Source: a virus
Direction: 5' to 3' (one strand)
IMG/VR virus record: IMGVR_UViG_3300044621_001939
Span: 1 to 38,051 of that record
Length of the DNA stretch: 38,051 nt
Positions 1 to 38,051 of this stretch are shown here, one piece after another. The notes beneath the pieces were generated by a model. The model searched no databases, had not been told where the DNA came from, and saw only the letters and a program-made list of their open reading frames with translations. The translations under genes and the position numbers were made by a program. The stretch's first letter is position 1. Each line of letters begins with the position of its first letter.

Positions 1-127
1 CTTCAATGGACTTTCTGACCCTACCATTAACACCTATTCGGGTTCAGTGACGTATGAAACGCTTCAAGACTCGCAACTCGCTTTACTCATCGACCAACAA
101 AAGTATTTCGCATTTAAGGTCGATGAC
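1..127. repeat. Terminal overlap, copy 1 (circular assembly)
   Basis: Bases 1-127 are identical to 37925-38051. The repeat lies inside the major capsid gene, whose reading frame continues unbroken from the window end into base 128. This shows that the window is a closed circle of 37,924 bp written with a 127-base overlap, rather than a fragment. A length of 127 is a common maximum k-mer, which points to an assembly overlap and not a physical terminal repeat. Confidence 0.95.
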
Positions 128-703
128 ATCGAAAGAGCGCAAGAAAACATCGACAAAAAAGGTTCCCAAGCAGAACGCGCTGCTTATAAACTGCGTGAAA
201 CGTGCGATACGTATTTGATGGGACTTTACACGCAAGCGAATCACACTGTCACCGATGGTACGCTCGATTCGGCAACGATTCTTTCTGCTTGTTCAGCGGT
301 ACAACAAAAACTAGCAGAACAAAACGTACCTGAAACCGATATGTGGATGGTCATTCCCCCTTGGGTGCGAATTAAACTGCAATTAGCAGGCGTGAAATTC
401 CAGATCAATAACGGCATCAATGGCACTGGCGGACTCGCTTGGACCAAAGAACTTGGTTTTGATATTTATGTGACGAATCAAGTCATCAACGTCGGTACGG
501 TGGCGACTCCACAAAGTAAATGCATGGCAGGAAGCTATTCTTCGATTGCCTTTGCACAACAGATCATGGACACTGAAATGATTCGTTTGGAAACTCAATT
601 TGCCGATGCGGTGCGCGGATTACATGTGTACGGTGCCAAAGTTGTAAGACCTGATTTGCTCGTGCTTGCAGACTTCACATACGCCGCCGAAACTACGATT
701 TAA
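2..703 (+). CDS. Major capsid (coat) protein, C-terminal part; gene continues from the window end
   Basis: This is the C-terminal 233 residues of the coat protein. The reading frame is open from base 2, and the real start is the ATG at 37788 once the 127-base overlap is collapsed, giving 279 residues in total. The sequence resembles P22-type coat proteins with an HK97-like fold, which build the icosahedral shell. An ATG at 47 is internal and has no ribosome binding site. The gene follows the portal and scaffold genes and precedes a small beta-rich protein, the classic head order. The role rests on context plus resemblance, and I am fairly sure of it. Confidence 0.85.
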   Translation, partial: FNGLSDPTINTYSGSVTYETLQDSQLALLIDQQKYFAFKVDDIERAQENIDKKGSQAERAAYKLRETCDTYLMGLYTQANHTVTDGTLDSATILSACSAVQQKLAEQNVPETDMWMVIPPWVRIKLQLAGVKFQINNGINGTGGLAWTKELGFDIYVTNQVINVGTVATPQSKCMAGSYSSIAFAQQIMDTEMIRLETQFADAVRGLHVYGAKVVRPDLLVLADFTYAAETTI

Positions 704-727
704 TTTTAATTTAAGGAGGAAGTTCAC

Positions 728-1111
728 ATGACAGTTACAGTAACGAATACAACACTGACTGCATTTAACACCGAAGTCGTATTGACCAACAATCCAGCGA
801 CTTCAACCGTTGCAGATGCAACACAAGTATTTAACATCACACCAACCAAAGCCGATTATAAAGTGTTGATCGAAATTGTGAACGGTCCAACACATGGTGC
901 TGTCGCTTGGAGTATCGCTGCGGGCGATTATTGGGCAGCAGGAAGCACTAAAACAGGCTCTGTGGCACAAGCTACAACCGAAGTGATCATGTTAGAAGGT
1001 GCGAAGTACAAAACACAAGCAGGTGTCATTGCCATTACACTGACTCCAGCAAGCGGTAAAAGATTATTAACGGATCATGCGGCGGCGGTCAATTGCATCC
1101 AAATCGTTTAA
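728..1111 (+). CDS. Small beta-rich protein after the coat gene; head decoration candidate
   Basis: A 127-residue protein rich in Thr, Val and Ala, with alternating hydrophobic residues that suggest a beta-sandwich. It has no membrane segment and almost no charged clusters. It starts 24 bases after the coat stop behind a strong AAGGAGG site, and a rho-independent terminator follows ten bases after its stop, so coat and this gene end a transcription unit. Position and composition fit a capsid decoration or cement protein. I do not recognise the family, so the role is inferred from context. Confidence 0.55.
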   Translation: MTVTVTNTTLTAFNTEVVLTNNPATSTVADATQVFNITPTKADYKVLIEIVNGPTHGAVAWSIAAGDYWAAGSTKTGSVAQATTEVIMLEGAKYKTQAGVIAITLTPASGKRLLTDHAAAVNCIQIV

Positions 1112-1120
1112 ATGTAAAAG

Positions 1121-1145
1121 GGGCAGGGTGACCTGCCCTTTTTTT
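1121..1145 (+). terminator. Rho-independent terminator after the head genes
   Basis: Seven-bp stem GGGCAGG / CCTGCCC with a GTGA loop, followed by seven T residues. It separates the coat/decoration genes from the next head-tail genes, which would lower their expression relative to coat. Confidence 0.9.
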
Positions 1146-1165
1146 AGTTCAAAGGAGGGGAAAGA

Positions 1166-1459
1166 ATGAAACTAAGAACATTTTTCGGCGAGCCGAATTT
1201 ACTCGTGCGGTTTCAACCGCCCATCGGCAACATTCAGCATGTGCGTTTTAACGAAAAAGGCGAATTTACCACAGGAAATGAACGCGTGATTCAGCGATTT
1301 ATGCATAGATTTGACTCTGTTCCCGTCAACGAAGAAATCTCAACCCCCGAAGAAAGAACGTTTGCTTGTAAACAATGTGTTGAAACGTTTGAAACCAAAT
1401 CCGAGCTTTTATCTCATTACCGCAAAACTCATCCGGCCGCGCCAAAGAGCGGCACTTAA
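1166..1459 (+). CDS. C2H2 zinc-finger protein in the structural operon
   Basis: A 97-residue protein starting behind AAAGGAGGGG. The N-terminal 60 residues are a compact domain of unknown type. Residues about 68-91 form a textbook C2H2 finger: Cys-x2-Cys, twelve residues, then His-x4-His, with the usual hydrophobic positions (Phe before and within the finger, Leu before the first His). Such a finger could bind DNA or protein, or simply stabilise a small virion protein. It lies just after the decoration terminator and before other head-tail genes, so it may be a minor virion or connector-associated protein. Function unknown. Confidence 0.7.
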   Translation: MKLRTFFGEPNLLVRFQPPIGNIQHVRFNEKGEFTTGNERVIQRFMHRFDSVPVNEEISTPEERTFACKQCVETFETKSELLSHYRKTHPAAPKSGT

Positions 1460-1497
1460 CATTCGCGCCAAAAACCAGCACTTAAGGAGTGATTCAT

Positions 1498-1872
1498 TTG
1501 TCTACTTATATTCAACCGACCATGCCCGCAGGAGTAAGATTTACGACCCAAACCGTTACAATCGCAAACGGTGCATCCCTTTCAAATGAAGTCGATCTAG
1601 AAACCAAAACGTTAATCGCTATCGACATGCCAGCATCATGGACAGCGGCCAACTTGACTCTACAAGCCAGCGTCGACAACTCCACTTGGGACAACGTGTT
1701 TGACTCTCTCGGCACAGAGGTGACCATCACAGCTGCGGCGAGCAGATTCATCTTACTCAACCCTGCCGACTTTGTCTCCGTGCGCTACCTCAAAGTACGT
1801 AGTGGCACATCAGGGACACCTGTCAACCAAGGTGGAGCGAGGACAATCACACTTATCGTGAGGGCGATATGA
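1498..1872 (+). CDS. Beta-rich structural protein, unknown
   Basis: A 124-residue Thr/Ala/Ser-rich protein. I place the start at TTG 1498 because AAGGAG lies eight bases upstream; the GTG at 1489 overlaps that site and cannot use it. Alternating hydrophobic residues and a motif of the type 'SVDNSTWDNVFDSLG' suggest a beta-sandwich like those in phage fibre- or head-associated proteins. Its stop overlaps the start of the lectin-like gene (ATGA), so the two are translationally coupled and may act together on the particle surface. Family not recognised. Confidence 0.65.
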   Translation: MSTYIQPTMPAGVRFTTQTVTIANGASLSNEVDLETKTLIAIDMPASWTAANLTLQASVDNSTWDNVFDSLGTEVTITAAASRFILLNPADFVSVRYLKVRSGTSGTPVNQGGARTITLIVRAI

Positions 1873-2618
1873 GTCTACTTTTACTACGGAAAAGGTTTAA
1901 CCCTCGGAGCCTACCCAACCTCCAACTCTGGCTACCTGCCGACCGTATCAACCAAGCCAACAACACAGCAGTAGCAACATGGGCAGACCAAAGCGGAAAC
2001 GGCTATGACGCGACACAAGCCACCACAGCGGCGAGACCGACTTATATAGCGAGTGGGTTCAATGGGTTACCTGTGGTGAGGTTTGATGGGACGGATGACC
2101 ATTTAGGATTAAGCGGCGGGGCATTAGGATTATTAAAAAATGTAGCAGGAGCAACAATTTTTGTAGCGGTCAAATATTCAGCAACCGCAGTAAATGCTCC
2201 ATCCTTTTTTGCATCAAGAAATAGTACGTCAACTAGTGTAAGAATTTTAATACGTACGTCAACATCTCCAAAATACAATATGCAAGCGACAAGATTAGAC
2301 GCAGACACCGCGATAAATATGAATTCAGTTCAAGCGACTAACACCAATAGTGTTGTCATCCAGACAGCAAAAGCAGATTATTCAAATGCGACTTTAGAGC
2401 AATTTATCAACGGGACACTTGACGGGTCAACTACTTTCGCGACATCAGGTAATACAGAAAACGCGGATTCATTAGCAATTTTCTTGGGCAGAGTTTCCGC
2501 GACTTATTTAACAGGCGACATCGCCGAAATCATCGTCTACAATCGCGCACTAAACACAAGCGAGCTTGCACAAGTCCACAGATACCTTGCGAGAAAGTGG
2601 GGGATAGCCCTTGCGTAA
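1869..2618 (+). CDS. LamG/concanavalin-like lectin-domain structural protein
   Basis: A 249-residue protein. Residues about 15-245 show the pattern of laminin-G-like jelly-roll domains found in many phage surface proteins: an early 'LQLWLPAD' strand, 'ATWADQSGNGYDATQ', 'PVVRFDGTDD', and a C-terminal 'IVYNRALNTSEL' followed by a helix and 'YLARKWGI'. Such domains often bind carbohydrate, so the protein could be a head fibre or receptor-binding accessory. It is coupled to the previous gene by an ATGA overlap, and its 3' end overlaps the next gene's TTG start. The fold is fairly sure; the ligand is unknown. Confidence 0.75.
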   Translation: MSLLLLRKRFNPRSLPNLQLWLPADRINQANNTAVATWADQSGNGYDATQATTAARPTYIASGFNGLPVVRFDGTDDHLGLSGGALGLLKNVAGATIFVAVKYSATAVNAPSFFASRNSTSTSVRILIRTSTSPKYNMQATRLDADTAINMNSVQATNTNSVVIQTAKADYSNATLEQFINGTLDGSTTFATSGNTENADSLAIFLGRVSATYLTGDIAEIIVYNRALNTSELAQVHRYLARKWGIALA

Positions 2619-2865
2619 AGTGATAGTGATACCCAAGGCAGATAGAGACAGCGCGAACACATTCTGCAACTCCATCGGCGCAGAGGGTGAGACGTTTACG
2701 GTCAAGTTATACACAGGCGGAACACACACACACTTTATTTGCAATTGGCTAGTCAGCGATGCAGAAGCGGCGGAGATAGATAGTTATTTTGCGCTAGTGT
2801 TTGATGATGCCCAAACGGCAAAAACGAGTTTAGGACTGACTTTTAAAACGATTGAAGGTGATTAA
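2611..2865 (+). CDS. Small protein between lectin-like and connector genes
   Basis: An 84-residue acidic protein starting at TTG 2611 inside the end of the lectin gene, with a GGGGGAT sequence just upstream as ribosome binding site. It contains an Asp/Ala-rich C-terminal half. The next gene starts immediately after its stop, so it belongs to the same tightly packed structural operon. I do not recognise the family. A head completion or connector accessory role is possible from position only. Confidence 0.6.
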   Translation: MRKVIVIPKADRDSANTFCNSIGAEGETFTVKLYTGGTHTHFICNWLVSDAEAAEIDSYFALVFDDAQTAKTSLGLTFKTIEGD

Positions 2866-3783
2866 GTGGCGACTACGGCACAACAAGTCTTTGATTGGAC
2901 TATGGATTTAATTGATGAACGTTTAAACACGGGACTCATTAGCGCATCGGACACCATCTCTTACAATGTGAAGTCTCCTGGCATTTTGACGTTACTGCAA
3001 ACGGAGCTCATTAAACAAGGCGATGTGTATAGTACCTACTCGATCTCGAATTATCCTGTAAACAATCTGTTAGGACAGCGATCAAACTTTGATATTCGAC
3101 CGTTTGAAGGTACAGAGTTAACCTTTGTCGCCGACGGATCCGCAAAAGCATATTACTTTGAAGTAGACGATGATGCGACCGTGTATGTCGAAGATTTTAA
3201 CGGCGCTTGGAACACTCTGCAAACGGTAAATGCCGCACCAACAGCGAGTGGTTTTACTGCTTATAAAGGCATCGTCACACCTTCTAGCGGGGCGTATAAA
3301 AGCCGATTAAGGTTTGGTGGAACGTACTATTATCGAACCGTGAATCGAGCTTTATTTGGCGTTTCTTTCGCGTCAGCGAGTGATGTGCCTGATTACAGAG
3401 CATGGATATTAAAGCAAATGCCCTCTGACTTTAAGAGTGTAGATGAGATTATTCAAGAAAGTGTTGATGAATACGCGATTAATGCTTCTTACAAGTGGGA
3501 AGGCAAAAGAGATTTGTATATGGATTATTACTTTCAAGGCAATTTAAGAATCGTGTATCGACCGATTCCCGCAGTCATCACCGCATTAAGTGACACCCTT
3601 GTGTTAGATGATGTCACGGCGCGGATGGTGCTTCCGTTTGGGTTAGCCGCTCACTTGATGTTAGAAGAAAATGCGGCGACGGCGTCTTATTTTAATCAGC
3701 GATATGAAGAGTTAAAAAGGCAAGCCACGAAAGGTCCACCCTCACCCACAGAAAAGATTACAGATTTGTATGGGGGGTTATAA
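2866..3783 (+). CDS. Connector / tail-tube-like structural protein
   Basis: A 305-residue protein starting with GTG directly after the previous stop. It has a helical N-terminal segment, a central beta-rich region (about 80-175) and a helical C-terminal part ending in a Lys-rich tail. In podoviruses the protein encoded between coat and the gp10-like hub is usually a head-to-tail connector or tail tube component, and the size and order fit that. I see no definitive motif, so the call is by synteny. Confidence 0.6.
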   Translation: MATTAQQVFDWTMDLIDERLNTGLISASDTISYNVKSPGILTLLQTELIKQGDVYSTYSISNYPVNNLLGQRSNFDIRPFEGTELTFVADGSAKAYYFEVDDDATVYVEDFNGAWNTLQTVNAAPTASGFTAYKGIVTPSSGAYKSRLRFGGTYYYRTVNRALFGVSFASASDVPDYRAWILKQMPSDFKSVDEIIQESVDEYAINASYKWEGKRDLYMDYYFQGNLRIVYRPIPAVITALSDTLVLDDVTARMVLPFGLAAHLMLEENAATASYFNQRYEELKRQATKGPPSPTEKITDLYGGL

Positions 3784-5844
3784 ATGGCACAGGTCATTGT
3801 CCCTAGAGAACTGAAACCAACACAGATTGAAAAGTTTCTTGGACTCAATCAAGATACTTCAGGAGAAACCGAACTTCGTTTAGGCGAAAGCCCTGATATG
3901 GTCAATTTTAGGTTGACTGAAAATTATAAGCTAAAAAAAAGAAATGGATATACTCAGCAGTTTTCCTCGATTGGATCTCACACGGTGCAGGGGATGTGGT
4001 ACGGGAAAATATCAGGCGCGTTTTATTTTTTGTTTGCTGCCAACAGTGCGGTCTGGCTAAAACAGTCGATTCAAGGCACAGGGTATAACACGCTTGACAC
4101 GTCAACTTACACGAATGTCGATGTGGTGAAAACAACCGCGCTGATCGGGATTGCAGGAACGACCGCAGTCGATGCCGCAACGATTGTAAACAATTCAAGC
4201 GGAACAACTCTGACTGAAGTCGCTCAAGCGAACATCGACCTTGTCGCAAGCGTTGGGAAATATTATTACCACACCGACAACACACTCTGGTTTATTGTCG
4301 CAAAAGGCGCTTATGCCTCGATTGCCGCCGCACGAACAGCTTTAGGAACGGCGATCGCTTATGTGAAATTAGGTACACTCACGAACGCCAAGACTTCGTT
4401 CTTCGCGTTTAACAACAAAGTGTATCTATTAAACGGAACAGATTATAAGTCCTGGGATGGAACAACCTTCGGCGATGTAGCAGGATATATTCCTATTGTC
4501 GCAACAGCCACTCCACCTGCGGGTGGCGGAACAAGTAACGAAACGATTAATTTACTGACAGGAAAAAAAAGACAACTATTTAGCGGAAATAATAGCTCAA
4601 AAGATTATTATCTAGCCGAAACGGCATTGACTAGCGTGGATGTTGTGAAAGTAGGGGGTGTAGTGCAAACCTCTCCAACTAACTACAGTGTGAACTTAAC
4701 GACCGGTGTCGTGACGTTTGTTCATGCCCCTGCTACTGGAGTGAACAATGTCGATATTCAGTGGACTAAAGGAAGTGGCAGTCGAACTGAAATTACAGCG
4801 AATAAATTTGCGATGTTTTTCGGTGGAAAGAATGACACACGTATTTTTGTCTATGGAGATGGGAGTAACCGCTATTACTATACAGGGTTAGCGGATGGGG
4901 TACCAAGTGCGGAATATTTCCCTGCACTGAATTACCGGGAAGTCGGAAGTGACGAGTTTGCGGTAACCGATATTGTTCGTCAATATGACCGACAAATTAT
5001 CTACACGAATGGGAACGAAGCCTATTACTCGTACTACGACACGATTACGGTAAGTGGGAATGTTATTCCTGATTTCCCAACATTTCCTTTAAACCAAACG
5101 GTTGGCAATGTCGCTTATGGACAATGTCAGATTATTCAAAATAATCCATTTTCGATTCAAAATGGAGTTTATGAATGGGTCGCAACAAATGTCAGAGATG
5201 AACGCAATGCTGTCTACAAATCGAAGCGTGTGCAAACGTCGTTAGAACTTGTGGATCTCACGCAAGCGCTCACGATTGATTTTGAGATTCAAAAAGAGTA
5301 TTGGCTCACAATCACGAACAAAGTTTGGATTTATAACTATCAGCTTGATGCGTGGGTGTATTTTGAACTGCAAGACACACCAAGCTGTTACTTAATTGTA
5401 GATGATGAGCTCTACTTTGGCACAACGAATGGCACGATTATGAAATTTTCTTCTTCTGCACTGACTGACCAAGGCACCGCGATTGATGCTAGGTGGGAAA
5501 TGAACTTTTACAACTTTGAAGTGGATTATTTGCGTAAATATTTAAACGATATGTGGATCTCGATTAAACCTGAATCTTACACGAGTGTAGATGTGACGTA
5601 TCAGACCGATTTAGCTGTATTGACGACACCTTTTGTCGCGCAGTTTATTTTGTCTACGTTTTTAAGCATGAACTTCTCAAGTTTTAGCTTTTTAACGAAC
5701 TATAACCCGCAGCCTTTTCGCTTTAAGATTCGCGCAAAAAAATTCGTTTACTTTAAGCTCATTTGTGAGAATGATGAAACGAACGAAACATTAACGATTC
5801 TTTCCATCACACTTCCTGCTCGCATGGGAAGCAAAGTCAAATAA
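3784..5844 (+). CDS. Podoviral tail hub/stabilisation protein (P22 gp10-like)
   Basis: A 686-residue, beta-rich protein with many Tyr, Thr and Asn residues and repeated short strands. Its opening (aligned 'FLGLNQDTSGETELRLGESPDMVNFRL' type pattern, followed by a Lys-rich 'KLKKRNGY' turn) is typical of phage proteins that begin by listing per-position values on a beta-propeller-like scaffold, as in the P22 gp10 and T7 tail-tube-B group. Such proteins plug the portal and form the short tail hub. It starts one codon after the previous stop and is followed 12 bases later by the fibre gene. The general role is likely; the exact homologue is uncertain. Confidence 0.65.
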   Translation: MAQVIVPRELKPTQIEKFLGLNQDTSGETELRLGESPDMVNFRLTENYKLKKRNGYTQQFSSIGSHTVQGMWYGKISGAFYFLFAANSAVWLKQSIQGTGYNTLDTSTYTNVDVVKTTALIGIAGTTAVDAATIVNNSSGTTLTEVAQANIDLVASVGKYYYHTDNTLWFIVAKGAYASIAAARTALGTAIAYVKLGTLTNAKTSFFAFNNKVYLLNGTDYKSWDGTTFGDVAGYIPIVATATPPAGGGTSNETINLLTGKKRQLFSGNNSSKDYYLAETALTSVDVVKVGGVVQTSPTNYSVNLTTGVVTFVHAPATGVNNVDIQWTKGSGSRTEITANKFAMFFGGKNDTRIFVYGDGSNRYYYTGLADGVPSAEYFPALNYREVGSDEFAVTDIVRQYDRQIIYTNGNEAYYSYYDTITVSGNVIPDFPTFPLNQTVGNVAYGQCQIIQNNPFSIQNGVYEWVATNVRDERNAVYKSKRVQTSLELVDLTQALTIDFEIQKEYWLTITNKVWIYNYQLDAWVYFELQDTPSCYLIVDDELYFGTTNGTIMKFSSSALTDQGTAIDARWEMNFYNFEVDYLRKYLNDMWISIKPESYTSVDVTYQTDLAVLTTPFVAQFILSTFLSMNFSSFSFLTNYNPQPFRFKIRAKKFVYFKLICENDETNETLTILSITLPARMGSKVK

Positions 5845-5856
5845 GGAGGACCAATT

Positions 5857-6891
5857 ATGGCGATTACTCCCATTAGTACGAACATGGCGATTATTCAAGC
5901 GTTAGCGGACCTGCCGAATGCTACAGGTGGTTTAAGCGCATCGCAGTTAAAAGCGAAGTTTGATGAAGGCGGCGAAGCACTTAAAACGTATATCAATAAC
6001 ACGCTCATTCCTGCCCTTGCAGCCACCACAAACGGCTCTAGCGGTGCTGACCAAATTGGGGCGACCCAAGTGTTAGCTGGTAGCGGCACGACCGTACAAG
6101 ACATCCTAGAATGGCTCTATACGCAAGTGACAAATGTAACACTCGGACAAATTCCAGACGGCTCACTCACTGACGTGAAACTCAGTAATGCTGCAGGGCA
6201 AATTAAAGCAACTGCACTTCTTAAAACAGGCGACACAATGACGGGGGCACTCACTCTTAGCGGTAGTCCTTCAGGAACAAACGAAGCGGCAACCAAAGGA
6301 TATGTCGATACGGCCGTTGCTGGCGTTGATTTATCTTCACGCGTAGCGAAAGCTGGCGACACGATGACAGGAGCCTTAACAATGCCAGCAGGGACGGCGG
6401 CGGCTCCAACAATCAAAGACGTGAACGACACGGACACGGGTATCTTTTTTCCATCGGCGGGGAAATTCGGCATTTCGACCAATGGATCGTCGCGTCTTGA
6501 GGTAGATACGGCAGGGATTGTCACCATCGGGGGAACGAATGTTGGCGCAAAACTTCTTAGTTTTACAAGTCCAAACGGGGGTATTACCAACACCGCTTAT
6601 CAAAATATAGTTAGTTTTATCTGGAACTCTGCTTACGGAACGAATTGCACCATTTACTTTGAAGTGAATGGATATGGAACGCAAAATGGAAGCACCGCAT
6701 CGTTTGAACTGTATAACACGACCGATGCGACACAAGTCGTAGAAGTCACAACGACAGCTACTGCTCTTACAACCATGATGACTTCATCTGCCATTTCTTT
6801 AACAAACGGTAAAACCTACACGATTCGTGCTAAACATGCCGTAGGTGGACAAACGGCAGTTTTGAATTGTGGATACTTAAAAATTGTTTAA
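5857..6891 (+). CDS. Tail fibre / receptor-binding protein
   Basis: A 344-residue protein behind AAGGAGG. The N-terminal 90 residues, which contain a helical segment, likely attach it to the tail. Two copies of the phage fibre motif 'GDTMTGALT' occur at about residues 126 and 168, with an intervening 'TKGYVDT' segment, typical of trimeric fibres of the collar/fibre-repeat type. The C-terminal 130 residues are beta-rich and would form the receptor-binding tip. It is followed by a 56-residue companion gene whose ribosome site overlaps its stop (TAAGGAGG). Confidence 0.8.
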   Translation: MAITPISTNMAIIQALADLPNATGGLSASQLKAKFDEGGEALKTYINNTLIPALAATTNGSSGADQIGATQVLAGSGTTVQDILEWLYTQVTNVTLGQIPDGSLTDVKLSNAAGQIKATALLKTGDTMTGALTLSGSPSGTNEAATKGYVDTAVAGVDLSSRVAKAGDTMTGALTMPAGTAAAPTIKDVNDTDTGIFFPSAGKFGISTNGSSRLEVDTAGIVTIGGTNVGAKLLSFTSPNGGITNTAYQNIVSFIWNSAYGTNCTIYFEVNGYGTQNGSTASFELYNTTDATQVVEVTTTATALTTMMTSSAISLTNGKTYTIRAKHAVGGQTAVLNCGYLKIV

Positions 6892-6902
6892 GGAGGTTTC
6901 TC

Positions 6903-7073
6903 ATGACTCGTTATTTTGTATCTATTGATGAAAACGGAAAACCGCTAAACGGTTCAACGACAAGAGATGACCAAGTTCATGAATTTTATGCGTATGAAGT
7001 GACGGAAGAAATCTGGAACAATCAGGGGAATTATCAATTTATTGACCGAGAATGGGTAAAAATTGAACAGTAA
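6903..7073 (+). CDS. Small fibre-associated protein
   Basis: A 56-residue acidic protein. The start is ATG 6903, seven bases after AAGGAGG; an upstream in-frame ATG at 6867 lies inside the fibre gene without a ribosome site. It is rich in Tyr, Trp and Glu and has a predicted strand-turn-helix character. Its position directly after the fibre suggests a fibre chaperone or tip accessory, but this is inference only. Confidence 0.6.
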   Translation: MTRYFVSIDENGKPLNGSTTRDDQVHEFYAYEVTEEIWNNQGNYQFIDREWVKIEQ

Positions 7074-7085
7074 GGAGTGAACACA

Positions 7086-8720
7086 ATGGCTGTTGTTCAA
7101 AATCCGAATGAATTAGGTTATCGCAAAACAATTGAAGATGAAATTCGTCGTAAAGCGATGTTAGGAGACCCACTTGCTACAAAAGATCCAAACAATCAAA
7201 AGATTTATGATCAGTATCGCAAACAGTTCGATACTGAAATTCAACGAAAAGCACTCAAAGGCGAGGCATTAACAAACCCGAATGCTTATAATCAGGCGAT
7301 GTATGACAAGTTTGTCGCAGACAACATAACGAATACAACGACCAACACGAATACAGATAACAATCAAGTCGGCGACGTAGGTAAAAGTGATAATACACAA
7401 ACGAATACAGGAACAACTACACAAACTGCTACACAAACACCACAAAACTATATCGAAGGACTGACTAAAGCGAAAAGAGACGCTCAAATAGCCTCTCTTT
7501 CACAAAGTCGCGATCAAGCATTATCAAACTTACAAGGCGAAAAAGAAGGCATCGCACCGAAGTATTATGATGCTAGAAATCAACTAGCGGCTAGATCGCA
7601 ACAAGACGCACGCAATTTCGCTGAGTATATGGCGGCTAGGGGCGGCACAACATCAGGGGCTAATGCACAAGCTACACTGATGAACAACATGTCTCTACAG
7701 GGTAATTTAGGCGATTTAGGGCGACAAGAAACACAAGCTTTCGGGGATATTGCAAGAAGAGAAAGTGACGTGCGTAATCAGTATCTAAATAACTTGAATC
7801 AAGCGGAAGCTGGCATCCTTAGCGACCGCATGAACTTACTGTTAAATGACTATTACCGCGCACAAGAACGCGGTGACAGACTCACGCAACAAGCGATTCA
7901 AAATGAATTTGCACGCGCAGGATTAACCGGATTTTTAGGGGATCAGCGTACACTCGCAGGACAAGGATTTGACCGCGGAGTATTAGAAAGTGACCGCTCA
8001 TATGACCGCGGAGTGCTAGAAAGTGATCGCTCAAACGATAATTGGAATAGACAGTTCATGGCAGACATCACAGGCACTTATGTCGATGCTGATGGTGTGG
8101 TTCGTCAAACGACAGCGGAACAACAAAGGCAATTAGCACAGCTTTGGGCACTCGCTGACCAGACGGGTGTCATAGGCGCACAATTAGGTGAAATTTACGG
8201 ACTTCCTGCAAATACACCGACCATGTCAGGAAAACAATTTATACTCAATGAGAAGCAAACCAATGCGAATATTGCTAATGCTAATTCCAGACTCGCACTT
8301 GACCAGCAACAAACGAATCAAAGTATCGCCAATGCTCAAACTTCACAAAATCAAGACAACATCAATACTCTCCTAAACATCTGGGAAATGTCAGGCGTCG
8401 CACCCAAAGGATTAGAAGCATATGGCGTACCTGAAGGAACAGCGTATAACAAACAAACAAGCTCAAGTGTAAGCTCAGGAGCAACAAGTACAGTAGATGC
8501 AAGAACATCAAATACAAACAAAGTGAAACTGAAAAATAATCTTGAAAATGGTGAATGGCTAGAAAAAGAAATAAATAAAGCTAGATCAGATACAGGAAAT
8601 CCTGATTTGACTAAATTAGAAGTCGCAGAGATGATTTTAACAATTTCTAGTGATCAATTAAGCGATAAGGATTACAACGAACTGTATCAGTATATTTATG
8701 AAACATTTGGAGATGATTAA
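7086..8720 (+). CDS. Internal virion / ejection-type protein with coiled coils
   Basis: A 544-residue, Gln/Asn/Asp-rich protein. I choose ATG 7086 because AAGGAG lies eight bases upstream; the GTG at 7077 overlaps the site. Features in order: a duplicated N-terminal helix-turn region (about 1-75), a Thr/Asn/Gln-rich linker (about 80-125), a long helical middle (about 130-270) with Gly-rich 'RGGTTSGA', a short repeat of 'DRGVLESDRS' at about 300-318, and a Gln/Asn-rich helix and tail. It sits before the giant virion protein, as ejected pilot proteins do in podoviruses. Role inferred from context. Confidence 0.6.
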   Translation: MAVVQNPNELGYRKTIEDEIRRKAMLGDPLATKDPNNQKIYDQYRKQFDTEIQRKALKGEALTNPNAYNQAMYDKFVADNITNTTTNTNTDNNQVGDVGKSDNTQTNTGTTTQTATQTPQNYIEGLTKAKRDAQIASLSQSRDQALSNLQGEKEGIAPKYYDARNQLAARSQQDARNFAEYMAARGGTTSGANAQATLMNNMSLQGNLGDLGRQETQAFGDIARRESDVRNQYLNNLNQAEAGILSDRMNLLLNDYYRAQERGDRLTQQAIQNEFARAGLTGFLGDQRTLAGQGFDRGVLESDRSYDRGVLESDRSNDNWNRQFMADITGTYVDADGVVRQTTAEQQRQLAQLWALADQTGVIGAQLGEIYGLPANTPTMSGKQFILNEKQTNANIANANSRLALDQQQTNQSIANAQTSQNQDNINTLLNIWEMSGVAPKGLEAYGVPEGTAYNKQTSSSVSSGATSTVDARTSNTNKVKLKNNLENGEWLEKEINKARSDTGNPDLTKLEVAEMILTISSDQLSDKDYNELYQYIYETFGDD

Positions 8721-8722
8721 AA

Positions 8723-11700
8723 ATGGCTATTGATTTAGACAACATAGACTATTCTCAATTTAAAAAATCAAAAAACAAAACATTAGATTTAGACAACATA
8801 GACTATTCTCAATTTAAAAAATCACCAGCACCAGCGCCAACACCAACACCAGCGCCAACACCAGCACCAGCGCCAGCCGCTACTTCTGTGATGGTTGAAG
8901 AACCTGCACCGAAACAACGAGGTTTTTTAAATAGTGTCGAAAATATTCCTGTGTTAGGTCCTATTGTAAAAAGAGAAAAAGACTACTTCAATGCTTTGAG
9001 TGATTTTGTAGGTAATGTAAGAGAGATCCCGGGATTGGTAAAAGAGCTTCCGGGAATGGTCCGAGATGTATTCACTTTAAGCCCACAGGAAAAACAGCAA
9101 CGAATGGAACAAAATCCCGTTTATCGTGCTGTGACTCAAGATCCACTCAATCTTGAAACCAACATGAGACCGTTTCGCAACTTCGTCGATTCGGCAACAT
9201 TCGGCTTACCAACCGCAGCAAACAATCTTGTTTATCGAGCGACGGGACTTCCTTCTGCTTCGCCAGACCGACCCAAGTATCGACCTGATAGCGCAGAAGC
9301 AATAGCTTTCACTGAGAAAGATCCGCAAAATAAATTATTAAAAGGCGCAAAGGACATTATTGTAGACCCTCTCTCACTTACATTCAGAAACCCTGACCGA
9401 CTCGGAGAATTTGGTGGATACTTTGTTCCCGGTGTCGCGATTGAGAGTGCGTTAACTCGCGGAGCAAAAGGTGCACTTGAAACATTACCTAAATTCGCAC
9501 AAAGGGGAATCACAGGAGCGGCGGCAGGACTCACCGATGCAACTTTACAAGAAGCAGGAGATGTGGCGTTCCGTGGACAGCCTTTTGACCCACTTAATCC
9601 TTATTTAGGGGCGGCATTAGGCGGAGGGCTTAACATTGGATTAGGCGCCGCAGGAGACGCCATAGGTGCCTCTGCAAGAGGTTTAAGAAGGCCGCAAACA
9701 ACCGTACCAGCAAAACCTAGTAATCCTACAGCTCCAACAGTAGAAAATGCTTCGCGGTTAAGACAAGAGCGCATTGAAAAACTAGAAGATGATTACAAAC
9801 AATTTTTTGATAAATTTAGCTCAGATATAGATCTTCATGAATACTTAATTAAACAAAGAGGTTGGACAAGAAACGATTTTGCATTATTAGGTTATACAGA
9901 TCAACAGCTTTTAGATCTTGAGGTAGATAAATTTTTACCACCATCTAATAAGCCAGTAACACAGCAACAAACACAAACACCACCTGAAACAACACAACAA
10001 ACAGTTCCTGAAACAACACCTGAAGTACAACCACCACAACCACAAACTAGAAATACGAGAGTGAATCAAGGTTTAATTGGTCAGGCGAGAGGAAATGCGA
10101 TTCGGCAAGATATGAAATATGGATTTACAGGATTACCCGTCACCGCAAGAAGAGCAAAGAGAAATTTAGATGAAATCTTAAATGAACAGACTGCACCCGA
10201 AACACAAGTACCGCCACAACAAACACAAGTACCGCCACAAACACCTGTAGTCAATCAACAAACGCCGCCACAACAAACACAAACACAAGCACCGCAAGCG
10301 AATACGAAGCCACCAAGAACATTAATTACGACGAACAACGATCAAGAAATTAAAATTGAATATGCGTTAGTTGAAGCTGATGATTTAATCGTTTCGAATG
10401 ACCCAATCTCATTGCGTAAAAATCCGAATTATGACGAAAGTTTACAGCCAAGAGACCGCGAAAAAACAACGTATGAATTGCAGATTCAAAGCATATTAAA
10501 CCCGAATAAGTTTAATCCCGACCGTTTATCGGATTCTCCGACAACGAGCGAAGGCGCACCGATTGTGTTTAACAATATGGTGGAATCAGGAAACGGCAGA
10601 ACGATCGCTTTGAAGCGTGGATATATCACCAATAACCCGATTATGCAGGTGTATCGTCAATATTTAAAAGATAATGCCAGCCGATTAGGTTTATCGAGCG
10701 ATCAAGTGGATTCGATGAGAAACCCAGTATTAGTTCGTGTGCGTCAAACGGATCTAAACACACAAGAGCGAGATTCATATTTAAGAGATTCCAACGTTTC
10801 TTCTACCGCAGCATTGGGAGCAACTGAAGAAGCGATGTTAGACAGCCGCTTTATTGATGATTCAGTTGTAAATTTGCTTGATGCCGAAGGAAACATTGAC
10901 TTTACTTCAGCAAAAAACAGTTCGTTTGTTTCTTCGTTCTTAAGAAAAGTGGTTCCTGCTAATGAATTAAACCGCTTTATTGACAGCGATGGAATGATTA
11001 ACCAAGCTGGAGTGAATCGTATTCGCAATGCTATTTTTGCGAAAGCCTATGAAAACGAACAAGCGATTGCGAGATTAGCAGAAAGCACCGATGACAATGT
11101 CAAAAACATTAGCCAAGCCTTACTAAACTTTTCGCCGCGACTCATGAAGTTGAAGTCCAATATCGCCAACGGAACGATTTATGATGCAGACATTAGCAAA
11201 GATTTAGCCGATGCGTTGACCATTTTCTCAGATATGAAGAGAAATAAACAAACAATTGAAAATTATTTTAATCAACAAACGATGTTCGATGACACGAATG
11301 ATGTGGTAAAATCACTGTTAGTCATATTTGATCAATTAAAGAATAAGAGACAACGCCTGACAACTGTATTAAACACCTACGCAGATGAAATTGAAGCTTA
11401 CGGCGATCCGAATCAGATGACCTTATTCGGTGATGTTGATATTCCAAGCAAAACAGAACTCTTAGAGGCGGCGATGAAACGTGAACAAACCAGAGATGGA
11501 GGAAGTGAAACCGACTTATTTAGCTTTCGGCAAGGTGAGACCAAAGGTGATAGCGGAAATCGAGAGACGTCTGGATCAGTACCTAATGCAGAAGAAAATG
11601 CAGTCCCAAACACCAGAGAACCCGAACAACAATCCAGAGAACCTGAAGTAAATCAGCAACGAGCCGAGGATACTGATGAGTATCTGTTTAGTGAACAGCG

Positions 11701-14700
11701 AAGAATTGAAATCACAAATCGACTGAAGCGAGAGTTTCAAAAGCGTTTAGATCAATATAAAGACATATTTAAAAAAGGAAACATAGATAGAGAAAGCTAT
11801 GATAAGCTTGTGAAAGGTCAAGGCTTTGCTAATTCTGCTGAGATTCGAGAAGCGATTCAAGGAGACTTACTTATCCCAATTGAAGGTGGACTCACAGGTA
11901 AAGAATTAGCAAATAAAATTAAACAGCTAGAAACGAATTATGAGGGTAAAGAAGTCATTGTAAATGGCATGGAAGGTGTCATTGAAAGAAATGTATTCGG
12001 TAAAGTTGTTGTTCGGTTTAAAGATGGAAATAAAATGTCTTATGATGCGATGCAAGTAAAACCGAAAGTGAACATTGACGACTTGATTCGCAGTCAAAAA
12101 GAAAGAGAAGCCGCAGTATTAGGTAGAAAGAATGAACAGACTGATAAACTACCAGAAAACGAGACGAATCAACGAATTGATGAAAAGTTGAATCAAGAAC
12201 GAAGAAGTGTCTTAGATACCGCTGATGATTTTTTCAAAAATCAACAAGAAGAAATATTGCGTCGCATAAATGATAGACGGAATCGACTTTCAAGTAACCC
12301 GCTTGACGAGTATTTAGATTATGCCCTTTACATGGCGTATGGACTTGCAAGAGGAACGATTAAAGCGGCTGACTTTACTGCTGTGCTTGTGAGAGAGTTT
12401 GGCGAAGAATTGCGACCCTATGCACAGCAAATATTTAAGCAAGCGCGTGAAATTGCTTTACGAGAGTTAAAGAATCAACAGAAACCACCTGTTGAACAAC
12501 CTAAAGAACCACCTAAAATAACTTCAGAACAAAGACAATTACCTAAACAAGATCAGAAGCCGAAGTCACAACCGAAACCAAAAACTCAAAGCCTTTTTGG
12601 TGACGAATTTGAAGTTAAAGGTGATGGCACGAAAGAAAGAAAGTTTGTAACTACACTCACAGATTCAGGTAAACTACCGAAAACAGTTAAGGATGATTTA
12701 TCGTCAAGGTCTACTTCGAGATATAAGCCGATTTCAAATCAAGAGACGTTAGATCTTGCGAATAAGCGGATTCAAGACGATGCGGATGCTGCCGAACGGT
12801 ATGTGTTAAACGAAAGTGAAGATTACACAGCCGAGAAAGCCGCTACCGGACAACGACTGATTGATCGGTTGAACAAGCTTGGAAATGAAGCGAAAGGTAA
12901 AGGTGACACAGCCGAAGCGAACAAGCTTTATACGCGTGCGGCAGATGTGGCCAGCGCCGTAGCGCAAGCTGCGACAAAAGCAGGTCAAGCGATTCAAGCA
13001 CTTTCTATTTTCAATCGGTTGACTCCAGAAGGCTTATTGATTCATGTATCAAGAACGGTCGATAAAGCAAATCGTCAATTACCTAAAAACCAAAAGCCAT
13101 TTAAGTTAACCGCGGAAACCGTAGACGACATTCAAAATATCGCGACCACAATGCAGACGATGACGAATGTGCGCGAAATGGCGAAAACGGTTGAAGATGT
13201 GTTAGAGCTTGTCAAAAAAGGTGAAACCATATCGAACGAGGAAGCGCAGTTACTCGTTGACTTTGTGAAACAGTCTGAACAACTTATGAAAGAAGCGAAA
13301 AAGCCACCTAAAGCCGAAACGCCTAAAGCTGAAAAGCCGCCTAAACCGAACGTGCCGAAAGCGCAATTGCCTAAAGACAAAAAGGTAAGAGAAGCTGTAA
13401 GAACGTTTGTGAATGCACAAGCGGATGCAGCAAGAGAAAGACTCAGGGCAAGAGGAATACAGGTTAGCTCGATGCCGCTCGATATTTATGCGGATTATGC
13501 GGTTATAGGCGCGTCGAAAATTGTAAATGGTGTGGTAGATTTTGCTGATTGGTCCGAAGAAATGGTGAAGGACATCGGCGAAAACATGCGACCTTTTTTG
13601 CAATCCATCTGGGATCGGTCACAGGAATTTGTACAAGAATCAGAAAAAACAACAAAGAAAATATCACAAGACCGAGCGGTGCGACTTGTCAATAAGCTGA
13701 TCAAAGACAAGGAACTATCTGCGGAGGAAGCAGACCGGTTGACTGAGTTTGCGATTCGAGTAGCTAAACTTGCGGGTGAAGAAAAGAGACTTGCATCTCA
13801 GGATTTACAAGCATTGATGTTGCAGTATGAAAAACCTTCATTGGACAGAAAAATTTCTTCTGCGCACACGATTGGACTGTTACTCAATCCAAAAACGATT
13901 GCAAGAAACGCAATTGGTAATGAGTTGTTTTATCGTGTTGAACGATTGAACAAATATTTTTCTACACCAATCGACATGCTTCAGTCAAAACTCACAGGAA
14001 AAGAGCGAACCGTCACATTCAAAACCAACAATCAAGGTGAATATTGGAAAAATTGGATGAAAGGTTGGAGAGCGGGCTGGAGAGGACTCAATATCGCGGG
14101 ACTCGAAACACAATTTGACTTAAGAGGACCAGCATTTAAGAGCAGGAAGAATCCGTTAACCTATTTAGAAAAAACGCTAGGCGCGACACTTCGTTCGTTT
14201 GACTACGCGGGATACATGAGAGCCTATAACGAGACACTTGGCGAACTTGCGACTTTGCGTGCGATGAACGAAGGTCAAGGGAAAAACAAAAAATTAATTG
14301 AAAGGTACATCCGTGAAAGTGATGAAAACATCATGGAAATTGCGGATCAGTACGGCAAGTATGTCACGTTTCAAGATAATAACGTGATTTCTAAAGCGTT
14401 AGTCAACGTTAAACGAACATTGAATTTAGGAAAAGATTTTGGTTTAGGCGATGCGATTCTCAAGTTTCCGAGAACTCCGGGAGCGCTTTTGATGCGTTCA
14501 CTTGAGTATTCTCCTGCGGGATTTTTACGGAGTGCGTATCTGTTAAACAAAGCGATCAGAGGTAAAAAAGATGAGGTGGTCAGCACAAGAGACATCGTTG
14601 AATCGGTTTCAAGAGCCGTTCACGGAACGATTGGACTGACAGGAATGGGTTATTTCCTGATGATGAATGGGGTATTAACTGGTGCGGGATCCACCGACCG

Positions 14701-15652
14701 CGATGTTCGCGACTTACAACGTTCTGCGGGTCAAGGGAAGTATCAGCTCAATATCTCGTCGCTCATTCGTTTTGTGAACAGTGGCTTTGATCCCAAGAAA
14801 GCAGGATTAAAAGAAGGCGATTTACTCTATTCCTATGATTGGGCGCAACCGGTAGCGATTAGCGTATCCTTGGGAGCGAACATTAAAAAAGCGCAAGAAG
14901 AAGGATTAGATGAATCCAAAGGCGCATTTAGCTTTGTTGAATCCTCATATGACAGCTTGAGCGGCGCTTTCTCAACACTTACGGAACAATCGGTACTGCA
15001 AGGATTGAGTAAATTTGCTGAAGGTTATCCGGGTCAACCATTTTTAGATAAACTCGTGAAAACCGCAGCGGATATTCCACCTTCTTTCGTGCCAACACTT
15101 CTCAATCAGATTCGTCAGTTATCTATTCTTGGGGGAGATGAGTATAGCCGCGAAACGTATGACCCGAGCTTAACGAAACAGATGGTTAACCGCATGATTA
15201 ACCGCGTTCCGTATGCTTCTAAAACGTTGCCACAGCAATATGATGCCCTAGGTAAAGAAAGAAAACCGTACCAGAAAAACAGCGTGTTTAATGTCATGTT
15301 CAATCCTGGATTTACTTCGAGGTACAAACTTTCCGAAGAAGCGAGATATGTCACTTCACTCATTGATGAAACGAAAAATGAACAGCTTGCACCGCGGGTG
15401 CCGGAGAGAAAAATCAGTGTTGATGGAGTGAGTATCGCGTTAACAAACGAAGAATTTGCATTACTTCAAAAGTATCAAGGCGAGATTACTCGTGAACTTA
15501 TCGCTAAAAATGCAAAACGAGATCAGTTTAAGCGCCTTGAAAAAAGAGAAGAGAATGTGGAGAAATCGCTCAACAAAGCAGGAGAATTAGCCAGAGCGAA
15601 ACTGTTAAAAGAAATGGTTAATGTCAAACAGCGAGTGGAGGAAGCGAAATGA
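8723..15652 (+). CDS. Giant polyvalent virion protein (2309 residues) with DdrB-like ParB domain
   Basis: A multidomain protein probably packaged and ejected with the DNA. In order: a duplicated 18-residue N-terminal motif containing 'LDNIDYSQFKKS' (about 3-34), a Pro/Ala linker, a helical/Gly-rich region to about 320, Pro/Gln linkers (about 415-450 and 490-530), and a DdrB-ParB-type domain at about 545-900 containing 'ESGNGRTIALKRGY' and 'SATEEA'-like signature turns. A KOW-like beta segment follows (about 1070-1115), then two copies of a helical repeat ('PLDxYxDYA', about 1190 and 1582), and a large C-terminal polyvalent-associated domain from about 1710 with a membrane-like stretch near 1966-1990. 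Its stop overlaps the next start (ATGA). The architecture is clear; the enzymatic role of each part is not. Confidence 0.8.
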   Translation: MAIDLDNIDYSQFKKSKNKTLDLDNIDYSQFKKSPAPAPTPTPAPTPAPAPAATSVMVEEPAPKQRGFLNSVENIPVLGPIVKREKDYFNALSDFVGNVREIPGLVKELPGMVRDVFTLSPQEKQQRMEQNPVYRAVTQDPLNLETNMRPFRNFVDSATFGLPTAANNLVYRATGLPSASPDRPKYRPDSAEAIAFTEKDPQNKLLKGAKDIIVDPLSLTFRNPDRLGEFGGYFVPGVAIESALTRGAKGALETLPKFAQRGITGAAAGLTDATLQEAGDVAFRGQPFDPLNPYLGAALGGGLNIGLGAAGDAIGASARGLRRPQTTVPAKPSNPTAPTVENASRLRQERIEKLEDDYKQFFDKFSSDIDLHEYLIKQRGWTRNDFALLGYTDQQLLDLEVDKFLPPSNKPVTQQQTQTPPETTQQTVPETTPEVQPPQPQTRNTRVNQGLIGQARGNAIRQDMKYGFTGLPVTARRAKRNLDEILNEQTAPETQVPPQQTQVPPQTPVVNQQTPPQQTQTQAPQANTKPPRTLITTNNDQEIKIEYALVEADDLIVSNDPISLRKNPNYDESLQPRDREKTTYELQIQSILNPNKFNPDRLSDSPTTSEGAPIVFNNMVESGNGRTIALKRGYITNNPIMQVYRQYLKDNASRLGLSSDQVDSMRNPVLVRVRQTDLNTQERDSYLRDSNVSSTAALGATEEAMLDSRFIDDSVVNLLDAEGNIDFTSAKNSSFVSSFLRKVVPANELNRFIDSDGMINQAGVNRIRNAIFAKAYENEQAIARLAESTDDNVKNISQALLNFSPRLMKLKSNIANGTIYDADISKDLADALTIFSDMKRNKQTIENYFNQQTMFDDTNDVVKSLLVIFDQLKNKRQRLTTVLNTYADEIEAYGDPNQMTLFGDVDIPSKTELLEAAMKREQTRDGGSETDLFSFRQGETKGDSGNRETSGSVPNAEENAVPNTREPEQQSREPEVNQQRAEDTDEYLFSEQRRIEITNRLKREFQKRLDQYKDIFKKGNIDRESYDKLVKGQGFANSAEIREAIQGDLLIPIEGGLTGKELANKIKQLETNYEGKEVIVNGMEGVIERNVFGKVVVRFKDGNKMSYDAMQVKPKVNIDDLIRSQKEREAAVLGRKNEQTDKLPENETNQRIDEKLNQERRSVLDTADDFFKNQQEEILRRINDRRNRLSSNPLDEYLDYALYMAYGLARGTIKAADFTAVLVREFGEELRPYAQQIFKQAREIALRELKNQQKPPVEQPKEPPKITSEQRQLPKQDQKPKSQPKPKTQSLFGDEFEVKGDGTKERKFVTTLTDSGKLPKTVKDDLSSRSTSRYKPISNQETLDLANKRIQDDADAAERYVLNESEDYTAEKAATGQRLIDRLNKLGNEAKGKGDTAEANKLYTRAADVASAVAQAATKAGQAIQALSIFNRLTPEGLLIHVSRTVDKANRQLPKNQKPFKLTAETVDDIQNIATTMQTMTNVREMAKTVEDVLELVKKGETISNEEAQLLVDFVKQSEQLMKEAKKPPKAETPKAEKPPKPNVPKAQLPKDKKVREAVRTFVNAQADAARERLRARGIQVSSMPLDIYADYAVIGASKIVNGVVDFADWSEEMVKDIGENMRPFLQSIWDRSQEFVQESEKTTKKISQDRAVRLVNKLIKDKELSAEEADRLTEFAIRVAKLAGEEKRLASQDLQALMLQYEKPSLDRKISSAHTIGLLLNPKTIARNAIGNELFYRVERLNKYFSTPIDMLQSKLTGKERTVTFKTNNQGEYWKNWMKGWRAGWRGLNIAGLETQFDLRGPAFKSRKNPLTYLEKTLGATLRSFDYAGYMRAYNETLGELATLRAMNEGQGKNKKLIERYIRESDENIMEIADQYGKYVTFQDNNVISKALVNVKRTLNLGKDFGLGDAILKFPRTPGALLMRSLEYSPAGFLRSAYLLNKAIRGKKDEVVSTRDIVESVSRAVHGTIGLTGMGYFLMMNGVLTGAGSTDRDVRDLQRSAGQGKYQLNISSLIRFVNSGFDPKKAGLKEGDLLYSYDWAQPVAISVSLGANIKKAQEEGLDESKGAFSFVESSYDSLSGAFSTLTEQSVLQGLSKFAEGYPGQPFLDKLVKTAADIPPSFVPTLLNQIRQLSILGGDEYSRETYDPSLTKQMVNRMINRVPYASKTLPQQYDALGKERKPYQKNSVFNVMFNPGFTSRYKLSEEARYVTSLIDETKNEQLAPRVPERKISVDGVSIALTNEEFALLQKYQGEITRELIAKNAKRDQFKRLEKREENVEKSLNKAGELARAKLLKEMVNVKQRVEEAK
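8732..8824 (+). repeat. 39-bp direct duplication at the 5' end of the giant gene
   Basis: Bases 8732-8770 recur exactly at 8786-8824, 54 bp apart. The identity is at DNA level, in frame, encoding two copies of a 'DLDNIDYSQFKKS' motif, which suggests a recent duplication of a short N-terminal signal, possibly a packaging or docking peptide. Confidence 0.9.
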
Positions 15653-15918
15653 AGTCTCCTGCATGGCAAAGGAAAGAAGGGAAGAATCCGAAAGGTGGCT
15701 TAAACGAAAAAGGAAGAAAAAGTTATAACAAGGCGACGGGCGGGAACTTAAAACCGCCCGTTACTCGTGAAAAGGCAAAGAAATCGCCAGCATCCGCTAA
15801 ACGCAGGAAGTCTTTTTGTTCACGTATGACGGGTATGAAAAAGAAATTGACGAGCGAGAAAACCGCAAAAGATCCTAACAGTCGCATCAACAAATCGTTA
15901 CGAGCTTGGGATTGCTAA
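15649..15918 (+). CDS. Small basic phage protein of the 'RKEGKNPKGGLN' family
   Basis: An 89-residue, very basic protein starting at an ATGA overlap with the giant gene. Residues about 5-45 carry the conserved pattern W-x-R-K-E-G-K-N-P-K-G-G-L-N-x-K-G-R, also seen in small proteins of T7-like and other podoviruses (I believe the DUF6321 type). High Lys/Arg content suggests binding to nucleic acid or to the acidic ejected protein. Coupling to the giant gene supports a joint role in the particle. Function unknown. Confidence 0.7.
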   Translation: MKSPAWQRKEGKNPKGGLNEKGRKSYNKATGGNLKPPVTREKAKKSPASAKRRKSFCSRMTGMKKKLTSEKTAKDPNSRINKSLRAWDC

Positions 15919-15934
15919 CGAAGGAGGTGACAAC

Positions 15935-16126
15935 ATGGAGGTTTATGCAGAAGTGACGTTTTGTTCAATAGACGATAAACCGATTGATCAGTCGATTGCT
16001 TACTCACTACTTATGTTAAGCGGAACGAAAGTGGCTAAAACATTTACGTATACGATGAACATCCCTGTGATTGTGAGGGAAGAGAATGATCGAATTACTC
16101 ACTTGGATATGGGAGCACAGGAATGA
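15935..16126 (+). CDS. Small protein preceding the holin-like gene
   Basis: A 63-residue protein with a GAAGGAGGTGACAAC leader. It is a short beta-rich domain of unknown family. Its 3' end overlaps the holin-like start by 41 bases in another frame, so it opens the lysis cassette. No signal peptide or membrane segment is visible. Confidence 0.6.
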   Translation: MEVYAEVTFCSIDDKPIDQSIAYSLLMLSGTKVAKTFTYTMNIPVIVREENDRITHLDMGAQE

Positions 16127-16676
16127 ACCACTCACATGGGGACTTGTGCTCTCTTTTATTTTGTTTGCAATTGATCGGTTAGGTAGAAAATTGATTACGA
16201 ATCAAGTGAAAAAGCTATTTAAAATTCAAGATAAAAATGACTTTAAACAATTTGCTAAAAATCAGCGATTGATTATGGAGAATCAAAGAAGAATGATGAT
16301 TCATCTAGGGGTGGAGCCGTGTGCAGAAAACGAAGTCTTGAACAACAATACGGAAAAGAGTTTGTGGATGTATTTGATGAAATTCCCTGCCCTATTTGCG
16401 GTGTGGTCCACACAAAAGAAGAGCGAGAGGTCTATTTGGAAAAGGAGTTGGAGTTGGATGAGCGAAAAGCTAAAATCTCGTAAATTTTGGATTACCGTTG
16501 TGTCTGTTTTACTCGTTACGGTTAATGATGAGTTAGGTCTTGGGCTAGATACTGAGTCAATTATGTATTTCGCAGGAATTGTCATCACGTATCTGTTAGG
16601 TCAATCCTTCATCGACGCACGAAAGGAGACTAAACATGAGAAACATCGCCTTAGCGACGACGAATTTGTTGGGTGA
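16086..16676 (+). CDS. Holin-like membrane protein reading frame (196 residues, composite)
   Basis: Starts at ATG 16086 behind GAGGGAAGAG. Residues 12-32 form a membrane helix followed by an amphipathic Lys-rich helix, up to about residue 78 ('MMIHLGVEP'). The middle (about 79-124) looks unlike natural protein, because another frame there encodes a zinc-ribbon protein. From residue 125 the frame becomes a second membrane protein (with a hydrophobic stretch at about 136-170) that has its own start at 16458. So this may be a true 196-residue fusion or two genes, the first of which has lost its stop codon. Either way it is a holin candidate next to the amidase. Confidence 0.6.
   Translation: MIELLTWIWEHRNEPLTWGLVLSFILFAIDRLGRKLITNQVKKLFKIQDKNDFKQFAKNQRLIMENQRRMMIHLGVEPCAENEVLNNNTEKSLWMYLMKFPALFAVWSTQKKSERSIWKRSWSWMSEKLKSRKFWITVVSVLLVTVNDELGLGLDTESIMYFAGIVITYLLGQSFIDARKETKHEKHRLSDDEFVG
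16319..16483 (+). CDS. Overprinted 54-residue zinc-ribbon protein
   Basis: GTG start at 16319 with GGGGTGGA just upstream; it ends at TAA 16483. The protein has a short basic N-terminus, then 'PCPICGVVH' (Cys-x2-Cys plus His) and an acidic amphipathic C-terminal helix. It reads as natural protein, whereas the holin frame over the same bases does not. This is why I think it is the real gene here, lying between two holin-like genes in a compact lysis cassette. Zn-binding small proteins in this position could be rz-like or regulatory; function is unknown. Confidence 0.55.
   Translation: MCRKRSLEQQYGKEFVDVFDEIPCPICGVVHTKEEREVYLEKELELDERKAKIS
16458..16676 (+). CDS. Small holin (72 residues), internal start
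   Basis: ATG 16458 lies ten bases after AAGGAG. The product has a basic N-terminus ('MSEKLKSRKFW'), a hydrophobic helix, a short turn ('GLGLDTES'), a second hydrophobic helix and a charged C-terminal tail, the layout of small phage holins. It shares the frame of the 196-residue reading frame. It overlaps the amidase start by 41 bases, so holin and endolysin are coupled. Confidence 0.65.
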   Translation: MSEKLKSRKFWITVVSVLLVTVNDELGLGLDTESIMYFAGIVITYLLGQSFIDARKETKHEKHRLSDDEFVG

Positions 16677-17364
16677 CATTCCACCGATTATCGACATCAC
16701 CGATACACTTCCTAAAGAACAACCTTGGGAAGTGTTGCGCAAACCTTACCGGCATAAAGGTCACTGGGATCAGGTCACGTATCATACCGGGTTTCGCAAT
16801 CCGAAAGACATCACAGCGATTGTGATTCATCATACGGGGTCTCCTGAAAGTTCACTTGAATCTCATGCGAAATATCATATGCGCAAGTGGGGAGCTGGAC
16901 TTGCATATCATATCGCCATTGATCAGGATCGTATATTTCAAACGAACAATCTCTTGTCTTTTACGTATCATGTAGGAAACCATAATACGTATACAATAGG
17001 CATTGTCGTCAATCGCGACTTGTCTAGAGGGGATTTAACCAGCGATGAGCGAAGGCTTCTCTATGCGGCTATTTTAAGCGTCAAAGCGTTACTTCCAATT
17101 CAACATATTTACGCGCATAGTGAGCTTAATAAAACGGCTTGTCCGATGACAAACGTAGAGCGGATCCGTCAAGATATTGCTAATTTAGAAGAAAAAATAA
17201 ATTTTGTTGAAAACATCCCGGAACATAACCGAGCCGCCGCGGCTTATACTCGTATGGCAGATTTAAGAGAAAAGTATGAAGGAACCGGTCCATTCAAAGA
17301 AGAAGCAAAAAGGAAACTGCTATTGATTGATGAAGTGTTGCGACAAAAAGGATTCTATAATTAG
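16636..17364 (+). CDS. N-acetylmuramoyl-L-alanine amidase (endolysin)
   Basis: A 242-residue amidase_2/PGRP-type enzyme that cleaves the peptidoglycan amide bond for host lysis. The catalytic zinc site is visible: His65/His66 in 'IVIHHTG', His161 in 'IYAHSEL' and Cys169 in 'TACPM'. 'LAYHIAIDQDRIFQT' and 'HNTYTIGIVV' are typical core strands. The C-terminal 50 residues are helical and likely form a cell-wall-binding or dimerisation tail. Start ATG 16636 has GAAAGGAGA upstream. A terminator follows. No signal peptide is present, so export depends on the holin. Confidence 0.9.
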   Translation: MRNIALATTNLLGDIPPIIDITDTLPKEQPWEVLRKPYRHKGHWDQVTYHTGFRNPKDITAIVIHHTGSPESSLESHAKYHMRKWGAGLAYHIAIDQDRIFQTNNLLSFTYHVGNHNTYTIGIVVNRDLSRGDLTSDERRLLYAAILSVKALLPIQHIYAHSELNKTACPMTNVERIRQDIANLEEKINFVENIPEHNRAAAAYTRMADLREKYEGTGPFKEEAKRKLLLIDEVLRQKGFYN

Positions 17365-17371
17365 TCATGGG

Positions 17372-17402
17372 CCCTGCTAACAAGCAGGGTCTTTTTTGTT
17401 TT
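17372..17402 (+). terminator. Rho-independent terminator after the lysis genes
   Basis: Stem CCCTGC / GCAGGG with a TAACAA loop, then TC and a run of six T residues. It ends the late transcript before the integrase promoter. Confidence 0.9.
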
Positions 17403-17488
17403 TATGCCTTCTGGACAAACACTTCTGCATAAGTATGAAACAGAAGGGGTGAGCAGATTGCATATCAAATTTTCACCAACAAATTCTA

Positions 17489-17517
17489 CTGACAAATTAA
17501 GAAAGGATTGCTACAAT
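17489..17517 (+). promoter_or_regulatory. Integrase promoter
   Basis: CTGACA (-35) and TACAAT (-10) separated by 17 bp, 35 bases upstream of the integrase ATG, with AAAGGAG as its ribosome site. Each hexamer matches the sigma-A consensus at five of six positions. Confidence 0.7.
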
Positions 17518-17551
17518 GTTCTCCTAACTCTTTATTTAAAGGAGATTCGTC

Positions 17552-19039
17552 ATGATCGGGATTTATGCGAGACAATCGAACGAGGATGCGTCAAGGTATT
17601 CCATCAGTTCACAAATCGAGGCGGCCAAAGCGAAAGCGAACATTCTCTATCCGAATGAAATCTGTAAAGATTATGTCGATGACGGTTACTCGGGTGAATT
17701 TTTAGATCGGCCGGGACTCACTCAGCTACGAAATGACGTGAAAGATGGACTGATTCAAGCTGTCGTTTGTTTTGATCCAGACCGTTTATCAAGAAAGTTA
17801 ATGAATCAGTTAATTTTATCCGATGAGTTTGAACGACGAAAAGTAAGCTGTATTTTTGTCAACGGTGACTATGCCAAGACACCAGAAGGAAACTTGTTTT
17901 ATTCCATGCGTGGTGCTATATCCGAGTTTGAAAAAGCAAAGATTACGGAGCGAATGAGCCGCGGCAGAGTACAAAAAGCAAAAGCTGGCAAGATTGTGAA
18001 AGAGCCGCACATGTATGGATATAAGGTAGTGGATGGAAATTTTGTGATTGATGAGGAAGAAGCCGCTATTGTTCGTTTGATATTTGACCTATTTACGACA
18101 CCAAAAGAAATTGAAATGGGCATAAATGGCATTGCTAAATATTTAATGCGTCATAGCATACCAACCAAAAAGGGCGGTGACATGTGGCACAGGCAAGTCG
18201 TCAGACAAATTCTAAGAAATGAAACGTACACAGGCGTGTTTTATCAGAATAAATGGAACTGTGAAGGCATGATCGCGAATCGCTATTTAATAGAAGATAA
18301 AGTAAAAATTAAGATGCGACCGAAGAAAGATTGGATTGCATTGGAATGTCCGCAGATTATTAGTGAATTTCAATTTAATCAGGCACAACGCATTATTGAT
18401 GAATCACGACGAAGGTTTGCTAAACAAGCCAAAAGACAGTATCTTCTCTCAGGATTAGTGCGCTGCGGAACATGTGGAAATACGATGACCGGGAGATACC
18501 AAAAAAATTGGGGAAAGTTTCACTACGAGTATCAAGATAAAAAACTAAATGCAGGGGCTAAGAATGTAGGATGTGGAAGAGTGATTCGAAGTGAAGTGAT
18601 TGAGCCACAAGTATGGAATACCTTTATGAGCTGGCTAAACAATCCAGAAGAAATTGCAAACATCAAAGAAGAAAATAAAACCACATTCGAGGAAAACGAA
18701 TTAAATCGAATTGAAGTGAGACTGACTAAAATTCAAGATGAAAGAAAACGTGTACTTCAACTGTTTAAATCTAATTTAGACATCGGCGAAGAATTAATCA
18801 GAGAAGAGTTTGAATCGCTTAAAACAGAAGAAGAAAGTTTAAGAAATCAAAAAGCAAAAATGGAAAAAGAAATTGAATTTATAAAAAATGCAAGGAACAC
18901 ACAAAACCTACTTCAAGAAGCAATCGACTACTACTCGAAAATCGAAGAACTAAGTTTCGATCACAAAAAAAATTTACTGCGATATGTCATTAAACAGATC
19001 ATTGTGCATGACGATGAAATTGAAATTATTACCTTTTAG
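17552..19039 (+). CDS. int: Large serine recombinase (phage integrase)
   Basis: A 495-residue integrase that joins phage attP to a host attB through a covalent serine-DNA intermediate. The resolvase-like domain comes first: Ser9 in 'YARQS' is the nucleophile, and 'DPDRLSRK' carries a catalytic Arg. A recombinase domain follows (about 150-260), then a zinc ribbon starting near residue 303 ('VRCGTCGNTMTG', with later 'GCGR'), and a long coiled coil (about 385-465) that directs synapsis. The start ATG has AAAGGAG ten bases upstream. Its stop codon is the first base triplet of the attP candidate. Length is typical of the family. Confidence 0.95.
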   Translation: MIGIYARQSNEDASRYSISSQIEAAKAKANILYPNEICKDYVDDGYSGEFLDRPGLTQLRNDVKDGLIQAVVCFDPDRLSRKLMNQLILSDEFERRKVSCIFVNGDYAKTPEGNLFYSMRGAISEFEKAKITERMSRGRVQKAKAGKIVKEPHMYGYKVVDGNFVIDEEEAAIVRLIFDLFTTPKEIEMGINGIAKYLMRHSIPTKKGGDMWHRQVVRQILRNETYTGVFYQNKWNCEGMIANRYLIEDKVKIKMRPKKDWIALECPQIISEFQFNQAQRIIDESRRRFAKQAKRQYLLSGLVRCGTCGNTMTGRYQKNWGKFHYEYQDKKLNAGAKNVGCGRVIRSEVIEPQVWNTFMSWLNNPEEIANIKEENKTTFEENELNRIEVRLTKIQDERKRVLQLFKSNLDIGEELIREEFESLKTEEESLRNQKAKMEKEIEFIKNARNTQNLLQEAIDYYSKIEELSFDHKKNLLRYVIKQIIVHDDEIEIITF

Positions 19040-19088
19040 CATATGTATTGACTTTAGGATTGAAATCCCAACGTCATTACATATGCTA
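19037..19088. other. attP: Candidate attP site overlapping the int stop codon
   Basis: A 52-bp imperfect palindrome. The left arm TAGCATATGTATTGAC (19037-19052) and right arm GTCATTACATATGCTA (19073-19088) pair at 15 of 16 positions. The centre is GGATT-GA-AATCC at 19057-19068. Size, symmetry around a central dinucleotide (GA at 19062-19063) and location directly after a serine integrase gene match known serine-integrase attP sites. The first three bases are the integrase stop. Confidence 0.8.
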
Positions 19089-19124
19089 TTTGATTGAAAT
19101 AAATGGTTATCGTATACTTATTTT

Positions 19125-19163
19125 GCCCTAGCAGAAAGCATCTGCTGGGGCATTTATTTTTAT
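19125..19163 (+). terminator. Terminator downstream of integrase
   Basis: Eleven-bp stem GCCCTAGCAGA / TCTGCTGGGGC (one G-T pair) with an AAGCA loop, followed by ATTTATTTTTATT. It would stop the integrase transcript after attP. Confidence 0.85.
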
Positions 19164-19226
19164 TGATTAATGGTCAAAACATTTTTATAATAAAAAAAAC
19201 ACTTTTATGGAAATGGAAGTGATTTA

Positions 19227-19394
19227 TTGAAAACTATGGAATTTTTGAGAGAGGTTGGTCGTCATAAGTTAATTTATTTTTTAGCAGTTGCAACAGATCG
19301 GCAGAAAGAAGAGTTTGTTACGAGATTAGAGCAATTAGATGACGATGAATTATTATCGTTTATTTTTTCCGCGCGTTTCATCCTTAAGAAGTGA
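19227..19394 (+). CDS. Small protein convergent with the repressor
   Basis: A 55-residue protein starting at TTG 19227 (GGAAGTGA upstream) or at ATG 19236. It is an amphipathic, Leu/Phe/Glu-rich helical protein with no recognised domain. Its last 42 bases overlap the 3' end of the CI-like repressor on the other strand, an unusual tail-to-tail overlap that would give antisense RNA. It lies between the integrase terminator and the repressor and could be a lysogeny accessory. Coding status is likely but not certain. Confidence 0.5.
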   Translation: MKTMEFLREVGRHKLIYFLAVATDRQKEEFVTRLEQLDDDELLSFIFSARFILKK

Positions 19395-19682
19395 TTCGAT
19401 TAAATCTAAAACAATTTTCTGTTTACTCTCCGACAGCAGATCAAAACTGTCAATAACGTTCTGGAGATTCTCATCTTCCACTTGTTTTTTCCCGATGATC
19501 CAATGGATGTCCACTTCGTATAGTTCCGCTAGTTTAAGTAACGTATCAAAGTCTGGCTCAGCTCGACCATGTTCATAACCACTTAATGTTTTATTGTTAA
19601 TCCCCGTTTTCTTCGCAACTTCTAGCTGCATTAAGTTTTTTCTTTCTCTGGCAAACTTTAACCGCTGCCCTAAGGAAAACAT
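19353..19682 (-). CDS. CI-like HTH_XRE repressor
   Basis: A 109-residue repressor that should maintain lysogeny by binding the three operators upstream. The N-terminal HTH_XRE domain (about 7-60) is clear: 'LGQRLKFARERKNLMQLEVAKKTGINNKTLSGYEHGRAEPDFDTL' type spacing, with the recognition helix near 'NNKTLSGYEHG'. The C-terminal 45 residues are a helical, Glu/Lys-rich dimerisation part. It lacks a peptidase domain, so it is not a LexA-like self-cleaving repressor. Start ATG 19682 is preceded by AAAAGGGATGAT. It is transcribed away from the Cro-like gene. Confidence 0.85.
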   Translation of the reverse strand: MFSLGQRLKFARERKNLMQLEVAKKTGINNKTLSGYEHGRAEPDFDTLLKLAELYEVDIHWIIGKKQVEDENLQNVIDSFDLLSESKQKIVLDLIESLLKDETRGKNKR

Positions 19683-19714
19683 ACCATCATCCCTTTTTTT
19701 TATTTCAACATTTT

Positions 19715-19741
19715 ATTATAACAGCAAAATCAAATTTTCAA
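19715..19741 (-). promoter_or_regulatory. Repressor promoter (extended -10)
   Basis: On the - strand, TGTTATAAT is an extended -10 (TATAAT at 19720-19715). A TTGAAA lies at 19741-19736 with 15 bp spacing, shorter than ideal. Operator O1 at 19748-19764 lies immediately upstream. Confidence 0.6.
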
Positions 19742-19747
19742 TACATT

Positions 19748-19764
19748 TTCTTAAAATATAAGAA
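19748..19764. promoter_or_regulatory. Operator O1
   Basis: 17-bp inverted repeat TTCTTAAAATATAAGAA. Near-identical half-sites recur in O2 and O3. It sits upstream of the repressor promoter. Confidence 0.85.
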
Positions 19765-19771
19765 AATATTA

Positions 19772-19800
19772 TTGACTTCTTAAACATAAAGAATTATTAT
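19772..19800 (+). promoter_or_regulatory. Early promoter PR for the Cro-like gene
   Basis: TTGACT (19772-19777), 17-bp spacer, TATTAT (19795-19800). Operator O2 fills the spacer, so bound repressor would block polymerase. It drives the Cro-like gene and the replication operon. Confidence 0.85.
19777..19793. promoter_or_regulatory. Operator O2
   Basis: 17-bp inverted repeat TTCTTAAACATAAAGAA inside PR. It is less symmetric than O1 and O3, so it could have lower affinity. Confidence 0.85.
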
Positions 19801-19811
19801 TTATATATAAA

Positions 19812-19828
19812 TTCTTAAATTTTAAGAA
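19812..19828. promoter_or_regulatory. Operator O3
   Basis: 17-bp inverted repeat TTCTTAAATTTTAAGAA just downstream of the PR -10, about 25 bases before the Cro-like start. Confidence 0.85.
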
Positions 19829-19852
19829 ATGATGGGGGGTGAGTAAATAATA

Positions 19853-20071
19853 ATGAACGAGCGTATTTGTCGATACATCAAGGAAAACGGTATAACCTTT
19901 ACTCATGTTTCTAGGCAATCAGGAATTACAAACAACAAATTGGTGAGGCTGATGAGAGGAAATACGAAATTGACGGTCGACGATTATGAGTCGATTTGTA
20001 GAGCTTTAAATGTGGAACCCAGCTTTTTTTATAATGAAAAATTCTTAAAAACAAAGAATATGCCTGCTTAA
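19853..20071 (+). CDS. Cro-like HTH regulator
   Basis: A 72-residue HTH_XRE protein that heads the early operon and is divergent from the CI-like gene. The domain covers about 5-60: helix 2 'TFTHVSRQSGI' and recognition helix 'TNNKLVRLMRG', then 'LTVDDYESICRALNVEPSFFY'. It has no C-terminal oligomerisation part. GGGGGGTGAG lies upstream of ATG 19853. By analogy it should bind the same operators and favour the lytic state. Which operator it prefers cannot be seen from sequence. Confidence 0.8.
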   Translation: MNERICRYIKENGITFTHVSRQSGITNNKLVRLMRGNTKLTVDDYESICRALNVEPSFFYNEKFLKTKNMPA

Positions 20072-20083
20072 GGGGTGAAAAAA

Positions 20084-20200
20084 GTGAAAGTGAAAATCAC
20101 AGAAGGTCCGATTGTGAAGGAAGTCAGAAAAAAGTGTTATCTGTATCTTAAAGATACTTACTTTTCTACAAAAGTACAAATAAAGGAGGTGAGTCGATGA
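20084..20200 (+). CDS. Small early protein, 38 residues
   Basis: Starts at GTG 20084 behind AAGGGGTG and ends in an ATGA overlap with the next gene. It is a basic peptide rich in Lys and Val with a single Cys. The tight coupling on both sides and a good ribosome site support translation. No family recognised. Confidence 0.5.
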   Translation: MKVKITEGPIVKEVRKKCYLYLKDTYFSTKVQIKEVSR

Positions 20201-20466
20201 AAAGTATGCAGGATGTCTTGAATTTTTATGCTAGTCCGAAGGTAATGAAAAGTCGTCTAAAGATGATCGCTACTTGTGGATGCGGGCTGATTGATCCAGA
20301 AGAGGAAGAGTACATTTCAAGCGATGTCGGTTATTTCTGTGATGAAGTGTGCATGGTCAAAGCGATGGATGGCAAGTGGATTTCTGACGACAAAGTAAGA
20401 ATTGATGATGAAGTGTTTAGTCTATCTCAGTTAAAGAAGAAGTGGAATGCGAGATATGTGAATTAA
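20197..20466 (+). CDS. Early protein with a zinc-ribbon-like Cys motif
   Basis: An 89-residue protein behind AAGGAGGTGAGTCG. Residues about 27-52 have 'CGCG' and, 22 residues on, 'FCDEVC', two close Cys pairs suggesting a zinc ribbon. The rest is acidic and helical. It lies in the run of small early genes after Cro. Function unknown. Confidence 0.6.
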   Translation: MKSMQDVLNFYASPKVMKSRLKMIATCGCGLIDPEEEEYISSDVGYFCDEVCMVKAMDGKWISDDKVRIDDEVFSLSQLKKKWNARYVN

Positions 20467-20494
20467 GTGTGATTCATTATAAGGAGGTGAGTGT

Positions 20495-20665
20495 ATGACG
20501 TACAAGGTGAAAGAGGCGTTAAGACTGCGAAATGAAATGACTGAACATCTAAGACTAAAGAAAAGCAAAGAAGAGTACCGTGAGCTAGATTACCGATGGG
20601 AGCATGTGATTTCAACGATGACGGTTGATGAGCAAAAGTTGTATGCACAGGAGGTAGGTCGATGA
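20495..20665 (+). CDS. Small charged early protein, 56 residues
   Basis: ATG 20495 has AAGGAGGTGAG upstream, and the stop overlaps the next ATG (ATGA). It is a highly charged helical protein (Lys, Arg, Glu). No family recognised. It belongs to the coupled early operon. Confidence 0.6.
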   Translation: MTYKVKEALRLRNEMTEHLRLKKSKEEYRELDYRWEHVISTMTVDEQKLYAQEVGR

Positions 20666-20877
20666 AAGAAGTAAAAACGTTTGAAGAACTTTGCGAAGAA
20701 TTAGAACGATTGACTAATCAAGAAATCAGGTACATCTTAGAACATTTAAAAGAAAGAAAAAAGATTTTCAAGAAACAAATGGGATTGAGTCGCAAGCACA
20801 GCGATCTCAACCCCGATAAGAGGATGATGAAGTTGTCACAAGTATACCACAAGGAGAAAAAACATGAAACTGTATGA
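20662..20877 (+). CDS. Small charged early protein, 71 residues
   Basis: Starts at the ATGA overlap after GGAGGTAGG, and its last 14 bases overlap the Gp157-like start. It is rich in Glu, Lys and Arg and almost wholly helical, with a basic C-terminal half. It may bind nucleic acid or protein. No family recognised. Confidence 0.6.
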   Translation: MKEVKTFEELCEELERLTNQEIRYILEHLKERKKIFKKQMGLSRKHSDLNPDKRMMKLSQVYHKEKKHETV

Positions 20878-21346
20878 ATTAAGTGATTCCTACTCTCATT
20901 TACTTGAGAAAATCGAATCTGGTGAACAAACACTTGAAGATCTACAAGATACACTTGAAGCCATCGAGGAAGCGATTGAGTTAAAGGTTGAGAATATTGC
21001 GAAGATTGTGAAAACCACAGATGCCCAAGCTGAAGTGATTCGCCAAGAAGAGAAACGATTAGCCGAGCGTAGAAAAGCCATCGAAAACTCTTCGCTACGA
21101 TTAAAACTGTACGCTGAAGAACAACTAAAAAAGACAGGGATTCAAAAAGTAAAAGGAAAACTTTTTACGATTTACCTTCAGAAGAACCCGCCAAGTGTCG
21201 AAATTTTAGATGAAGGTTTAATTCCAAGTGATTACATTAAGACGGTTGCTAGCGTCGACAAGAAGCTCATTCTCGAAGCATTTAAGGCAGGCCAAGCTGT
21301 CACAGGTTGCGAGATGAAGCAGAACGAAAGTTTACGAATCCAATAA
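20864..21346 (+). CDS. Siphovirus Gp157-family protein
   Basis: A 160-residue protein matching the Gp157 family, usually encoded just before a ssDNA-annealing recombinase, as here. The N-terminal 95 residues form a long coiled coil ('LEAIEEAIELKVENIAKIVKT' region and 'EEKRLAERRKAIENSSLRLKLY'), followed by a compact C-terminal domain with 'IYLQKNPPSVEIL' and 'IPSDYIKT'. These are family hallmarks. The role in the family is unclear; early proposals link it to phage resistance or recombination. Start ATG 20864 has CAAGGAG upstream. Confidence 0.85.
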   Translation: MKLYELSDSYSHLLEKIESGEQTLEDLQDTLEAIEEAIELKVENIAKIVKTTDAQAEVIRQEEKRLAERRKAIENSSLRLKLYAEEQLKKTGIQKVKGKLFTIYLQKNPPSVEILDEGLIPSDYIKTVASVDKKLILEAFKAGQAVTGCEMKQNESLRIQ

Positions 21347-21358
21347 GGAGTGAGAAAC

Positions 21359-22039
21359 ATGTGTAACAAAAGTGACTCTATCGCTAAAATTGCTCAAGCC
21401 TTAGTCAGTTTTCACTCTGAAATTAGAAGTATTTCTCATGATGAAGTGAATCCGCATTTTAAGAGTAAGTACACCACCTTAGACCACATGATAGATCATA
21501 CGAAGCCAATTCTAGCGAAACATGGTTTAACGATTATTCAATTCCCGGGCGGCGATGCTGAAAAGGTAACGATTCGCACGATGATCTGCCATGTGTCGGG
21601 TGAATGGATTGAGTCTGAACCATTGACATTAAAACCCGTCAAGCTAGATCCGCAAGGTGCAGGTTCCGCGATTACTTATGGTCGGCGTTACTCGTATGCT
21701 GCGGCACTTTCACTTAGCCTTGGTGACGATGACGACGGCAATGCGGCGAGTATGCCACCCACGCAAACGTCTCAATCTGTAGGGCAGCAAAGATTAGCAG
21801 AAGAGAAAGCGAAACAAAACACACAAGCAACAAACACAGAAACGGCAAGTCCAGCTCAAGTGAATTACATGTACAAGCTGAAAAAAGACAAGCAAATTTC
21901 AGATGAAGCGTTTAAGCAGATTGTGCAGGAACATGCAGAAGGAAAAGACTTAAAAACGGTAAGCAAGAAAGAAGCGAGCGATTTAATCTCGGTTCTTAAT
22001 GCGTATACTCCGATTCCTGAAGGTGCATTACCATTTTGA
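21359..22039 (+). CDS. ERF-family single-strand annealing protein
   Basis: A 226-residue recombinase that anneals complementary single strands during phage recombination. I use ATG 21359, eight bases after AAGGAG, and not the GTG at 21350 that overlaps the site. The ERF core covers about 1-135, with 'NPHFKSKYTTLDHMIDHTKPILAKHGL' type helix pair and the signature 'GSAITYGRRYSYAAALSLSLGDDDDGNAA'. A Gln/Thr-rich linker follows, then a C-terminal helical domain ending in the acidic-aromatic 'ALPF' tail typical of proteins that contact SSB partners. Confidence 0.9.
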   Translation: MCNKSDSIAKIAQALVSFHSEIRSISHDEVNPHFKSKYTTLDHMIDHTKPILAKHGLTIIQFPGGDAEKVTIRTMICHVSGEWIESEPLTLKPVKLDPQGAGSAITYGRRYSYAAALSLSLGDDDDGNAASMPPTQTSQSVGQQRLAEEKAKQNTQATNTETASPAQVNYMYKLKKDKQISDEAFKQIVQEHAEGKDLKTVSKKEASDLISVLNAYTPIPEGALPF

Positions 22040-22048
22040 AAGATATTT

Positions 22049-22067
22049 GAGGGGCTATATGCCCCTC
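22049..22067 (+). other. Hairpin between the annealing gene and the next early gene
   Basis: Perfect 7-bp stem GAGGGGC / GCCCCTC with a TATAT loop and no T tract. It ends about 5 bases before the ribosome site of the gene at 22084, so it could tune translation or mRNA processing and is not a normal terminator. Confidence 0.6.
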
Positions 22068-22083
22068 GTAAGGGGGAGATCCC

Positions 22084-22410
22084 ATGGAAGTAACAATACT
22101 GACTCAAGAGATTTACGACGTGTCTAAGAGGCTTGAAAAAGCCTCTAAAGCGTTGTATCAGATTGCTGAAGATAAAGCCGAATCGGAAATGATTTATCGG
22201 ATGAGACTCACACAAGAGATTCTGATCTTGCGCGAGCAAGGGATGAGTGTTGGATTAATCAATGATGTGGCTAGAGGAAATGTAGCGGATCTATTGTTTC
22301 AGCGTGATGCAAGTGAGGCGAAGTTTAAGGCGGCCATAGAAAGTCTAGGAGCGTTACAAAGCCAGTTGTCGGCGTTGCAGTCGATATTAAAAATTCAGCA
22401 GGAGGTGTGA
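22084..22410 (+). CDS. Helical early protein, unknown
   Basis: A 108-residue protein starting at ATG 22084 with GGGGGAG upstream. It is almost entirely helical, with a long coiled coil of Ala, Glu, Leu and Gln. 'DVARGNVADLLFQRDASEAKFKAA' falls in its middle. It may be a small helical bundle or scaffold within the recombination module. It lies directly before the radical SAM gene, three bases apart. No family recognised. Confidence 0.6.
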   Translation: MEVTILTQEIYDVSKRLEKASKALYQIAEDKAESEMIYRMRLTQEILILREQGMSVGLINDVARGNVADLLFQRDASEAKFKAAIESLGALQSQLSALQSILKIQQEV

Positions 22411-22413
22411 AGG

Positions 22414-23511
22414 TTGAAAATAGGGATACTCGACATTGATACCAAAAAAGAAACGGATCAATTCGGTCGGAAAACAAAGTATCCCAATATTGCATGCGGC
22501 AAAATTTACGGGTATCACAAGTTAAACGGAGATGAAATTTTTTATCCGTACAACAATGAAAAAGTTGATCGTTTGTACATTTCCACAATTTTTACAAGCA
22601 CTAGACCGATGATAAAGCGAATGATGCCGTTATGGGAACAGAGAGCTAAAGAGATTTTAATCGGTGGCACTGGATGGGATGACTACACTAGAGCACCGTA
22701 TACAGTCACAGAATTGCCGCCAGAAATAGCCGCTATATCTCATGTTCCTTGGACTTATGAAATGTATAACATTGATTATGGAATCGGATTTACAACGAGA
22801 GGTTGTCATGTAGGTTGTGCTTTCTGCGTGGTACCGAAAAAAGAAGGACTTCAAGAATACAGAGAAATGCAGGTAAAGGATTTAATTAATCCTAAAGGCA
22901 ATCACTTAATACTTATGAACAACAACTCATTTGCCCATCGAGATTTTATGAATGATGTTGAACAAATTCTTTTTTATGATTTATCAATCCATTGGGACCA
23001 AGCGAATGACATCACATTAGTTACTCCAGAAATAGCAAAGGCAATAAGTAAAGTGAATTATCGCGGCTTTAATGGCAAGAAAAAACAATTATTCTTTGCA
23101 TTTGATCTTATTACAAAAAAGAAGATTGACCCAGAAACAGGCGGAACAGTCACGTATGACATGATGAAAATCGTGCCAGATAAGGTTAGGTTGCTTAATG
23201 AATTTGGAATACCGTCTCATCATTTAGTGTTTTATATGCTCATTGGGTTTAACACGAGCGAAGAACAAGATTTAGCTAGAGTAGATTGTTTGCGCGAACT
23301 TGGTTGTGAAATTTATCCGATGTTGTTTAGAGACTTGAACGGGAAGATTGGTGTTGATGGATCAGGCAATACTCAACCTTTTCATGTCCGTGCCCTGCGT
23401 GATTGGATCAATTCAGGTGTTTACAGAAAATCGAATTTTAAAGATTTTACACGAAGAGAACAACACAAGATTCAAAGAGAAAAAAAAGAAATGCAGCTCA
23501 CTCTATTCTAA
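22414..23511 (+). CDS. Radical SAM enzyme
   Basis: A 365-residue protein with the radical SAM cluster motif Cys131-x3-Cys135-x2-Cys138 ('TRGCHVGCAFC'), which binds [4Fe-4S] and cleaves S-adenosylmethionine. The N-terminal 120 residues look like a Rossmann-type B12-binding-like domain ('ILDIDTK', 'ILIGGTGWD'). The C-terminal half keeps the barrel ('LILMNNN', 'FAFDLIT', 'HHLVFYMLIGF'). The TTG start has AGGAGGTG upstream. Its neighbours are ERF and MazG-like genes, so it could act on nucleotides, DNA or a host factor. The substrate is unknown. Confidence 0.85.
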   Translation: MKIGILDIDTKKETDQFGRKTKYPNIACGKIYGYHKLNGDEIFYPYNNEKVDRLYISTIFTSTRPMIKRMMPLWEQRAKEILIGGTGWDDYTRAPYTVTELPPEIAAISHVPWTYEMYNIDYGIGFTTRGCHVGCAFCVVPKKEGLQEYREMQVKDLINPKGNHLILMNNNSFAHRDFMNDVEQILFYDLSIHWDQANDITLVTPEIAKAISKVNYRGFNGKKKQLFFAFDLITKKKIDPETGGTVTYDMMKIVPDKVRLLNEFGIPSHHLVFYMLIGFNTSEEQDLARVDCLRELGCEIYPMLFRDLNGKIGVDGSGNTQPFHVRALRDWINSGVYRKSNFKDFTRREQHKIQREKKEMQLTLF

Positions 23512-23526
23512 CAAGGAGGAAAAGAC

Positions 23527-23901
23527 ATGGATTTTTTAAGAAAAAAAATGTTGACAGATTTTTTGAACGATATGAGAACAGGCGGCTTCGACGTAGATAC
23601 GATTGACTACTTCACAAGAGAAATTAACGATGGTCATTTTGATGATTCATTTCCAGAAGAGATGGGGAGCAAAATGTGGATATTCGAGCGGATCGCATGG
23701 GAAAGACAATGCCAAGATGAAGTGCATGAGTTTCCAGAAGATATTCGGCTAGCTGTGTTGATGGAAGAAGTCGGCGAAGTGGCAAATGAACTTCAAAATC
23801 GCAGACTTCAAATTCGCGATAACGTTCACTTACGAATGGAGCTGATCCAAGTGGCGGCAGTTGCTGTCAGGTGGATTGAGGCGTTGGAGGAAAGTAAATG
23901 A
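23527..23901 (+). CDS. MazG-like nucleotide pyrophosphohydrolase
   Basis: A 124-residue protein with ATG 23527 behind AAGGAGG. Residues about 75-120 show the all-alpha NTP pyrophosphatase pattern: 'LMEEVGEVANEL' (metal-binding EExxE-type) and, after a loop, 'ELIQVAAVAVRWIEAL'. Phage MazG-like enzymes hydrolyse NTPs or ppGpp-type signals, or clear damaged dNTPs. The N-terminal 60 residues are an acidic extension. Its stop overlaps the next start (ATGA). Confidence 0.8.
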   Translation: MDFLRKKMLTDFLNDMRTGGFDVDTIDYFTREINDGHFDDSFPEEMGSKMWIFERIAWERQCQDEVHEFPEDIRLAVLMEEVGEVANELQNRRLQIRDNVHLRMELIQVAAVAVRWIEALEESK

Positions 23902-24167
23902 GCGGAATTAAATGGCAAAACATCGTCGTAGCAACAACCTTTTTAGGGAATGAAATTGTAATTGGTAAATTAAATAAAGATAAAAGGTTTTTTGTTGATA
24001 AAAGCTCAGATAGATCAGATCAAGTTGTAACGGCTGTATATCAGCATATGAAAGCTATGTTTAAGCAAAGCAAAGAAGATGATCAGACTATCGCAAGTTT
24101 AGATCTTTATTTTCAAGATGGCGGAAAGCTCGTTTATATGCCTAAAGAAGAGGAGATGGAAGAGTGA
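23898..24167 (+). CDS. Small early protein, 89 residues
   Basis: ATG 23898 overlaps the MazG-like stop; GGAGGAAAG lies upstream. It is a compact alpha/beta protein with no recognised domain. Its 3' end overlaps the next gene's GTG start. It is part of the coupled early operon. Confidence 0.6.
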   Translation: MSGIKWQNIVVATTFLGNEIVIGKLNKDKRFFVDKSSDRSDQVVTAVYQHMKAMFKQSKEDDQTIASLDLYFQDGGKLVYMPKEEEMEE

Positions 24168-24430
24168 AATACATGATTCATCCTGTGGTTGTTGATGCGT
24201 TTCAATACGGAATAGACGAAGCTCCTGAGTGGTTTCATGAGAAGTTACAGACCGATGACATCATTGTGTTCAAAGGATTTGATGAAATGAAAGATGTTTG
24301 TATGGTCCGCACACTTGAAGTCGTGCTTCCTGCTCATGAAGGCGATTACATCATTCGCGGGGAAACTGGGGAATTATTTCCGTGCAGAAAAGAAGTGTTC
24401 GAAAAAACTTTCGTAAAGGTGGAGAACTAG
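24164..24430 (+). CDS. PGDYG-type phage protein
   Basis: An 88-residue protein starting at GTG 24164. The C-terminal half has the pattern 'HEGDYIIRGETGELFPCRKEVFEKTF', which is the PGDYG-type module found in many small phage proteins of unknown role. The N-terminal half is beta-rich and matches the family's first strands. It is tightly coupled to genes on both sides. Confidence 0.75.
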   Translation: MKYMIHPVVVDAFQYGIDEAPEWFHEKLQTDDIIVFKGFDEMKDVCMVRTLEVVLPAHEGDYIIRGETGELFPCRKEVFEKTFVKVEN

Positions 24431-24609
24431 TGGATATGGACACGATTAACATTTTAAGAGAGATGGAAATTGAAGCGTATAAGAAGGAACTACTCAAAGT
24501 TGAACTCAAGATTCAAGAAGCGAAAAAATATAACAATATCTTCGATCTCGAAAACTATAATGCGATTAAATTGTTCACTATAGAAAAATTAAGAAAACTA
24601 GGAGAGTAA
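24430..24609 (+). CDS. Small early helical protein, 59 residues
   Basis: Start at GTG 24430, sharing a base with the previous TAG stop, with GGTGGAG five bases upstream; ATG 24436 is an alternative. An in-frame ATG further upstream (24382) lies in the previous gene without a ribosome site. It is a charged helical protein rich in Lys, Glu and Leu. No family recognised. Confidence 0.55.
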   Translation: MDMDTINILREMEIEAYKKELLKVELKIQEAKKYNNIFDLENYNAIKLFTIEKLRKLGE

Positions 24610-24639
24610 TGATCCTACTTTCTTAAAGAGGGTGATTGT

Positions 24640-25413
24640 ATGGATGGTTGGGTAAAAATTCATCGAAAAATGCTAGAGCATCCGATTGTCTGTAAAGATA
24701 ACGATCATCTAGCGATCTGGATCTACCTGCTCGTCAATGCCACACATAAAGAGATTCCTGCGATGTTTCAGGGACAGAAAATTATGCTTCAACCCGGACA
24801 ACTTATCACAGGGAGAAAGTCGATTTCTGAACAATTGTCTGTTTCAGAATCGAAAGTACATCGTGTATTAATTATGTTCGAAAATGACCAACAAATTGAA
24901 CAACAAACTTCTAACAAAAACCGCATTATATCAATAGTTAATTGGCACAAGTATCAAACAGATGAACAACAAAATGAACAACAAATGAACAACAAACGAA
25001 CAACAAACGAACAACAACTGAACACAAACAAGAATGTAAAGAATGAAAAGAATGTAAGAATGAAAGAATTAAAAGATTTAAAAGATATTAAAACCCTATA
25101 TGGGGATACGGTTCGATTAACAGATGAAGAATATCAAAAACTCGTTTTACAGCATGGAGAGAAATTCGCGTTAGATTGCATTGATACCTTAGATCATTAC
25201 AAAGGTTCAAGTGGGAAAACATACAAGAGTGATTATAAGGCGATTCTCTCTTGGGTGATTGATCGGGTAAGCCAGAGAAAGCCACAGACGAATGTGAGTC
25301 TGTTTAACCCAAGAACGGAGACTTCCTATGAACGAATTAAACGAATGACAAAGGAGGCAGAAGAAAATGAAGCAGTCGGATTTGTTGAAACTAGTGCAAA
25401 TGTGTTCGGCTAA
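24640..25413 (+). CDS. Replication initiator (DnaD/replisome-organiser type)
   Basis: A 257-residue initiator that would melt or mark the phage origin and recruit helicase. The N-terminal domain (about 1-115) is winged-helix-like: 'WVKIHRKMLEHP', 'IWIYLLVNATHKE' and 'SISEQLSVSESKVHRVLIMFE' are hallmarks of phage replisome organisers. A Gln/Asn-rich linker (about 108-130) is encoded by iteron-like repeats. The C-terminal helical part carries a DnaD-like end ('SDYKAILSWVIDRV'). It overlaps the helicase-loader gene by 47 bases. Confidence 0.85.
   Translation: MDGWVKIHRKMLEHPIVCKDNDHLAIWIYLLVNATHKEIPAMFQGQKIMLQPGQLITGRKSISEQLSVSESKVHRVLIMFENDQQIEQQTSNKNRIISIVNWHKYQTDEQQNEQQMNNKRTTNEQQLNTNKNVKNEKNVRMKELKDLKDIKTLYGDTVRLTDEEYQKLVLQHGEKFALDCIDTLDHYKGSSGKTYKSDYKAILSWVIDRVSQRKPQTNVSLFNPRTETSYERIKRMTKEAEENEAVGFVETSANVFG
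24898..25025. other. ori: Candidate replication origin: iterons inside the initiator gene
   Basis: Repeats of GAACAACAAAC and close variants. One copy lies at 24898-24908 and five in tandem at about 24964-25020, with 11- to 12-bp spacing, in an A-rich segment. Initiator-gene iterons serve as origins in many phages (as in lambda O). Confidence 0.65.
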
Positions 25414-25876
25414 CTATCGGAATTGGCCAGAGAAAGGGAAAGAAGAAGATGTCATCTCTCTTTGGAACATCCTGTTTAGCGACGTAGACTTTTCACTTCT
25501 TCGAGCTGCGGTTCAAAAGCATATGATGGAGTCCACCTACCCACCGACGATTGCGGACATAAGAGAACAAATTGCCAGAATCTCACTAAACGAACAAAAA
25601 ACGGGCATAGAGGCGTGGGGTGATGTGAAGCATGCTATTAGACGTTTCGGATATTACGAGTCTGAGAAGGGCATTTCTAGCCTTCAGGGAACGACAAAGA
25701 GAGTCGTTGAGCTGATGGGGTATCGGGAATTGTGTCAAAGTGAGAATGAGATGGCAGATCGGGCGCACTTTTTGAAGGTGTATGATTCTTTAGTCGCGCG
25801 TGAGAAGGAGCAGATTAAGGTTCCGCTTGTGACGTCTGGAGTCGGGCGAACGATGATTGAGGGTGGCAAGGAGTGA
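25367..25876 (+). CDS. Helicase loader/inhibitor (G39P-like)
   Basis: A 169-residue protein. The N-terminal half (about 1-70) matches the family of phage helicase loaders/inhibitors such as SPP1 G39P: 'VISLWNILFSDVDFSLLRAAVQKHMMESTYPPTIADI' type pattern of helices. It would deliver the replicative helicase to the initiator. There is no AAA+ motif, in line with G39P. It starts inside the initiator gene, and its stop overlaps the next GTG. The helicase itself is not encoded here, so a host helicase is implied. Confidence 0.8.
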   Translation: MKQSDLLKLVQMCSANYRNWPEKGKEEDVISLWNILFSDVDFSLLRAAVQKHMMESTYPPTIADIREQIARISLNEQKTGIEAWGDVKHAIRRFGYYESEKGISSLQGTTKRVVELMGYRELCQSENEMADRAHFLKVYDSLVAREKEQIKVPLVTSGVGRTMIEGGKE

Positions 25877-26121
25877 GTCAGGCTTCGGAAGTGTACCGGA
25901 AGAAGATTCGCGAGATGTTAAGCGAAAAAAAAGAAGAAAAGCAAGCGTTGCAGAAAGCAAAAAAGATCAAGTCTGAGGAAGAGTATTTTAGCGTGCTAGA
26001 AAGGCTTGTGAAGGGCGCGGAGTACTTGAGTGGGGATTTGACTGAGGAGAAGCGAAAGAAGGCAGAGAAGCTATATGAAGAGCTTGAGCGAGACATCCTT
26101 GAATACAACAAGAATGATTGA
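25873..26121 (+). CDS. Small coiled-coil protein, 82 residues
   Basis: Starts at GTG 25873, overlapping the previous stop, with GCAAGGA upstream. It is extremely rich in Lys and Glu and nearly all helical, a predicted coiled coil. It lies between the helicase loader and RusA. No family recognised; it might be a small bridging protein in replication. Confidence 0.6.
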   Translation: MSQASEVYRKKIREMLSEKKEEKQALQKAKKIKSEEEYFSVLERLVKGAEYLSGDLTEEKRKKAEKLYEELERDILEYNKND

Positions 26122-26512
26122 GATGATGATTCCGATTGCACCTATGGGCGCTGTAAGAATGACGCAGCGCTCGAAGTGGGCGGATCCTAGAGCGAAAAGT
26201 TATTTGCAGTACAAAGAGTCGCTTGGGTATATCGCGAGAAGCACAATCAAAGAGCCGATCAAGGGTCCGATCTCGGTAACACTTGGATTCTACTATCCGA
26301 TTCCTGCGAGTTGGTCGAAGAAAAAGAAAGAGTTAGCGTATGACATGCTACCTACGGTGAAACCAGACATTGACAATGCGGTAAAGGGAGTGTTTGATGC
26401 GCTAAATAAAATCGCGTGGGAGGATGACGATCTCATTACGGATCTAATGACATTTAAGCGATACAGTGAGGAGCCGAAGATACTGATTAAGATTCAGGAG
26501 TTGATTCCATGA
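26114..26512 (+). CDS. rusA: RusA-family Holliday junction resolvase
   Basis: A 132-residue endonuclease that cuts four-way junctions. I choose ATG 26114 because the product then begins with the usual first strand ('MIEMMIPIAP'). A longer start at 26075 lies within the previous gene. The RusA core is visible: 'KPDIDNAVKGVFDALNKIAWEDDD' with the conserved Asp residues (about 89-110) that bind magnesium, and the basic segment before it. It works with ERF and replication during recombination. The overlap with the previous gene couples it to the operon. Confidence 0.9.
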   Translation: MIEMMIPIAPMGAVRMTQRSKWADPRAKSYLQYKESLGYIARSTIKEPIKGPISVTLGFYYPIPASWSKKKKELAYDMLPTVKPDIDNAVKGVFDALNKIAWEDDDLITDLMTFKRYSEEPKILIKIQELIP

Positions 26513-26733
26513 GGGATGCGTATTTTAGACAGATGAGCATTTATCTTTATGACCGCAGACAATTGCTAGATCATTTAGAGTGGCTGGGTGTGCGTTCCGA
26601 TGCGACGGACAAAATCGTTGATGAGATTGATAGGATTGATAAGAAGATTAAAAAGATGTATCCGTTCTATATCGCTGGGATTCAGCATAAAAAATATAAG
26701 TTTAATAGAAAAAAAATTAGAAATATTGTATAA
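26509..26733 (+). CDS. Small early protein after RusA, 74 residues
   Basis: Starts at the ATGA overlap with rusA. The N-terminal part is acidic with an Arg-Arg turn, and the C-terminal third is very basic ('KKYKFNRKKIRNI'). It ends just where a TATAAT promoter element begins. It is a possible nucleic-acid-binding partner of the resolvase; no family recognised. Confidence 0.6.
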   Translation: MRDAYFRQMSIYLYDRRQLLDHLEWLGVRSDATDKIVDEIDRIDKKIKKMYPFYIAGIQHKKYKFNRKKIRNIV

Positions 26734-26734
26734 T
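26726..26734 (+). promoter_or_regulatory. Possible promoter for the secreted-protein gene
   Basis: TTGTATAAT overlaps the stop of the preceding gene. No clear -35 is visible, only an A/T-rich stretch. It lies about 44 bases upstream of the secreted-protein start. Confidence 0.35.
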
Positions 26735-26777
26735 ATTAGAAAATAAATCACTTAAAAGCGAAAAAAAGAGGAGAATG

Positions 26778-27356
26778 ATGAAGATGAAAAAGTTAGTATT
26801 TGTTATTGTTTTAGTATTGGTGGCAGTGTTGTCGGCGTCGGTTGGAGCTTATGCGAGTGCGAATCTAGTGAATATCACAGCGGTATTAAACAAAGGGGTT
26901 AAGATTAACTTACAAGGTGCTGCTTGGACACCGAAGGATGCTAAAGGAACGGTCTTGTCTCCGATCACGTATAACGGAACGACTTATTTGCCTTTGCGTG
27001 CCGTGGGGGAAGCGTTACAGCAGGAAGTTCGCTATGATGCGAAAACACAGACAATTTTTTTAGGGAAAGAGCCGGATGGAAGTTATAAGGATGGTTCGTT
27101 TATGCTCTATGATCTGACGGTAGAGCAAGGAACATTTACTACGAACATAGCGGCAGAAGTGAGAAACATCGGACAAAAAACACGTACAGGATCACTGATG
27201 ATTACCTTCTTTGGTGCAGACGGAAAGAGGATGGGTTCAGCGATTGGATTTGTTAATGGAATTGAGCCATTAAAAACAAAAACAACTAATTTTACTACAA
27301 CGGATGATATTATCGGATACAAAACGATTCGCTTTCAGGTCGATTCCGAATTTTAA
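26778..27356 (+). CDS. Secreted protein with copper-amine-oxidase-like stalk domain
   Basis: A protein of about 192 residues. GAGGAG lies four bases before ATG 26778, and ATG 26784 is also possible. A signal peptide is clear (Lys residues, a long hydrophobic core, then 'ASVGAYASA'). Residues about 35-95 match the copper-amine-oxidase N-terminal-like domain common in Paenibacillus and Brevibacillus cell-surface proteins ('ITYNGTTYLPLRAVGEAL'). The C-terminal 95 residues are beta-rich, FxLYD-like. It is framed by its own promoter and terminator, so it is a lysogenic-conversion (moron) candidate acting at the host surface. Confidence 0.8.
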   Translation: MKMKKLVFVIVLVLVAVLSASVGAYASANLVNITAVLNKGVKINLQGAAWTPKDAKGTVLSPITYNGTTYLPLRAVGEALQQEVRYDAKTQTIFLGKEPDGSYKDGSFMLYDLTVEQGTFTTNIAAEVRNIGQKTRTGSLMITFFGADGKRMGSAIGFVNGIEPLKTKTTNFTTTDDIIGYKTIRFQVDSEF

Positions 27357-27370
27357 TGAAACAAACGAAG

Positions 27371-27395
27371 GCCCGCTAAACCAGCGGGTTTTTTT
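27371..27395 (+). terminator. Terminator after the secreted-protein gene
   Basis: Stem CCCGCT / AGCGGG with an AAACC loop and seven T residues. It makes the secreted-protein gene a separate unit. Confidence 0.9.
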
Positions 27396-27423
27396 ATTGA
27401 TTCAAAAATAAGAATTGAATATA

Positions 27424-27460
27424 TTGATTCTATACATTAATTACAATAGTATGCTATGAT
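27424..27460 (+). promoter_or_regulatory. Possible promoter for the coiled-coil gene
   Basis: TTGATT (27424) and TAGTAT (27447) with 17 bp spacing, and a second TATGAT (27455) with TATACA 18 bp upstream. Both are weak matches and only one may be used. Confidence 0.4.
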
Positions 27461-27497
27461 TGAAAAAGAACTATCACTTCGGAGGTGGTCTTTTCAC

Positions 27498-28424
27498 ATG
27501 TCATTGGAGGCGCTTCAAGAAAAGTTACGAGCGATGAATGAAACGGGCGAAGATGTGACGGAGGTCATCCGTCAGATTGCGGTGTTAAAGAATCAGGAAC
27601 AAGAGCAAGTGTTTTTAGAGCGCTTTGAGAAGAGTAGCAGTGATAACAAGAGTGCTTTCGACAGCGCACAGATTGAAGGGTTCTCGATCCGCGAGTTGTG
27701 TGCAGGTGAAGCACAGTATCAGTTATTATCGTTATACTTTTTAACGAAGATGGATGAAGATGCGCAAAAGTACTTAGAAGAGATTCGTGAGTTAGAAGCA
27801 GAGAAGCGTTCACAAGAAGAAGTGATTGCGATGCTTCGCGGTGACATCACAAGTTATAAGATTAAGCTAGAGCGAGAGGTTCATGATTCGACATCGCTTC
27901 GGGCTGAAATTATTTCGCTTCAAGCGAAGGTTGAGCATTTGGAAGAGTCGCTTAAACAAGCGAAAAGTGAATCAAAAACTCCTGAGTTCACAAACGTGAA
28001 TGTATCGAATTATGCGAAGCAGTTAGCCGAGCAGATCCGCGCCTCACAGCTTCCGGTGCTTGCGATTGAGACGGTCGACACGAAAGGTTCGCAGATTCGC
28101 GTCACTCATCTTGATGAGTCCGTCACGGTGGACAGCTGGTTAAATCGCAATAAGTTTCGCGTCGTTGACGAGGAAGAGGCCGGTCGATTTCGCCAAGACA
28201 CGAGCGCGACGAGTCTGGAACAGAGTGTTGAGAGTGATTCGACACTGGCAATGAGTGAGCCGATGTTGGCGACATTTCCAGAGCCTGAGGGAGTATCAGG
28301 AATACTCGAAGAAACAGTGGGAGATTCTAACGAGGGAAGCGGAGAGTATCCAGCGGCGTTATCGCTTGAGGAAAGAGTTTCGCGGCTAGAAGAAAGGGTT
28401 GCGGCGCTAGAGGCGGTCGTATGA
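27498..28424 (+). CDS. Coiled-coil protein before the late regulator
   Basis: A 308-residue protein. ATG 27498 is chosen because GGAGGTGGT lies nine bases upstream; the upstream in-frame ATG 27456 has no site. Residues about 75-155 are a long coiled coil, a small alpha/beta segment follows ('LPVLAIETVDTKGSQIRVTHLD'), then a Ser/Glu-rich acidic linker, and a second short coiled coil at the end ('EERVSRLEERVAALEAVV'). Its stop overlaps the start of the ArpU-like regulator, so the two are coupled. Function unknown. Confidence 0.65.
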   Translation: MSLEALQEKLRAMNETGEDVTEVIRQIAVLKNQEQEQVFLERFEKSSSDNKSAFDSAQIEGFSIRELCAGEAQYQLLSLYFLTKMDEDAQKYLEEIRELEAEKRSQEEVIAMLRGDITSYKIKLEREVHDSTSLRAEIISLQAKVEHLEESLKQAKSESKTPEFTNVNVSNYAKQLAEQIRASQLPVLAIETVDTKGSQIRVTHLDESVTVDSWLNRNKFRVVDEEEAGRFRQDTSATSLEQSVESDSTLAMSEPMLATFPEPEGVSGILEETVGDSNEGSGEYPAALSLEERVSRLEERVAALEAVV

Positions 28425-28879
28425 ACGCTGAACATTTCGCGTCGCTGAGTAGTCACGAGCATGTGATGAAGCTACTCAAAAATTATCGCAGTTATCGCTT
28501 CGCGGTGAACAATGGCATCGCGCCGTATGTGGAAGAGGATCGCGTCGGTATGCCGAGGAATGGCGGTTACGGTTCGTTTGAGCCGACTCTGTTTCGCGGT
28601 TCGATCGATCTCGTCACAAAGGATTACCGGAAGTATAAGCGGGTTGTGGAGCTGATTCAATCGGCTGTGGATGATGTGCTAGATGATGATTCGCAGCGCG
28701 TCATTCGATTTCGCTACATGGACCGCAACGCACTCACGTTTGAAGAGATTTCAGACCGCCTGAACTCTTCACGTGCTAGGGTGTATCGGTTGCACGATAA
28801 GGCGATCTTTCATCTTTCGGTTGCGCTTCGCTTCGTTGACGCGCCAGCGATTCATAATCTCGATGCTGTGTTGGCATAA
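28421..28879 (+). CDS. ArpU-like late transcription regulator
   Basis: A 152-residue protein of the ArpU/sigma-region-4-like type that activates late genes in many phages of Gram-positive bacteria. The C-terminal half (about 95-140) carries the helix-turn-helix: 'RVIRFRYMDRNALTFEEISDRLNSSRARVYRLHDKAI'. The N-terminal half is helical and conserved in that family as a multimerisation region. It starts at the ATGA overlap with the coiled-coil gene and ends 6 bases before a terminator stem. The likely target is the terS promoter at 31962-31970. Confidence 0.8.
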   Translation: MNAEHFASLSSHEHVMKLLKNYRSYRFAVNNGIAPYVEEDRVGMPRNGGYGSFEPTLFRGSIDLVTKDYRKYKRVVELIQSAVDDVLDDDSQRVIRFRYMDRNALTFEEISDRLNSSRARVYRLHDKAIFHLSVALRFVDAPAIHNLDAVLA

Positions 28880-28884
28880 AGAAA

Positions 28885-28914
28885 CCCGCCGTGAGGGGCG
28901 GGCTTCGTTGTTTT
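28885..28914 (+). terminator. Bidirectional terminator between convergent genes
   Basis: Stem CCCGCC / GGCGGG (28885-28890, 28897-28902) with a GTGAGG loop. On the + strand it is followed by CTTCGTTGTTTT; on the - strand TTTCTTT follows, so it serves both the ArpU-like gene and the RHH gene that ends at 28913. Confidence 0.75.
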
Positions 28915-29335
28915 AGTTTCGCTTTACTTCGTATCCGATGATTTCAAATTCATCTTCGCTGCGCTGAATCGTGATCGGTGCGATGTCATACTTTTCCTTG
29001 CTTGCGATTGTGAGATGTTCGCCGGTCACTTTCCAGCTTGATGTGTAGCTTTCGCCGTTCCAGCCGTGGAGAGCGAACACGTCGTTTTGAATTTTCACAA
29101 GATCAATTTTATTGTCATTCCACCAAGTGCCGATGATGGCGTTGTTTCGTTTCGAGTCGCTTTGCGTTGCATCGCTTTGCGTCGCTTCGCGTAGCATCTG
29201 AAGTGCTTCTTCAACCACACGGTTGCGGCTGATTCGGTTTCGCGTCGCGTAGTCCGCGAGCCAATCGAACGTCTCCGTTTCAAAGTCAATCGTTGTTCTT
29301 ATCCTAGATCTCGACAAAAAAATCATTCCCTTCAT
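28913..29335 (-). CDS. Ribbon-helix-helix protein with C-terminal domain
   Basis: About 140 residues from ATG 29335, or 137 from ATG 29326. Upstream in-frame residues are Pro/Arg-rich and would read through a terminator, so I exclude them. The N-terminal domain is a ribbon-helix-helix DNA binder: 'RIRTTIDFETETFDWLADYATRNRISRNRVVEEAL'. A short repeat (ATQSD twice) links to a beta-rich C-terminal domain. Tandem 10-bp repeats lie just upstream and may be its operator. It is transcribed toward the convergent ArpU-like gene. Confidence 0.7.
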   Translation of the reverse strand: MKGMIFLSRSRIRTTIDFETETFDWLADYATRNRISRNRVVEEALQMLREATQSDATQSDSKRNNAIIGTWWNDNKIDLVKIQNDVFALHGWNGESYTSSWKVTGEHLTIASKEKYDIAPITIQRSEDEFEIIGYEVKRN

Positions 29336-29344
29336 TTGGTTTGG

Positions 29345-29374
29345 TTTCGCGTCGTTTCGCGTCGTTTCGCGTCG
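29345..29374. repeat. Tandem 10-bp repeats before the RHH gene
   Basis: Three perfect copies of TTTCGCGTCG at 29345-29374. Three more copies occur at 28155-28164, 28435-28444 and 29238-29247. One-turn spacing fits an RHH operator. Confidence 0.75.
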
Positions 29375-29421
29375 CTTTGGATTCGCTTCGCGTCGCGTTG
29401 TTTTGGGCAGGGGCTCGCTCG

Positions 29422-29474
29422 GATGGGCGGAAAAAAGCCCCCGGAGATGGGCGGAAAAAAGCCCCCAGAGGGGC
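29422..29474 (-). terminator. Tandem terminators ending the anti-defence operon
   Basis: Two exact 21-bp units (29422-29442, 29446-29466). On the - strand the first reads GCCCC-TCTG-GGGGC followed by TTTTTT, and the second has a GCCC / GGGC stem followed by TTTTTT. They stop the operon that ends at 29487. Confidence 0.8.
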
Positions 29475-29486
29475 CCCGGGGGTGTG

Positions 29487-29876
29487 CTAAGCCTCGACGA
29501 TGTCCAGCCTGTACCCGTCATGCTCTAGGCGGTCCGTGATCTCATCCAGCTTTGCAGCGGTCCAGTCGCGCAAATTGTCGGAAACGTACTGTTCGAAGTC
29601 ATCCGGGCCGTATCCCTCAGCTGCGGAATTGTCAAACCAAGCAGCGCGGCCGATATAGATATGATCGCCAGTGACAAAGTCGGAACCGGTCCCGGCAACT
29701 TCCCGGGTCCAGAACTCGACAACTTCAGCAACGGGCTCGCTTATCGGGTCCGTTACGGGTCTGATTGTTGCGTAAAGCTCGATAAATCCGCGGCCGTGAT
29801 CGCGCCCGGCAGCATCCTCGATCATTGCGCGGACCGCTGCGACAAGCGCGGACCGTTTGAAAATTAACTCGTACAT
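29487..29876 (-). CDS. Acidic small protein (129 residues) with a ribozyme in its 5' leader
   Basis: An acidic protein (many Asp and Glu) with alpha/beta character and no recognised domain. The C-terminal 30 residues are an amphipathic helix-turn. It has the repeated 16-nt leader just before ATG 29876, and hammerhead copy B lies in its 5' leader, directly downstream of an extended -10. Codon choice is GC-rich compared with the phage core. A DNA-mimic or anti-defence role is possible by context, but I have no direct evidence. Confidence 0.6.
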   Translation of the reverse strand: MYELIFKRSALVAAVRAMIEDAAGRDHGRGFIELYATIRPVTDPISEPVAEVVEFWTREVAGTGSDFVTGDHIYIGRAAWFDNSAAEGYGPDDFEQYVSDNLRDWTAAKLDEITDRLEHDGYRLDIVEA

Positions 29877-29892
29877 CCTTCTTCATCCTCTC
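29877..29892 (-). repeat. Repeated 16-nt translation leader, copy 4
   Basis: On the - strand GAGAGGATGAAGAAGG directly before ATG 29876, just downstream of hammerhead B. Identical to copy 3. Confidence 0.85.
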
Positions 29893-29901
29893 TTTTTGTC
29901 T

Positions 29902-29951
29902 GACCTCGTCAGCGCTTGCACTACAAGCGGACCGCTTGCGCGGTTTCGGTC
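29902..29951 (-). ncRNA. Type II hammerhead ribozyme, copy B
   Basis: On the - strand, in order: stem II 3' strand GACC; GAAA; stem III CCGC-GCAA-GCGG (GNRA tetraloop); UC (cleavage triplet GUC); stem I CGCTTG-loop-CAAGCG; CUGACGA core; stem II 5' strand GGTC. All pairs are Watson-Crick. Cleavage is predicted between 29930 and 29929. Confidence 0.9.
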
Positions 29952-29953
29952 TC

Positions 29954-29974
29954 GGGCCCGTGATTAGCGGGCCC
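29954..29974 (-). other. Hairpin on the 5' side of hammerhead B
   Basis: 7-bp stem GGGCCCG / CGGGCCC with loop CTAATCA. It shares a 19-nt core with the hairpin before copy A. It could stack on or compete with stem II. Confidence 0.8.
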
Positions 29975-29984
29975 TAGAAAATAT

Positions 29985-29993
29985 ATTATAACA
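29985..29993 (-). promoter_or_regulatory. Extended -10 promoter before hammerhead B
   Basis: On the - strand TGTTATAAT (TG at 29993-29992, TATAAT at 29990-29985), an extended -10. It would start a transcript whose leader begins at the GGGCCC hairpin. No strong -35 is visible. Confidence 0.6.
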
Positions 29994-29997
29994 TTTT

Positions 29998-30171
29998 TTA
30001 AAAAGTCTGAACGGGTGCGCGTGATGTGCTTATACTTTTTGTCTTTGTTCCTTCTGGATCAAACTTCCGGACAATGTGATTATGCAAGCGCGACAAATCC
30101 CACTTTGTGACCTTTTCAAACTCAGACGGGTAACGGTCCAGCCAATCAATACGGATTATATATTTATTCAC
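29998..30171 (-). CDS. Small basic protein, 57 residues
   Basis: GTG start at 30171 overlaps the previous TGA (GTGA), with GGAGG seven bases upstream. It is a basic protein with a Trp/Tyr-rich N-terminal half and a Lys/Ser/Arg-rich tail. The coupling and ribosome site make translation likely. No family recognised. Confidence 0.6.
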   Translation of the reverse strand: MNKYIIRIDWLDRYPSEFEKVTKWDLSRLHNHIVRKFDPEGTKTKSISTSRAPVQTF

Positions 30172-30395
30172 GCGCTCGCCTCCAGCTGTGAAAGGTTAGC
30201 AAAGTATTGCAGGCCCTCGATTGCGCCCGCAATATAAATATGACAGGTATTTTCAGACTTAAAAAACTCGTTTAAATATTTTAATTCTGCTTTTACTTCT
30301 TGGGCCGTTGGCTTTTTTTTGAAGAATTTCGCGGCCCACTCATAGCCCGCGATAAAGTCCGGATGATACCCGGAATATTGCAAATTCTCGATCAT
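30168..30395 (-). CDS. Small protein, 75 residues
   Basis: Behind AGGAGG and TTTAAAC. It is an alpha-rich protein with aromatic residues in its first half and a Lys-rich centre, followed by a stretch like 'CHIYIAGAIEGLQYF'. It is coupled by overlap to the next gene. No domain recognised; it belongs to the anti-defence island. Confidence 0.6.
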   Translation of the reverse strand: MIENLQYSGYHPDFIAGYEWAAKFFKKKPTAQEVKAELKYLNEFFKSENTCHIYIAGAIEGLQYFANLSQLEASA

Positions 30396-30424
30396 GTTTA
30401 AACCTCCTATAATATGATAATATA

Positions 30425-30453
30425 AGAGGGCAGCCGGTCCAGTGGTCTGCCCT
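30425..30453 (-). other. Hairpin between ArdA-like and 75-residue genes
   Basis: On the - strand GAGGGCAG and CTGCCCTC form an 8-bp stem with a CC/GG inner pair, followed by TTATATTAT. It is probably a weak terminator or a processed spacer. It lacks the hammerhead core. Confidence 0.6.
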
Positions 30454-30473
30454 CAGTTTTCGGGGCCGCGGAA

Positions 30474-30914
30474 TTAGTCTAAGATCTCCAAGACTTGACC
30501 GCGGTCCAAATCCTCGTAATAATTGCCCTCAAGGCGCATATCACGGCCTAACATGTCATAATCGATAGAAACGTACCACCAAAGGCTGCCCGCTTGCTCT
30601 TCAATGATTTCTCTAAGATCCTCGCCATAAACATCCGTCACATATTGCCGGGCGATGTCTGACATATTGCCGTTATAAATCCGGTAGCTGTAGCCCTCGA
30701 CGATCTCGACGGCCTCAGCGACTGAATAACCGGCAGCGTCGACGATAAAAAGCGCGGCCTCTACCTGATTCACTTCTAAAACTTCGATACGTGCGACAAG
30801 CTCGGAAAACTCTTCATTGCTTGCGGTATTCTCAAATCGGGCTAAGGCGTAACGTTGCAATGATAGATCAACCAATTTTTGACGATTTTCAACGGATAAC
30901 AATAACTCGTTCAT
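30474..30914 (-). CDS. ArdA-like anti-restriction protein
   Basis: A 146-residue acidic protein resembling the last two thirds of ArdA, a DNA mimic that blocks type I restriction enzymes. The family-like features are the helical middle, 'YNGNMSDIARQYVTDVYG' and a C-terminal 'SIDYDMLGRDMRLEGNYY', close in pattern to the IDY-x3-GRD-x2-L-x-G end of ArdA. It is shorter than the usual 165-170 residues and appears to lack the first domain. The repeated 16-nt leader precedes ATG 30914. It is the best functional anchor for the island. Confidence 0.7.
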   Translation of the reverse strand: MNELLLSVENRQKLVDLSLQRYALARFENTASNEEFSELVARIEVLEVNQVEAALFIVDAAGYSVAEAVEIVEGYSYRIYNGNMSDIARQYVTDVYGEDLREIIEEQAGSLWWYVSIDYDMLGRDMRLEGNYYEDLDRGQVLEILD

Positions 30915-30930
30915 CCTTCTTCATCCTCTC
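30915..30930 (-). repeat. Repeated 16-nt translation leader, copy 3
   Basis: On the - strand GAGAGGATGAAGAAGG directly before the ArdA-like ATG at 30914. Confidence 0.85.
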
Positions 30931-30938
30931 ATGATTTT

Positions 30939-31073
30939 TTAGGCGAACAACTGCACAGCGACGAAAACCCAAGCGACGGCAGCAACTGCGACGATAGCGA
31001 CGGCAACGGGCTCCATGTCGGAGACGTCACGGGCCCAGAGACGGGCCAAGCGCTTTGCTCTTGTGATTGTCAT
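30939..31073 (-). CDS. 44-residue single-pass membrane peptide
   Basis: ATG 31073 has GGGAGGAG upstream. The N-terminal 15 residues are Arg/Lys-rich, followed by a short acidic turn and a long Ala/Val/Trp hydrophobic helix reaching the C-terminus ('AVAIVAVAAVAWVFVAVQLFA'-type, about residues 22-43). This fits one membrane helix with the basic end inside the cell. It lies between hammerhead C and the ArdA-like gene. Possible roles include superinfection exclusion or toxin-like signalling, but I cannot assign one. Confidence 0.6.
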   Translation of the reverse strand: MTITRAKRLARLWARDVSDMEPVAVAIVAVAAVAWVFVAVQLFA

Positions 31074-31100
31074 GTGTGATCAACTCCTCCCTTTATAATT

Positions 31101-31156
31101 GGCCTTCATCAGTGCGGGCCTTACCCGCAGACGGTCCGCGCTGGACCGTTTCGGCC
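31101..31156 (-). ncRNA. Type II hammerhead ribozyme, copy C
   Basis: On the - strand: stem II 3' strand GGCC; GAAA; stem III CGGTCC-AGCGC-GGACCG; UC (triplet GUC); stem I TGCGGG-TAAGG-CCCGCA; CUGAUGA core; then an extra A and stem II 5' strand GGCC. Cleavage is predicted between 31130 and 31129. The extra A may weaken activity. Confidence 0.8.
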
Positions 31157-31161
31157 TGATC

Positions 31162-31419
31162 TTATCGGCCGCCTCTCTTTATCTCTTTTAACTCGTCTTC
31201 CAGCTCGTACATCATACCCGCTAGATAATCACTTTCCGCGCTGCAGCTTGCTTTACAGCTGCAAACCTCGTCTAACATTTTATTGATTATATCAACTGAT
31301 AAATTGCTGTAAGCCTTGTAAAATTGAATCATTCCCTCAGCTGTTTTCACTCCGGACCAATAAGCTGCATCATTATGCTTGCGTTCTAGTACCTCAGTCA
31401 TTAGCTCTTGCGTCGTCAT
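31162..31419 (-). CDS. Small acidic protein, 85 residues
   Basis: ATG 31419 follows the repeated 16-nt leader and hammerhead A. Alpha-helical, with three Cys in the middle ('VCSCKASC') that could bind metal or form disulfides, and an acidic C-terminal helix. No family recognised. It is the first cistron released by copy A cleavage. Confidence 0.6.
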   Translation of the reverse strand: MTTQELMTEVLERKHNDAAYWSGVKTAEGMIQFYKAYSNLSVDIINKMLDEVCSCKASCSAESDYLAGMMYELEDELKEIKRGGR

Positions 31420-31435
31420 TCTTCTTCATCCTCTC
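31420..31435 (-). repeat. Repeated 16-nt translation leader, copy 2
   Basis: On the - strand GAGAGGATGAAGAAGA directly before ATG 31419, just downstream of hammerhead A. Confidence 0.85.
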
Positions 31436-31444
31436 TAATGTTCT

Positions 31445-31502
31445 GACCTCGTCAGCGTGGACCTTATCCACGTACGGCCCAAGATCTGGGACCGTTTCGG
31501 CC
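31445..31502 (-). ncRNA. Type II hammerhead ribozyme, copy A
   Basis: On the - strand: stem II 3' strand GGCC; GAAA; stem III CGGTCC-CAGATCTT-GGGCCG (one G-U pair); UA (cleavage triplet GUA); stem I CGTGGA-TAAGG-TCCACG; CUGACGA core; stem II 5' strand GGTC (one G-U pair). Cleavage is predicted between 31473 and 31472. Confidence 0.9.
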
Positions 31503-31506
31503 TTTC

Positions 31507-31525
31507 GGCCCGTGATTAGCGGGCC
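31507..31525 (-). other. Hairpin on the 5' side of hammerhead A
   Basis: GGCCCGCTAATCACGGGCC, identical over 19 nt to the hairpin before copy B. It contains the stop codon of the upstream gene. A nearby GGCC-GAAA-GGCC could compete with stem II. Confidence 0.85.
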
Positions 31526-31770
31526 AAAAATTCAAACGTACATTCTTCTGATTCTCCCTCGACGCAATAAGCTATAAACTCATTTGCAGCGGTCTCGTCG
31601 TAAACTTCATGTTTCATTCTGATTAAATCCCATTGGCCGGCCTGATCTCTTGCAAAGTCATATACGATACGGCCGTTATACCAAGCATTGACAGCGACAG
31701 ACTCAGCAATCTTTTGCGTTAGCTCCTCCTGCGAAAACTCAACCTTTACACCTAAAATATCAACCTTCAT
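31516..31770 (-). CDS. Acidic small protein (84 residues), first gene of the island
   Basis: ATG 31770 follows a close variant of the repeated leader. It is an acidic alpha/beta protein without a recognised motif. The stop codon lies inside a hairpin shared with the copy B leader. It is driven by the promoter at 31809-31837. A DNA-mimic role is conceivable from charge and neighbours but is unproven. Confidence 0.65.
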   Translation of the reverse strand: MKVDILGVKVEFSQEELTQKIAESVAVNAWYNGRIVYDFARDQAGQWDLIRMKHEVYDETAANEFIAYCVEGESEECTFEFLAR

Positions 31771-31786
31771 CCTTCGTCATCCTCTC
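31771..31786 (-). repeat. Repeated 16-nt translation leader, copy 1
   Basis: On the - strand GAGAGGATGACGAAGG directly before ATG 31770. Near-identical leaders precede the genes at 31419, 30914 and 29876. Confidence 0.85.
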
Positions 31787-31808
31787 GTTATTTGTCTTGC
31801 TTGTCCTC

Positions 31809-31837
31809 ATTATACATATTTATTGCTAGCATAGCAA
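31809..31837 (-). promoter_or_regulatory. Promoter of the anti-defence island
   Basis: On the - strand TTGCTA (-35, 31837-31832), 17-bp spacer, TATAAT (-10, 31814-31809). It lies 39 bases upstream of the first gene of the operon. Confidence 0.75.
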
Positions 31838-31838
31838 T
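31822..31838. promoter_or_regulatory. Palindromic operator candidate over the island promoter
   Basis: Perfect 7-bp inverted repeat ATTGCTA-GCA-TAGCAAT covering the -35 and part of the spacer. It differs from the CI/Cro operators, so another regulator may control it. Confidence 0.65.
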
Positions 31839-31908
31839 CATTATTTATATATCACTTTACGATTGATTATTAAATAATCTATCTTTATCTGATATGTAAA
31901 AAATCGAT

Positions 31909-31952
31909 ACAAAAACGAGTCAAAAAAGCAACAAAGATGAGACAAAAACGAG
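31909..31952 (+). promoter_or_regulatory. Direct repeats upstream of the late promoter
   Basis: Two exact copies of ACAAAAACGAG, 33 bp apart, three helical turns. They lie at about -29 and -62 relative to the -10 element and replace a -35 box, as expected for activator sites. Confidence 0.6.
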
Positions 31953-31961
31953 ATTTTTTTA

Positions 31962-31970
31962 TGTTATGAT
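31962..31970 (+). promoter_or_regulatory. Putative late promoter for packaging and head genes
   Basis: Extended -10 TGTTATGAT with no recognisable -35; upstream direct repeats may take its place. It would drive terS and the head operon. Confidence 0.6.
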
Positions 31971-32016
31971 TTCTACAATCAAAGGTAGGTTCGGGGAGGA
32001 TTATTCTTTTTCAAGT

Positions 32017-32070
32017 TCTCCAAGATCGCAAAGCTCTCCAAGATCGCAAAGCCTGCCAAGATCGCCAAGC
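32017..32070. repeat. Three 18-bp repeats before terS (pac site candidate or translated repeat)
   Basis: TCTCCAAGATCGCAAAGC occurs at 32017-32034 and 32035-32052, with a diverged copy at 32053-32070. They are in frame with terS and would encode LQDRKA-like repeats if translated. Their place just before terS also fits a small-terminase binding site. Confidence 0.7.
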
Positions 32071-32095
32071 TCATAAGATCGGAGATGATCGCCAA

Positions 32096-32551
32096 TTGCC
32101 TAAGAGGATTAACCCAGCGCTAAAACAAAAAGCACTCGCACAGCTTGCAATATCCGACAATCTCACACAAACGGCCGAAAAGCTAAAAATGCCTATATCG
32201 ACACTTCAATATATAAGGGACACAAATAAAGACTTCGTAGCTCTCCGTAATCAAAAACAATCTGAGATGATCGCGAACATCTGGGACAACCTGATCGACG
32301 CGCAGCAACTTGGTCATCAGATGATCAAAGAAGCCTTAGACGGCAAGCGCGACAATATCCAACTGCATCATGTTTCCACATACTTTGGCACCCTCTACGA
32401 TAAGCAAGCGCTCATGAGTGGACAACCTACAGCTAATATAGCTATAGATCATACGATAGAGGCCAAGCTTGCTAATGACGCCGAGAGCGCGGAGCTCATC
32501 CGGAGATTGTACCAACGGCAGCAAGCGCTGGAGATTGGCAACAATGACTAG
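32096..32551 (+). CDS. terS: Small terminase subunit (TerS)
   Basis: A 151-residue TerS that should recognise phage DNA for packaging. The N-terminal helix-turn-helix is visible ('LAQLAISDNLTQTAEKLKMPISTLQYIRDT'), and a central helical region (about 45-105) would form the ring. TTG 32096 is the first standard start, with GGAG eleven bases upstream. The frame stays open upstream through the 18-bp repeats to a GGGGAGG site, so a longer product from a non-standard start (ATT at 32000 or 32003) is possible. The stop overlaps the terL start. Confidence 0.8.
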   Translation: MPKRINPALKQKALAQLAISDNLTQTAEKLKMPISTLQYIRDTNKDFVALRNQKQSEMIANIWDNLIDAQQLGHQMIKEALDGKRDNIQLHHVSTYFGTLYDKQALMSGQPTANIAIDHTIEAKLANDAESAELIRRLYQRQQALEIGNND

Positions 32552-34223
32552 AGCCAAGCCAAGGCGACAGCCTCAGGAATCAGGTAGCAAACAGCCAAAA
32601 AAAAAGAAGCTTACATCTAATGAGGGAACGCGCACAGCTGGAGAGCTGGAGAGCTCAGCAGGAAGCGAAGCCGGAGCCAAGCCAAGCAAGAGACCCAAGC
32701 CCCCCCAAGGCCCGGGGGTGGGGGTCAACGTTTTACCCCCCCATCCTTTCGAGCAAATACCATTAGCGACCCAATTCAAAATCCTAGCAAAAGTAGACTT
32801 CAGCTTCTTTATCGACTACATCACGAAGAACAAGGATAAACCCGGCAAACATCTGGACTTGCTAGACAAATCCTTGCAAGCTGTGAGCGTAGGAGAATGC
32901 AAGAGGCTGATAGTAACGATGCCACCACGACACGGCAAGAGTGAGCGTGTATCTCGTATGCTTCCAGTCTGGCACATTGGCAGGAATCCGGATGATGAGA
33001 TTATATTAGCTAGCTACTCGTTGGACTTGAGTAGAAGTTTCTCAAGGATTGCAAGGGATACACTAGCGGCAAGCGCGGATATATTCGGGGTGAAGGTGGA
33101 TGCGAAGAATCAATCAGCGGAGAGCTGGGGGATTGAAGGGAAGAAAGGTAGTGTCAACGCTGCTGGGGTAGGGGGACCTATTACTGGTAGGGGTGCACGG
33201 ATTGCGATTATTGACGATCCGGTGAAGAACGCAGAAGAAGCGGCAAGCGAGACGATGCGTGCGAAGATCTGGGACTGGTATCAAAGTACATTATATACAC
33301 GTTTGACACCCGACGGGAGGGTGATTGTAGTCATGACCCGTTGGCATGAGGATGACTTGGTTGGAAGGTTATTGAAGAAGGAAGCAGATGAGATCGCAGA
33401 AGGTGTTCATGTGGGTGAGCGCTGGAAAGTGATTAACCTTCCTGCGATAGCGGAGGAGGGGGACATCCTAGGGAGGGGGGTAGGGGCTCCATTATGGCCG
33501 GAGTACGGGTTTGATTTAGATAAACTCGTTTCAATACGTAAAGATGTAGGCTCACGTGTGTTCGCTTCTTTGTATCAGCAACGACCAGCGAGTGAAGAAG
33601 GTAACTTGTTGAAGCGTGATTGGTGGCGGTACTATGATGTGGCTCCACCGATGGCGAAAATGTTAATGAGTGTGGATGCGGCGTTTAAGGATGGCGCTGA
33701 AAGTGATTATGTGGCGATTCAAGTCTGGGGAAAAGTGAACGCGAACATGTACTTGTTAGATCAGGTACGGGCGAGACTCAATTTTCCAGCGACGATCACT
33801 TCGATTATGAATATGGCAAGAAAATGGCCGCAGGCGCATCTAAAGTTGATTGAGGATAAAGCGAATGGAAGTGCGATTATACAGACCCTCTCACGTCATA
33901 TGGGTGGGATTGTCCCGATACAGCCCCTAGGGGGGAAGGTCAGTCGGGTACATGCGGTATCTGCTTATATCGAGGCAGGGAATGTGTTTCTTCCTAGAAG
34001 TTCTTGGGTCCATGATTTTGTAGAAGAATGTGCGAATTTTCCGAATGGGAAACATGACGATATGGTCGACTGCATGAGTCAGGCGCTATATCGTTTTATT
34101 TATTTGTCAGGTGAATTGTTAGTAACGAAGGAACAAAAGTTTGTGTTTAAGGCAGAGAAACCGAAAGTCGATGCGTTTGTAGGTTCGGCGATTGATGATT
34201 CTTATATTCGAGGAGGCTGGTAA
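32544..34223 (+). CDS. terL: Large terminase subunit (TerL)
   Basis: A 559-residue packaging motor and nuclease. I start it at ATG 32544, overlapping the terS stop, rather than at the earlier ATG at 32469 inside terS. A basic, Pro-rich tail (about 1-70) precedes the ATPase: Walker A 'PPRHGKSE' (about 126-133), Walker B 'IAIIDDP' (about 217-223), 'MTRWHEDD' coupling motif (about 262-269). The RNase H-like nuclease follows: Asp in 'SVDAAFKD' (about 374), 'IEDKANGS' and 'GKHDDMVD'. Headful cutting is inferred from circular permutation. Confidence 0.95.
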   Translation: MTRAKPRRQPQESGSKQPKKKKLTSNEGTRTAGELESSAGSEAGAKPSKRPKPPQGPGVGVNVLPPHPFEQIPLATQFKILAKVDFSFFIDYITKNKDKPGKHLDLLDKSLQAVSVGECKRLIVTMPPRHGKSERVSRMLPVWHIGRNPDDEIILASYSLDLSRSFSRIARDTLAASADIFGVKVDAKNQSAESWGIEGKKGSVNAAGVGGPITGRGARIAIIDDPVKNAEEAASETMRAKIWDWYQSTLYTRLTPDGRVIVVMTRWHEDDLVGRLLKKEADEIAEGVHVGERWKVINLPAIAEEGDILGRGVGAPLWPEYGFDLDKLVSIRKDVGSRVFASLYQQRPASEEGNLLKRDWWRYYDVAPPMAKMLMSVDAAFKDGAESDYVAIQVWGKVNANMYLLDQVRARLNFPATITSIMNMARKWPQAHLKLIEDKANGSAIIQTLSRHMGGIVPIQPLGGKVSRVHAVSAYIEAGNVFLPRSSWVHDFVEECANFPNGKHDDMVDCMSQALYRFIYLSGELLVTKEQKFVFKAEKPKVDAFVGSAIDDSYIRGGW

Positions 34224-34224
34224 C

Positions 34225-34845
34225 GTGCGGAAGCAGATGGAAAATTATTTCGGTAAACCAAGTGAAGTTGGCAAAAACATCAAGAAAGCAACGAAAAATA
34301 AAGTCAATGAAATGAAAAACAGCCCGCAAGCTAAGGCGGTCGGAAAAGCGGTCAAAAGTCCGAGTGTGCAGACGGCGGCAGGTTTACTCATTCCGGGTGG
34401 GGTAGCACTGAAAGCTCCTAAAATAGCGAAAGCAGTCCAATCAGCAGGGAAAGCGATAAAAAAGGCAGTCGGTGCAGGTAAACCAAAGAGCCTAGCCAAA
34501 AGTTATGACCCGAGTATCCCTTTTAAACCTGATTATAAACCACCATCAGCAAGAGCTCCGGTATCACAGCGAACACAACAACCGTTAAAACCTTTAACGA
34601 AAGAAGAAAAAGCATTTGCACAAAGGTATCAGTTTGAAACCGCTCCGGGAAAAGTAAGAGATATGCGAGCACAACAAGCAAAACAAGCTCAGGAAGATTA
34701 TAAGAAAAAAATGGCAAAAGAAGCAGAAGCTAAAAAGCAAGCAGAAAAAGACAGAAGAATGAAAAGTGAAGTAGAGGCTTATGAATCTTCACAAAGAAGA
34801 AACAAATCCATTCCAATTACAAGTTACTATCATTACTTTGATTAG
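34225..34845 (+). CDS. Basic coiled-coil protein after terL
   Basis: A 206-residue, Lys/Ala-rich protein. GTG 34225 is chosen because AGGAGG lies eight bases upstream; an in-frame ATG (34192) lies within terL. It has a basic N-terminal part, an Ala/Gly-rich hydrophobic stretch near 50-75 and a long C-terminal Lys/Glu coiled coil. It might be a DNA-binding virion or head-assembly protein. No family recognised. Confidence 0.6.
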   Translation: MRKQMENYFGKPSEVGKNIKKATKNKVNEMKNSPQAKAVGKAVKSPSVQTAAGLLIPGGVALKAPKIAKAVQSAGKAIKKAVGAGKPKSLAKSYDPSIPFKPDYKPPSARAPVSQRTQQPLKPLTKEEKAFAQRYQFETAPGKVRDMRAQQAKQAQEDYKKKMAKEAEAKKQAEKDRRMKSEVEAYESSQRRNKSIPITSYYHYFD

Positions 34846-34856
34846 GAGCGATTCAT

Positions 34857-35114
34857 CTGGAAAACATTTTTTTATATATCGCAGTAGGTTTATTTTTTTT
34901 TGTTCCAATTGTGGTTTACCGAAAAGGATTGAAAGATGGCATTGAGCTAGCCAAATCAATGAACACAACCGAAGTTCCTGTAAGGAAAGTGAGTGAACCC
35001 GTAAATGAGAAGAAGCCAACGAATGAAGAAGAAAAACAGGTTGATCCGTTTCTGGTTGGTTTTCAAAACATTCTTTCTTACGATGGGTCGCCACAAAAGG
35101 AGGCTAACTCGTGA
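34857..35114 (+). CDS. Membrane-anchored protein with a CTG start
   Basis: AGGAG lies eight bases before CTG 34857, in the same spacing and context as the TTG gene at 1498. Starting there gives an 85-residue protein with an N-terminal membrane helix ('IFLYIAVGLFFFVPIVV'-type) and a charged tail rich in Glu and Lys. A GTG at 34911 would delete the helix and has no ribosome site. Its stop overlaps the portal GTG. Function unknown. Confidence 0.65.
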   Translation: MENIFLYIAVGLFFFVPIVVYRKGLKDGIELAKSMNTTEVPVRKVSEPVNEKKPTNEEEKQVDPFLVGFQNILSYDGSPQKEANS

Positions 35115-36928
35115 ATGCAGGTGAACTCGAAGAGTGGCGCATGGTTCAATCGGGGATTGATTATAACCATCGCATCAACCTCTATGAAACCGTGAATAAA
35201 AATGAACGCTTTTATGCAGGGAATCAGTGGGAAGGCGTCATCGCCAATGGTCTACCTACTCCGGTATTCAACATTTTTAAGCGAATCATTAACTACTTTA
35301 TCGCTTCGATTTTAAGCCAACAGGTGAAAATGCAGTTTGTCGCCGAACAAGTCGGAGACACACCGAACAGCGAAGAAGAAGAATATATGAAAGAAGCCGC
35401 TGAACTGTTAAGTTTATACAGCGAAACCCTCTGGGAAAAGAAGAAAATGAACCAAAAGTTGCGGCAAGTGTTGTTAGATGCCGCGATTTCAGGCGATGCC
35501 GCCGCTTATTCGTTCTGGAATGCTTCGATTTCAGGAATTATTGACGAAGGCGACATTGATTTAGAACTACCTGACAATGTGAACGTGTTTTTCGGCAATC
35601 CAAGTAGTAGCGATGTTGAAAAACAACCGTATATTTTGATTACTTCTCGGGAAATGGTCGGGAAATTAAGAGAAGAAGCAAAAGCGAACGGAATGAGTGA
35701 CGATCAAATTCGTCTCATTACAGCGGACAATGAAACGTTCTATCAATCGGGTGACCGTTCCAAGATTGAATTAGAAGAAAAGGATACTTTAGTCGGAAAA
35801 ACAATTTCGATCTTAAAACTCTGGAAAAAAGATGGCCAAGTGATGGCGAAAAAAATCACGAAATATTGCGTGATTAAAGAAGAATGGGACACTTTACTCA
35901 CTCGCTACCCCCTCGCTTGGATGAATTGGGATGTAAGAAAAAATTCGTATCACGGTCAAGCGATTGGTACGGGGCTGACCCCAAATCAGATCTTTATTAA
36001 CAAAATGTTTGCCATGACGATGATGAGTTTGATGCAACATGCGTTCCCAAAAGCGATTTATAACAAAAATTTTATTTCCGGCTGGAATAATCAAATTGGC
36101 GGTGCGATTGGTATTGATGGAGACCTTAACGCGCCCATCGGAAACTATGCGCAATACCTTGCACCCGGTCAAATTAGCGGTCAAGTGTTTCAAGTGATTG
36201 AAACCGCCATTCAGTACACCAAAGATATGCTCGGAGCAAGCGATGCCGCATTAGGTGACGTGAAACCGGAAAATACATCCGCGATTATCGCCGTACAACA
36301 AGCCTCTGCGGTGCCGCTTGAGAATGTAAAAATGAATTTATATCAATTTGTGGAAGATATTGGTTATATCTGGCTTGATTTTATGGCGAATTACTACGGA
36401 AAACGCACGATTGACGTTGAAGTGATGGGAAAACGAGCGATCAAAGAGTTTGATTTTGAAAAATTACGAGGAATGAAGTTTCGGATCAAAATTGATGTCG
36501 GACCTTCCTCCTATTGGAGTCAAATTACATCTTTGCAAACGCTAGATAACCTCTTGCAATCGGAAAAAATTAGCTTTTTACAGTATTTAGAACGACTTCC
36601 AAGCGGAATAATCCAAGGGAAACAAGACCTGATCGAAAACGTTAAATCGCAAGACACCAAACAAAAGTTTATTTATGAACAAATGGCCAGATTCCTAGAA
36701 CAATTGCCGCCACCTGTGCAACAAAGCATCTCTTCTCTTCCACCTGAAGAGCAAGAAGCCAAACTCATGGAGCTGATGATGATGCCCCCACAGGAATTAC
36801 CGATGATGTTAAATAGCATGATGCCAGCGGCGAACAACGCGCCACAAGGCGGCACTCAGTTTACCGCGCCACAAGGCGGCACTCAGTTTACCGCGCCACA
36901 AGGCGGCACTCAGGGGGTGATGAGATGA
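35111..36928 (+). CDS. Portal protein
   Basis: A 605-residue portal forming the dodecameric vertex for DNA entry. GTG 35111 has AAAGGAGG upstream. The N-terminal region ('ERFYAGNQWEGV', 'TPVFNIFKRIINYFIASILSQQVKM'), a central 'AAAYSFWNASISG' region and a later 'LGASDAALGDVKPENTSAI' helix are typical of P22-type portals. The C-terminus has a Met-rich helix (about 550-575) and then three 9-residue 'APQGGTQFT' repeats encoded by 27-bp tandem DNA. Its position before the scaffold and coat genes supports the call. Confidence 0.9.
   Translation: MNAGELEEWRMVQSGIDYNHRINLYETVNKNERFYAGNQWEGVIANGLPTPVFNIFKRIINYFIASILSQQVKMQFVAEQVGDTPNSEEEEYMKEAAELLSLYSETLWEKKKMNQKLRQVLLDAAISGDAAAYSFWNASISGIIDEGDIDLELPDNVNVFFGNPSSSDVEKQPYILITSREMVGKLREEAKANGMSDDQIRLITADNETFYQSGDRSKIELEEKDTLVGKTISILKLWKKDGQVMAKKITKYCVIKEEWDTLLTRYPLAWMNWDVRKNSYHGQAIGTGLTPNQIFINKMFAMTMMSLMQHAFPKAIYNKNFISGWNNQIGGAIGIDGDLNAPIGNYAQYLAPGQISGQVFQVIETAIQYTKDMLGASDAALGDVKPENTSAIIAVQQASAVPLENVKMNLYQFVEDIGYIWLDFMANYYGKRTIDVEVMGKRAIKEFDFEKLRGMKFRIKIDVGPSSYWSQITSLQTLDNLLQSEKISFLQYLERLPSGIIQGKQDLIENVKSQDTKQKFIYEQMARFLEQLPPPVQQSISSLPPEEQEAKLMELMMMPPQELPMMLNSMMPAANNAPQGGTQFTAPQGGTQFTAPQGGTQGVMR
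36839..36913 (+). repeat. 27-bp tandem repeat at the end of the portal gene
   Basis: Two full units (36839-36865, 36866-36892) and one partial unit (to 36913), almost perfect in DNA. It encodes 'APQGGTQFT' repeats and is prone to copy-number change. Confidence 0.9.
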
Positions 36929-36975
36929 AAAAGAAGCCAATGAAACCCGTGAAAGGTCCAAAGATTAAGTATTAA
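36925..36975 (+). CDS. 16-residue basic peptide, possible gene
   Basis: ATG 36925 overlaps the portal stop, with GGGGGTGATGAG upstream. The product is Lys/Pro-rich. It lies in the 105-base gap before the scaffold gene, which otherwise holds no gene. Translation is plausible, but the peptide is too short to judge from sequence alone. Confidence 0.4.
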   Translation: MKKKPMKPVKGPKIKY

Positions 36976-37032
36976 GATTTAAAAAATACCGGGCGTAATG
37001 TTGTGGTCGCCGCATAACAAGGAGAGAGTCGA

Positions 37033-37773
37033 ATGAGTGAAACAGAAGTTGTAAGTGAAACGGTCGTACAAGATCCGGTCGACGCGGGTCAAGAGTCACA
37101 AACAACGAATGAAACGAGTGAAAGTCCTGCGGTCGAAAATAAGGCGGTCGACGCGCCTGTCGGAGAAGCCATTAAGAAAGAAGTAGAACGACGAATTACT
37201 AAGGAAAAAGAAAAAATTGCCCAAGAAGCGAGAGATTCCTACATTCGCGATCAAGGCTTTACTTGGAATGGCAAGCCCATCAACACAGAAAAAGAGTATC
37301 GCGAAGCGTTAAAAGAACAGGAGCTGTATGAACAATATCGGCAGCAGTCTTATCCCGATGAAGTCATTCCTGAACTCGTTGAAGCGCGAAAAATGAAAGA
37401 AGAGCAACAAAACCGTTCACAAGTCCAGATGGATTACCAGACTTTTTTAGAAGCGTATCCGAATATCGAAGGAAAAGATATTCCGGATGAAGTCTGGAAA
37501 CAAGTCGAACAAGGCGCAAAACTTATTGATGCGTATATGCGCCATGAAAACAAAGAATTAAAGAAAAAGTTAGATGAATTAACTCAAAAAGAGTCAAAAG
37601 AACAAAAAAATCTCGAAAATCGACGACTCTCAACAGGAAGTGTGACAGGTAATTCCGATGGCAATTCATCGTCTTATTACACTCCTGAACAAGTCGAACG
37701 GATGAGTCAATCCGAGATTAGTCGCAATTGGAAAGACATTATGGATTCACAAAAACGCTGGTATAAACGATAA
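37033..37773 (+). CDS. Scaffold protein
   Basis: A 246-residue, very acidic-basic (Glu/Lys/Gln) protein with long helices and a Ser/Asn/Gly-rich loop near residue 205. It lies between the portal and coat genes and lacks enzymatic motifs. AAGGAGAGAG precedes ATG 37033. Low-complexity charged helices with a C-terminal basic tail are typical of scaffolds that bind coat and are later released. The role is inferred from order and composition. Confidence 0.8.
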   Translation: MSETEVVSETVVQDPVDAGQESQTTNETSESPAVENKAVDAPVGEAIKKEVERRITKEKEKIAQEARDSYIRDQGFTWNGKPINTEKEYREALKEQELYEQYRQQSYPDEVIPELVEARKMKEEQQNRSQVQMDYQTFLEAYPNIEGKDIPDEVWKQVEQGAKLIDAYMRHENKELKKKLDELTQKESKEQKNLENRRLSTGSVTGNSDGNSSSYYTPEQVERMSQSEISRNWKDIMDSQKRWYKR

Positions 37774-37787
37774 AGGAGTGTTCAAAG

Positions 37788-38051
37788 ATGGCAACAACTA
37801 AAAACTTTGTTCCTGCGATATGGAGCACCAAAATTTTGCGTACGCTTGAAGATAATCTTGTGGCTAAAAAAGTTTGTTTTACCGATCATCAAGGCGAAAT
37901 TCGTAAAGCGGGCGACACCATTTACTTCAATGGACTTTCTGACCCTACCATTAACACCTATTCGGGTTCAGTGACGTATGAAACGCTTCAAGACTCGCAA
38001 CTCGCTTTACTCATCGACCAACAAAAGTATTTCGCATTTAAGGTCGATGAC
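37788..38051 (+). CDS. Major capsid protein, N-terminal part
   Basis: The first 88 codons of the coat gene, from ATG 37788 with AAAGGAG upstream. The frame continues exactly into base 128 of the window after the 127-base overlap is removed, for a total of 279 residues. The first 30 residues ('FVPAIWSTKILRTLEDNLVA'-type) form the helix arm seen in P22-like coat proteins. Confidence 0.85.
   Translation, partial: MATTKNFVPAIWSTKILRTLEDNLVAKKVCFTDHQGEIRKAGDTIYFNGLSDPTINTYSGSVTYETLQDSQLALLIDQQKYFAFKVDD
37925..38051. repeat. Terminal overlap, copy 2 (circular assembly)
   Basis: Exact second copy of bases 1-127. It should be trimmed when the genome is treated as a circle. Confidence 0.95.

Follow-up and report, generated by a model that had tools for sequence, protein, structure and literature searches.

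Introduction

Type II hammerhead ribozymes, grouped in Rfam family RF02276 (PMC3088659), combine the hammerhead core with closed stems I and III, an open stem II and a GUC triplet; they occur in phages and bacteria, with several copies flanking small genes. Most type II hammerheads have a loop I-tail pseudoknot, which is not a required feature, and in Agrobacterium a triple set of such ribozymes lies around the antirestriction gene ardA (Perreault et al. 2011, PMC3088659). Natural insertions of one or two bases in the core have also been described (variants A6a, U13a and saltern 2a/2b; PMC3088659), of which A6a and 2a/2b cut activity strongly. A further insertion, an extra A between A9 and G10.1, is native to the CChMVd(+) viroid hammerhead; data of De la Pena and Flores (2001), cited through PMC3705267, indicate that at this position 10 an A slows cleavage moderately, a U speeds it 3-4-fold, and C or G is seriously harmful. 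The role of hammerheads in phages is an open question (PMC10085705, PMC6155905).

The DNA studied here, referred to as the window, is a stretch of 38,051 nucleotides from an IMG/VR virus record. Its terminase is closest, among named genomes, to those of Paenibacillus prophages, and the window is that of a Paenibacillus-type phage with a minus-strand operon around the element that is the subject of this report, termed copy C; no phage records similar at the DNA level were found. Copy C is one of three hammerheads in the window, all on the minus strand and between small genes, and it shares with RF02276 the core, the open and closed stems, the GUC triplet and the setting described above. It differs from the family in carrying an extra A before stem II, in its UNANG loop I and in scoring 0.7 bit under the family cut-off. 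The insertion is shared with CChMVd(+), and lies elsewhere than those of A6a, U13a and saltern 2a/2b; however, the viroid ribozyme serves replication, whereas copy C would be a type II spacer between phage genes.

Fold and scores of copy C

The elements of copy C, which reads 5' to 3' along the minus strand from 31156 to 31101, are as follows.

31101 to 31156, minus strand: type II hammerhead ribozyme, copy C (sequence, covariance model)
31156-31153, minus strand: GGCC, 5' strand of stem II (sequence)
31152-31149, minus strand: GAAA (sequence)
31129 to 31130, minus strand: predicted cleavage site after C17 (31130), GUC before stem I, a canonical NUH triplet
31129-31113, minus strand: stem I, UGCGGG-UAAGG-CCCGCA, 6 bp with a 5-nt loop
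31112-31106, minus strand: core CUGAUGA (sequence)
31105, minus strand: extra unpaired A, position 10, between A9 and G10.1 (sequence, model alignment)
31104-31101, minus strand: GGCC, 3' strand of stem II (sequence)

Stem III is formed by CGGUCC/AGCGC/GGACCG together with A15.1-U16.1 (7 bp), and the open stem II (GGCC/GGCC) against closed stems I and III identifies the architecture as type II. The core follows the family, with CUGANGA present as CUGAUGA, together with GAAA and GUC as the NUH triplet. Scored with RF02276 (Rfam Hammerhead_II), copy C reaches 36.3 bits (E 4.1e-5 in 2.5 kb) against a gathering cut-off of 37, under which clear insert-free relatives likewise fall. The annotated stem II pairs of RF02276 look one base out of register (G paired with G), which may explain the sub-cut-off scores of many clear type II hammerheads, including copy C. 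R1, a covariance model based on 15 hammerheads from other phages, with those of the window left out, places copy C at the top of the three copies in the 38-kb window, with 53.0 bits and E 4.8e-15; the copies at 29901-29952 and 31444-31503 score 51.2 and 46.9 bits, and there are exactly three good matches, the next having E 0.42. The complete fold and this score bear out the original prediction that copy C is a hammerhead with matching core and stems. No match to the hammerhead motif was found in 295 sampled Paenibacillaceae genomes, which indicates that matches to the pattern are rarely due to chance and that the motif is not a common element of the host.

It had also been claimed that stem I and its loop match exactly those of another copy in the window. 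This holds for the UAAGG loop, which is shared with 31444-31503, and not for the bases of the stem, which are UGCGGG/CCCGCA in copy C and CGUGGA/UCCACG in the other; the copy at 29901-29952 has UAGUG as loop I. Since UAAGG is the commonest loop I of the class (24/210), its sharing between copies means little. Most members of the class have a UNANG pentaloop as loop I. Unlike what is described for RF02276, pseudoknots between loop I and the tail are not above chance in the class (59 observed, 57.6 expected from permuted tails), and copy C itself could form only three such pairs, against a criterion of at least 4 bp.

The extra A at position 10

The unpaired A that had been noticed between CUGAUGA and GGCC is confirmed at 31105 on the minus strand, and alignment to R1 identifies it as the sole insertion at the junction between core and stem II. 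Copy C thus departs from the RF02276 consensus in that stem II does not directly follow A9, a departure for which natural exceptions are known, and corresponds to the A10-insert of CChMVd(+) type, the core being otherwise of consensus sequence.

The frequency of such insertions was assessed in a collection of at least 405 structurally complete motifs from at least 289 loci. One-base inserts at this junction are present in 163 of them, a share inflated by scans that were aimed at the insert. Among the matches listed, the inserted base is U in 154 cases, A in 7 (copy C included), G in 2 (a near-identical pair) and C in none. A scan for GGCC stems with an inserted A yielded 5 stretches, one of which (L005) is a complete hammerhead; a scan for any inserted base gave at least 119; and a complete scan with GACC/GGTC stems gave 49, with U in 38, A in 5, and C or G in none of the complete hammerheads. 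In a sample selected by stem III, and therefore blind to the junction, 102 motifs comprised 81 that were insert-free, 18 with U, 1 with A and 2 that were unclassified, so that 19 of 100 hammerheads carry a one-base insert. These natural frequencies track the order of rates given for CChMVd(+) in PMC3705267. The six other A-insert hammerheads, all from other phages, have intact stems, and locus L306 holds two copies with identical stem I, one with an A insert and the other with a U. Judged from sequence, the extra A is a tolerated insertion, rare but recurrent, at a known position, although its rarity relative to U (7 against 154) may mean that A is only just tolerated.

The inserts are also associated with stem I. 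Its closing pair is G1.1-C2.1 in 118 of 163 insert-bearing and 32 of 242 insert-free hammerheads (p 1e-25 on an earlier subset), the latter being mostly Y1.1-R2.1, and across the hammerhead loci of the scans it is the U insert that accompanies G1.1-C2.1. Unlike most insert-bearing hammerheads, copy C keeps U1.1-A2.1, suggesting that the base was added later to a hammerhead of the insert-free type, possibly recently and with no compensating changes since. By analogy with the viroid, it is plausible that copy C is slower than the other two copies. It need not, however, rank last among the window copies, since predicted folds favour the active form for copy C and a trapped core for the other two.

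Genes around the hammerheads

Along the minus strand, the order is an 84-aa gene, a hammerhead, an 85-aa gene, copy C, a 44-aa ORF and an ArdA-like gene, with the third hammerhead further along, ahead of a 129-aa gene.

31507 to 31525, minus strand: hairpin GGCCCG-CUAAUCA-CGGGCC, whose loop holds the stop codon of gene 31516-31770; exact copy at 29955-29973
31444 to 31503, minus strand: type II hammerhead without insert, GUA cleavage site, preceding the 85-aa gene
31162 to 31419, minus strand: upstream cistron, 85 aa, whose TAA ends 5 nt ahead of stem II of copy C
31084 to 31091, minus strand: Shine-Dalgarno-like GGGAGGAG of the 44-aa cistron (sequence)
30939 to 31073, minus strand: downstream cistron, 44 aa, hydrophobic
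30474 to 30914, minus strand: ArdA-like antirestriction gene, 146 aa (PF07275 24.8 bits, cut-off 27)
29901 to 29952, minus strand: type II hammerhead without insert, preceding the 129-aa gene 29487-29876

No close relatives of the 85-aa gene were found. In the three copies, the next start codon lies 25, 27 and 25 nt beyond stem II, the value for copy C being 27 nt. The two identical 19-nt stop-codon hairpins (29955-29973 and 31507-31525) sit just upstream of the two other hammerheads, and copy C has a related upstream hairpin, an arm of which doubles as a strand of stem II. A ribosome-binding-site cassette of GAGAGGAUGAAGAAGGAUG type precedes four minus-strand genes (29872-29899, 30910-30937, 31415-31442 and 31766-31793), two of the four cassettes directly following hammerheads. 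A 24-nt tandem repeat, GATGGGCGGAAAAAAGCCCCC, is present at 29422-29469 and, read on the minus strand, resembles a terminator.

Among the relatives found that have DNA on the hammerhead side of the terminase, the nearest (L331; terminase 79% identical) carries one hammerhead, on the same strand and scoring 66.4 bits, 26 nt ahead of a clear ardA (PF07275 99.4 bits), to whose product the ArdA-like protein of the window is 33% identical over 110 aa (E 2e-9). This positional relative is insert-free, so the two phages do not share the extra A. A general link between hammerheads and ardA was considered and set aside: none was seen in 50 hammerhead-bearing records, where controls were equally without matches, or in 25 other ArdA loci, which limits the link to the window phage and L331, beside the published Agrobacterium and Legionella cases. 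No hammerheads were found near related terminases in Paenibacillus prophages.

The arrangement around copy C is that of the class. A Shine-Dalgarno sequence with a start codon lies at most 60 nt downstream of 233 of 315 hammerheads (median 26 nt), as compared to 26 of 315 antisense and 387 of 1575 random points, and a stop codon abuts stem II in 259 of 340, against 75 of 1572 random points, controls that ignore gene density near ribozymes. Stop codons were counted for ORFs of at least 60 aa when ending -2 to +10 nt from the first base of stem II, and the junction is commonly TA(G)GCC; the class counts derive partly from the matches listed, and related sequences were retained, with only exact duplicates removed. 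Copy C, between its stop and start codons, fits this layout. A stop codon on one side and a ribosome-binding site with a start codon on the other make the type II phage hammerhead the intercistronic spacer. Several type II hammerheads occur in series between genes in L016 (eight on one contig), L225 and L482.

Proposed role and alternative explanations

Copy C is probably a working type II hammerhead that splits two cistrons, the extra A probably slowing cleavage moderately rather than abolishing it. As the operon RNA is made, copy C would cut after C17 (31130), leaving an upstream mRNA with the stem III hairpin and a cyclic phosphate at its 3' end, and a downstream mRNA, encoding the 44-aa and ArdA-like proteins, whose 5' end carries a hydroxyl and is capped by stem I. 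The hairpins on both new ends should protect against degradation from the ends and allow the two genes to differ in level. The type II permutation, which leaves one closed hairpin per new end, would suit a cistron separator that protects both of its products.

The original prediction had offered two further possibilities, a decayed copy and a regulated one, both of which appear improbable. If the insertion were fatal, or nearly so, core and stems would survive only due to the loss being recent; the rarity of the A insert, its absence from the relative in L331 and a stem I closing pair of insert-free type are all consistent with such decay. However, no further defect is present in the 56 positions, copy C has the highest score of the three copies, and core, stems, loop and gene context are intact; in addition, the six A-insert hammerheads elsewhere retain their stems, and the same insert is active in the viroid according to PMC3705267. 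Alternatively, the extra A could tune a switch, copy C being slow or regulated, with ribosomes on the upstream gene gating cleavage through a hairpin, GGCC-GAUAAGAUCA-GGCC, which has the stop codon in its loop. This hairpin takes a strand of stem II, the two structures being mutually exclusive by sequence; the minimum-energy fold of 31172-31086 pairs GAUCAG with the core (outer helix GAUCAG/CUGAU), and stop codons abut stem II throughout the class. Such a switch is about as doubtful as decay, since with shorter upstream sequence the active fold is favoured, few members of the class (6 of ~240) have a word complementary to the core on the 5' side, so that in copy C it is probably a coincidence, and nothing ties the extra A itself to the hairpin; the suggestion that copy C is regulated found no support.

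Two other explanations are less likely still. The extra A may be an artefact of sequencing or assembly in this metagenome contig (AA for A), as it is a single base next to another A at a locus known from one record; this is very unlikely, given that contigs assembled from short reads seldom contain single-base indel errors and that the same insertion recurs in other phages. Finally, the two strong hairpins and intergenic position of copy C could be those of a terminator or mRNA end with no ribozyme, but the invariant core letters would have no role there, a U-tract is absent, and the full core occurs together with all three stems in at least 405 collected motifs, making this explanation exceedingly improbable.

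A core-complementary strand after stem II

Many tails of the class contain a word, N'UCAG, that is complementary to the CUGAN of the core, whose last base, N7, is regarded as free. It was found in 146 of 352 tails of the set predating the GACC search, usually directly after stem II (offset 4 in 103), and in 129 of the 146 N' and N7 are Watson-Crick partners, a number approached by none of 20,000 permutations (none above 98). With one motif per locus the pairing holds in 116 of 130, and in motifs with a 17-nt stem I, forced cases excluded, in 108 of 114 (C-G 80, U-A 26, G-C 1, A-U 1). Figures for N7 from the 405-motif set are left out, because the GACC/GGTC search pattern forces the base. The covariation could have been a by-product of loop I pairing, an explanation that was rejected, N' matching loop position 4 in 33 of 114 as compared to 108 of 114 for N7.

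Pairing of CUGAN with N'UCAG is incompatible with an active core, and would thus represent an off state or a product state. Minimum-energy folding yields this pairing in 116 of 146 precursors and in the same number of 3' products; the energy models ignore the tertiary contacts of hammerheads, which leaves the predicted balance of folds uncertain. Such words were seen in L014, L029, L043 and many others, and at 29900-29912 and 31443-31455 of the window, where the GUCAG of both other copies overlaps a strand of stem II.

31443 to 31447, minus strand: GUCAG anti-core strand against core CUGAC, copy 31444-31503 (sequence, minimum-energy fold, class covariation)
29900 to 29904, minus strand: GUCAG anti-core strand against core CUGAC, copy 29901-29952 (sequence, minimum-energy fold)

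The tail of copy C contains no anti-core word; it is the copy with the spare A. Whether many phage type II hammerheads carry a latch, in which N'UCAG after stem II pairs with CUGAN and covaries with N7, is in our judgement evenly poised. If so, cleavage would have a short co-transcriptional time before the latch forms, or, once the cut is made, the downstream mRNA would have its 5' end sealed by the latch; given a stop codon joined directly to stem II, the hammerheads would then be timed cistron separators.

Significance

Copy C itself is a modest variant. The broader patterns, namely the position-10 inserts, the placement between stop codon and Shine-Dalgarno sequence, and the covariation with N7, were not found in the literature searched, the coverage of which was partial. 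Natural phage hammerheads commonly carry a single extra base at position 10, with a base preference like that measured in the viroid, and phage type II hammerheads occupy, at near-fixed spacing, the interval from a stop codon to the ribosome-binding site that follows it. Like the insertions and the placement, a core-complementary strand that covaries with N7 gives a direct handle on the function of these ribozymes in phages.

Follow-up and report, generated by a model that had tools for sequence, protein, structure and literature searches.

Between two small genes of a phage genome lies an RNA motif that resembles a hammerhead with a GUA cleavage triplet, which raises the question of whether it is a natural self-cleaving ribozyme and what its cleavage would do to the RNA of the surrounding genes. 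The window, meaning the whole stretch of DNA that was analysed, is the IMG/VR record IMGVR_UViG_3300044621_001939, 38,051 bases in length. Terminase, portal, structural and integrase genes are present in it, and the nearest named relatives of its terminase are found in Paenibacillus genomes (72% identity), suggesting a Paenibacillus-like host. Directly to the left of the terminase genes is a run of small ORFs on the minus strand, within which three hammerhead copies, designated A, B and C, were located. This cluster is probably an early operon that includes an ArdA-like gene. Its features, read along the minus strand, are the following:

31809..31837 (-), promoter-like site TTGCTA-17-TATAAT, where the gene cluster begins; a candidate from a consensus scan only
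31516..31770 (-), ORF1, 84 aa, without a family match; its TAA stop codon (31518..31516) lies inside the hairpin preceding copy A
31507..31525 (-), upstream hairpin GGCCCG-CUAAUCA-CGGGCC, a predicted fold that extends to 11 pairs (31530..31502)
31445..31502 (-), type II hammerhead copy A, triplet GUA, predicted cleavage at 31473/31472; from the descriptor, Rfam and model R2
31443..31455 (-), anti-core hairpin of copy A, CUGAC-GAG-GUCAG, which excludes the hammerhead core and stem II; from the fold and the association of C7 with an AG tail
31162..31419 (-), ORF2, 85 aa, starting 25 nt past copy A, with a Shine-Dalgarno-like sequence
31101..31156 (-), copy B, a type II hammerhead with a GUC triplet, predicted cleavage at 31130/31129; from Rfam and R2
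30939..31073 (-), ORF3, 44 aa, starting 27 nt past copy B
30474..30914 (-), ORF4, 146 aa, ArdA-like anti-restriction protein; from Pfam PF07275 and identity to the ArdA of a relative, L004
30168..30395 (-), ORF5, 75 aa, no family match above its cut-off
29998..30171 (-), ORF6, 57 aa
29955..29972 (-), exact repeat of the hairpin GCCCGCTAATCACGGGCC, ahead of copy C; from a repeat search and the fold
29902..29951 (-), copy C, a type II hammerhead with a GUC triplet, predicted cleavage at 29930/29929; from the descriptor and R2
29900..29912 (-), anti-core hairpin of copy C, CUGAC-GAG-GUCAG; a predicted fold
29487..29876 (-), ORF7, 129 aa, with a Shine-Dalgarno-like sequence right past copy C
29462..29482 (-), terminator-like hairpin and T run 3' of ORF7; a candidate

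No relatives of ORF2 were found in IMG/VR or among deposited phages, nor any of ORF4 among deposited phages, and the early region gave no DNA match in deposited phages. Short repeats were also seen on either side of the cluster: gacgcgaaac-type repeats around the start of a ribbon-helix-helix gene (29300-29420), and ccaagatcgcaaagctct-type repeats just ahead of a small-terminase-like ORF (32010-32090).

Copy A is read on the minus strand, from 31502 to 31445, as GGCC-GAAA-CGGUCC..GGGCCG-U-A / CGUGGA-UAAGG-UCCACG-CUGACGA-GGUC, with the slash at the predicted cleavage site. An earlier reading of the DNA (the sequence-only reading) gave no strand, and its 'copy A' is one of three copies, all of them on the minus strand. 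It had described a complete hammerhead core with closed stems I and III and a 4-bp stem II, and this was borne out. A descriptor scan for CUGANGA, GAAA, NUH and three helices returned stems II, III and I of 4, 6 and 7 pairs; stems I and III are closed by loops and stem II is open, and the type II core (CUGANGA ... GAAA with A-U at 15.1-16.1) was found as CUGACGA and GAAA by reading, by the descriptor and by the covariance model R2. The GUA triplet, at 31475..31473, fits NUH as had been stated, and cleavage placed from the sequence after this triplet falls at 31473/31472, in agreement with the position given before. The earlier count of two G-U pairs holds for stems II and III, with one in each, and a further U-G pair closes loop I if the seventh pair of stem I is counted. 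As a chance rate for the descriptor scan, hammerheads with stems of at least 3 bp occurred at 0.03 per dinucleotide-shuffled window, which puts the motif far above chance.

Model R2 was built from sequences of other phages only, with no window sequence included, and it scored copy A at 49.5 bits (E 1.7e-12), copy B at 58.6 bits and copy C at 59.7 bits, A being the lowest of the three. Its matches were these copies and the one of L004, at 49.5-60.8 bits, and the next best match among ten sources reached 14.3 bits. An earlier model, R1, in which the window's three copies had been included, was run on the window with filters off and gave nothing above 11.8 bits beyond those copies. Against Rfam Hammerhead_II (RF02276), copies A (22.6 bits) and B (36.3 bits) both fall below the gathering cut-off of 37, which sets them apart from that family, and for this reason stock annotation would miss copy A; the L004 hammerhead, a clear relative, is likewise missed by Rfam. 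Copy A was therefore classed by structure and not as an RF02276 record, and judged on its sequence and predicted structure it is a type II hammerhead.

To place copy A among its relatives, IMG/VR was scanned with short core-plus-stem-II patterns, giving several hundred loci and about 600 related phage hammerheads overall; the first three pattern sets comprised 326 representatives after removal of near-duplicates. Among pattern matches chosen blind to stems I and III, an NUH triplet and both stems were found in 166 of 199 and 110 of 113, compared with 0 and 1 when the inside was shuffled. This blind-pattern test is the non-circular check of the helices; 97% of helix cells across the relatives are paired and covarying, in sequences preselected by a descriptor that demands pairing. 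The triplet is GUC in 307 of the 326 representatives, and GUA is a minority triplet at 4-9% of the collected type II hammerheads (13/326, 12/141 and 9/133), unremarkable among relatives. Loop I has five bases of the U-N-A-N-G type in 287 of the 326 (the first base being U in 286 of these 287), on a stem I of 6 bp, and a geometry this constant is hardly accidental and suggests a tertiary contact that has yet to be described. A Watson-Crick pseudoknot between loop I and the 3' tail, an optional and non-defining feature, would amount in copy A to at most three pairs of UAAGG with the tail by inspection. Such pseudoknots are given in the main text of PMC3088659 for about 40% of hammerheads, and the sampled five-base loop I (UNANG) differs from these in showing no excess Watson-Crick pairing to the tail.

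The position of the hammerheads relative to genes was then counted in the 310 relatives with enough flanking sequence. A start codon with a Shine-Dalgarno-like sequence lies within 80 nt downstream in 70% of them, versus 17% at random positions, and in 45% the stop codon of an ORF is found 0-4 nt before stem II. Copies on the same strand have a median spacing of 467 nt, about one small gene. At one locus, L050 889-5156 (-), nine type II hammerheads were seen in about 4.3 kb, nearly one per gene, and none carries the RUCAG tail considered below. In the window, start codon and Shine-Dalgarno sequence were counted automatically for copies A and B; the same arrangement was found at copy C on reading the sequence, where AGAGAGGATGAAGAAGGATG ends at the ORF7 start and the automatic count had taken an out-of-frame ATG.

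The ribosome-binding site of a small ORF follows closely on each of the copies A, B and C, and this placement supports the reading that we consider probable from the sequence: that copy A is a naturally occurring ribozyme of the type II hammerhead kind which, with the two other copies, punctuates a minus-strand operon of small phage genes, and that cleavage would yield separate mRNAs. Cutting at 31473/31472, 31130/31129 and 29930/29929 would split the operon RNA into mRNAs of one or a few genes, namely an ORF1 piece, a 343-nt ORF2 mRNA, a 1200-nt ORF3-ORF6 piece with the ArdA-like gene, and an ORF7 mRNA. The type II cut would fall between two closed hairpins, and because stem II is the open helix in this geometry both new ends would carry one: each upstream piece would have at its 3' end the stem III hairpin and a 2',3'-cyclic phosphate, and each downstream piece would begin with a 5'-OH and the stem I hairpin, just ahead of the ribosome-binding site. 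These terminal hairpins would presumably protect the mRNA ends. As copies A and B lie on the same strand and flank exactly one ORF, it could also be proposed that the 343-nt ORF2 RNA is freed by them and then circularised or spliced, by hammerhead re-ligation or by an RtcB-type ligase. According to the main text of PMC3088659, however, circular and spliced products of such clusters were sought and none were found, and the anti-core hairpins of the window would disfavour re-ligation, so that we regard excision of this kind as very unlikely.

Copies A and C share a feature with each other that is not found at copy B. An exact 18-nt hairpin, GCCCGCTAATCACGGGCC, occurs at 31524..31507 and 29972..29955 (-), preceding A and C; at A it holds the ORF1 stop codon, and at C it comes after a promoter-like TATAAT. 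From the sequence, A and C look like a duplicated hairpin-plus-ribozyme cassette. Copy B has no anti-core tail and carries one additional A (31105) between CUGAUGA and stem II, which may be a tolerated core-junction variant; an additional base at this junction position was also observed in a few relatives, among them L089 11388-11448, L143 3698-3754 and L146 8140-8195. In a further case, an 8-bp hairpin, GAGGGCAG ... CTGCCCTC (30454..30427, minus strand), lies before the ribosome-binding site of ORF5, placed as the hammerheads of A, B and C are; it has no match in Rfam, and may be a different leader element.

The shared 18-nt hairpin would also suit the view that copy A is a relic of this cassette without useful activity, and its GUA triplet, the G-U pair in stem II, a competing fold of better energy and the weakest R2 score of the three could all be cited for decay. 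Every core base and all three helices are nevertheless intact in copy A, between A and C both outer stems, I and III, are wholly unlike in sequence and yet pair in each, and GUA recurs among the relatives at the frequency given above, making decay improbable in our judgement.

The competing fold itself bears on a proposal of the sequence-only reading, that folding may be switchable through a GGCC-GAAA-GGCC hairpin overlapping stem II. This hairpin is present at 31510..31499, but was rejected as the main switch since the predicted fold already engages its first GGCC in the stabler upstream hairpin 31525..31507. The partner is instead the 3' tail: in its context, copy A is predicted to lack stem II, with stems III and I kept beside the upstream hairpin and CUGAC-GAG-GUCAG formed. 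By nearest-neighbour energies, in which the tertiary contacts of the hammerhead are ignored, the inactive fold of copy A has -25.2 kcal/mol and the hammerhead -22.2 kcal/mol; by the same measure and with the same omission, the hammerhead fold of copy C is 1.6 kcal/mol less stable than the alternative and copy B prefers the hammerhead. Because the inactive fold has the better energy, copy A may be a slow cutter or inactive. The lowest-energy fold is without stem II in 105 of 136 relatives with the tail, versus 18 of 190 relatives without it. On these models the idea of a switchable fold appears reasonable, with the 3' tail in place of the 5' hairpin.

A stronger form of this idea is that A and C are kept inactive ahead of cleavage by the tail hairpin, alone or together with the upstream one, and that some event, for instance a ribosome passing the adjacent stop codon or a change in transcription speed, then frees the core, so that cleavage would be regulated and not constitutive. 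In energy the alternative folds differ by no more than 3 kcal/mol for A and 1.6 for C, the loss of stem II in tail-bearing relatives is in keeping with such a switch, and where a stop codon abuts stem II, as in 45% of relatives, a terminating ribosome would cover the 5' strand of that stem. However, neither a sensor nor a ligand domain was seen, the hairpins involved are short and of a generic kind, and tertiary contacts, which lie outside the energy model, favour the hammerhead; covariation, for its part, cannot separate a hairpin formed before cleavage from one formed after it. A bistable switch acting ahead of cleavage is in our view rather unlikely.

Covariation of the tail was followed across the relatives. 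In many copies of the GGCC stem-II class the sequence RUCAG stands directly 3' of stem II and complements the catalytic strand CUGAY, in which core position 7 is otherwise free. In a first set, C7 was found with GUCAG in 27 copies and U7 with AUCAG in 15, with no crossed combination (42 to 0). The relation between tail and position 7 was written down as a prediction beforehand for a second set, formed by two stem-II classes new to the analysis, which gave 39 C-G or U-A pairs, one A-U pair, one U-G wobble and one mismatch (40 matched, 1 and 1); with this mismatch the rule is not absolute. L084 and L238 are alike in stem III and most of the tail, yet one has C7 with GUCAG and the other U7 with AUCAG, a compensating change, and within the CATGGC stem-III family each of the two states occurs several times. 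Kinship in these counts was lowered by clustering, and not by a phylogenetic model. When position 7 was permuted across the set, 80 copies were matched on average and 99 at most, compared with 136 observed among 313.

Copies A and C both belong to the GGUC stem-II class, in which the pairing register is shifted and the GUC of stem II together with AG makes GUCAG. Their CUGAC-GAG-GUCAG could be taken as a mere stem II followed by a common AG; in this class, however, an AG tail accompanies C7 in 63 of 63 copies and U7 in 23 of 36 (p 4e-7), which favours pairing. In total the covarying anti-core tail is present in 42% of sampled copies, A and C included, and tails without RUCAG showed no residual complementarity to the core beyond that of swapped tails. 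On these sequences the anti-core 3' hairpin is well supported as a competitor of the hammerhead fold in A and C. Other causes of the tail were considered. A loop I/tail pseudoknot was rejected, since such pairing was no more frequent than with swapped tails, whether or not RUCAG was present, and a guard against cross-ligation among multi-copy loci was rejected as well: the tail is no commoner in such loci, which argues against a main role in stopping cross-ligation between copies. Since symmetric changes preserve a DNA palindrome too, covariation alone is also compatible with an operator, in which the CUGAY...RUCAG inverted repeat binds a dimeric repressor and its symmetry merely mimics RNA covariation. 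The spacing of the arms varies (3, 6, 7, 8 and more bases), however, and one arm is in every case the catalytic strand of the ribozyme, and of all the readings we give this one the least credence.

Returning to the cutting of operon RNA, the tail GUCAG in A and C would, after cleavage, pair with the freed CUGAC strand and disarm the ribozyme, which would favour irreversible cleavage and leave a two-hairpin 5' leader. We infer the transcription of the cluster, cleavage in the cell, the stability of the mRNAs and the order of cleaving first and refolding after from what was observed, namely the sequence, the structure model built on it, the gene context and the covariation across relatives. Counted against the operon-cutting reading are copy B, with its missing tail and additional base at the junction of core and stem II, and the 58% of relatives that do without an anti-core tail. 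It is possible, at somewhat less than an even chance, that A, C and many phage type II hammerheads are two-state elements, either active cutters or disarmed double hairpins heading the mRNA of a small gene. If this is true, the built-in covarying anti-core strand would add to gene-punctuating ribozymes a layer that regulates them or locks their products.

The ArdA-like gene, the second ORF past copy B, links the window to a relative. ORF4 scored 24.8 bits (E 3.7e-5) against Pfam PF07275 (ArdA), short of the gathering cut-off of 27 bits, and is named only ArdA-like for that reason; it is 33% identical to the ArdA of L004. The terminase of L004 is 79% identical to that of the window, and in the corresponding region L004 carries one hammerhead, with 26 nt between it and a clear ArdA gene downstream (PF07275 99.4 bits). 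A common function of the genes downstream of hammerheads was rejected, as these encode mostly small proteins without an assigned role, with ArdA in 2 of 103, L004 being one of them. The association of hammerhead and ArdA, as judged from sequence, is one that recurs as a minority. No hammerheads were found in terminase relatives of 64-72% identity (Paenibacillus prophages and virus contigs), and none was matched in 100 Paenibacillus genomes, in a search that had no positive control and therefore carries no weight.

Tandem type II hammerheads clustered around small or single prophage genes are known (Perreault et al. 2011, PMC3088659; Rfam RF02276), and by its sequence the copy A element belongs to this kind. 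It is like the hammerheads in the main text of PMC3088659 in its core, NUH triplet, open stem II and closed stems I and III, and in the multiple copies around small phage or prophage genes with an ardA neighbour; there, Agrobacterium and Legionella are given as cases of ardA adjoining hammerheads. That text describes tandem copies of this type as cutting native polycistronic RNAs of ~2 kb in vitro, with cleavage in E. coli shown as well at one locus. The same source describes a variant hammerhead of haloviruses HF1 and HF2, named HHphage, that lies 13 nt ahead of an early helicase gene, with a mapped transcript 5' end within three nucleotides of the cleavage site. HHphage likewise belongs to an early phage operon and comes shortly before a start codon, but has an atypical, high-salt-adapted core and is a single copy at its gene.

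What appears to be new is the covariation of the tail with core position 7 in phage hammerheads, A and C included. The passages considered here from the main text of PMC3088659 and from two hammerhead reviews describe loop I/tail pseudoknots or Watson-Crick tertiary contacts and not a tail complementing the catalytic strand, such as the covarying one of the copies sampled here, although priority for the anti-core tail is not certain. The role of bacterial and phage hammerheads is described as an open question in PMC6155905. The placement of stop codon, ribozyme and ribosome-binding site makes it testable whether phage operons are cut into single-gene mRNAs, and the covarying tail makes it testable whether cleavage or its reversal is governed by one base pair, between core position 7 and the tail. 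With an anti-restriction gene as neighbour, early host-takeover genes may be those that benefit.
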